Assembly: GCA_903862465.1 (NCBI GenBank)
Contig: CAIOYH010000057.1
Span: forward strand, 1-35,152
From: an uncultured bacterium
Lineage (GTDB): Bacteria > Bacteroidota > Bacteroidia > Bacteroidales > CAIWKO01
Reading direction: 5' to 3'
Length of the DNA: 35,152 bases
Position numbers and translations under genes: made by a program. A model generated the notes under the pieces. That model made no database searches. It worked only from the letters and a program-made list of their open reading frames with translations, and had not been told where the DNA came from. Every line of letters begins with the position of its first letter. The stretch's first letter is position 1. Below, piece after piece: positions 1-35,152 of this stretch.

Positions 1-6
1 ATAAAG

Positions 7-124
7 AAGTTTATGACGTCTAAAAAGAAGCTTATGACGCCATAACCAAGTTTATGACGCCATTCAGCAAGAATAAGACGCCATAAGACAATTTTATGAT
101 GCTATAAAATAAATTTATCACGTC
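7..124. repeat. degenerate 20-21 bp tandem repeat, six units
   Basis: Six imperfect copies of a unit close to AAGTTTATGACGCCATAA start at about 7, 28, 48, 69, 90 and 111, a 20-21 bp period. The core TTATGACGYC is best kept in the first three units, and later copies drift. The array touches the left edge and may continue beyond it. Stops occur in the frames read, so it is probably not coding. Confidence 0.8.
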
Positions 125-147
125 TTTAGGTTTTTTGGTGCCTAAAT

Positions 148-183
148 AAAAAAAGCGCTACCTGTTGAAGATAGCACTTTTTG
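148..183 (-). terminator. intrinsic terminator, leftward
   Basis: Read on the minus strand, a nine-pair stem (155-163 with 169-177) with a 5-nt loop is followed by a run of T. Two pairs are C/A mismatches in plus-strand RNA but G-U wobbles in minus-strand RNA, so the hairpin is built to work leftward. No clear gene lies upstream on the minus strand, so what it terminates is unknown. Confidence 0.6.
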
Positions 184-360
184 ATTTTAGAAGGTTAAAC
201 AGTAATTAGTGAAAATATCTTTTTTGGTAGTGAAGCCTTCACTTAAAAGTGAAAGCTTCATTGGGTATTATCGCCTGCCATTAATGTCTAACATCATACA
301 AATGCCTGATATATATGGCAATGACTTAATTAATTCGTCCCTATCAATGTACGTTTTATA

Positions 361-528
361 GCAAGTAGTGTGTTTATTATCCCAAGTAGTGTACGTATTA
401 TTGCAAGTAATGTGCGTATTATTCCAAGTAGTGTGCGTATTATTCCAAGTAGTGTACGTATTATTGCAAGTAGTGTGCGTATTATCGCAAGTAGTGTACG
501 TATTATGCCAAGTAGTGTACATTAAATA
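361..528. repeat. 21-bp tandem repeat, eight units
   Basis: Eight contiguous 21-bp units begin at 361, 382, 403, 424, 445, 466, 487 and 508. The consensus is SCAAGTAGTGTRCGTATTAT plus one variable base. Copies differ at only a few positions, except the last, which decays at its 3' side. Because 21 is a multiple of three, reading frames stay open on both strands with seven-residue repeats (CVLFQVV-like on plus, TTWNNTH-like on minus). The longest minus frame (268-579) needs a TTG start and resembles no known family, so I treat this as a non-coding minisatellite. Confidence 0.9.
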
Positions 529-562
529 CCTATCAGTTTTCGTTTCCCGTAATACATAACAA

Positions 563-592
563 GTCGGAGTGCGACTCAAAGTCGCGCCCGAC
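563..592. repeat. GC-rich hairpin / imperfect palindrome
   Basis: GTCGG at 563-567 pairs with CCGAC at 588-592, and GCGAC at 571-575 pairs with GTCGC at 581-585 around a TCAAA loop. Two more pairs lie between, with one bulged base. The structure stands in very AT-rich sequence and lacks a following T run, so it does not look like a simple terminator. It may be a dispersed repeat hairpin. Confidence 0.6.
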
Positions 593-597
593 TAGCT

Positions 598-900
598 ATA
601 AAAATTATTGGCTTTTCATAGTGTCTTTGCGTTTTAGTGATTTTCTTCTTTTTTAACGACAAAGAGCACTATGTTATCTTCTATTTTTTATTTTCCTATA
701 TGTCTATGTGTCTATGTGGTGATTTTCTTGGAGCTTGGAATTTGGTATTTGGAGCTTGGGTCTTATTTGTGTGTCTATGTGATTTTTTTCTTGGTTGTTT
801 CACAGAGCCTCACAGAGCAAAAGAACCTCACAGAGGGTTGAAAATCACCTAAACAATAAAACAATAGCGCAATTCAACAATCCACCATTTTTCATTATTA
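598..900. other. gene-free repeat debris
   Basis: No supportable gene. The stretch is made of short echoes: TCTATGTG three times between about 699 and 781, GGAGCTTGG twice (about 730-760), and CACAGAG at 801-807, 811-817 and 829-835. The CACAGAG words resemble the inverted repeats around the GxxExxY gene near 1833-2360. This looks like decayed dispersed-repeat sequence. Confidence 0.5.
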
Positions 901-935
901 ATTTTTCATTTTTCATTACTACGAAAAAGAATTCG

Positions 936-943
936 TATCTTTG
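936..943 (+). promoter_or_regulatory. Bacteroidota -7 promoter box (mmcQ operon)
   Basis: TATCTTTG matches the TAnnTTTG -7 consensus of the Bacteroidota primary sigma factor. It lies 25 bp before the ATG at 969. No strong -33 box is visible. Confidence 0.65.
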
Positions 944-968
944 TAGAAGAATTAAAAAACCAAAAGCT

Positions 969-1322
969 ATGAACATCGAAGAATTTCGCACTTATTGCCT
1001 ATCCAAGAAAGGAGTGACCGAGGCTCTCCCTTTCGACATGGATACGCTCGTGTTTAAGGTGATGGACAAAATATTTGCCCTCACGGGTTTCGACCAGGAG
1101 TTTAGTTTCAATCTGAAATGCGATCCCGAACGCGCCATTGACTTACGCGAACGCTACCATTGTGTGTTGCCGGGCTATCACATGAACAAAAAAATGTGGA
1201 ACACCATACAGGTGGATGGCAGCGTTTCCGACGACACTTTGATAGAATGGATAGACCATTCGTATGACGAAGTGGTGAAGAAACTCACCAAAAAACAGCA
1301 GGAAGCCCTGCAAATGCTATGA
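969..1322 (+). CDS. MmcQ/YjbR family protein
   Basis: A 117-residue protein of the MmcQ/YjbR family, small cytoplasmic proteins with a CyaY-like fold that are often labelled DNA-binding, though their role is not settled. Visible family features are the N-terminal MNIEEFRTYCLSKKGVTEALPFD segment (quoted in part: EEFRTYCLSKKGVTEALPFD), the central KVMDKIFAL strand, the LKCDPERAIDLRERY helix and the conserved Y-H-M-N-K-K-x-W-N-T motif around residues 73-82. The frame stays open upstream to 795, but the ATG at 969 is chosen because a TATCTTTG promoter box sits at 936-943 and homologues start here. The last codons overlap the next gene by 4 bp (ATGA), so the two are probably translated together. 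Confidence 0.9.
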   Translation: MNIEEFRTYCLSKKGVTEALPFDMDTLVFKVMDKIFALTGFDQEFSFNLKCDPERAIDLRERYHCVLPGYHMNKKMWNTIQVDGSVSDDTLIEWIDHSYDEVVKKLTKKQQEALQML

Positions 1323-1816
1323 AAAAGATTTGGCTTCTGCTCATCTTGTTTCATGTTGTCACGGCGGCTGTGGCACAAAAGGTGTTGATACTTGAAAATC
1401 TGAGCATCGGCAAATCCTATAAATTCACTGTGGGTGATGGCATAGCGGTCGTCACAAAAAACAATCCCAAAAAGCGGACGGGCAGCATCTCTGCCATTGA
1501 CGACTCTTCTGTGGTGATTGCCAATGCCTATGATGTGCATCTGCATGACATCAAGGGGGTGTATGTCAACCGACGGGGCGTTCAAATTGTTTCCACGCTC
1601 TTGATGGGTTTTGGTGCGATGTTTTTCACCTTGGATGTGGTGAATAATGTGATCAACAACGATCATCCGACCTTTAAATCCAACACGGCAATCATTGCTA
1701 CCTCCTCTGCTGCTGCGGGAGGCATCTTGTGGTTGTTCAGCACGAGAAAATGTTGGATAGAGAAATATAAATGGAAAATAAAAATTATAGATTTAACCAA
1801 CAATAAGGCGCAGTAG
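1319..1816 (+). CDS. hypothetical secreted/membrane protein
   Basis: I do not recognise this 165-residue protein. It begins with a clear signal peptide (MKKIWLLLILFHVVTAAVAQ, cleavage likely after about residue 20). A beta-rich segment follows, in which SGSISAI-like and VVIANAYDVHLHDIKGVYV strands resemble the start of small Bacteroidota envelope proteins. There are two hydrophobic segments at roughly residues 88-108 and 124-142, and the tail is basic (KYKWKIKII). It is probably anchored in the inner membrane, facing the periplasm. Its start overlaps the stop of the MmcQ-like gene by 4 bp, indicating an operon. The function is unknown. Confidence 0.7.
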   Translation: MKKIWLLLILFHVVTAAVAQKVLILENLSIGKSYKFTVGDGIAVVTKNNPKKRTGSISAIDDSSVVIANAYDVHLHDIKGVYVNRRGVQIVSTLLMGFGAMFFTLDVVNNVINNDHPTFKSNTAIIATSSAAAGGILWLFSTRKCWIEKYKWKIKIIDLTNNKAQ

Positions 1817-1832
1817 AGATTTTGGAGGGTGG

Positions 1833-1879
1833 GGAGTTGTTACACGGAGATTCACGGAGTAAACGGAGATACACAGAGG
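1833..1879 (+). repeat. left inverted repeat of GxxExxY cassette
   Basis: This 47-bp sequence matches the reverse complement of 2314-2360 at 43 of 47 positions, counted by eye. Both contain repeated CACGGAG/CACAGAG words. It lies 4 bp beyond the stop of the GxxExxY gene and 16 bp after the stop of the upstream plus-strand gene. Confidence 0.85.
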
Positions 1880-1883
1880 AATG

Positions 1884-2255
1884 CTAAATTTTAAAGCGTT
1901 TGATGCCGTCTTTGAGTAGTTTGACGTAAAAATTGATTAACAATCCCAATTCATAATTGCCCAATTTCATATAGGTTAATATCTGTGCTGTATGCACTTC
2001 ATTAAAACATTCCAAAGTTTTAATTTCCACAACAAGTCTGTTCTCCACCAATAAATCTATTCGATATCCATGGTCTAATTTCACTTCTTTATACACAATT
2101 GGCAGTGCCTTCTCCTTTTCAACTCTCAAACCACTTTGCTGCAATTCATAACACAAACATTCCCGATAAGCAGACTCCAACAATCCCGGACCTAAACTTC
2201 TATGCACCTCAATTGCCTTACCTATCACAATGCCTGTCAACTCCTGATGCTCCAT
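1884..2255 (-). CDS. GxxExxY protein (PD-(D/E)XK nuclease-like)
   Basis: A 123-residue protein of the GxxExxY family (PDDEXK_3-like), often found in several copies per genome. Seen directly: the signature GLLESAY at residues 24-30; a core with D67 in YRIDLLV and E77-x-K79 in VVEIKTLE, which fits the D...ExK active site of the PD-(D/E)XK fold; then QILTYMKLGNYELGLLINF, typical of the family C-terminus. All likely catalytic residues are present and the length is normal, so it appears intact. No biochemical role is established for the family. The gene sits alone between 47-bp imperfect inverted repeats (1833-1879 and 2314-2360), suggesting a small mobile or selfish unit inserted downstream of the purine phosphorylase operon. 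Confidence 0.92.
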   Translation of the reverse strand: MEHQELTGIVIGKAIEVHRSLGPGLLESAYRECLCYELQQSGLRVEKEKALPIVYKEVKLDHGYRIDLLVENRLVVEIKTLECFNEVHTAQILTYMKLGNYELGLLINFYVKLLKDGIKRFKI

Positions 2256-2313
2256 AATCTTTTGTTTTTATAATGGTTTCTCTCTGTCTCTCTGTATAGC
2301 AATTCTTAAAAAA

Positions 2314-2360
2314 CCTCTGTGTATCTCCTTATTCTCCGTGAATCTCTGTGTAACAACTCC
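2314..2360 (-). repeat. right inverted repeat of GxxExxY cassette
   Basis: This is the partner of 1833-1879 (43/47 identical when reverse complemented). It ends 11 bp past the stop codon of the purine nucleoside phosphorylase gene. Confidence 0.85.
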
Positions 2361-2371
2361 TAAAAAAGCCG

Positions 2372-3184
2372 CTATATCTCTCTAATCAACTCCGAGATAA
2401 TCTTCGTCATTTTTGGCTCCGCATTGTTGGCAGCTTGTATCACCTCCTCGTGCGAAATCTCCACTATCTTTCCAATCACTCCCAAATCCGTGATGATAGA
2501 AACCGCAAACACCGGCAAATCCATGTGTCGCGCCACGATAACTTCCGGCACCGTTGACATGCCAACACAATCCGCCCCTATAACATACATATATTTATAT
2601 TCCGAAGGCGTTTCGAAACACGGACCCGTCACCGCTGCATACACGCCTTGCTGACATTTGATGCCGTTTTTGGCAGCGATAGCCAACGCCTTGTTGATGA
2701 TGTCTTTGTCATACGTATGACTCATGTCGGGGAAACGAGGACCAATTTCGTCGTCGTTCTTTCCCAAAAGTGGGTTAGAGCCCATCAGATTTATATGGTC
2801 GGTTATAATCATAATGTCGCCCACCTCGAAGTTGGGATTCACACCGCCACTCGCATTCGACAGCACCAAGGTTTTAATCCCTAAATATTTCATAACGCGA
2901 ATCGGGAACGAAAGCTCTTGCATAGTGTAGCCTTCATAGAAATGGAAACGTCCTTGCATGGCAACCACGTTCACGCCGTTCAAGGTCCCGAACACCAATT
3001 GTCCCTTGTGTCCGATGACGGTTGAGACAGGGAAATTCGGGATGTCAGCGTAAGGAATAGCACATTGAATTTGGATGTCGTTGGCGAGATTGCCTAAACC
3101 TGTGCCCAAAATGATTCCGATTTGAGGTTCAAAGCTCGTTTGGGTTTTAATAAAACCGATGGTTTGTTTAATTTTTTCTAGCAT
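2372..3184 (-). CDS. punA: purine nucleoside phosphorylase
   Basis: A 270-residue cytosolic enzyme that splits purine nucleosides with phosphate to the base and ribose-1-phosphate (purine salvage). It belongs to the trimeric PNP/MTAP class. Visible motifs: ILGTGLGNLA near residues 25-34 (phosphate site), VIGHKGQLVFG with the phosphate-binding His, VVAMQGRFHFYEGY around 75-88, LVLSNASGGVN, TGPCFETPSEYKY with the purine-contacting Glu, and GMSTVPEVIVARH. Length is normal for the class. The ATG at 3184 lies inside the end of lpxK (17-bp overlap), so the two are co-transcribed and probably translationally coupled. lpxK next to pnp is a familiar arrangement in Bacteroidales. Confidence 0.95.
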   Translation of the reverse strand: MLEKIKQTIGFIKTQTSFEPQIGIILGTGLGNLANDIQIQCAIPYADIPNFPVSTVIGHKGQLVFGTLNGVNVVAMQGRFHFYEGYTMQELSFPIRVMKYLGIKTLVLSNASGGVNPNFEVGDIMIITDHINLMGSNPLLGKNDDEIGPRFPDMSHTYDKDIINKALAIAAKNGIKCQQGVYAAVTGPCFETPSEYKYMYVIGADCVGMSTVPEVIVARHMDLPVFAVSIITDLGVIGKIVEISHEEVIQAANNAEPKMTKIISELIREI

Positions 3185-4232
3185 AATTGATAAGAATTTG
3201 GTCTAATTTATGTTTGTCCGTGCTGTCAAAGTCCATTTTCACAGGGATATAATATATGGGAAATGACGTCAGGAGATTTAATTCATGATGATGTGATAAT
3301 CGCACAAAATCTTTTTCTGTTGTGATGATGATTTTGTTTTCGGATGCAATAGTACGATATTTTTCGGATATTTTGTGAATATCTGTAGCGGTATAATGGT
3401 GATGGTCAGAAAAGCTGAGGGTATGGAGGTTGGCACATCGTTCTGATAAATAGCTATAAAGCGGTTGGGGATTGGCTATACCCGTGAAAAGTAAAATATC
3501 CGAAACTTTCAGTGAATCCATATCCAAAACATCATGGCTATCGTTGAAACCGATGGGGTTGCCATAGCCGATAAACGAAAACAAAACCTGTTGATGCTCT
3601 TGGGGTGCAATTTTACGGATGATAGGTTCTTTGTCTGCCTCCGTAAGCTTCTCGGGTGATTTTGTGATGATGATAAGATTGGCACGTTTGGCGCCACATC
3701 CATATTCACGCAAACGACCGGAAGGCAACATACTATCATACACATAGAGGTTGCCATATTCGCTCAGCAAAATTATCAAGCCGGCTTTGATGCGCCGATG
3801 TTGAAAGGCATCGTCCAACAGTATCATATCCAGTTTGGGCGTTCTCCGCATCAAGTTCTGAATGCCCTCAAGTCTATTCTCACAAACTGCCACATCAATC
3901 TCTTGAAATTTTTGAAAAAATTGTTGTGGCTCATCTCCTATGCTCAATGCCGTGGAAGTGTCGTCTGCTAGGATAAACCCTTTTGTGTTTCTTCCATAAC
4001 CTCTACTCAAGGTTGCCACCTTCATCTTCTCTCCTTGAAAAAAACGTATCAAATATTCTATCATGGGAGATTTTCCCGTGCCGCCCGTGTTGATATTCCC
4101 CACACAAATAACCTGTGTAGCGAAAGGTGTTGATTTCAAAATACCCCAATCATACAAGATGTTGCGCACCCACGTAACGATCCCATAAAGGATAGAAAAA
4201 GGTGAAAGTAGTATTTTAAGGAGGATATTCAT
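3168..4232 (-). CDS. lpxK: tetraacyldisaccharide 4'-kinase
   Basis: LpxK, 354 residues, phosphorylates the 4' position of the lipid A disaccharide with ATP on the inner face of the inner membrane. The N-terminal hydrophobic segment (about residues 4-24) fits its membrane association. A Walker A/P-loop is clear (GNINTGGTGKSP, residues 45-56), followed by LSRGYGR and the DDAFQHR segment, which are family hallmarks. The C-terminus holds FSDHHHYT and TTEKDFVRL, also typical. Length matches the family. It starts 4 bp after the stop of the adenylating enzyme and overlaps punA, forming a three-gene minus-strand operon. Confidence 0.95.
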   Translation of the reverse strand: MNILLKILLSPFSILYGIVTWVRNILYDWGILKSTPFATQVICVGNINTGGTGKSPMIEYLIRFFQGEKMKVATLSRGYGRNTKGFILADDTSTALSIGDEPQQFFQKFQEIDVAVCENRLEGIQNLMRRTPKLDMILLDDAFQHRRIKAGLIILLSEYGNLYVYDSMLPSGRLREYGCGAKRANLIIITKSPEKLTEADKEPIIRKIAPQEHQQVLFSFIGYGNPIGFNDSHDVLDMDSLKVSDILLFTGIANPQPLYSYLSERCANLHTLSFSDHHHYTATDIHKISEKYRTIASENKIIITTEKDFVRLSHHHELNLLTSFPIYYIPVKMDFDSTDKHKLDQILINYARKN

Positions 4233-4236
4233 GCTG

Positions 4237-5718
4237 TTATATCAGTTTCTTTAAAGCATTGCGATCTATTTTACCATTCACATTCAACGGAAACACACCG
4301 ATGACTCGAATTTCGTTTGGAATCATATACGTTGGAAGTTTCGTTTTCAGAAAAGCAAGCAAATCTTCCTTCATGTTGAAGTTCTCAACGAAAAGATGAA
4401 TCAAAGTGTTCCCGCTTGAATTTTGAGACGTCAGTGCCACGGCATTGGCATTCTTCATAAACTCCCGTGCATAATGTTCAATTTCGCTCAACTCCACCCG
4501 AAACCCTTGAATTTTCACCTGATTATCGAGCCTGCCCGAATACATGAAATCACCATCTTCATCTATATAACAAATATCGCCCGTGCGATAAAAGATTTCT
4601 TCTTTACCATTCATGCTTAGTGTGAAAAAAGCTTCTTTATTTTTCTCGGGATTTTTCAAATATCCCGCAGTGAGTTGCGCTCCCGAGAGGCATAATTCTC
4701 CATGTATGCTTGCCGCAACAGGTTTTAAATCTTCATCCACGACTATTGCCGAGATATTCTGCATCGGTTTGCCGATACATACAATGCCGTTTAAGTTTTT
4801 ATTCTCCGATGAGCGATTCCAATCGTATGTCAAACAGAAGATAGTAGCCTCTGTGGGTCCATACACATTTTGCACTAAGGCATTGGGAACACATTCAGCC
4901 CAACCTGCCGTCAAATCAGCATAAAGTGCTTCACCACAAAACAAAGAATATTTCATCTTTTCCAAACGGATTTCGTCATAGTATTTTCGCAAAAAACTTA
5001 GTATGGAAGGCACCATCAAAGCAACCGTAATCTCATAATCTTCTAGGATAGAATAGGCTGCCGTGAATTTAATTTCGCCAGCAGGAACCGTATAAACACA
5101 AGCTCCAATGGTAAGCGGAATCAAATACGACATGATTGACAAATCGAAAGTAAGATCAAAAATCTGCAAAAAACGATCGCTATCATCCACCTGATATCCC
5201 AAAGAAAAAAAAGCAGACACAAAAGCGTCCAAGTTCTTCAATCGTATGGGCACACCTTTCGGCACTCCAGTACTACCCGAAGTAAACAAGATATAAGCGT
5301 CCTGCTCCATATCAACATTGGGCTTTTCGAGCAAATGATTGCTATCAAAAACATTCGTCGTACTCATCACATCCATGCCCAAAACATCTGCAAAAACCTC
5401 CGAAACAGCATCCACTTGACTCGACAAAATTGTACTGATTTCTGCTTGATGCACTATACTATCATTTCTGTCGGGCGGATTGTGAGGATTTATCGGGATA
5501 TATGTTTTCCCCGCAAACAAAACAGCCAATATAGCCGCGTAGGTTTCGATATCGTCATAAATGACGATTCCGATATTTTGAGAAGGACTTTTTCTAAGTA
5601 AATTCTTTATCCCGTTAACGCGCTTGCCCGTTTCCTGATAGGTGTAATAAACAGTGTTAATGCAAAATGCATTATTTTCTGAGAAATTTTTGGTAGCATT
5701 AATTATTTTATCGAACAT
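4237..5718 (-). CDS. DltA-like amino acid adenylation enzyme
   Basis: A 493-residue stand-alone adenylate-forming enzyme of the acyl-CoA synthetase/NRPS A-domain superfamily, closest in look to DltA (D-alanine-carrier protein ligase). Core motifs: LFTSGSTGVPKG (144-155), FDLSIM (191-196) whose Asp is the position that holds the substrate amino group in amino-acid-activating members, NVYGPTEAT, YRTGD, GRLDNQVKIQGFRVEL and the C-terminal NVNGKIDR with the catalytic Lys. There is no fused carrier or condensation domain, and no carrier protein, DltB or DltD is nearby. The frame opens further upstream to 5784. I choose the ATG at 5718 because a TATTTTTG promoter box lies inside that extension and the MFDKII start fits the family. 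It heads the operon with lpxK 4 bp downstream. The substrate is unknown; envelope aminoacylation is only a guess. Confidence 0.85.
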   Translation of the reverse strand: MFDKIINATKNFSENNAFCINTVYYTYQETGKRVNGIKNLLRKSPSQNIGIVIYDDIETYAAILAVLFAGKTYIPINPHNPPDRNDSIVHQAEISTILSSQVDAVSEVFADVLGMDVMSTTNVFDSNHLLEKPNVDMEQDAYILFTSGSTGVPKGVPIRLKNLDAFVSAFFSLGYQVDDSDRFLQIFDLTFDLSIMSYLIPLTIGACVYTVPAGEIKFTAAYSILEDYEITVALMVPSILSFLRKYYDEIRLEKMKYSLFCGEALYADLTAGWAECVPNALVQNVYGPTEATIFCLTYDWNRSSENKNLNGIVCIGKPMQNISAIVVDEDLKPVAASIHGELCLSGAQLTAGYLKNPEKNKEAFFTLSMNGKEEIFYRTGDICYIDEDGDFMYSGRLDNQVKIQGFRVELSEIEHYAREFMKNANAVALTSQNSSGNTLIHLFVENFNMKEDLLAFLKTKLPTYMIPNEIRVIGVFPLNVNGKIDRNALKKLI

Positions 5719-5738
5719 GTTTTTATTGTAATAAAGCA

Positions 5739-5746
5739 CAAAAATA
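5739..5746 (-). promoter_or_regulatory. -7 promoter box of adenylation-lpxK-punA operon
   Basis: TATTTTTG on the minus strand fits TAnnTTTG and lies 20 bp before the ATG at 5718. It supports that start over the longer frame. Confidence 0.5.
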
Positions 5747-6074
5747 CAAAAATGCATCCATTTATTACATAATGAAAATTTCAAATCTCGAAATAATCAA
5801 TTCAAGACGCTTAAAAATCCCTTCTAAATTCTTAGAAAAGATCAGATAAAATCATTTTTTATCCATAAGTAAAGAAAAAACCAATCTTCAAATTGAAAAA
5901 TATTTTCAGACGAATGAAAAACCGTATCGAAACGTGAAATATCGAAAAAATTTATCAACAATTTTAATAAGCTAAATTATAAATATTCAGCACGTTAGAA
6001 GGTGCTGTGAATTAAAAAGAATTTATTTTGTTGAAAAAATGCAGAAAAGTGGGAGTTTGTGCATGAAAAATGTG

Positions 6075-6082
6075 TACCTTTA
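6075..6082 (+). promoter_or_regulatory. -7-like promoter box of dcw operon
   Basis: TACCTTTA differs from TAnnTTTG only in its last base. TTTG at 6056-6059 is a possible, somewhat close -33 box. It lies 23 bp before the mraZ ATG. Confidence 0.45.
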
Positions 6083-6105
6083 CAGACTAAAAAAAATCGA
6101 GATTT

Positions 6106-6579
6106 ATGCTGAATTTAATAGGCGAATATGAATGTAAGTTAGACAGTAAGAGCAGGTTGCTTTTTCCAGCAGGATTAAAGAAACAGTTGCCTGTTGCTGC
6201 AGATTACACATTTGTGCTAAATCGCGGCTTCGAAAAGTGTTTGGTTTTATATCCCATCAATGAATGGAAAACGATAAGTGACGAGATAAATCGCTTGAAT
6301 ATCTACATAAAAAAGAACCGCGATTTCGTGAGATATTTTTATCGTGGTGCTACGGAAATAGTACTAGATTCAACATCAAGATTGCTGATTCCTAAAGGAT
6401 TGTTGGAATATGCAGGTATTGATAAAGATGTTGTGTTGTTCACCTTTTCAAATCGCATCGAAATTTGGGAAAAAGAAACCTATCAAAATTTGATGCACGA
6501 CGAACCGGAAGAATTTGCTGCATTGGCTGAAGAAGTAATGAGTAAAAAAGAAAATAGAGATAATCAAGATGTATCATAA
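6106..6579 (+). CDS. mraZ: transcriptional regulator MraZ
   Basis: A 157-residue protein with two SpoVT-AbrB-like domains. The first runs from about residue 5 to 50 (GEYECKLDSKSRLLFPAGLKK) and the second from about 78 to 125 (ATEIVLDSTSRLLIPKGLLEY). The D-x-x-x-R-hhhP pattern is typical of MraZ. Family members form rings, bind repeats upstream of themselves and regulate the dcw operon. This is the first gene of the cluster, as in most bacteria. Its 3' end overlaps rsmH by 11 bp. The tail (SKKENRDNQDVS) is charged and probably disordered. Confidence 0.95.
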   Translation: MLNLIGEYECKLDSKSRLLFPAGLKKQLPVAADYTFVLNRGFEKCLVLYPINEWKTISDEINRLNIYIKKNRDFVRYFYRGATEIVLDSTSRLLIPKGLLEYAGIDKDVVLFTFSNRIEIWEKETYQNLMHDEPEEFAALAEEVMSKKENRDNQDVS

Positions 6580-7462
6580 CGCTGTTTTATTGCACGAAGC
6601 TGTTCAAGGTTTGGGGATAAAACCAAATGGTATCTATGTGGATGTCACATTTGGTGGCGGGGGACACTCGCGTGAAATCCTGAACCATTTAACCACAGGC
6701 AAACTCATTGCCTTTGATCAGGATAGCGACGCCATTGAAAATAGCATAGATGATAATCGTTTTGAATTGGTCAACAACAACTTTAAATACTTAAGAAACT
6801 TTTTACGATACTACAACGCTATTCCTGTTGACGGTATTTTAGCAGACCTTGGCGTATCTTCCCATCAATTTGATGAAGCCGAGCGCGGTTTTTCCACTCG
6901 TTTTGATTCCGATCTCGATATGCGTATGGACCAAAATCAAGAGCTATCTGCTGCTACAATTGTCAACGAATATCCACAAAAAAGATTGGCAGAGATATTT
7001 TGGAATTATGGAGAATTGAGCAATGGAGCAGCATTAGCACAACATATCGTAGACTATCGGAAAACGAAAAGATTTAAAACAACCGCCGACTTGAAAGAAG
7101 CAATTTCGAGCCAAATAGACAAAAGAAACGAAGCTAAATTCTTGGCTAAAGTATTCCAATCATTGCGAATTGAAGCCAATCAGGAATTAGAAGCATTGAA
7201 GGAAATGTTGTCACAATCTTTAAAAGTTTTAGGAACAGGTGGCAGACTAGTCGTAATATCCTATCATTCCTTAGAAGACCGTATGGTAAAGAATTTTATG
7301 AAATCAGGAAACTTTGAAGGAACGATTGAAAAAGATTTGTTTGGCAACAGTACTGTTCCATTTAGTTTAGTGGTTAAAAAGCCTATTGTTCCCGATGAAA
7401 ATGAAAATTCAGAAAACAGTAGAGCGAGAAGTGCAAAATTAAGAATTGCTGAAAAGAATTGA
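6569..7462 (+). CDS. rsmH: 16S rRNA (cytosine1402-N4)-methyltransferase
   Basis: RsmH (formerly MraW), 297 residues, methylates N4 of C1402 in the 16S rRNA decoding centre using S-adenosylmethionine. The SAM-binding signature VDVTFGGGGHSREIL is near residues 23-37, followed by the acidic LIAFDQDSDA, the family motif LADLGVSSHQFDEAERGFS and the C-terminal VISYHSLEDRMVKNFM. Length is normal. The start lies inside the end of mraZ, and only one base separates its stop from the ATG of the ftsL-like gene. Confidence 0.96.
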   Translation: MYHNAVLLHEAVQGLGIKPNGIYVDVTFGGGGHSREILNHLTTGKLIAFDQDSDAIENSIDDNRFELVNNNFKYLRNFLRYYNAIPVDGILADLGVSSHQFDEAERGFSTRFDSDLDMRMDQNQELSAATIVNEYPQKRLAEIFWNYGELSNGAALAQHIVDYRKTKRFKTTADLKEAISSQIDKRNEAKFLAKVFQSLRIEANQELEALKEMLSQSLKVLGTGGRLVVISYHSLEDRMVKNFMKSGNFEGTIEKDLFGNSTVPFSLVVKKPIVPDENENSENSRARSAKLRIAEKN

Positions 7463-7463
7463 T

Positions 7464-7901
7464 ATGTCGAAAAACGAATATAAAACACCGGAAATAAGCG
7501 CAGAGCCTGAAGCCGAAGAGCCAAAAATTCGCAAGCCGAAGAAGGCGAAAAAGGCGCGCTTGGGTTTTTCGTTGCGTCATGTTTTTGACGGTACTATACT
7601 CATGCGCGATAATGTGGTTAGTCTTTTACCATTGGGCTTATATGTAGCTTTTTTGGTTGTGATTTATATCGCAAATTCATACTACTCCGAAAAAGTTATT
7701 CGAAAAACAAATAAGGTTCGGAATGAACTCAAGGAACTTGATTACGAATATATCTCGTCAAAATCAGATTTAATGCATATCAGCAAACAGTCGGAAGTTG
7801 CAACCCATCTTGATAGTTTAAGCACAGGAGTGAAGGAGTCGGTGGTTCCGCCTATCAAAATATTTGAGAACAAACAAACTGAAAACAATAATAAAAAATG
7901 A
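7464..7901 (+). CDS. FtsL-like cell division protein
   Basis: A 145-residue bitopic protein in the ftsL position between rsmH and ftsI. A charged, Lys/Pro-rich cytoplasmic tail (1-50) leads into one membrane helix (about 51-70, VVSLLPLGLYVAFLVVIYIA). A periplasmic segment with heptad-like spacing follows (about 76-115), the layout of FtsL and DivIC. The sequence fits the Bacteroidota FtsL-like family rather than classic FtsL. In E. coli, FtsL works with FtsB and FtsQ to activate FtsWI. The frame could start at 7446 inside rsmH, but the ATG at 7464, one base after the rsmH stop, is more natural. Its stop overlaps the ftsI start (ATGA). Confidence 0.85.
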   Translation: MSKNEYKTPEISAEPEAEEPKIRKPKKAKKARLGFSLRHVFDGTILMRDNVVSLLPLGLYVAFLVVIYIANSYYSEKVIRKTNKVRNELKELDYEYISSKSDLMHISKQSEVATHLDSLSTGVKESVVPPIKIFENKQTENNNKK

Positions 7902-10258
7902 GCGACAGTAAGAAAGCCATATTAATGCGAGCTTATTTAATCTACATTTTGGTGTTGATTTTTGGTGGTATTATCCTAGGAAGGATTATTTATTTGCAAT
8001 TTGTGCAAGGCGATTATTGGTCGAAACAAGCTAGTATTGTAAACAGCAAAACTGAGGTTATAGATCCTGTTCGCGGCAACATTTTTGCTGACGATGAAAG
8101 TCTTCTAGCGACTTCGGTACCCATTTTTGAGATTCGACTCGATTTGGACTCCTCGGTTATTTCTGATACGGTGTTTAAATCAAAGATAGATTCCCTTGCT
8201 GAGAATTTGTGTCGTTTATTTGAAGGCAACAGCTTAAACAAAAAGCAATACAAAAAAGAGCTTATTAAAGGAAGGATGCAAAGCAATCGGGGGTTCTTGA
8301 TTCGAAAAAAAGCAACGTATGCAGAGCTTAAACTATTAAAGACATTCCCGATATTACGCTTGGGAAATCGTGGAGGACTTATTGTTTATACGAAAGACAG
8401 AAGAGAGCGTCCATTTAAAAATTTGGCTTCAATGACAATAGGCTACGAGCGATTAGCCGAATTCAAAGTAGAAATAAATATAAAAGCCGGAAAAATAAAA
8501 CAGGATAGGTTCGAACATTATGTGGATACCTTGTCTGAATGTTTTAGTAATTTATTTCAGGATTACAATCGCGACAGTTATAAGAAAAAGCTTACCGCTG
8601 CTTTTACTGGTAAAGGTGCTGCGGCTAGAATTGTAAAAAACATGAACGAACTTCAATTAGCAGAACTTAAAACTTTTCCGTTGATTGAAGATGATACAAT
8701 AAATATTATAAAACAAAAACAACTTACAAAATCTTATTTTGTTGGATTAGAAGGACATTATAGGAATGATCTTCGAGGAGAGCGAGGTGTTATTACCCTA
8801 AAAAAGGTTGGGAATAATAGTTGGAAAAAAATAAGTGATGAAGATTTAATAGAGCCTAAAAATGGTTGCGATTTATATACTTCCATTGATGTGAATTTAC
8901 AAGATGTTGCTCAAAACGCATTACGAAAGAGCCTAGATACTACCAATGCAGATTGGGGCTGTGTGATATTAATGGAAGTACAAACAGGATTTGTTAAGGC
9001 AATTGCGAATTTAACACGAGATAAAAATGGTGAATATCAAGAAATGCGGAATTATGCAGTGGAGGAATTATATGAACCCGGTTCCACATTTAAACTTGCT
9101 TCTGTTGTGGCGGTTTTGGAAGATAACACTTTTGATACAAATACCATTGTAAATACAGGAAAAAAGAATTACCCGGGATGGGGTACAGTCGTTGACTCCC
9201 ATGAAGATGGATATGGTAGGGTGTCATTATCAAAAGCATTTGAAAAGTCTTCAAATGTTGGGATTACTGAAATTGCCTATAGGGCTTTTGGTCATAATCC
9301 ACAGAAATTTCAACAACTGCTAGAGAAAATGGGGCTTACACAAAAATCAGGTATAGATATAGATAATGAACCACAGCCACGCATCAAAGTCAGCTATGGC
9401 GATTTGCTTGGGATTGCTTTTGGATATGCTTTGAAAGTAACACCAATGCAAGTATTAACCTTTTATAATGCCATTGCCAATAATGGAACATATATGAAGC
9501 CCATGTTTGTCAAAGAAGTTAAAAGAACCGGAGTTTCGGTAACGAAATTTAATCCTGTCGTTTTAAAGGATAAAATTTGCTCAGATGCAACCATATTGAA
9601 AATAAAAAAACTACTTGAAGGAGTTGTAATACGCGGAACAGCAACAAATATAAGGAATTCAGTATATAAAATTGCTGGCAAGACAGGAACAGCAAAAATT
9701 TATGACCCAATAACCAAAGGATATTTAAAAAGCTATGTTGCTTCTTTTGCAGGATATTTTCCTGCTGATGACCCGAAGTTCTCATGTATTGTTGTAGAAT
9801 ATAATATGAAAGGCTCTGAAATTTATGGTGCTCAAGTAGCTGCCCCCGTTTTTAAAGAGATAGCCGATAGAGTTTATGCTACCCGTGTTGACATCAAGAG
9901 CAAAGAAAGTCCTGCGCCTTCTGTTCTTTCCATACCTCTGGTTCAGGTTGGCTATAAATCAGATATTGAAACAATTTATCAATGGCTAAATTTTAAATTA
10001 GTCCCAAATGGAAGTACTTCTGATTGGGTGAGTATTTCTTCATTTAGCAACAGCATTTTCGAAAAAGACAAAACCTTTCAAAGCAATATTATCCCTAATG
10101 TTTTTACAATGAAAGCTAAGGATGCAATTTATATGCTTGAAAGTTTAGGCTTGACCGTAATAGTAAAAGGTAAAGGAACTGTATCAAGTCAATCACTGAA
10201 ACCGGGAGAAAGAATAGGAGTCAATAAACAAATAATTATAACCTTAACCGTTAGTTGA
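7898..10258 (+). CDS. ftsI: peptidoglycan transpeptidase FtsI/PBP3 with PASTA domain and duplicated pedestal segment
   Basis: Septal class B penicillin-binding protein, 786 residues, somewhat long for the Bacteroidota family. It has an N-terminal membrane helix (about 11-35), a PBP dimerisation/pedestal region starting at VRGNIFADD (58-66), and a transpeptidase domain with the active-site STFK at 396-399, SSN at 451-453 and KTGT at 595-598. A C-terminal PASTA domain follows at about 731-786. Unusually, the pedestal segment around residues 78-151 recurs at about 188-261 with a near-constant offset of 110 (LKTFPIL versus LKTFPLI; AENLCRLF versus SECFSNLF). All catalytic motifs are intact, so it should cross-link septal peptidoglycan with FtsW. 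It overlaps the ftsL-like gene by 4 bp. Confidence 0.95.
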   Translation: MSDSKKAILMRAYLIYILVLIFGGIILGRIIYLQFVQGDYWSKQASIVNSKTEVIDPVRGNIFADDESLLATSVPIFEIRLDLDSSVISDTVFKSKIDSLAENLCRLFEGNSLNKKQYKKELIKGRMQSNRGFLIRKKATYAELKLLKTFPILRLGNRGGLIVYTKDRRERPFKNLASMTIGYERLAEFKVEINIKAGKIKQDRFEHYVDTLSECFSNLFQDYNRDSYKKKLTAAFTGKGAAARIVKNMNELQLAELKTFPLIEDDTINIIKQKQLTKSYFVGLEGHYRNDLRGERGVITLKKVGNNSWKKISDEDLIEPKNGCDLYTSIDVNLQDVAQNALRKSLDTTNADWGCVILMEVQTGFVKAIANLTRDKNGEYQEMRNYAVEELYEPGSTFKLASVVAVLEDNTFDTNTIVNTGKKNYPGWGTVVDSHEDGYGRVSLSKAFEKSSNVGITEIAYRAFGHNPQKFQQLLEKMGLTQKSGIDIDNEPQPRIKVSYGDLLGIAFGYALKVTPMQVLTFYNAIANNGTYMKPMFVKEVKRTGVSVTKFNPVVLKDKICSDATILKIKKLLEGVVIRGTATNIRNSVYKIAGKTGTAKIYDPITKGYLKSYVASFAGYFPADDPKFSCIVVEYNMKGSEIYGAQVAAPVFKEIADRVYATRVDIKSKESPAPSVLSIPLVQVGYKSDIETIYQWLNFKLVPNGSTSDWVSISSFSNSIFEKDKTFQSNIIPNVFTMKAKDAIYMLESLGLTVIVKGKGTVSSQSLKPGERIGVNKQIIITLTVS

Positions 10259-10263
10259 TTTAC

Positions 10264-11721
10264 ATGAAAAAGAATCTAATAGATATATTAGTTAAAGCAG
10301 GAATCCTTGAAATAGTTGGCTCGACCGAGATTGCGATTGAGTCAATATCTTTCAATTCATCTGAAATACCTAAAGACTGTCTTTTTATTGCAATAATAGG
10401 AACAAAAGTGGATGGACATAGTTATATTCAAGATGCTATAGACAAAGGAGCAATAGCTATTGTCTGCGAAATATTTCCCGAGCAAAAAGTTCCTAATATA
10501 ACATATGTTAAAGTTCAAAACAGTAGTTTCGCCATAGGTCATATCTGTTCTAACTATTTTGATAATCCATCTCAAAAACTAAAATTGGTTGGCGTAACCG
10601 GAACGAATGGAAAAACAACCACAGCAAGTTTGCTTTATCAAATGTTTATAAAGCTAGGCTATAAAGTAGGTTTGATTTCAACCATAAGTAATATCATTAA
10701 CAACGAAATCTATCCTGCAACACACACCACTCCGGATCCTTATATTTTAAACGGACTTTTGGCAAAAATGGTTGAAATGGGTTGTGCGTATTGCTTTATG
10801 GAAGTAAGCTCTCATGCTATTTGTCAACATAGAATTGCTGGGCTAGAATTCTCAGGTGCCATCTTTTCAAATATTACACATGACCACCTTGATTATCACA
10901 AAACATTTAAGAACTACATTAAAGCTAAAAAAGGGTTCTTCGACAATTTGACTTTCAAAGCTTTTGCACTCACCAATATAGATGACATAAATGGCAGGAT
11001 TATGGTGCAGAATACCAAAGCTAAAAAATACTATTACAGTCTTCAATCACCTGCTGATTTTAAATGCAGAATCGTGGAAAATCATTTTGGAGGGATGCAA
11101 TTAAACCTTGATGGAGATAAATTTTGGTGCAGGCTTATGGGGAAATTTAATGCATATAATTTAACTGCGATCTATGGGGCAGCCCTCTTACTTGGTCAGA
11201 ATAGAGACGAAATCATAACAATATTGAGCGACTTAGAATCTGTTGAAGGTCGTCTAGAAAGTATTATTGATAGGAATAAGGTTGTTGCCATTGTTGATTA
11301 TGCCCATACTCCAGATGCTCTAAAGAATGTACTATCAACCATAGCGTACATTAGAAGCGGAAACGAAAAAATTATTACAGTCGTTGGTGCAGGTGGCGAT
11401 CGCGACAAAACAAAACGTCCTGAAATGGCTAAAATTGCCGTAAATAAGAGCGATAAAGTTGTTTTGACTTCTGATAACCCACGATACGAGGATGCTGAGA
11501 CTATCATGAACGAGATGCTTGCCGGAGTAGTTGTTTCTAAAAGGAAAAAAGTGCTAATGATTGAGAATCGTAAAGAAGCAATTAAAACGGCGTATGCCTT
11601 GGCAAATCCCGGAGATATTATATTAATAGCAGGAAAGGGGCATGAAAAATATCAAGATATTAAAGGTGTAAAAACACCATTTGATGATAAAAAAATTATT
11701 AATGACTTAATGAATCTATAA
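10264..11721 (+). CDS. murE: UDP-MurNAc-tripeptide synthetase (meso-DAP adding)
   Basis: MurE, 485 residues, adds the third residue to UDP-MurNAc-L-Ala-D-Glu with ATP in the cytoplasm. The ATP-binding GTNGKTT loop is at residues 113-119, the Mur central motifs EVSSHAI and [10 protein letters not shown] follow, and the D-N-P-R motif at 404-407 points to meso-diaminopimelate rather than lysine as substrate. The C-terminal GKGHEKYQ is also typical. A TTG at 10255 overlapping the ftsI stop could serve as a start, but the ATG at 10264 gives the usual MKKNL beginning. The gene is followed 2 bp later by mraY. Confidence 0.96.
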
Positions 11722-11723
11722 TT

Positions 11724-12980
11724 ATGTTGTACTATTTATTTGAATACTTACGCAATCATTTCGATTTCCCAGGGGCAAACATAATGCAGTACATCTCATT
11801 TCGTGCTGGATTAGCAATTATTACATCTTTGATAATATCAATGATTATAGGGAAAAGGGTAATAAATTATTTACGATACAAACAAGTTGGGGAAACTGTA
11901 CGCGATTTAGGACTGCAAGGACAAATTGAAAAACAAGGCACTCCAACTATGGGTGGCATCATCATTTTAAGTGCCATCCTTATCCCTACACTTCTTTTTG
12001 CAAAGCTTCAAAATATTTATATTATTCTCATGCTTGTGACAACAGTTTGGTTGGGAACCATTGGTTTTATTGATGATTATATTAAGGTATTTAAGAAAAA
12101 CAAAAAAGGTCTTGCAGGTAAATTTAAGATTGTTGGACAGGTGGGCTTAGGATTGATTGTTGGTTTGACTTTATATTTTAACAACTCGGTTGTGATTAAA
12201 GAACATATTAAATATACCGACTGTGTGCCTTCCCAGAATATGTTCAAAATTGAAAATTATCAGGACGTGGCGCCATCTGTTTTCTCAGGCGAATCTGTGA
12301 AATCAACAAAGACAACTATTCCATTTGTAAAAAATAATGAATTTGATTATTCATCATTATTGTCATGGTTGGGGGAAGGGTATCAAAAATGGGCTTTTTT
12401 GATATTTATACCTATAGTTATCTTTATAATTGCCGGAGTTTCCAATGGTGCAAATTTAACGGATGGATTGGATGGTCTCGCCACAGGAACCTCTGCCGTC
12501 ATTGGTGTTACTTTGGCGGTTCTAGCCTATGTTTCGGGTAATGGTTTCTTTGCAAACTACTTAAATATAATGTATATACCAAACACTGGCGAGTTAGTAA
12601 TTTTTATTGCCTCTTTCGTTGGTGCATGTATTGGCTTTTTATGGTATAATTCTTATCCGGCTCAAGTATTTATGGGCGACACAGGAAGCTTGTCCATAGG
12701 TGGAATTATTGCGGTTTTCGCCATTATTATTCGCAAGGAGCTATTGATTCCTTTGCTGTGCGGCATTTTTCTGATTCAAAGTCTTTCGGTGATTATGCAG
12801 GTTTCGTACTTTAAATATACCAAACATCGATTTGGAGAAGGTCGAAGAATATTAAAAATGTCACCCTTACATCACCATTACCAAAAATCTGGCTATCATG
12901 AATCAAAAATTGTGATTCGCTTTGTTATCATCGGCATTTTATTAGCCATATTAACTATTATAACTTTAAAGATTCGATAA
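11724..12980 (+). CDS. mraY: phospho-N-acetylmuramoyl-pentapeptide transferase
   Basis: MraY, 418 residues, transfers phospho-MurNAc-pentapeptide to undecaprenyl phosphate, making lipid I in the inner membrane. About ten membrane helices are apparent. Conserved motifs: KQGTPTMGG (about residues 71-79), [34 protein letters not shown] and [16 protein letters not shown]. The soluble stretch around residues 150-215 ([13 protein letters not shown] to SLLSWLG) is longer than in E. coli, as is common in Bacteroidota. Everything needed for catalysis seems present. It is the last intact gene before the shortened murD, 37 bp downstream. Confidence 0.96.
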
Positions 12981-13017
12981 GAAAATAATTATTTACATAT
13001 ACACTTATATACCACAT

Positions 13018-13566
13018 ATGACATTAGAAACTTTAGCATTACAAGGGAGGAACAACATATATCACACAATGGCAGCAGGTGTTAACCATCGTTTGTTTGA
13101 TATGCGCAAAACAGTAATTAAAGAAAGCATGAGTGATTTTCAAGGCATCGAACATCGCATCGAACACGTAACCAAAGTACATGGTATAGAATTTATTAAT
13201 GATTCCAGAGCCAATAATGCTAATTCCACATGGTTTGCATTAGAGAGTATGAATCGTCCTGTAATATGGATAGTAGGAGGGCTTGACAAAAATAAAGATT
13301 ACTCGATACTAAAGCCATTGGTGAAAACAAAGGTTAAGTCGATAGTATGTTTGGGAATTGACAATTCTAAGATATTTGAAGATTTTGGAGATTTAGTACC
13401 TTTAATTATCGAGACGTCATCGGCGAAAGAAGCCGTTGAAACCTCCTATAAGTTAGGTGTTATGAACGATATCGTTTTGCTTTCTCCTGCTTGTGCCAGT
13501 TTTGATTTGTTCAAAAACTATGAAGACCGCGGTATGCAATTTAAAAGAGCTATCTACGATTTATAA
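13018..13566 (+). CDS. murD: C-terminal fragment of MurD (UDP-MurNAc-L-alanine:D-glutamate ligase)
   Basis: Only 182 residues, where MurD is usually about 440-450. What remains starts at LALQGRNNIYHTMAAG, the end of the central domain, and covers the C-terminal ligase domain (FQGIEHRIEHV, IWIVGGLDKNKDYS, LSPACASFDLFKNYEDRG). The N-terminal UDP-binding domain and the whole P-loop (GTNGKT-type) domain are absent, and just 37 bp separate it from mraY. The usual NDSKATN substrate motif reads NDSRANN, changing a Lys and a Thr that contact D-glutamate in E. coli MurD. The frame itself has no stop. It cannot work alone as a ligase. It is either a deletion remnant, with MurD supplied elsewhere, or an assembly error. 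The ATG at 13018 is the only reasonable start. Confidence 0.9.
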   Translation: MTLETLALQGRNNIYHTMAAGVNHRLFDMRKTVIKESMSDFQGIEHRIEHVTKVHGIEFINDSRANNANSTWFALESMNRPVIWIVGGLDKNKDYSILKPLVKTKVKSIVCLGIDNSKIFEDFGDLVPLIIETSSAKEAVETSYKLGVMNDIVLLSPACASFDLFKNYEDRGMQFKRAIYDL

Positions 13567-13574
13567 AAATCTAT

Positions 13575-14771
13575 ATGCGTAAATTTCTGCAAAATCTGAA
13601 AGGTGATAAGGTAATTTGGGCGGTTGTACTCATACTGTCGTTGTTTTCTATATTAGCAGTATATAGTTCAACAGGCACACTTGCTTACAGAAACAAATCA
13701 GGTAATACAGAATATTATCTCATCAAACATTTATTTATCATGGTGATGGGTTTGGGCTTGATGTACTTGGCTCACCTAATTCGTTATCAATTATATTCCC
13801 GAATTTCTCAAATTGCAGTTTTTATTGCCATCCCTTTATTATTTATAACCTTAGTAACTGGTTCAAGTTTAAATGAAGCAAGCAGATGGCTTACGCTGCC
13901 GGTTATTAATATTAACTTTCAAACTTCTGACTTTGCAAAACTTGCACTCATTATTTATCTTGCACGATTAATTTCGAGAAAACAAGACCAAATCAAAGAT
14001 TTCAAAACAGGTTTCTTACCCATTATGCTTCCCGTGGTAATCATTTGTATTCTGATTCTACCTGCTAACTTCTCAACTGCAGCCATTTTATTTGCAACCT
14101 GTTTAATACTGATGTTTGTAGGGCGTGTCAGTACAAAATATATGGTCTATTTGGTTGGCATCATGATACTCACTGGAGGTATCTTTATTTTGATATTAAT
14201 GAATTCTCCAAAAAAAGGGCGTTTAGGAACATGGCAAAATCGTATTGAGACATTCTTTGGCGATGAGAAGAAGCAAAATCCCGATGAGCTCTATCAAATT
14301 AATCAATCTAAAATTGCTGTTTCAACAGGCGGAATCTTCGGTAAATTTCCGGGAAACAGTACACAACGGAATATGTTGCCTCAAGCCTATTCCGATTTTA
14401 TATATGCCATCATAATTGAAGAATACGGATTCATCGGCGGATTTATTATTCTATTTTTATACCTTATATTATTGTTTCGAGGAATTCGTATTGCCACAAA
14501 GTGTGATACAACATTTGGGTCATTGCTCGGCTTGGGTATCTGTTTCATATTAGTATTTCAAGCGATGATTAATATGGCAATTGTTGTTGACCTTTTCCCT
14601 GTAACAGGACAACCTTTGCCGTTAGTGAGTATGGGGGGTACATCCATTTGGTTCACAAGTATCGGTATCGGAATTATGTTGAGCATCAGTAAGGCAAATG
14701 AAGATACTGAAAAGCAAAATGAAGTAGAAGAATCTCAAAATAGCACAGAAAATGCAACAGCAGAAATATAA
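13575..14771 (+). CDS. ftsW: peptidoglycan polymerase FtsW
   Basis: FtsW, 398 residues, is the SEDS-family glycosyltransferase that polymerises lipid II at the septum together with FtsI. About ten membrane helices are visible. Conserved features are AVYSSTGTLAYR after the first helix, the EASRWLTLP region, QTSDFAKLALIIYLAR, the periplasmic loop with QINQSKIAVSTGGIFGK, FIYAIIIEEYGFIGG, and PVTGQPLPLVSMGGTS near the end. The C-terminal 25 residues are charged and cytosolic. It starts 8 bp after the murD fragment and its last 20 bp overlap murG. Confidence 0.96.
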   Translation: MRKFLQNLKGDKVIWAVVLILSLFSILAVYSSTGTLAYRNKSGNTEYYLIKHLFIMVMGLGLMYLAHLIRYQLYSRISQIAVFIAIPLLFITLVTGSSLNEASRWLTLPVININFQTSDFAKLALIIYLARLISRKQDQIKDFKTGFLPIMLPVVIICILILPANFSTAAILFATCLILMFVGRVSTKYMVYLVGIMILTGGIFILILMNSPKKGRLGTWQNRIETFFGDEKKQNPDELYQINQSKIAVSTGGIFGKFPGNSTQRNMLPQAYSDFIYAIIIEEYGFIGGFIILFLYLILLFRGIRIATKCDTTFGSLLGLGICFILVFQAMINMAIVVDLFPVTGQPLPLVSMGGTSIWFTSIGIGIMLSISKANEDTEKQNEVEESQNSTENATAEI

Positions 14772-15864
14772 AATAATTATAAGTGGTGGCGGAACCGGAG
14801 GTCACGTGTTTCCTGCTATTGCCATTGCAAATGCCATTATGAAAGTAAGTCCTGATACTGAAATCTTATTCGTTGGAGCGAATGGACGCATGGAGATGGA
14901 GAAAGTGCCTGAGGCAGGTTATAAAATAATAGGATTAAATATAAGCGGGTTTCAACGTAAACTCACATTCAAAAATATCACGGTACTCTTAAAACTATTG
15001 TCGAGTTTGCGAAAGGCAAAGAGCATTATCAAACAATTCAAACCCGATGCGGTGGTGGGTGTTGGTGGGTATGCAAGTGGTCCTATATTACGTATTGCAT
15101 CAAAGAAAAGAATTCCAACCATTATTCAAGAACAAAATTCCTATCCGGGAATCACTAACAAAATTCTATCCAAAAAAGTTGATCGCATTTGCGTGGCTTA
15201 TGATGGTATGGATAAATTCTTTCCTATCAGCAAAATATATGTAACTGGCAACCCTGTCCGTCAAGATATCACCAAACTACAAGGCAAACGAGAACGTGGA
15301 CTCGAGACATTTAATCTTGATGGAAGCAAAAAAACAGTCTTAATCGTGGGCGGTAGTTTGGGTGCTCGAACCATCAATGAAAGTATTGGAGCAAACTTGG
15401 AGATGTTTAAGCAAAACGATATTCAACTTATTTGGCAAACAGGAAAACCCTATTTCGAAAAAGCACAACAAGCTTGTGTCCCCTTCCAAGAATTCGGTAT
15501 TCAACCCTATGCATTTATTTCCAAGATGGATTATGCGTATGCTGCTACAGATGTTATCATCTCAAGAGCAGGTGCTATAGCTATCTCTGAAATTTGTTTA
15601 GTGCAAAAACCCGTAATCTTGGTCCCTTCGCCCAATGTGTCAGAAGATCATCAAACGAAAAATGCTTTAGCACTTTCGAACCACAATGCAGCCATATTGG
15701 TTAAAGATGTGGATGCTCAAGAAACTCTTGTCAACAAAACCATTGCATTGCTGCAAGATGACAAAACTTGTCGGGAACTCAGTGAAAACATTGCTCCTTT
15801 TGCCCATAAAAACTCAGCAGAAATTATTGCTGATATCATTCTAAGTATGATTAAAATCAAGTAA
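14752..15864 (+). CDS. murG: undecaprenyl-diphospho-MurNAc-pentapeptide GlcNAc transferase
   Basis: MurG, 370 residues, adds GlcNAc to lipid I to give lipid II at the inner face of the membrane (GT-B fold). The N-terminal GGGTGGHVFPA (residues 12-22), GVGGYASGP, EQNSYPGITN and GNPVRQDI are family signatures. The donor-binding VGGSLGARTIN and the ISRAGAIAISE / PNVSEDHQTKNA segments mark the C-terminal domain. Length is normal. The start lies in the tail of ftsW, and murC follows one base after its stop. Confidence 0.96.
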   Translation: MQQQKYKIIISGGGTGGHVFPAIAIANAIMKVSPDTEILFVGANGRMEMEKVPEAGYKIIGLNISGFQRKLTFKNITVLLKLLSSLRKAKSIIKQFKPDAVVGVGGYASGPILRIASKKRIPTIIQEQNSYPGITNKILSKKVDRICVAYDGMDKFFPISKIYVTGNPVRQDITKLQGKRERGLETFNLDGSKKTVLIVGGSLGARTINESIGANLEMFKQNDIQLIWQTGKPYFEKAQQACVPFQEFGIQPYAFISKMDYAYAATDVIISRAGAIAISEICLVQKPVILVPSPNVSEDHQTKNALALSNHNAAILVKDVDAQETLVNKTIALLQDDKTCRELSENIAPFAHKNSAEIIADIILSMIKIK

Positions 15865-15865
15865 A

Positions 15866-17224
15866 GTGAAAATAAAGGATATACATACAATTTATTTTCT
15901 CGGCATCGGAGGCATAGGCATGAGTGCTTTGGCGCGTTTCTTTAAAGCACAGGGATGCTTGGTGAGCGGCTATGACAAAACACCAACATCACTAACTCAA
16001 AAGCTGATTGAAGAAGGAATTGCTATTCATTTTGATGAAGATATCCTGCAAATTCCTACCCATGTGGATTTAGTTGTTTACACCCCTGCAATTCCTGTTT
16101 CACATGCCGAATACCAACATATCATCCATCATAACATTCCCATAAAAAAGCGTGCGGAAATATTAGGTATGATTTCATCGGATTATTTCTCCATTGCCGT
16201 GGCAGGAACCCATGGGAAGACTACTATTACGGGGTTAATTTCTCACATACTTCATACTTCTGATATCAAAATAAATGCCTTTATTGGTGGCATCGTAAAG
16301 AATTTTCAATCAAACATAGTTATATCCGACAAGGCTGAATGTATCGTTGTTGAAGCTGACGAATACGATCGTTCTTTCCTTTGGCTCAATCCCGATATTG
16401 CCATTATTTCAGCCATTGATGCCGATCATTTGGACATCTATTCAGACAAAAAGAAACTTGAAGAATCGTATCATCTTTTTGCTCAACGGATCAAACCTAA
16501 AGGCAAGCTGATTTACAAACATACGCTTTCCATTCCCATTTTGGAAGGTGTTACGTCCTATTCTTATGGTTTAGATGCAAAGGCTGATTTTTATGCTAAA
16601 GATATTTCGTTACAGAACTCTCGCTTTCATTTCACGGCTTGTCTTCTTGGTGAAGAAATTTCCATTGAGATTAAAACTCCGGGCAGACACAATATCGAAA
16701 ATGCCATTGCAGCGGCTGCCGCTTGCTATTTGCAGGGAATAAGTGTGGAGCAAATTAAGCATGGCATCCAAACCTACCAAGGGATTGCTCGGCGCTTTGA
16801 TTATCGCTTTGAAAATCCTTCAGCGATTTACATTGATGATTATGCCCATCATCCTGAAGAACTGAAAGCATTTATTAGTGCGGTTCGGGAAATGTATCCC
16901 ACAAAAAAAATCACAGGCATTTTCCAACCGCATTTGTTTTCGCGCACCTTGCATTTTGCCGACGACTTTGCTCATGTGTTGGACACACTTGATGAGGCTA
17001 TCCTACTCGATATTTATCCTGCTCGTGAACTCCCAATAGCAGGCGTTACATCCCAATTGTTATTAGACAAAATGACAATCACAAACAAAAGAATCCTTTC
17101 AAAGGACATGCTTTTGGAGGAATTAAAACATGCAAAGGTAGAAGTAATCTTAACCATAGGTGCCGGCGACATTGACCAATTAGTTCAACCCATTGAATCC
17201 ATTCTTAACAACAGATTTAAATGA
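15866..17224 (+). CDS. murC: UDP-N-acetylmuramate-L-alanine ligase
   Basis: MurC, 452 residues, attaches L-alanine to UDP-MurNAc with ATP, the first step of stem peptide synthesis. Motifs are the N-terminal FLGIGGIGMSALARF (UDP-binding), AGTHGKTTITG with its P-loop at about residues 114-119, VEADEYDRSFL, SAIDADHLDIY, the C-terminal IDDYAHHPEEL and FQPHLFSRT. The start is GTG at 15866, one base after murG. No in-frame ATG precedes the conserved N-terminus. The stop overlaps the ftsQ start (ATGA). The gene is complete, in contrast to murD in the same operon. Confidence 0.96.
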   Translation: MKIKDIHTIYFLGIGGIGMSALARFFKAQGCLVSGYDKTPTSLTQKLIEEGIAIHFDEDILQIPTHVDLVVYTPAIPVSHAEYQHIIHHNIPIKKRAEILGMISSDYFSIAVAGTHGKTTITGLISHILHTSDIKINAFIGGIVKNFQSNIVISDKAECIVVEADEYDRSFLWLNPDIAIISAIDADHLDIYSDKKKLEESYHLFAQRIKPKGKLIYKHTLSIPILEGVTSYSYGLDAKADFYAKDISLQNSRFHFTACLLGEEISIEIKTPGRHNIENAIAAAAACYLQGISVEQIKHGIQTYQGIARRFDYRFENPSAIYIDDYAHHPEELKAFISAVREMYPTKKITGIFQPHLFSRTLHFADDFAHVLDTLDEAILLDIYPARELPIAGVTSQLLLDKMTITNKRILSKDMLLEELKHAKVEVILTIGAGDIDQLVQPIESILNNRFK

Positions 17225-18015
17225 AAAACAAAATCCTTAGAATCGGTATTTGGTCACTTAGCATAGTATTATTTATTGCCTTGGTCGTCTTTGTTGTTGA
17301 GCGATATAACAGAAATAAATGTCCCCAAGTTAAAATTTCTATCGTAGCACCTTCAGATTGCATATTTATAAGCGAGCAAGAAGTGAAATCCTACGTTGCA
17401 TCTTCGGGCGATTCCCTTGTAAATAGTTCTCTATCTAAGATAAACATACAAAAACTTGAATCCAAAATCAATCAAAACCCCTTCGTGTTCAGTTCAAAAG
17501 TTTACACAAGTATAGATGGCACTGTGAATATTGACATCATTCAACGCGTTCCCATTGCCCGCATCCAAAACCTCTCAAATCAATGCTTCTATATCACAAG
17601 CGACGGACGGTTGATGCCCATCATACAGGGAAAAACTGCCCGAGTGGTGTTTGCCAATGGCTTCATACCCGATATATATTGGAACACTGTATGTCTTGCC
17701 GTGGACTCTGCACAAGCTGCCGTTGATTCCTCTAAGTCCTATAAATCGTTGAAAGCTGTCTATCAAATCTCAAAATATATCAACAAAGATGCTTTTTGGA
17801 AAGCACAAATCCAACAACTTTATATGAATCCCAACGGAGATATAGAATTAATTCCCGCTGTTGGCAAACATATTATTATCTTTGGAGACGAAAAAAATAT
17901 TCCCGAAAAGTTTGATAAGCTTAAAATATTTTATAAAAAAGCGGAGTTTATCAATGCATGGGATAAATACGATACAATCAATATAAGTTATAAAGGACAA
18001 GTAATTTGCTCATAA
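17221..18015 (+). CDS. ftsQ: cell division protein FtsQ
   Basis: A 264-residue bitopic protein. A short cytoplasmic N-terminus, one membrane helix (about 8-26, IGIWSLSIVLFIALVVFVV) and a periplasmic domain agree with FtsQ/DivIB. The segment VKSYVASSGDSLVNSSLSKI to IDIIQRVPIARIQ resembles the POTRA-beta junction of the family, and QCFYITSDGRLMPI matches the region before the beta domain. FtsQ scaffolds FtsL/FtsB-type proteins at the septum. Identification relies on this architecture and on position between murC and ftsA, as FtsQ sequences vary widely. Only 15 bp separate it from ftsA. Confidence 0.9.
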   Translation: MKNKILRIGIWSLSIVLFIALVVFVVERYNRNKCPQVKISIVAPSDCIFISEQEVKSYVASSGDSLVNSSLSKINIQKLESKINQNPFVFSSKVYTSIDGTVNIDIIQRVPIARIQNLSNQCFYITSDGRLMPIIQGKTARVVFANGFIPDIYWNTVCLAVDSAQAAVDSSKSYKSLKAVYQISKYINKDAFWKAQIQQLYMNPNGDIELIPAVGKHIIIFGDEKNIPEKFDKLKIFYKKAEFINAWDKYDTINISYKGQVICS

Positions 18016-18030
18016 AATAAAAACAAAAAT

Positions 18031-19320
18031 ATGGAAACATCAGAAATCATTGTAGGTTTAGACATCGGCACCACCAAAATAGCTGCTATCGTAGGTCGTC
18101 AAAGTCAATATGGTAAAATTGAAATCCTCGGCTATGGTTCTGCCGAATCTATCGGGGTGAAACGCGGCGTGGTCATCAATATTGATAATACCGTAGAGTC
18201 AATCAAAGCTGCTGTGAAAGAAGCTGAGGCAAAATCAGGGGTGAATATTAAATGTATCAATGTGGGTATTGCAGGTCAACACATCAAAAGTCTGCAACAT
18301 CGTGGGTCTATCATCCGAAGCACTACGCATCAAGAAATTAATCAAGACGACATCAATAGATTGATTGACGATATGTATCGTTTGGTGATGCAACCCGGGG
18401 AAGAAATCATCCACGTGATTCCGCAAGAATATATTGTTGACAAAGAAGCAGGCATTCGCAAACCTATCGGTATGGCAGGCGTATGCTTGGAAGCTAATTT
18501 CCATATCATCACAGGTTTGGTTTCTGCTGTGCAAAACATCAATCGTTGTGTGGACCGTGCCGGATTGGAAATCGTTGACCAAATTCTTGAACCTTTGGCT
18601 TCTGCTGATGCTGTTTTGAGTGATGAGGAAAAAGAAGCAGGCGTTGTGTTGGTGGATATAGGTGGTGGCACTACTGACATCGCCATCTTCCAAGACGACA
18701 TCATTCGCCACACTGCCGTTATTCCTTTGGGTGGCGACATCATCACCGAAGATATTAAGGAAGGATGCACCATCATCAAAAAAAATGCTGAAAAACTTAA
18801 AGTGCTTTACGGTTCTGCGCTCGCAAGCGAAAGCAAAGCCGACGAATTCGTTTCCATCCCCGGTTTACAAGGACGTCCTGCTAAGGAAATTAGTTTGAAG
18901 AATCTTGCAAGCATCATCGAAGCGCGTATCTCTGAAATCATTGAATACGTTTATAATGAAATCCGTTCCTCGGGCTACGAACGCAAACTCATTGCAGGTA
19001 TCGTGCTCACGGGGGGAGGCGCTCAGCTCAAAAACATCGTTCAACTCACGGAATTCCTCACGGGAATGGACACCCGCATTGGTTATCCCAATCATCATTT
19101 AGCCGAAAACGTTCCTGAAGCTATGGCTTTACCCATGTATGCAACGGGTATTGGTTTGGTGATTCGCGGATTGGCGAAACAACCCCCCATCACTCAAAAT
19201 CCTGAGCCTGAAAAACCCAAGGAAGAACCCATACAAACACATTCGAGAAAAACAGGAGGCAGTTTCTTTGATTCTTTGTTCAAAAAAGGAAAGCACTTTT
19301 TTGATGATGATGTTAACTAA
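18031..19320 (+). CDS. ftsA: cell division protein FtsA
   Basis: FtsA, 429 residues, is an actin-like ATPase that ties FtsZ filaments to the membrane and recruits downstream division proteins. Phosphate 1 (GLDIGTTKIAAIVG, residues 9-22), phosphate 2 (VVLVDIGGGTTDIAIF) and the adenosine motif (GIVLTGGGAQLKNI) are all present, as is the 1C-type subdomain (INVGIAGQHIKSLQHRG). The C-terminus ends in an amphipathic stretch, SFFDSLFKKGKHFF, suited to membrane binding. It is complete. ftsZ, which normally follows in Bacteroidota, is not there: ispG converges from the opposite strand 24 bp later. Confidence 0.96.
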   Translation: METSEIIVGLDIGTTKIAAIVGRQSQYGKIEILGYGSAESIGVKRGVVINIDNTVESIKAAVKEAEAKSGVNIKCINVGIAGQHIKSLQHRGSIIRSTTHQEINQDDINRLIDDMYRLVMQPGEEIIHVIPQEYIVDKEAGIRKPIGMAGVCLEANFHIITGLVSAVQNINRCVDRAGLEIVDQILEPLASADAVLSDEEKEAGVVLVDIGGGTTDIAIFQDDIIRHTAVIPLGGDIITEDIKEGCTIIKKNAEKLKVLYGSALASESKADEFVSIPGLQGRPAKEISLKNLASIIEARISEIIEYVYNEIRSSGYERKLIAGIVLTGGGAQLKNIVQLTEFLTGMDTRIGYPNHHLAENVPEAMALPMYATGIGLVIRGLAKQPPITQNPEPEKPKEEPIQTHSRKTGGSFFDSLFKKGKHFFDDDVN

Positions 19321-19344
19321 GCGGATCCCACCACCCTTTCTTAT

Positions 19345-21027
19345 TTATTCGTCCACCCAATCGCCATTTCCTTTAATCAACTGAATCAATTCATCCAAAG
19401 CGATGGATTCATCAATATTTTTGTGTACTAAGTTTCTACCTTTATATAAGTTTACTTTCTGCATCCCTGAACCCACATAGCCATAATCAGCGTCAGCCAT
19501 CTCGCCCGGACCGTTGACGATGCAGCCCATCACACCAATTTTGAGGTGTTTCAGATGCGATAGTCGCTCGCTAAGTTTTTTCAGTGTGCCTTCCACATCA
19601 TAAGACGTTCTGCCGCAAGTGGGGCAGGCGATGAACTCCGCTTTTACGCGCCGCAATCCCAAGGCTTGCCATAACGCAAACATCAAATCGGACACGGAAG
19701 GATGATGGGGCGCATCTATGCAGATACCATGTATCAAACCATCGGTCAGGAAGAAAGCAAATTCGGCGGAAGCCACCAAGGTCAAAGTATCATCATTCTG
19801 ATGCAAGTATTTCTTATAAAGGACCAAAGGCTGACGGTTTCCCAAAGCCTTCCATGCGAAGAGTTTTCGTCGGGCTTCATGCAAATCGGCACAAGTACTG
19901 ATATCATATAGGATAATCTTTCGCTCATCCAAAGTTGTACTCGCAGGCTTGAAATCAGCAGCATCTATCAAGACATAATCAACATTGGATGCATCGGAAA
20001 ACCGTTTAAGCATGCCGTTCTGCATATCATAATAATAATCGGGGGCGAATTTTGTTGCAGCAGCGGGAGTCTGTTGGGTAGTGATGGTTGCGGGAGGATA
20101 CATGCTGCCAATGCCATTGACGGCTATTGTGTCCGCCTTGTTGAAGCTGTAGCCTTGATGAAACACATTATCCGAAAGCGTTCTGTAGGAAGCAAGTTGC
20201 GTACACAATTGTTTCGCCACAGCTATTTCGTTTACAGGGTTTTCGGTGAGCGACACGCGCAGGGTATCGCCCAAACCTTCCATAAGCAATTCGCCAATAC
20301 CTGCGGCAGATTTGATGCGGGCGTCGGCTCCTGCACCGGCTTCGGTCACACCCAAATGCAAGGGATAATCGTAGCCAAGCGCCGTCATGCGGGCTGCCAA
20401 CAAACGATAGGAATAAATCATGGTTTTCACATTGCTCGACTTCATCGAAAGCACTAAATTATGAAACCCATGCCCGACAAACATCGCAATAAATTCGAGC
20501 GCAGAAACCACCATCCCTTCGGGTGTATCGCCATAACGTTCGGTGATGCGGGCTGATAAGGAACCATGATTGACACCCACGCGAATGGCAGTGCCATAGT
20601 CTTTACAAATGGAAATCAAAGGTAATAGGCGCGTGCTGATTTTGTCAAGCTCTTGTAGATAGGCACTCTCGGTATAGTTCAATCCTGCGGAAGCTTGTTT
20701 GTCCACATAATTTCCCGGATTGATGCGCACTTTGTGAACGTAGCGAGCGGCAATTTCGGCAGCTTCGGGCTGAAAATGTATGTCGGCAATCAGTGGCACA
20801 TTGCATCCTCTGAGCAACAATTCGGCTTTGATGATGCGCAAGTTCTCGGCTTCCGCTTTGTTGCGAGCCGTGATACGCACCATTTCGCAACCCGCATCCA
20901 CCAATGCCAAGGTTTGTTTCACCGTAGCTTCCGTGTCTGCCGTGTTGGTGTTGGTCATAGATTGGATGCGCACGGGATTCGCGCCGCCCAAAGCCAATTT
21001 GCCAATATGTAGTTCTCGAGTTATCAA
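19345..21027 (-). CDS. ispG: 4-hydroxy-3-methylbut-2-en-1-yl diphosphate synthase, three-domain type
   Basis: IspG (GcpE), 560 residues, converts MEcPP to HMBPP in the non-mevalonate isoprenoid pathway. It is the long form found in Bacteroidota, chlamydiae and plants. The N-terminal TIM barrel (about 1-265; NPVRIQSMTNTNT, RINPGNY, GVNHGSLS) is followed by an inserted domain (about 275-460). The C-terminal 4Fe-4S domain has C468-x2-C471, C502 and E509 (CPTCG; MGCIVNGPGE). No in-frame ATG exists between a good promoter box at 21071-21078 and the conserved start. TTG at 21027 is the best start, with an ATT a few codons upstream also conceivable. It converges on ftsA. Confidence 0.95.
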   Translation of the reverse strand: MITRELHIGKLALGGANPVRIQSMTNTNTADTEATVKQTLALVDAGCEMVRITARNKAEAENLRIIKAELLLRGCNVPLIADIHFQPEAAEIAARYVHKVRINPGNYVDKQASAGLNYTESAYLQELDKISTRLLPLISICKDYGTAIRVGVNHGSLSARITERYGDTPEGMVVSALEFIAMFVGHGFHNLVLSMKSSNVKTMIYSYRLLAARMTALGYDYPLHLGVTEAGAGADARIKSAAGIGELLMEGLGDTLRVSLTENPVNEIAVAKQLCTQLASYRTLSDNVFHQGYSFNKADTIAVNGIGSMYPPATITTQQTPAAATKFAPDYYYDMQNGMLKRFSDASNVDYVLIDAADFKPASTTLDERKIILYDISTCADLHEARRKLFAWKALGNRQPLVLYKKYLHQNDDTLTLVASAEFAFFLTDGLIHGICIDAPHHPSVSDLMFALWQALGLRRVKAEFIACPTCGRTSYDVEGTLKKLSERLSHLKHLKIGVMGCIVNGPGEMADADYGYVGSGMQKVNLYKGRNLVHKNIDESIALDELIQLIKGNGDWVDE

Positions 21028-21070
21028 TGGTGACGGGTTAATGTTGTATGTTTTGAATGAATTTTGATTA

Positions 21071-21078
21071 CAAAGATA
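21071..21078 (-). promoter_or_regulatory. -7 promoter box of ispG
   Basis: TATCTTTG on the minus strand is a full match to TAnnTTTG, 43 bp before the proposed TTG start of ispG. Confidence 0.6.
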
Positions 21079-21109
21079 TGAAATATTTCGTTACAGCCTT
21101 TTTCTTTTT

Positions 21110-21145
21110 GAGTTAATTGGGTTGATTGGTTAATTTAGTTGATTG
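21110..21145 (+). repeat. GTTGATTG-rich repeat, left copy
   Basis: This 36-bp sequence built of GAGTTAATTG and GGTTGATTG words pairs with an inverted copy at 23321-23357, differing by a few substitutions and one indel. Together they bracket the accessory stretch between ispG and the DUF502 gene. Confidence 0.75.
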
Positions 21146-21356
21146 GATAGAGTGGGTAATTGCAAACTTTGGCACAACAGGTGTGAGAGGCGTATTCCGT
21201 CAGCTAACTACTGGCGGAGCTATCTTCTCGATTAGCGGCTGTAAATATTTATTTCTCTCCGTAAATGTCTGTAAAATTCCGCAAATGTCCGCCGCTGTCA
21301 CTAAGAATATTTTGTCTGCGAAGAACGATTGTGTCAAACGAAGGGACAACTATTAT
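21146..21356. other. gene-free stretch downstream of repeat
   Basis: The whole gap from ispG to the DUF6326 gene is 329 bp. Apart from the ispG promoter and the GTTGATTG repeat, it holds a hairpin CCGTCAG-n7-CTGGCGG (21197-21217, one G-U pair). A plus-strand open frame here (21126-21410) runs into the DUF6326 gene and looks random. Confidence 0.5.
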
Positions 21357-21791
21357 TTATATCGTTTGTTTTTCTTGTATTGGCCATCTCCACGCATACC
21401 AAATAATTAGAAAATGAAAAATTGCTTCGATTGATTGATAATAGATATAGTAGTACCATATTTTGCCAGGCACAAAACGTGTAATGATTATTAGTATTAT
21501 GTGCAGGAAACTAACAATAATGTTTACCCATCTGTTTATGCTCGGCTTTAGTGTAAGCGAGAGTATAATCATAATTGTAGGAATAGACATTAATATTGCA
21601 GCTGCAAATAAAAAACTTTGGTTAATTGTCATTCCACCCACAATTCCTGAAATAATCTGCTCAGGAATCTCAGGTTGAAAAAGTGTCTTAATATCAGCAT
21701 AAACGTAGATAAACATCACTGCAACCCACAAAGCTGACAGTATTATCTTTACATTAATCTTTTCATTTTGAAGTGTTTTACTTTTATTCAT
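21357..21791 (-). CDS. DUF6326 family membrane protein
   Basis: A 144-residue inner-membrane protein of unknown function with four helices, at roughly residues 17-37, 61-83, 86-105 and 115-134. It looks like the DUF6326 family: WVAVMFIYVYADIKTLFQP after the first helix, QSFLFAAAILMSIPTIMIILSL in the second, KPSINRWVNII, and the closing IWYAWRWP. Two ATGs four codons apart are possible (21803 and 21791). I prefer 21791, giving MNKSKTLQN. No operon partner is near. It lies inside the stretch bracketed by inverted GTTGATTG repeats. Confidence 0.8.
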   Translation of the reverse strand: MNKSKTLQNEKINVKIILSALWVAVMFIYVYADIKTLFQPEIPEQIISGIVGGMTINQSFLFAAAILMSIPTIMIILSLTLKPSINRWVNIIVSFLHIILIIITRFVPGKIWYYYIYYQSIEAIFHFLIIWYAWRWPIQEKQTI

Positions 21792-22071
21792 AATTATTAT
21801 CATTTAATTTATTTAAATCTCACAAGTTTTACAACAGTCGTATTAGAAAATATTAGTTCTGTTCGAATCTCCTCACTTTTTTATTGTCGCTAACGTTTAT
21901 GTTGCCGTATTGCGGCAATATCTACTATTTCTATTACAGCAAGTCATACAATAGGCATGCTTTGACCAACTTTTTTCATTTTCATGCCAAACAATATTTC
22001 CGCAAAGATAAAAAATAAATCGCAATTACATATAAAATTGATTTTCAGTCGTCAAAATTATATTTGATGTT
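21792..22071. other. leader/intergenic region with promoter box and hairpin
   Basis: A minus-strand TATCTTTG box at 22003-22010 could drive the DUF6326 gene with a leader of about 200 nt. Within that leader TTGCCG-n5-CGGCAA (about 21903-21919) forms a short hairpin. No gene is seen. Confidence 0.5.
22003..22010 (-). promoter_or_regulatory. -7 promoter box, probably for DUF6326 gene
   Basis: TATCTTTG on the minus strand fully matches TAnnTTTG. The nearest downstream minus-strand gene starts about 210 bp away, so the link is tentative. Confidence 0.45.
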
Positions 22072-22362
22072 GCTAAACCTGTCCTGGCTAAAGCTAGACC
22101 TGTCCTAGCTAAAGCTAGACCTGTCCTGGCTAAAGCCAGACCTGTCCTGGTTAAAGCTAGACCTGTTCTGGCTAAAGCTAAACCTGTTCTGGCTAAAGCT
22201 AGACCTGTTCTGGCTAAAGCTAAACCTGTCCTAGCTAAAGCTAAACCTGTTCTAGCTAAAGCTAAACCTGTTCTAGCTAAAGCTAAACCTGTTCTGGCTA
22301 AAGCTAGACCTGTCCTAGCTAAAGCTAGACCTGTTCTGGCTAAAGCTGGAAGGGTCTTAGCT
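22072..22362. repeat. 21-bp minisatellite, 13 units
   Basis: Thirteen contiguous 21-bp units start at 22081 and then every 21 bp to 22333, with partial units at both ends. The consensus is GTYCTRGCTAAAGCTARACC plus T. Variation is mostly C/T and A/G at fixed positions. Both strands have an open frame through the array, giving heptapeptide repeats PVLAKAR on plus (open 22042-22491, no ATG) and LALARTG on minus (22026-22370, TTG start only). Lack of a credible start on either strand makes it most likely non-coding. Confidence 0.95.
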
Positions 22363-22435
22363 ACCTTCAATGGGTTTTTTCCGATTATCCATCACAATTT
22401 TCGTTCATCTGATGTTATTGGAACGAAATATGCAA

Positions 22436-23092
22436 TTAAGATACGGTTACGCTGTTCGATACCATCCAATCTAGAGGGGCATCCGTGCTGATGATAAATC
22501 GAGCACGCACGATGACATGAGCTCCTGAGTTAATACCGGATATGTCTCGTTTACACACAGCGGTAGAATGGCTATGAATCCATGTAACACCATTATCCGT
22601 GCTATAATCCCAATCAATAGAGTAGTTTTTCTTCGTATTTGGCTTAATTACTTTAGCCGTGATGGTGCCCGATACATTTTTCTTGTTTTTAATACTGATA
22701 TCAGGATTAACCGGTGTAACTGGTTGACTCTTGATATCATATCCATTTCTGATTATTAAAGCAGCAGCAGCAATCGGGTCGTGCAAATTATTGGCTGCTG
22801 TCTGAATAATAGCCATATTGGATTGATGGTCACCAAAGCATAAACCATAAGACATGTCCCGTTGCTCTTTTCTGTCAGCCGGACCGTTTTTCATATTGCT
22901 TTGCTTGGTGTTGAGAGTGGTAATACGACCTTGTTGAGCGGTTATTACGGAAGATTCAATCAAGTTGTCTCCACTTGTTGAAATAGCCTTCAGGGTGTTA
23001 CCCATTATAATACTGCCTGCCGGAACGCGTACAGGCTCTTTTGGTACTCCTAGAATGGCAATAACCGAAGGGTTTGAATTAATTTCTGGCAT
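22436..23092 (-). CDS. fibronectin type III-like domain protein
   Basis: A 218-residue protein without a signal peptide. The first 120 residues (SNPSVIAILGVPKEPVRVPAG to AAAALIIRNGYDIK) resemble the N-terminal part of small Bacteroidota proteins that end in a fibronectin-III-like domain. The second half fits such a domain: IDWDYSTDNGVTWIHSHS, then RDISGINSGAHVIVRARFI and a closing W-x2-SNSVTVS. The function is unknown, and the family assignment rests on pattern recognition. ATG at 23092 is supported by a TACATTTG promoter box 59 bp upstream. It is transcribed toward the 21-bp minisatellite, which begins 73 bp past its stop. Confidence 0.7.
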   Translation of the reverse strand: MPEINSNPSVIAILGVPKEPVRVPAGSIIMGNTLKAISTSGDNLIESSVITAQQGRITTLNTKQSNMKNGPADRKEQRDMSYGLCFGDHQSNMAIIQTAANNLHDPIAAAALIIRNGYDIKSQPVTPVNPDISIKNKKNVSGTITAKVIKPNTKKNYSIDWDYSTDNGVTWIHSHSTAVCKRDISGINSGAHVIVRARFIISTDAPLDWMVSNSVTVS

Positions 23093-23151
23093 TGTTTTAC
23101 ATTTTTAGGTTGTTAAATTAATAATTGATTTTTTAATTGATTTTGATGATA

Positions 23152-23159
23152 CAAATGTA
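23152..23159 (-). promoter_or_regulatory. -7 promoter box of FN3-like gene
   Basis: TACATTTG on the minus strand matches TAnnTTTG. A TTG about 22 nt further upstream could be the -33 element. Confidence 0.55.
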
Positions 23160-23320
23160 CTCATAAATATAGTAGTACCGACAATTAATATTTATATTTA
23201 TCAACATCGTATTGTTAATTGCCATGTTTATATAAATCAATATATTATATCTATAATCTACCTAAACAACTGAACAGATACATTATTTATACCGATACGG
23301 TATCTGTAATAGTCCAATCT

Positions 23321-23357
23321 CAATCAACTCAATTAACCCAATCAACCTAATTGACTC
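23321..23357 (-). repeat. GTTGATTG-rich repeat, right copy
   Basis: Inverted partner of 21110-21145. It touches the last two bases of the DUF502 gene, so it lies directly at that gene's stop. Confidence 0.75.
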
Positions 23358-23943
23358 AATCAACTTTAATGTCTTCGTTGTCCATGTCGATGACGCCGCC
23401 GGAGACGATGAATTTGATGGCGTCGGTGGAGGAGATGTTGAGGGGAGTGATGTTTTCGGCGGGGACGATGTACATGTAGCCTGTGAAGGTGAATGAGAAG
23501 GGGATATAGACGGCGATTTTTTTGCCTGAGATACCGATTTGGTCGAGTTCTTTTGAGGTTACGAAGCCCATTTGTTGGATGCCTGTGTCGCGGTTGATGA
23601 GGATAAGGACGGGTTCGTTGAATTTTTTCTTTTTGCCGACGAAGGCGCCTAGGAGGTCTTTGATGGAATTGACGATGGTTTTGAGCAGAGGTGCGCGGTT
23701 GAGGGCGCGGGTGAAGTAGGCGATGATGGGTCGGGCGATGATGGTGGAGGCAAAAAGCCCGGTGAGGGTTATGACGAGGAGAATGATGACGATGCCTAGG
23801 CCCGGGATTTGGATGGGGAGGATGTTGTCAACGAATTTGAAGATGACGTAGAGGATGTAGATGGTGATGGATATGGGGGCTAAGATGATGAGTCCCTGGA
23901 AGAATGAGTTGAGGATTTTGCGGAAGAATGTTTTTGTGTCCAT
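23356..23943 (-). CDS. DUF502 family membrane protein
   Basis: A 195-residue inner-membrane protein of the DUF502 family. Two N-terminal helices (about 14-34 and 46-68) flank the DNILPIQIPGLG loop. The rest is a soluble domain with NRAPLLKTIVNSIKDLLGAF and VYIPFSFTFTGYMYIVP, both highly typical of the family. The role is unknown; plant homologues (LCV/COV type) affect vascular patterning, which says little for bacteria. Coding-strand third positions are strongly C-rich, unlike the dcw genes. A TACTTTTG promoter box lies at 23957-23964. It is divergent from the DUF4139 gene. Confidence 0.92.
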   Translation of the reverse strand: MDTKTFFRKILNSFFQGLIILAPISITIYILYVIFKFVDNILPIQIPGLGIVIILLVITLTGLFASTIIARPIIAYFTRALNRAPLLKTIVNSIKDLLGAFVGKKKKFNEPVLILINRDTGIQQMGFVTSKELDQIGISGKKIAVYIPFSFTFTGYMYIVPAENITPLNISSTDAIKFIVSGGVIDMDNEDIKVD

Positions 23944-23956
23944 AATTTTGTTTTTG

Positions 23957-23964
23957 CAAAAGTA
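23957..23964 (-). promoter_or_regulatory. -7 promoter box of DUF502 gene
   Basis: TACTTTTG on the minus strand matches TAnnTTTG, 13 bp before the ATG. Confidence 0.55.
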
Positions 23965-24025
23965 GTGTTTGGAGATGAATTAGGAAAAATATTTTCGTTT
24001 TTTTTATGGAAAAAGGAATATTGTG

Positions 24026-24033
24026 TATCTTTA
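24026..24033 (+). promoter_or_regulatory. -7-like promoter box of DUF4139 gene
   Basis: TATCTTTA differs from TAnnTTTG at the last base and lies 31 bp before the ATG at 24065. Confidence 0.5.
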
Positions 24034-24064
24034 TAGCGTTGTTTCATTTTAAAAATTTAATAGT

Positions 24065-25681
24065 ATGAGAAAAATTATGTGTTGTGTGCTTATGGTTGGC
24101 ATGCTGGCAGGAGCAAATGCTCAGGATAAACCAAAGGTGATTAAATCGAAGATTAAGGATGTGACCGTTTTTTTTAACGGGGCGCAGATTTCGCAAGCAG
24201 GGGATGTGATGTTGCCTGCGGGACAAAGTACGGTGATGTTTGAGAATTTGACGCAGTATGTGAATGCGCAGAGTATTCAGATAAAAGGGGAAGGGAATTT
24301 TGATATTTTGTCGGTGGTGCATCAGATCAATTATTTGAAGAGTCAGGAGAAGTCACCCGAGGTGATGCGGATGGAGGATTCGCTAGTGATTTTGGGGAAG
24401 GCGCTGACGATGCAACAGACGTATTTGACGGTTTATACGCAAGAGGAGGTGATGTTGTTGGCGAATAAGGCGATAGGGGGCGAGCAAACGGGGGTTAAGA
24501 TAAGTGAGCTGAAGGAGGCGACGGATTATTTTCGGACGAGGCTGATGGATATTAAGACGAATGAGCTGAGTGTGCAGGATAAGATTAATGCGTTGCAGAA
24601 GCGTATAGCGACGTTAAATAATCAGTTGGCGACGCTGAATAGTCATGTGGCGGAGCCGACGAGCGAGGTGTTGGTTTCGGTGAATGCCGGGAGCGCGGTG
24701 AGCGCGAAGTTGGTGTTGAGTTATTATGTTTCGAATGCAGGATGGACGCCGACATACGATTTGCGGGCGGTGAATGTGAAGAGTCCGATGGAGTTGGATT
24801 TTAGGGCGAATGTGCATCAGAATACGGGGACGGATTGGAATGGGGTGAATTTGACGTTGAGCACGGGGAATCCGATGCAGAATGGGGTGAAGCCGACGCT
24901 GAATCCATGGTATTTGTCGTATATTGTTACTTTTGGGCTGGTGAATGGCGTTACGACGAAAATGCCGATGGCTGCGCCTTCGCAGGCGTATGCAAGCGAT
25001 AGGAATTATGATGAGGGTGAAAAGACAGAGGAAAAGACGCGGACGATTTCGGATTATACGGTGATGAACGAGAATCAGACGAACATAGAGTATGAAATCA
25101 GCATACCTTATACGGTTCCGGCAGATGGGAAGAATTATATGGTGGAGATACAGAAGAATACGTTGGCGGCTACGTATGAGTATTATTGTGCGCCGAAGTT
25201 GAATAATGATGTGTTTTTGGTGGCGCATGTGTGTGGATGGGATAAGTATAATATAGTTTCGGGGGAGATGAATTTGTTTTTTGAGGGGACTTATGTGGGG
25301 AAATCATATATAGATACAAGGGTTACGACGGATACCTTGGATTTGTCGTTGGGAGTAGATAAGAGTATCTCGGTGAAACGGGAGAAGATTCAGGATTTGA
25401 CGAGCGTGAAGCTGATAGGCACAAACAAAAAGGAGACGTTTAGCTATACGATTAATGTGAGGAATAAGAAGTCGGCAGGGATAGATATCCTAGTGGAAGA
25501 CCAAATTCCATTGACAACGGATAAGGATATAGAGATAGAAGCGCTGGAGACATCCGGAGCGAATTATGATAAGGAAACGGGGAAGTTGGCATGGAGGTTT
25601 CAGTTGAAGGCGGCGGAGAGTAAAGCGTTGAAGATGGGGTATTCGGTGAAGTATCCGAAGGATAGGAAGGTGAACTTATAG
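24065..25681 (+). CDS. DUF4139 domain-containing protein (mucoidy inhibitor A-like)
   Basis: A 538-residue exported protein of the DUF4139/MuiA group. Signal peptide at 1-19 (MRKIMCCVLMVGMLAGANA). The DUF4140-type N-terminal domain begins at KSKIKDVTVFFNGAQISQAG. A helical, partly coiled-coil stretch spans about 95-195, and the C-terminal DUF4139 domain contains LSYYVSNAGWTPTYDLRAVN, then TGTDWNGVNLTLSTGNP and the final YSVKYPKDRKVNL. The molecular role of the family is not established. Codon use is distinctive, with G strongly favoured in third positions (GCG, ACG, GGG), unlike the dcw genes. A strong bidirectional terminator follows at 25703-25730. Confidence 0.92.
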   Translation: MRKIMCCVLMVGMLAGANAQDKPKVIKSKIKDVTVFFNGAQISQAGDVMLPAGQSTVMFENLTQYVNAQSIQIKGEGNFDILSVVHQINYLKSQEKSPEVMRMEDSLVILGKALTMQQTYLTVYTQEEVMLLANKAIGGEQTGVKISELKEATDYFRTRLMDIKTNELSVQDKINALQKRIATLNNQLATLNSHVAEPTSEVLVSVNAGSAVSAKLVLSYYVSNAGWTPTYDLRAVNVKSPMELDFRANVHQNTGTDWNGVNLTLSTGNPMQNGVKPTLNPWYLSYIVTFGLVNGVTTKMPMAAPSQAYASDRNYDEGEKTEEKTRTISDYTVMNENQTNIEYEISIPYTVPADGKNYMVEIQKNTLAATYEYYCAPKLNNDVFLVAHVCGWDKYNIVSGEMNLFFEGTYVGKSYIDTRVTTDTLDLSLGVDKSISVKREKIQDLTSVKLIGTNKKETFSYTINVRNKKSAGIDILVEDQIPLTTDKDIEIEALETSGANYDKETGKLAWRFQLKAAESKALKMGYSVKYPKDRKVNL

Positions 25682-25702
25682 AACTCCTAATGTATTCGAA
25701 TG

Positions 25703-25730
25703 GGGTGGAAGCGCAGCTTCCACCCTTTTT
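25703..25730. terminator. bidirectional intrinsic terminator
   Basis: A perfect 10-bp stem (GGGTGGAAGC, 25703-25712, with 25716-25725) around a 3-nt loop is followed by five T. It sits between the convergent DUF4139 and metallo-hydrolase genes. It is clear on plus; the minus side is less T-rich. Confidence 0.85.
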
Positions 25731-25740
25731 GTTTATTAGA

Positions 25741-26493
25741 TTATTTATTCAAATCCTTTACGGCAGATTTGTAATCATTGGTGAAGCCATAATGGGCGGT
25801 GAAAATATAAGTGGCATTGGGTAGAGAGGTGACTTTTGACATGGATTTTTGGGCGGTTGGGTTGTCAACCGTGAAAAACGAGTTGGGTTTGTCGAGTTTG
25901 CCATCTTTGAGACTCATGGCATCGCCGACAAAGAGATAGGTGTCGTTGACGAGAAAGCACATAGAACCTGAAGTATGTCCTTCGGTGAGGATGCCTTGAA
26001 TTTTGGTGTGATTGATTTGGAGAGTTTGTTGGTCATCGAGGGTGATGTAGTCTTTGGTTTTGATGTCGTTGCCAAACCAAAGGAACTTGGATTTGTCGCC
26101 GTTCATCATGTGGACTTCTTCTTTGGCAAGATAGATTTTAGCATTCTTAAAGAGTTTGAGCGCGGCAACATGGTCGGCATCGGAATGGGTGAGAAAGACG
26201 GCGATGACGAAGTCGGGATTGATGCCAAGTTTTGCCAACTCGGAAGTAACGACTTGGATGTCGTTACCGGCATCAATAGCAATGTATTGATTGCTGTCTT
26301 TTACTAGAAACATGTTGACAAAGCCATCTTTGATGGCAAATATGTTGGTTACGACTTCTTTGGTTTCAACTACATTCATTTCTTTAAGTTGTGATCTGAT
26401 TTTTAAATAAAATCCTCCTGCTACTAGGAGAATCAACACGATAAAAATGCCGAATCCGTAGAGGATTCTTTTTAAGAGTTTTTTCTTCTTCAT
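25741..26493 (-). CDS. membrane-anchored MBL-fold metallo-hydrolase
   Basis: A 250-residue protein with an N-terminal membrane anchor (about 9-30) and a metallo-beta-lactamase-fold domain facing the periplasm. Metal ligands visible are LTHSDADHVA (H103, D107, H108), GHTSGS (H173), GDAM (D191) and TAHYG near the C-terminus. The second His of the usual THxHxDH is an Asp (D105), a variant known in some subfamilies that may change metal binding. The substrate cannot be told. It stands between the convergent DUF4139 gene and the TlpA-like gene on the same strand, 84 bp away. Confidence 0.88.
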   Translation of the reverse strand: MKKKKLLKRILYGFGIFIVLILLVAGGFYLKIRSQLKEMNVVETKEVVTNIFAIKDGFVNMFLVKDSNQYIAIDAGNDIQVVTSELAKLGINPDFVIAVFLTHSDADHVAALKLFKNAKIYLAKEEVHMMNGDKSKFLWFGNDIKTKDYITLDDQQTLQINHTKIQGILTEGHTSGSMCFLVNDTYLFVGDAMSLKDGKLDKPNSFFTVDNPTAQKSMSKVTSLPNATYIFTAHYGFTNDYKSAVKDLNK

Positions 26494-26577
26494 AATGTGT
26501 GTTTTTAAAAGGTGAATATTAAACTAAATATCTTCGAATACTTCTTTGTGTTGTCATTTGCAATATACGGGGAGATT

Positions 26578-28047
26578 TTATTCTTCGAGGAGCTTCACGA
26601 TATCGTTGTAAATGATTTCGCCTGAGCTGGGACGATTGGCTTCGAATACGACGATTTTGCCTGTTTTATCCATCAGCATATAGCGGGGGATGCTGTTGAT
26701 TTGGAAAAAGCGGGCGATTTCGGAGTTCCAATTGCCGGGGGAGATGCCGAGTTTGCCTTCCATGCCGATTTCTTTTACGGCAGCTTTCCAAGCGTCTTCG
26801 GTTGCGTCAATGGAAATATATAGAAACACTAGGTTCTTCAACTGTTTTGGGCTAAACATTTCGTGCAACTGCTTCGAGTAGGGCATTTCGCGACGGCAGG
26901 GACCGCACCAACTTGCCCAAAAGTCAATGTAAACCACCTTGCCTTTGAAGTCGTCCATGGCGAAAGTTTTGCCGTCTAAATCTTTCAGTTTGGGGTATTC
27001 GGAAGCGGAAGAAACGGATTGTCCGCCGATGGGTTGGGGATTCGTGACGGATTTTTCTGCCACTTCTTTCATGGCGATGCGTGTTTCGCATTTCTTCTTC
27101 AAGAGTTTTGTGTAAACGCCATCGCCTTCACGTTCTTTGAGTAAACCATAGATGTGTTTGACGGTGTAGGGAGAAACTTTGTTGCAGTCGGAGCTCAAGA
27201 AATCAGCCATATACCACATCAGGGATGCTTTTGTGAGGTTCTGGATGGCGGTTTGTATCTTACTTTCCATAGAGACATTAAAGTCTTTGAACTTATTGAA
27301 ACCATTGGTCTTCGATGTGAAATATACCACATAATAATAAAGGAAATCGCGATAGGCATCGCTTTCTAAGGCTTCATCCTTGGATAATTTGGCGTCAATA
27401 TCGGTCAGCATTAGTTCGGGAAGAGGTTTCACGGTGAGTATTTGAGCGGATTGGTTGGCGTAAATAATGGGATAGGACAAGAGCGAGGCGAAATAGGCGT
27501 AGCGGATGTTGTTTTCTATGAATGTTTTGAATTGAGCGCTGAGTTTGTCTTTTTCTTTATAGGCATTGTAGTAGTTGAGTTGCTTCTTGTGTGCGTTATA
27601 GAGGCTGATTTCGAACTTATCTACTGATATATTCAAGATGCGTTGTTTGATTGTTTTTTTGTCGAAGTCGGCGTGGAATTCGGTATAGAAATCTTTTAGG
27701 AAAAGATTCTCTAGCGAGGTGTTTTCACCGTAGGTAATAGACTTATAAAGGGAATCGGTGCCTATGGTCAACTGCAAATTCGTGCCGGCTTCCAAATACA
27801 AGGTTACGGTTTGGTGCATATAATTGAATTTGACAAACATCGGGTGTTCCAAAGGAATAGAGAAATCGCATTGATTCTCTTTGATGATGCCCTGATAGAT
27901 AGGCTCGAATTCATCAATATAATAGCGTTGCACTTTTATGGAACAAGAATCAGAGGCAGCTTTGGTAAATCGGACGGAAACCGTAGCCGCATTTTGTGCT
28001 GCCACAAAGAGTGGCAAGAGCATAAAAACAAAAACAAATTTTTTCAT
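26578..28047 (-). CDS. TlpA-like thioredoxin-fold protein
   Basis: A 489-residue exported protein. Signal peptide at 1-17 (MKKFVFVFMLLPLFVAA), then an N-terminal beta-rich domain of the kind preceding thioredoxin domains in Bacteroidota (about 20-110, DUF4369-like), a helical middle region (about 110-330), and a C-terminal TlpA/ResA-type thioredoxin domain. That domain has the CGPC redox site at 381-384 (FWASWCGPCRREMP) and a cis-Pro in NSIPRYMLMD. It probably reduces or isomerises disulfides in the periplasm; the partner is unknown. A TAACTTTG promoter box lies 27 bp upstream. Confidence 0.92.
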   Translation of the reverse strand: MKKFVFVFMLLPLFVAAQNAATVSVRFTKAASDSCSIKVQRYYIDEFEPIYQGIIKENQCDFSIPLEHPMFVKFNYMHQTVTLYLEAGTNLQLTIGTDSLYKSITYGENTSLENLFLKDFYTEFHADFDKKTIKQRILNISVDKFEISLYNAHKKQLNYYNAYKEKDKLSAQFKTFIENNIRYAYFASLLSYPIIYANQSAQILTVKPLPELMLTDIDAKLSKDEALESDAYRDFLYYYVVYFTSKTNGFNKFKDFNVSMESKIQTAIQNLTKASLMWYMADFLSSDCNKVSPYTVKHIYGLLKEREGDGVYTKLLKKKCETRIAMKEVAEKSVTNPQPIGGQSVSSASEYPKLKDLDGKTFAMDDFKGKVVYIDFWASWCGPCRREMPYSKQLHEMFSPKQLKNLVFLYISIDATEDAWKAAVKEIGMEGKLGISPGNWNSEIARFFQINSIPRYMLMDKTGKIVVFEANRPSSGEIIYNDIVKLLEE

Positions 28048-28073
28048 AGCAAAAGATTATAAAGTATAATTTG

Positions 28074-28081
28074 CAAAGTTA
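28074..28081 (-). promoter_or_regulatory. -7 promoter box of TlpA-like gene
   Basis: TAACTTTG on the minus strand matches TAnnTTTG, 26 bp before the ATG at 28047. Confidence 0.55.
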
Positions 28082-28145
28082 CGAAATTCTCTTAACAGAG
28101 AAACATATCAAAAACATTTCACTTCACAAAAATGGTGTTGCGAAC

Positions 28146-28673
28146 TCACCACTCAAAGGCATCGTCGTTCATCCATTTGCCTTGGATTTTCATTATTTGT
28201 TCAATGATGTCGCGCACACAACCATGTCCGCCTTTGTAATGTGAAATATAGTTGGATATGGCTTTGATTTCTTCAGCGGCATCCACAGGACAAGCGGACA
28301 AACCGGCAAGTTTCATCACTTGGTAGTCGGGGATGTCGTCACCCATATAGAGCACTTGGTCAAGGGAGGCGTTTTTTTGTTTCAGGTAATTCTGAAAGGT
28401 CTCCATTTTGTTTCCAACGTTGATAAACACATCCGAAATGCCAATACTTTCGCAACGTTTCACAATAGAATAGGAGGTTCCGCCGCTTATGATTGCTACA
28501 TTATAGCCCTTTTTCAATGCTAGATGAAGTGCGTAGCCATCACGTACGTGACCAACTCGCAATTGGTCGCCATTCTCGGTGGTGAGCACAGAGCCATCGG
28601 TTAGAACGCCGTCGTAATCGAATATCAGGGTGGTAATAGGTTGTAAAAGTTCTTTATAGTTTTTTATTTTCAT
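28146..28673 (-). CDS. kdsC: KdsC-type HAD phosphatase (KDO 8-phosphate phosphatase)
   Basis: A 175-residue HAD-superfamily phosphatase of the small, capless KdsC type. It probably removes phosphate from 3-deoxy-D-manno-octulosonate 8-phosphate in the cytoplasm, a step in making the LPS inner core. Seen: the nucleophile motif FDYDGVLTDG (D19, D21), motif II in AIISGGTS, and the Mg-binding MGDDIPDY. Length fits KdsC. A sugar-nucleotide relative with similar motifs (NeuA-linked phosphatase) is possible but less likely given lpxK in the window. Its start overlaps the end of the DUF2520 gene by 20 bp. Confidence 0.9.
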   Translation of the reverse strand: MKIKNYKELLQPITTLIFDYDGVLTDGSVLTTENGDQLRVGHVRDGYALHLALKKGYNVAIISGGTSYSIVKRCESIGISDVFINVGNKMETFQNYLKQKNASLDQVLYMGDDIPDYQVMKLAGLSACPVDAAEEIKAISNYISHYKGGHGCVRDIIEQIMKIQGKWMNDDAFEW

Positions 28674-29442
28674 GCTTCAATTGCTGAATGTTTTCGGTCA
28701 TTAGGGTGTAGATTTCTTTATAGGCGGGATTGGATTTCAACAGGTTCAGGTGCGCTTCAATCACAGGCATATCTTCGCGAATGGCAGGTCCTGTCTGCAG
28801 CTTGTGGGGTGAATTATGTTGAGCTTTTGCTGCTGTTTCTAGGATGAGGGGGCGTAGCAAATCGAAAGAGATGTTGTTTTGGGATAAGATTTCTTCTGCG
28901 ATGATATAATTCATGTTGGTGAAGTTGCAGGCAAATACGGCAGCAAGATGCACTATTTTTCGGTCGGAAGAATTCAAGAATTGGACTTTATTCGAAAGCA
29001 GATTTGCCAAGCTTTCCAAGGCTTTTTGATTCTCATCCGAGTTAGCTTCAATGCACAAAGGGATGTTTCCAAAATCCATGATAGTTGTTGATGAGAAGTT
29101 CATCAAAGGATAAAAAACGCCATAATCGGTTACGATATCTGCAAAAACAGAGATGTCAATAGAACCTGATGTATGTGCGAAAAGCCCTTTACAATCGGAT
29201 AATTCAGCAACTACCTGATGAATTGCTGCGTCGGAAACGGCGATGAGATATAAATCGGCAATGCGAGGAAGGTCTTTGAGTTGATTGGTGGATGGAGCGT
29301 TGACTTTTTGGGCGAGCTGCCGAGCGTGCGCTTCGTTGCGGCTAAAGATGCAGGAGATGTTGATGCCAACTTTGTGAAAAGCTAGGGCAAGGTTTGTTGC
29401 CAAATTTCCAGAGCCAATGAGGACAATGTTCCGTATTTTCAT
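28654..29442 (-). CDS. Rossmann-like and DUF2520 domain protein
   Basis: A 262-residue cytosolic protein with an N-terminal NAD(P)-binding Rossmann fold (IVLIGSGNLATNLALAFHKVG, residues 6-26; then ADLYLIAVSDAAI) and a C-terminal all-helical DUF2520 domain (from about 130; AAVFACNFTNMNYIIAEEIL; LETAAKAQHNSPHKLQTGPA). The architecture resembles ketopantoate- or pyrroline-carboxylate-reductase-like enzymes, but no reaction is assigned. In many Bacteroidota this gene pairs with the KdsC-type phosphatase, as here with a 20-bp overlap. It lies 12 bp after the stop of the upstream lipoprotein gene. Confidence 0.92.
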   Translation of the reverse strand: MKIRNIVLIGSGNLATNLALAFHKVGINISCIFSRNEAHARQLAQKVNAPSTNQLKDLPRIADLYLIAVSDAAIHQVVAELSDCKGLFAHTSGSIDISVFADIVTDYGVFYPLMNFSSTTIMDFGNIPLCIEANSDENQKALESLANLLSNKVQFLNSSDRKIVHLAAVFACNFTNMNYIIAEEILSQNNISFDLLRPLILETAAKAQHNSPHKLQTGPAIREDMPVIEAHLNLLKSNPAYKEIYTLMTENIQQLKHENKKL

Positions 29443-29454
29443 GCAAGCTTGAAA

Positions 29455-30123
29455 TCAATACAAAATGTCGAAGGTGGTGGTGTCGAAGGCGGGACAATAA
29501 TGTGTTACTGCATGAAGTAAAGTGCTACCGCTTTTTGTGACATTGTAGCCAAGAGTCACGTTTTGGTTGCCGTAGGTTTTGCAAATGATGGTGTCAGCAT
29601 AGAACTTGCCATGTCCTTGAAAGGTGTTGTTGTTGCAACATTCGTAGCATCCCACCCATCCTGTAGTGAATCCGTAAGCGATATGGTCGTTGGAATCAAC
29701 AGGAATAATGTTTCTGACGTGCATATTGATGAAACATTCAGGATACAAATTGTATACGGGCGAAAAGGTTGTGCCTGCGACTATATCCGAAGTGTTCAAC
29801 TCAAGGCTATATCCAAAATAGTGGTTCTTAGCAATGGTGATTTGGTAGCCTGCGACCTTTGATTCCTGAAATTGAAAGGTGAAAACGCCCGAGGCGTCGG
29901 TTGTGGTGGTGGCAATATCTTCATAGCCTGAGCTAAATATTCCTCCCGAGCTGAGTTTGCTAGCGGCTATAGTGACATTTGCCCCAATAACATATTCTTG
30001 GGTGTTGGGGTCAAAGATTTTTCCTTCGATGTGGATGGCGTTTTTCTTATCTTTATTGCATGCAGTAAACAAAAATACGACAGCTATTATCAGGGTTCCG
30101 ATTCGGGTTAGATGAGAATTCAT
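29455..30123 (-). CDS. lipoprotein with carboxypeptidase-like regulatory domain
   Basis: A 222-residue protein with a lipoprotein signal (IAVVFLFTAC, lipid-modified Cys at residue 21) followed by NKDKKN. Next comes a carboxypeptidase-regulatory-like/transthyretin-type beta domain (IHIEGKIFDPNTQEYVIGANVTI, then TTTDASGVFTFQF). The C-terminal part is rich in Cys (CYECCNN, C in the middle and near the end) and is not recognised. It is probably exposed at the outer membrane or its periplasmic face. It is close (12 bp) to the DUF2520 gene, but a functional link is not apparent. Confidence 0.8.
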   Translation of the reverse strand: MNSHLTRIGTLIIAVVFLFTACNKDKKNAIHIEGKIFDPNTQEYVIGANVTIAASKLSSGGIFSSGYEDIATTTTDASGVFTFQFQESKVAGYQITIAKNHYFGYSLELNTSDIVAGTTFSPVYNLYPECFINMHVRNIIPVDSNDHIAYGFTTGWVGCYECCNNNTFQGHGKFYADTIICKTYGNQNVTLGYNVTKSGSTLLHAVTHYCPAFDTTTFDILY

Positions 30124-30208
30124 ACTTCGTTAAATTCTTTACGGAAATAAAAATTAATGGGTGAATTAAAGCAATCGTATTCAAAAAAAGCAAAAAAATG
30201 CTACGCAA

Positions 30209-30508
30209 CTACGAAGTCAATTTTTCGATACACTCGATGATTTTATCTAGAGCCTGCTCCTTGATAGTATAGAACGTGAATTTTCCAAACCTACGCGATT
30301 CTAAAATGCCATAGGATTTCATCATATTAAGATGATTGGACGCTGCCGCCTGATCAATTTTTAGTTTTTCATAAATTTCAGTAACTGTAAGTTGACCTTC
30401 GGCTTCTAACAATTGAATTATCGCAAATCTCATTGGATGCGAAACTACTTTCATGCTGTTTGCAGCAATTTTTAGTTTCTTTAAATTAATTTTTTGGCTT
30501 GTGAGCAT
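30209..30508 (-). CDS. ArsR-type winged-helix transcriptional regulator
   Basis: A 99-residue ArsR/SmtB-like DNA-binding protein. The winged helix covers about 18-85: SHPMRFAIIQLLEAEGQLTV, then TEIYEKLKIDQAAASNHLNM (recognition helix) and the wing SRRFGKFTFYTI. It has no Cys, so the alpha3N/alpha5 metal-thiolate sensing of classic ArsR is absent and the signal is unknown. The frame extends up to 30568, but a TATCTTTG box at 30529-30536 lies in the extension, so the ATG at 30508 (MLTSQKINL) is the better start. No regulated neighbour is obvious. Confidence 0.9.
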   Translation of the reverse strand: MLTSQKINLKKLKIAANSMKVVSHPMRFAIIQLLEAEGQLTVTEIYEKLKIDQAAASNHLNMMKSYGILESRRFGKFTFYTIKEQALDKIIECIEKLTS

Positions 30509-30528
30509 TGTTTTAAGTTTTGATTCTA

Positions 30529-30536
30529 CAAAGATA
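30529..30536 (-). promoter_or_regulatory. -7 promoter box of ArsR-type gene
   Basis: TATCTTTG on the minus strand is a full TAnnTTTG match, 20 bp before the ATG at 30508. It decides the start. Confidence 0.6.
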
Positions 30537-30605
30537 TATCTATTTATTATTTCTACGTGAAAAAACAAAAAAATGTTTCTGATACGAAAGTTTTTTGACG
30601 TCAGA

Positions 30606-31625
30606 TTATTTACAAACCGTCATCCGTTTTGCCATACGTGCGCCGTTTGTGGATAAAATATAAAAATACGTACCATTCGTAAATCCGGCAACATCAACCA
30701 TTTTGTGATGAATGCCTTGAGTGCTATCTATCTTATCATTAAAATATATCCTTTTTCCATTCATGTCAATGATTTCGAGGGAGGCATTGGTTTGTGGCGC
30801 GGAAAGTTCATAGCTTATTGTGAAAGAGCCTGCGTTTGGATTTGGAAAGGACTGACTGAGTTTGATGCCCGAAATGAAATCGCCATTTTCCACTGTGCCT
30901 ACCGTATTGTCAATGATGGGCAGTATCATGGCGTCAATATTAAGTGTGCCACTATCCCATTGCGCACCTTGCAGGGTGTACCATTTGTTGTTGCTGCTCC
31001 ATTGTTCCCACACACGTTCGAGGTTGCCGCCTTGTCCTTGTTTGGTGCTGACCAAAGCGATAGAGTCACCCTTGATTTCGCTCATGTCGAAACCGATACA
31101 ATAGTTTGCGGTGACTAAAACCGGGAAAGGAAACATCACCACGTAGGCTTGATTTAGACTCGACGAGGTGTCTATTTTCGTTGTGGTGTCGGTTAAAGAA
31201 ACAAACCGAGTGCCCGGGCAGGGCTGATTCGTGGTGTCGTGTGTTGTGCCGGTGGTGTCGTTCATATTCCATATAGCGAACTTTACCAAGCCTGCTGAAT
31301 CGGCTCTTTTGTAGCCAAACCAATAGATTGCGCCTTCAATTTTATACTGATAGGTGACTTTGAACTCTTCGCATTTACATTTGTCGAGCCATCCGTTGGT
31401 GCCCAAAACGTAGCCGCCATTGTCGGCAGGAATCAAAACGCCCTGCATCGTATCTTGATAATTGCCCGGAAACAGGGTGTCGTTGGGAGTTTTTAGACTA
31501 GGAAGTGCGGCTTGCAATGGCAACAATGTCGGAGTCGCCGTATTGCGTTGGGCAAAGCCCGAAAATCCTATAAACAGGAAAAATGCTATGATGAGAAATC
31601 TGAAAGTTGTATGGTTTGTTTTCAT
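30606..31625 (-). CDS. T9SS type A sorting domain-containing protein
   Basis: A 339-residue secreted protein. The signal peptide follows MKTNHTTFRFLIIAFFLFIG (cleavage likely after GFAQ). The middle part is beta-rich and Thr-rich (KVTYQYKIEGAIYWFGYKR; LNQAYVVMFPFPVL) and is not assigned. The last 80 residues are a type IX sorting domain: LSQSFPNPNAGSFTISYEL, a central IDMNGKRIY, then GFTNGTYFYILSTNGARMAKRMTV. This domain directs export across the outer membrane and attachment in Bacteroidota with T9SS. The frame extends upstream to 31721, but the ATG at 31625 begins the signal peptide. It ends in VCK, adding a Cys at the tail. Confidence 0.88.
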   Translation of the reverse strand: MKTNHTTFRFLIIAFFLFIGFSGFAQRNTATPTLLPLQAALPSLKTPNDTLFPGNYQDTMQGVLIPADNGGYVLGTNGWLDKCKCEEFKVTYQYKIEGAIYWFGYKRADSAGLVKFAIWNMNDTTGTTHDTTNQPCPGTRFVSLTDTTTKIDTSSSLNQAYVVMFPFPVLVTANYCIGFDMSEIKGDSIALVSTKQGQGGNLERVWEQWSSNNKWYTLQGAQWDSGTLNIDAMILPIIDNTVGTVENGDFISGIKLSQSFPNPNAGSFTISYELSAPQTNASLEIIDMNGKRIYFNDKIDSTQGIHHKMVDVAGFTNGTYFYILSTNGARMAKRMTVCK

Positions 31626-31631
31626 AAGATG

Positions 31632-31639
31632 CAAAAATA
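31632..31639 (-). promoter_or_regulatory. possible -7 box of T9SS-sorted protein gene
   Basis: TATTTTTG on the minus strand fits TAnnTTTG but lies only 6 bp before the ATG. It would give a nearly leaderless message, so it is weak. Confidence 0.3.
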
Positions 31640-31769
31640 CAAATAATTTATGAGTAAGTATGTGTTGGGTAAAACATTTTTTACAAACGTAAAATAAAAC
31701 GCTGAAGTATTTAGGCGGCAAAATTAGTTATTTAGTGGCGCAAGTGCATCTTATGTGAAAAAAAATGTG

Positions 31770-31777
31770 TACTTTTG
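31770..31777 (+). promoter_or_regulatory. -7 promoter box of slyD
   Basis: TACTTTTG matches TAnnTTTG and lies 20 bp before the slyD ATG. Confidence 0.6.
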
Positions 31778-31797
31778 CCGCCTTAAATTTTTAAATC

Positions 31798-32322
31798 ATG
31801 AAAGTAGAAAAAAACAAAGTAGTTTCTTTGACCTATCGCCTCACTGAAACAGATGAAAACGGAGCACTTATAGAAGAAGTTGACGCAACACAACCATTCG
31901 TTTTTATGTTTGGCGAAGGCAATCTCATACCGGGATTCGAAACAAATGTGAACAATTTGCAACAAGGCGATGCTTTTGCTTTTAGCGTGGCTGCGGCTGA
32001 TGCTTATGGCGAATATGATTTGCAAGGTGTGGCAAATGTTCCCATTGCGATTTTTCAGAATGAAGGCGTGTTAGATACAGAAGTGTGCAAGGTCGGAAAT
32101 ATCGTTCCGATGCGCAACGACGATGGACAACATTTTAATGGTATCATCACAGCCATCAATGCTGCCGAAGTTACTATGGATTTTAATCATCCGCTTGCCG
32201 GAAAAGATTTGCATTTCAAGGGTTCAGTGCTTGATATTCGTGAGGCTACGGCTGAAGAACTTGATAAAGGACTGCATCATCGCCACGGCGACCACGACGA
32301 TTCATGCGGTTGTGGACACTAA
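31798..32322 (+). CDS. slyD: FKBP-type peptidyl-prolyl isomerase SlyD
   Basis: A 174-residue cytosolic SlyD-type isomerase and chaperone. The FKBP domain (1-70 and 125-150) is split by the insert-in-flap chaperone domain (about 72-122). Motifs: VVSLTYRLTETDENGALIEE, FMFGEGNLIPGFETNVNNLQQGD, AADAYGEYD, and FNHPLAGKDLHFKGSVLDIREA. The tail HHRHGDHDDSCGCGH is rich in His and Cys, as in nickel-binding SlyD proteins. Alone between a promoter box and a strong terminator, it is probably monocistronic. Length is normal. Confidence 0.95.
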   Translation: MKVEKNKVVSLTYRLTETDENGALIEEVDATQPFVFMFGEGNLIPGFETNVNNLQQGDAFAFSVAAADAYGEYDLQGVANVPIAIFQNEGVLDTEVCKVGNIVPMRNDDGQHFNGIITAINAAEVTMDFNHPLAGKDLHFKGSVLDIREATAEELDKGLHHRHGDHDDSCGCGH

Positions 32323-32340
32323 TCTTTCGATGCAGATTAT

Positions 32341-32378
32341 AAAAAAAAAACCGACCTCTTAGTCGGTTCTTTTTTTTT
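32341..32378. terminator. bidirectional intrinsic terminator
   Basis: Stem AACCGAC (32349-32355) with GTCGGTT (32362-32368), 6-nt loop, preceded by a run of A and followed by nine T after one C. It works on both strands, between slyD and the convergent membrane/TPR gene. Confidence 0.9.
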
Positions 32379-32397
32379 GGACCATAGGAGAAAAATG

Positions 32398-34419
32398 CTA
32401 CTGCTTGCTTTTTTGTGCCAAAGAGTTATAATATTCCGCTTTCTTGCTATCGCCTATGCGATTATAGTAGCTTGCCAAAACCGAATTTAGCTTCCGATTG
32501 CCCGATTGTTTCCCAATAGCCTTTTCCCAGTACGCCATAGCGTTCACGGTGTCTTTCGCCAAGAGATAATAGTTGCCTATGTTGATGTAGGGTTCGTCGG
32601 AAGTGGGCACGGCGACCATAAGGCTTTCGTTGACTTGAATGGCTTTTTCCATATTGCTTTGCGCATTATACAAAGCCCCCAAACGGGTGTAAACCGCCGC
32701 AAAATCATTTTTCAGATGGATGGCGCGTTTGTAATAATACTCCGAAGAATCAGGACGTTTTTTCTCGTATAACATGCCCATGTTGCTTACAGGCTCAGCG
32801 TAGAGGCTGTCGTAAAGCATGGCTTGTTTGAAACAGGCGATGGCTTCAACCGTATCGCTATAAAATTTAAAATTCAACACGCCCAAGTTGTTCCAACAGG
32901 TGGTATATTTCGGATAAATCTTCACCGCTTTATGATAATAGCTTGTGGAGAGGTCGCGATATTCTCGAGCTTTTTTGATGTCTTTGGACTGCATTATTTT
33001 ATCATACAAAAATTGCGCATACAAAGAATTGGCTTTCGCCGAATGCTCCAAATAGGGGATGTCGTGGCTATAGAGGGTTTGATAATCTTTCCAATCGGTG
33101 TTGCGAGCCATGGTGCGGATGCCAAAGGGGACCACGACGAGCGCTAACAACCACAAGGGTTTCGAGAGATGTTTCAGTTGTAGGGTTTTCTGATGTATAT
33201 CTATTTTGAACAACAGCATCACCACCACCACCAACGCCAACGCAAACCCAAGGGAGGGCGAAAACAAAAAACGTTCGGCTACGATGCCAGGCGGGGGTTT
33301 GATGATGTTGGTTACTTGCGATATGCTGACAAAATAAAACAAGATGGCGAAACTCAGCAACTGTTTCTTTTTAAATTTAAAAACGGCAAAGACAAACAGC
33401 GCCAAGCACACCACAAAGGAAAAGATAGCCCAGGGGTTGGCGGGGGTGGAAATGGGGAATTGGTCGTAGCCATAGTAGAACAGTAGGGGATGGGGCACCA
33501 CCAACATCTTGAAATAAAACAACAGCACCATGAGCGCGGTGCCGATTCTGATCCACAGCCCTTTTTGGTAGTAAAGAGGGTTCTCAAAAAAGATGATGTC
33601 GCGGTGGGCTTTGGGCAAAAAGGTGCGCGGAAACATACGCGAGAAAAGTATCACTGCGATCAGCAATGCCATCACCCAAATGAAATCGCGCAGCTTGAAA
33701 TCTGTGAAGAAATATAAGGTAAGCGGGATGATGACCAGAAAGACTAGTACACTCGATTTGGAAAAATAACCAAACAACAAACTCGCGACAGCCACCGGAA
33801 TCCAATACCATTTGCGCACTTCCATAAATCGCACAAAGGCATACAGCGACAGCAAGCCCCCCATCAAACTCAGGATTTCGTCACGATTTTTCAGACTCGC
33901 CACCACTTCGGTGTGGATGGGATGTACTGCAAAAACCACCACCGTGAGCAGCGACAGCCACGGATGATAACTCTTCAGAAGCTTCCGAAGCAGCAAATAG
34001 AGAATCACACACAGCAAAAAATAGAGCAACACATTGATGAAATGGCTCACATGCGGACTCTCCTTAAACAAACCATATTCAATGGCGTAGGTCAGTTTCA
34101 CAATGGGGCGATATTCATAGTTTTGTTTGGCGTTAGTAGCATAATTGCTGCGCAGAATTTCGCCCATGCCCCGAAAACCTTTGTGCACCATCGCATTTTT
34201 ATAGGTCACCAGGTCGTCGTCGAAAGAATAGTTGTTGAGGATGGTGTTTCCGTAGAGCAAAAAAACCAACAGAAACAGAAAAATAATCACACGGGGAGTG
34301 CTCATAAATACGTTTCCCACCGAAGAAATCTTGCCGCGCTCCGGTTGCTTAGGACTGCGGTCGGGAACTTTGCTTTTTTGTAAGGCTTTGTTTTTGTTTG
34401 GCTTTGCTTTGTTTTGCAT
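32398..34419 (-). CDS. TMTC-like multi-pass membrane protein with TPR repeats
   Basis: A 673-residue inner-membrane protein. After a basic cytosolic N-terminus (1-45), about ten to eleven helices span 46-430. The first periplasmic loop has NTILNNYSFDDDLVTYKNAM with acidic residues and NYEYRPIVKLTYAIEY, resembling the GT-C fold of TMTC/PMT-type O-mannosyltransferases. The C-terminal 230 residues carry several tetratricopeptide repeats (for example YTTCWNNLGVLNFKFYSDTV, AEPVSNMGMLYEKK, DEPYINIGNYYLLAKDTVNA). Lipid-linked sugar transfer to proteins is plausible but inferred from architecture. It converges on slyD across a terminator. A near-consensus TACTTTTA box lies at 34464-34471. Confidence 0.85.
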   Translation of the reverse strand: MQNKAKPNKNKALQKSKVPDRSPKQPERGKISSVGNVFMSTPRVIIFLFLLVFLLYGNTILNNYSFDDDLVTYKNAMVHKGFRGMGEILRSNYATNAKQNYEYRPIVKLTYAIEYGLFKESPHVSHFINVLLYFLLCVILYLLLRKLLKSYHPWLSLLTVVVFAVHPIHTEVVASLKNRDEILSLMGGLLSLYAFVRFMEVRKWYWIPVAVASLLFGYFSKSSVLVFLVIIPLTLYFFTDFKLRDFIWVMALLIAVILFSRMFPRTFLPKAHRDIIFFENPLYYQKGLWIRIGTALMVLLFYFKMLVVPHPLLFYYGYDQFPISTPANPWAIFSFVVCLALFVFAVFKFKKKQLLSFAILFYFVSISQVTNIIKPPPGIVAERFLFSPSLGFALALVVVVMLLFKIDIHQKTLQLKHLSKPLWLLALVVVPFGIRTMARNTDWKDYQTLYSHDIPYLEHSAKANSLYAQFLYDKIMQSKDIKKAREYRDLSTSYYHKAVKIYPKYTTCWNNLGVLNFKFYSDTVEAIACFKQAMLYDSLYAEPVSNMGMLYEKKRPDSSEYYYKRAIHLKNDFAAVYTRLGALYNAQSNMEKAIQVNESLMVAVPTSDEPYINIGNYYLLAKDTVNAMAYWEKAIGKQSGNRKLNSVLASYYNRIGDSKKAEYYNSLAQKSKQ

Positions 34420-34505
34420 AGAAAAAGAATTAATACCGTCGCTACTGTTTTTATTTCAGATGATAAAAGTATAAATAATTTCTGAAACAGAGCCGATTTT
34501 TTTTG

Positions 34506-34603
34506 GAACGCTAATGACACGGATGCTACGCAGCGCGAATAAAAACGGATATAAAATAAAATCCGCCTTCATCCGCGTTTGAAAATCCGCGTCATCCGCG
34601 TTC
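34506..34603. repeat. imperfect inverted repeat, GCGGAT-rich
   Basis: The left arm 34506-34550 and right arm 34561-34603 are reverse complements with several mismatches (16 of the first 19 positions pair). Words such as ATCCGCGT recur four times in the right arm. It lies between the membrane/TPR gene and the partial gene at the right edge, and looks like a dispersed intergenic repeat. Confidence 0.65.
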
Positions 34604-34623
34604 TAAATCCTAATCCGAAAAAC

Positions 34624-35152
34624 TCACGCGTTATCCGGCACCATCGCTATCCCATGCACCAACTCCCCGTCGGGCGGAACGACAATCGTGGCGGTATAAA
34701 CCAAAAAGCCCGCTTTTGCTGCCATCAGCTTGGTGTAATCCGTAGAAACGTGTTCTTCCGAATAGATGCCGTTTGCGTTGGTATTCAGCACCAAATCGGG
34801 CATGCCTTCGCCGCTCAAGGTCACCTGAACGCCTTCAAGGGCTTGGTTGTTACCACTATGGCTTGCAACGCCAGTAACCGAGCCAAATTCGTCGCCTTCT
34901 TCGCTATCCGGAACCGACGAAAGTCCCATCAGATAATCCTTATATTTAGCACTGTCCACGCCGTTGAAAAGTTCTTTGCCGATGTTGCAAATGCGCGAAA
35001 ATTCTTTGAAGAGGATGTTGCCCGTTTTCACTCGCAGGAGGGCTCCCGAGGTGCGTGCAGTGATAGCATAGTTCGCATTATCAATCGCATCGTTATAGTT
35101 TTGGTTCGTCGCAGCCAAGTCGGTAAGCATCGCTGAGGTAAGTCCTTCGGTG
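34624..35152 (-). CDS. partial hypothetical protein with carboxypeptidase-like regulatory domain
   Basis: The 3' part of a gene whose frame stays open to the right edge, so its true start is outside the window. About 176 residues are visible. The first 90 are helical (NYNDAIDNANYAITARTSGA; FKEFSRICNIGKELFNGVDS) and are not recognised. The rest (GSVTGVASHSGNNQALEGVQVTLSG, then TNANGIYSEEHV and KLMAAKAGF) looks like a carboxypeptidase-regulatory-like beta domain that ends in AMVPDNA. An internal ATG at 35130 exists but is not needed as a start. The function is unknown. Confidence 0.7.
   Translation of the reverse strand, partial: TEGLTSAMLTDLAATNQNYNDAIDNANYAITARTSGALLRVKTGNILFKEFSRICNIGKELFNGVDSAKYKDYLMGLSSVPDSEEGDEFGSVTGVASHSGNNQALEGVQVTLSGEGMPDLVLNTNANGIYSEEHVSTDYTKLMAAKAGFLVYTATIVVPPDGELVHGIAMVPDNA

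Follow-up and report, generated by a model that had tools for sequence, protein, structure and literature searches.

Repeated truncation of murD to a conserved C-terminal gene in the dcw operon of a Bacteroidota order

In the dcw operon of an uncultured Bacteroidota bacterium, the slot between mraY and ftsW is occupied by a stand-alone gene for the C-terminal part of MurD (here called MurD-C). Genes of this kind are truncated forms of canonical murD, and the truncation arose repeatedly within the order, at one shared internal methionine, a conclusion we hold with very high confidence, and MurD-C is under purifying selection while its ATP- and D-Glu-binding residues decay.

The window, that is, the whole 35,152-nucleotide stretch of DNA analyzed, includes the following features:
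10255..11721, forward strand: murE, intact, of the dcw operon (NF001126, 605 bits)
11724..12980, forward strand: mraY, the 5' neighbor adjoining MurD-C
12981..13017, forward strand: A+T-rich 37-bp junction from the mraY stop to the MurD-C start, the site of the missing 264 N-terminal codons
13018..13566, forward strand: MurD-C, stand-alone MurD C-terminal part of 182 amino acids, equal to residues 265 to 446 of the MurD of a congener, G001 (profile matches, AlphaFold2 model)
13575..14771, forward strand: ftsW, the 3' neighbor adjoining MurD-C
14752..15864, forward strand: murG, intact, of the dcw operon (synteny with relatives)
15866..17224, forward strand: murC, intact, of the dcw operon (TIGR01082, 391 bits)
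Farther along (18031 to 21027), ftsA is followed by a convergent, putative IspG-like gene, named from sequence, and not by ftsZ.

A preliminary description of the window had held that the gene encodes only about the last 180 residues of MurD, that 37 bp separate it from mraY, and that roughly 260 codons are missing, all of which was borne out: the 182-residue open reading frame (ORF) gave matches to the MurD C terminus only, mraY ends at 12980 ahead of an ATG at 13018, and 264 residues are lacking relative to the 446-residue MurD of G001, where mraY is followed in the same slot, after 15 bp, by full-length murD. Against the murD model TIGR01087, the gene aligned to positions 264 to 439 of 441 with 165.7 bits, under the membership cutoff of 211.95 bits, and it scored 35.9 bits against Pfam Mur_ligase_C (PF02875), above the gathering cutoff of 28.4 bits. 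Profile searches of the ORF found no match to the MurD N-terminal or middle domain, and the UDP-binding domain, the P-loop GSNGK[ST]T, and the catalytic NxTxDH motif and lysine are absent from it, with 37 bp left to mraY; we infer that D-Glu ligase activity by MurD-C alone is structurally excluded. No N-terminal-only piece of MurD was found in the genome, which speaks against the earlier suggestion of a separate ATPase half acting in trans. The break had also been taken for a clean domain boundary, and it lies off the border: about 35 middle-domain residues remain, beginning at a conserved Met before the GxHN motif, and the PF02875 match begins at residue 46. As first described, NDSRANN stands in place of NDSKATN and SPACASFDLFKNYEDRG is retained; the canonical lysine is present at K348 (Escherichia coli numbering). 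The AlphaFold2 model of the window MurD-C (pLDDT 82; N-terminal 40 residues uncertain) had its best PDB matches in the MurD C-terminal domain (Foldseek E value of 1.7e-15 to 7ti7), and the model of a much diverged MurD-C, with 28% identity to MurD, still matched that domain best. Judging from these predicted models, the fold of MurD-C is retained and its chemistry is lost.

The "other MurD" expected by the preliminary description does exist, as the single full-length homologue in the window genome (contig C18), but its residues and its pairing with MurL mark it as a probable L-glutamate ligase of the MurD2 type, in a genome where MurI is absent by profile search. The pair is located as follows:
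C18:31781-34461 of the window genome (L009:9776-12513): MurL-MurD2 pair
The murD2 gene is directly 3' of a gene for a 461-residue protein that matched NF041275, a Xanthomonadales-specific model, with 256 bits (E value of 4.5e-76, 385 of 447 positions), short of the curated cutoff of 700 bits; by sequence it is a MurL homologue with putative epimerase activity. In MurD2 of Xanthomonas oryzae, specificity for L-Glu is set by a Glu and an Arg that occupy the positions of Asp182 and Lys348 in the E. coli enzyme (PMC8788868). Both marker residues are present in the C18 protein, and among 20 aligned MurD2 sequences Glu was found at D182 in 19 and Arg at K348 in all, the exception, G037, combining Asp with Arg. 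Considering the Glu/Arg pair, the adjacent murL, and the lack of MurI, which together assign the C18 gene to MurD2, the ligase step has very probably moved to MurD2 and MurL in the window genome. The host resembles Xanthomonas, with adjacent murL and murD2, the Glu/Arg pair, and no MurI, whereas the published listing of this pathway covers Gamma- and Alphaproteobacteria and actinobacteria, leaving Bacteroidota unmentioned and MurD-C undescribed (PMC8788868). Within the order, MurL homologues were detected in 94 of 294 genomes and MurI above the family cutoff in 186, none of which had MurL; MurL was absent from all sampled genomes of other orders of the class. Five genomes (G002, G078, G168, G239, and G273) have a canonical full MurD and neither MurL nor a strong MurI match. 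In family f79, MurL and MurD2 are apparently fused in a single frame of 885 to 921 codons (G082 [L168], G170, G243, and G299), and the fused ORF of G082 was read out as 876 amino acids.

To describe the distribution of MurD-C, the same 294 genomes were surveyed and the loci then read out, with MurD-C at contig edges excluded (look-alikes in G055, G148, G009, G107, and G292 were left out). A stand-alone MurD-C of about 182 residues was found in 41 genomes from 20 families, comprising 39 MurL-containing genomes of the survey, G018, and G003; the nearest named MurD sequences were mostly from Bacteroidales/Marinilabiliales contigs, which makes the order probably Bacteroidales-like. The gene is directly 5' of ftsW in 41/41, often close to or overlapping it, and 3' of mraY wherever the contig includes mraY; in G008, whose contig ends 163 bp 5' of MurD-C, an in-frame stop precedes the ATG. 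Internal stops were found in 0/41, lengths were mostly 176 to 190 residues, and the start column coincides with a conserved Met in 31/41, the same Met being present in 66 of 72 full-length MurDs. Loci with MurD-C only were found in 39/94 genomes with MurL versus 1/200 without it (Fisher P = 2e-21, uncorrected for shared ancestry). However, 49 MurL-containing genomes without MurI above the cutoff (e.g., G001, G029, G043, and G191) retain a full dcw MurD, and thus a genome with MurL need not lose the ligase part. All catalytic motifs were intact in those full-length copies that were read, and the idea that they are dead was rejected. The six other MurL-containing genomes are G023 and G127, without dcw mraY in the assembly; G059, G107, and G292, cut by contig ends; and G080, in which mraY is outside the dcw cluster and no MurD-C was found. 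All truncated genomes except G018 have MurL or, for G003, MurD2. G018 (L054, 98% complete) retains MurD-C, while full MurD, MurD2, MurL, and MurI were not found in it; its dcw cluster lacks murC. A further candidate, L210:1800-3046 (MAG NC_groundwater_323), looked truncated and proved to be a complete murD whose reading frame is broken by a frameshift near residue 245; this position is close to the usual truncation start, and the frameshift may be a sequencing error.

This recurrence bears on an assembly deletion, which had been raised for the locus. The window genome is a 4.2-Mb, 230-contig assembly, 96.5% complete with 1.7% contamination, for which a collapsed deletion, or a MurD2 gene binned from a contaminant, could be imagined. 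Such an artefact is practically excluded, since G003, of the same genus, has the same gene (97% identity) together with MurD2, the same form is present at the same place in 39 others, some on long contigs (5.26 Mb in G153), and the congener G001 has a MurL-MurD2 pair with 60 to 65% identity to that of the window genome.

Comparison with close relatives, another check proposed at the outset, gave a mixed picture, with G003 truncated likewise and the congeners G001 and G002 carrying full-length murD with 82% and 69% identity, respectively, over the retained part. In a 37-row tree, a single clade of truncated rows was rejected (p-AU of 3e-6), and in f1, f50, f73, f113, and f13 truncated rows fall within supported family clades that also contain full-length relatives; a 114-row tree needs 13 changes. 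Domains, once lost, cannot be regained at the same locus, so these results indicate separate truncations, barring whole-gene replacement by transfer. MurD-C descends from canonical MurD (PDB 1UAG), with which it shares the operon slot and the C-terminal fold, and differs from it in lacking the UDP-binding domain, the P-loop, and the catalytic His and Lys, with the HN histidine lost in 40/41.

Selection on the truncated genes was assessed by dN/dS (YN00), which was well measured only for a few close pairs, the others being saturated. The fragment itself, for which this calculation had been proposed, gave 0.042 (window genome versus G003), and the other closest pairs gave 0.061 (G101-G253), 0.15, and 0.23. 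The residues under constraint are not those of catalysis. In full-length MurD, the HN histidine, Lys319, Thr321, Lys348, and Ser415 are invariant, whereas in truncated MurD-C they are retained in 1/41, 24/41, 23/41, 11/41, and 27/41, respectively, so the ATP-side histidine and the D-Glu lysine (Lys348) are both mostly lost, and D-Glu-contact residues have almost entirely disappeared in deep lineages. Retained in the truncated genes are Asp317 and Phe175 (each 41/41) and Trp84, Ile85, and Val106 (each 40/41); Trp72 and Trp84 of MurD-C are absent from E. coli MurD and from MurD2, and many of the truncated genes, like many of the tandem copies described below, have the motifs SPxC.S and Y..RG. 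Such decay of catalytic residues, in genomes where MurD2/MurL covers the ligase role, is what would be expected of a murD rotting after their takeover, its C-terminal part left by chance. We consider this very improbable: frames are intact in 41/41, length is near constant, the start Met is the same, the truncation recurs in several separate lineages, dN/dS of 0.04 to 0.23 contradicts decay and a pseudogene, and no remnants with other end points were seen, although the query was the C-terminal part and N-terminal-only remnants would escape it. The retention part of the earlier proposal of a retained new role finds good support in the recurrence of the truncation, in its low dN/dS, and in the pattern of conserved residues, the role itself being a matter of interpretation.

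Separate MurD-C genes also occur beside an intact murD. A survey of the class, covering 90 genomes and named contigs, revealed 29 loci in other orders in which full murD is followed by a separate MurD-C gene and then ftsW, e.g., in Crocinitomicaceae bacterium RS467:
L175, L178-L180, L182, L184, L185, L191, L199, L202, L203, L206, L207, and L284-L299: tandem MurD-C loci
The HN histidine is lost in these tandem copies too, and the genomes carrying them have no MurL. They form groups of their own, apart from the truncated genes, and an origin of the window MurD-C from tandem genes was rejected, considering this separation and the placement of the window gene among full-length MurD sequences from its genus.

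The shared start of the truncated genes, Met265, was also considered within full-length murD. Bacteroidota are without Shine-Dalgarno sequences, and initiation is favored by an A at -3 and by weakly structured mRNA (PMC6847099). Among 72 full-length murD genes, synonymous A-excess above 2 SD was observed only at the true start and at residues ∼250 to 272 (at Met265, z of 9.45 for all 72 and 7.5 for one gene per family); RNA around Met265 is less folded than in synonymous shuffles (P = 3e-10), and A is at -3 of Met265 in 74% of genes versus ∼35% at other internal Mets. The strongest A peaks of murC, murE, mraY, ftsW, and murD2 are at gene starts or ends, with smaller internal peaks (z ≤ 3.6), and the MurD2 site equivalent to Met265 has no A-excess (z of 0.03). 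This signature resembles an internal translation start, and MurD-C may then be a second product of murD. The prediction that genomes with tandem MurD-C lose the signature failed, a weaker A-excess persisting there (z of 3.9, n = 27), and other causes, such as slow codons at the domain border or an internal promoter, are thus possible. We tentatively raise the possibility that murD yields two products throughout the class Bacteroidia, MurD itself and, from Met265, a MurD-C that would serve as a distinct, non-catalytic part in wall-precursor synthesis. Lineages would differ in the source of this MurD-C, which would be an internal start, a separate tandem gene, or truncated murD. The A-rich start-like sequence at Met265, together with the constant operon slot, often near or overlapping ftsW, could also be expected if the stretch were kept as DNA or RNA (translation coupling or a promoter between mraY and ftsW) rather than as protein. 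That is improbable, as dN/dS is far less than 1 and the amino acid sequence is conserved, with the fold retained even at ∼28% identity, both of which indicate selection on the protein.

A non-ligase function of MurD-C is likely. Our preferred reading, held with moderate confidence, is that MurD-C has been kept in the wall-precursor complex as a non-catalytic component, with ligase work done by MurD2/MurL. Once that work had moved, selection on the N-terminal and ATP-binding domains of MurD would have lapsed, and the C-terminal domain would have been retained for a second, non-catalytic job; if MurD-C was perhaps already made from Met265 inside full-length murD, the upstream part could have been deleted at little cost. 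The likeliest job would be binding of membrane-side partners of the precursor complex (MurG, MraY, MreB, FtsW, or other Mur ligases), by which MurD-C would keep the complex, or the flow of substrate through it, together. Such a partner-binding role, to which we give slightly less than an even chance, is suggested by the operon position, the conserved non-catalytic face, and reports on Thermotoga maritima, whose MurD binds MurG and MreB (Favini-Stabile 2013, cited in PMC6420597). The scaffolded Mur complexes of T. maritima and Bordetella pertussis offer the type of role proposed here, although the enzymes there are full length and their partner binding is not known to lie in the C-terminal domain alone (PMC6420597).

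The main rival to partner binding is a ligand-binding or regulatory role, in which MurD-C would bind UDP-MurNAc-dipeptide or glutamate, or dock on MurD2 or a different Mur ligase, whose activity it would change. Invariant Asp317 in the truncated forms, the frequent SPxC.S and Y..RG motifs in truncated and tandem copies, and the company of MurL (or MurD2 in G003) everywhere except in G018 are in keeping with it. We regard it as unlikely given the losses at K348, K319, and T321, nearly complete in deep lineages, the retention of MurD-C in G018 without MurD2 or MurL, and the tandem copies in genomes lacking MurL. Under either role, and under the partner binding that we prefer, MurD-C would join other non-ligase relatives of Mur ligases, among which is the MurE-like subunit of plastid RNA polymerase. 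The MurD-C model gave weak matches to plastid polymerase entries (8ras_Q, 8qma_O, and 8w9z_N; E value of 9e-5); this subunit likewise has a Mur-ligase fold in a non-ligase role, but it belongs to a different family and the match, a weak one, involves a different part of the protein.

Mur ligases are antibacterial targets. In the open-access literature, we found no description of a duplicated or truncated MurD, of a stand-alone or tandem MurD-C, or of an internal murD start. The MurD2-MurL route, reviewed for Proteobacteria and actinobacteria (PMC8788868), is now seen in about one-third of the sampled genomes of one Bacteroidota order. Here nature has run its own test, repeatedly removing the ligase portion of MurD while keeping the remainder, which sets the chemistry of the enzyme apart from a second function. 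Confirmation would point to the part of MurD that has a non-catalytic role and would make the long-debated Mur enzyme complex directly testable.
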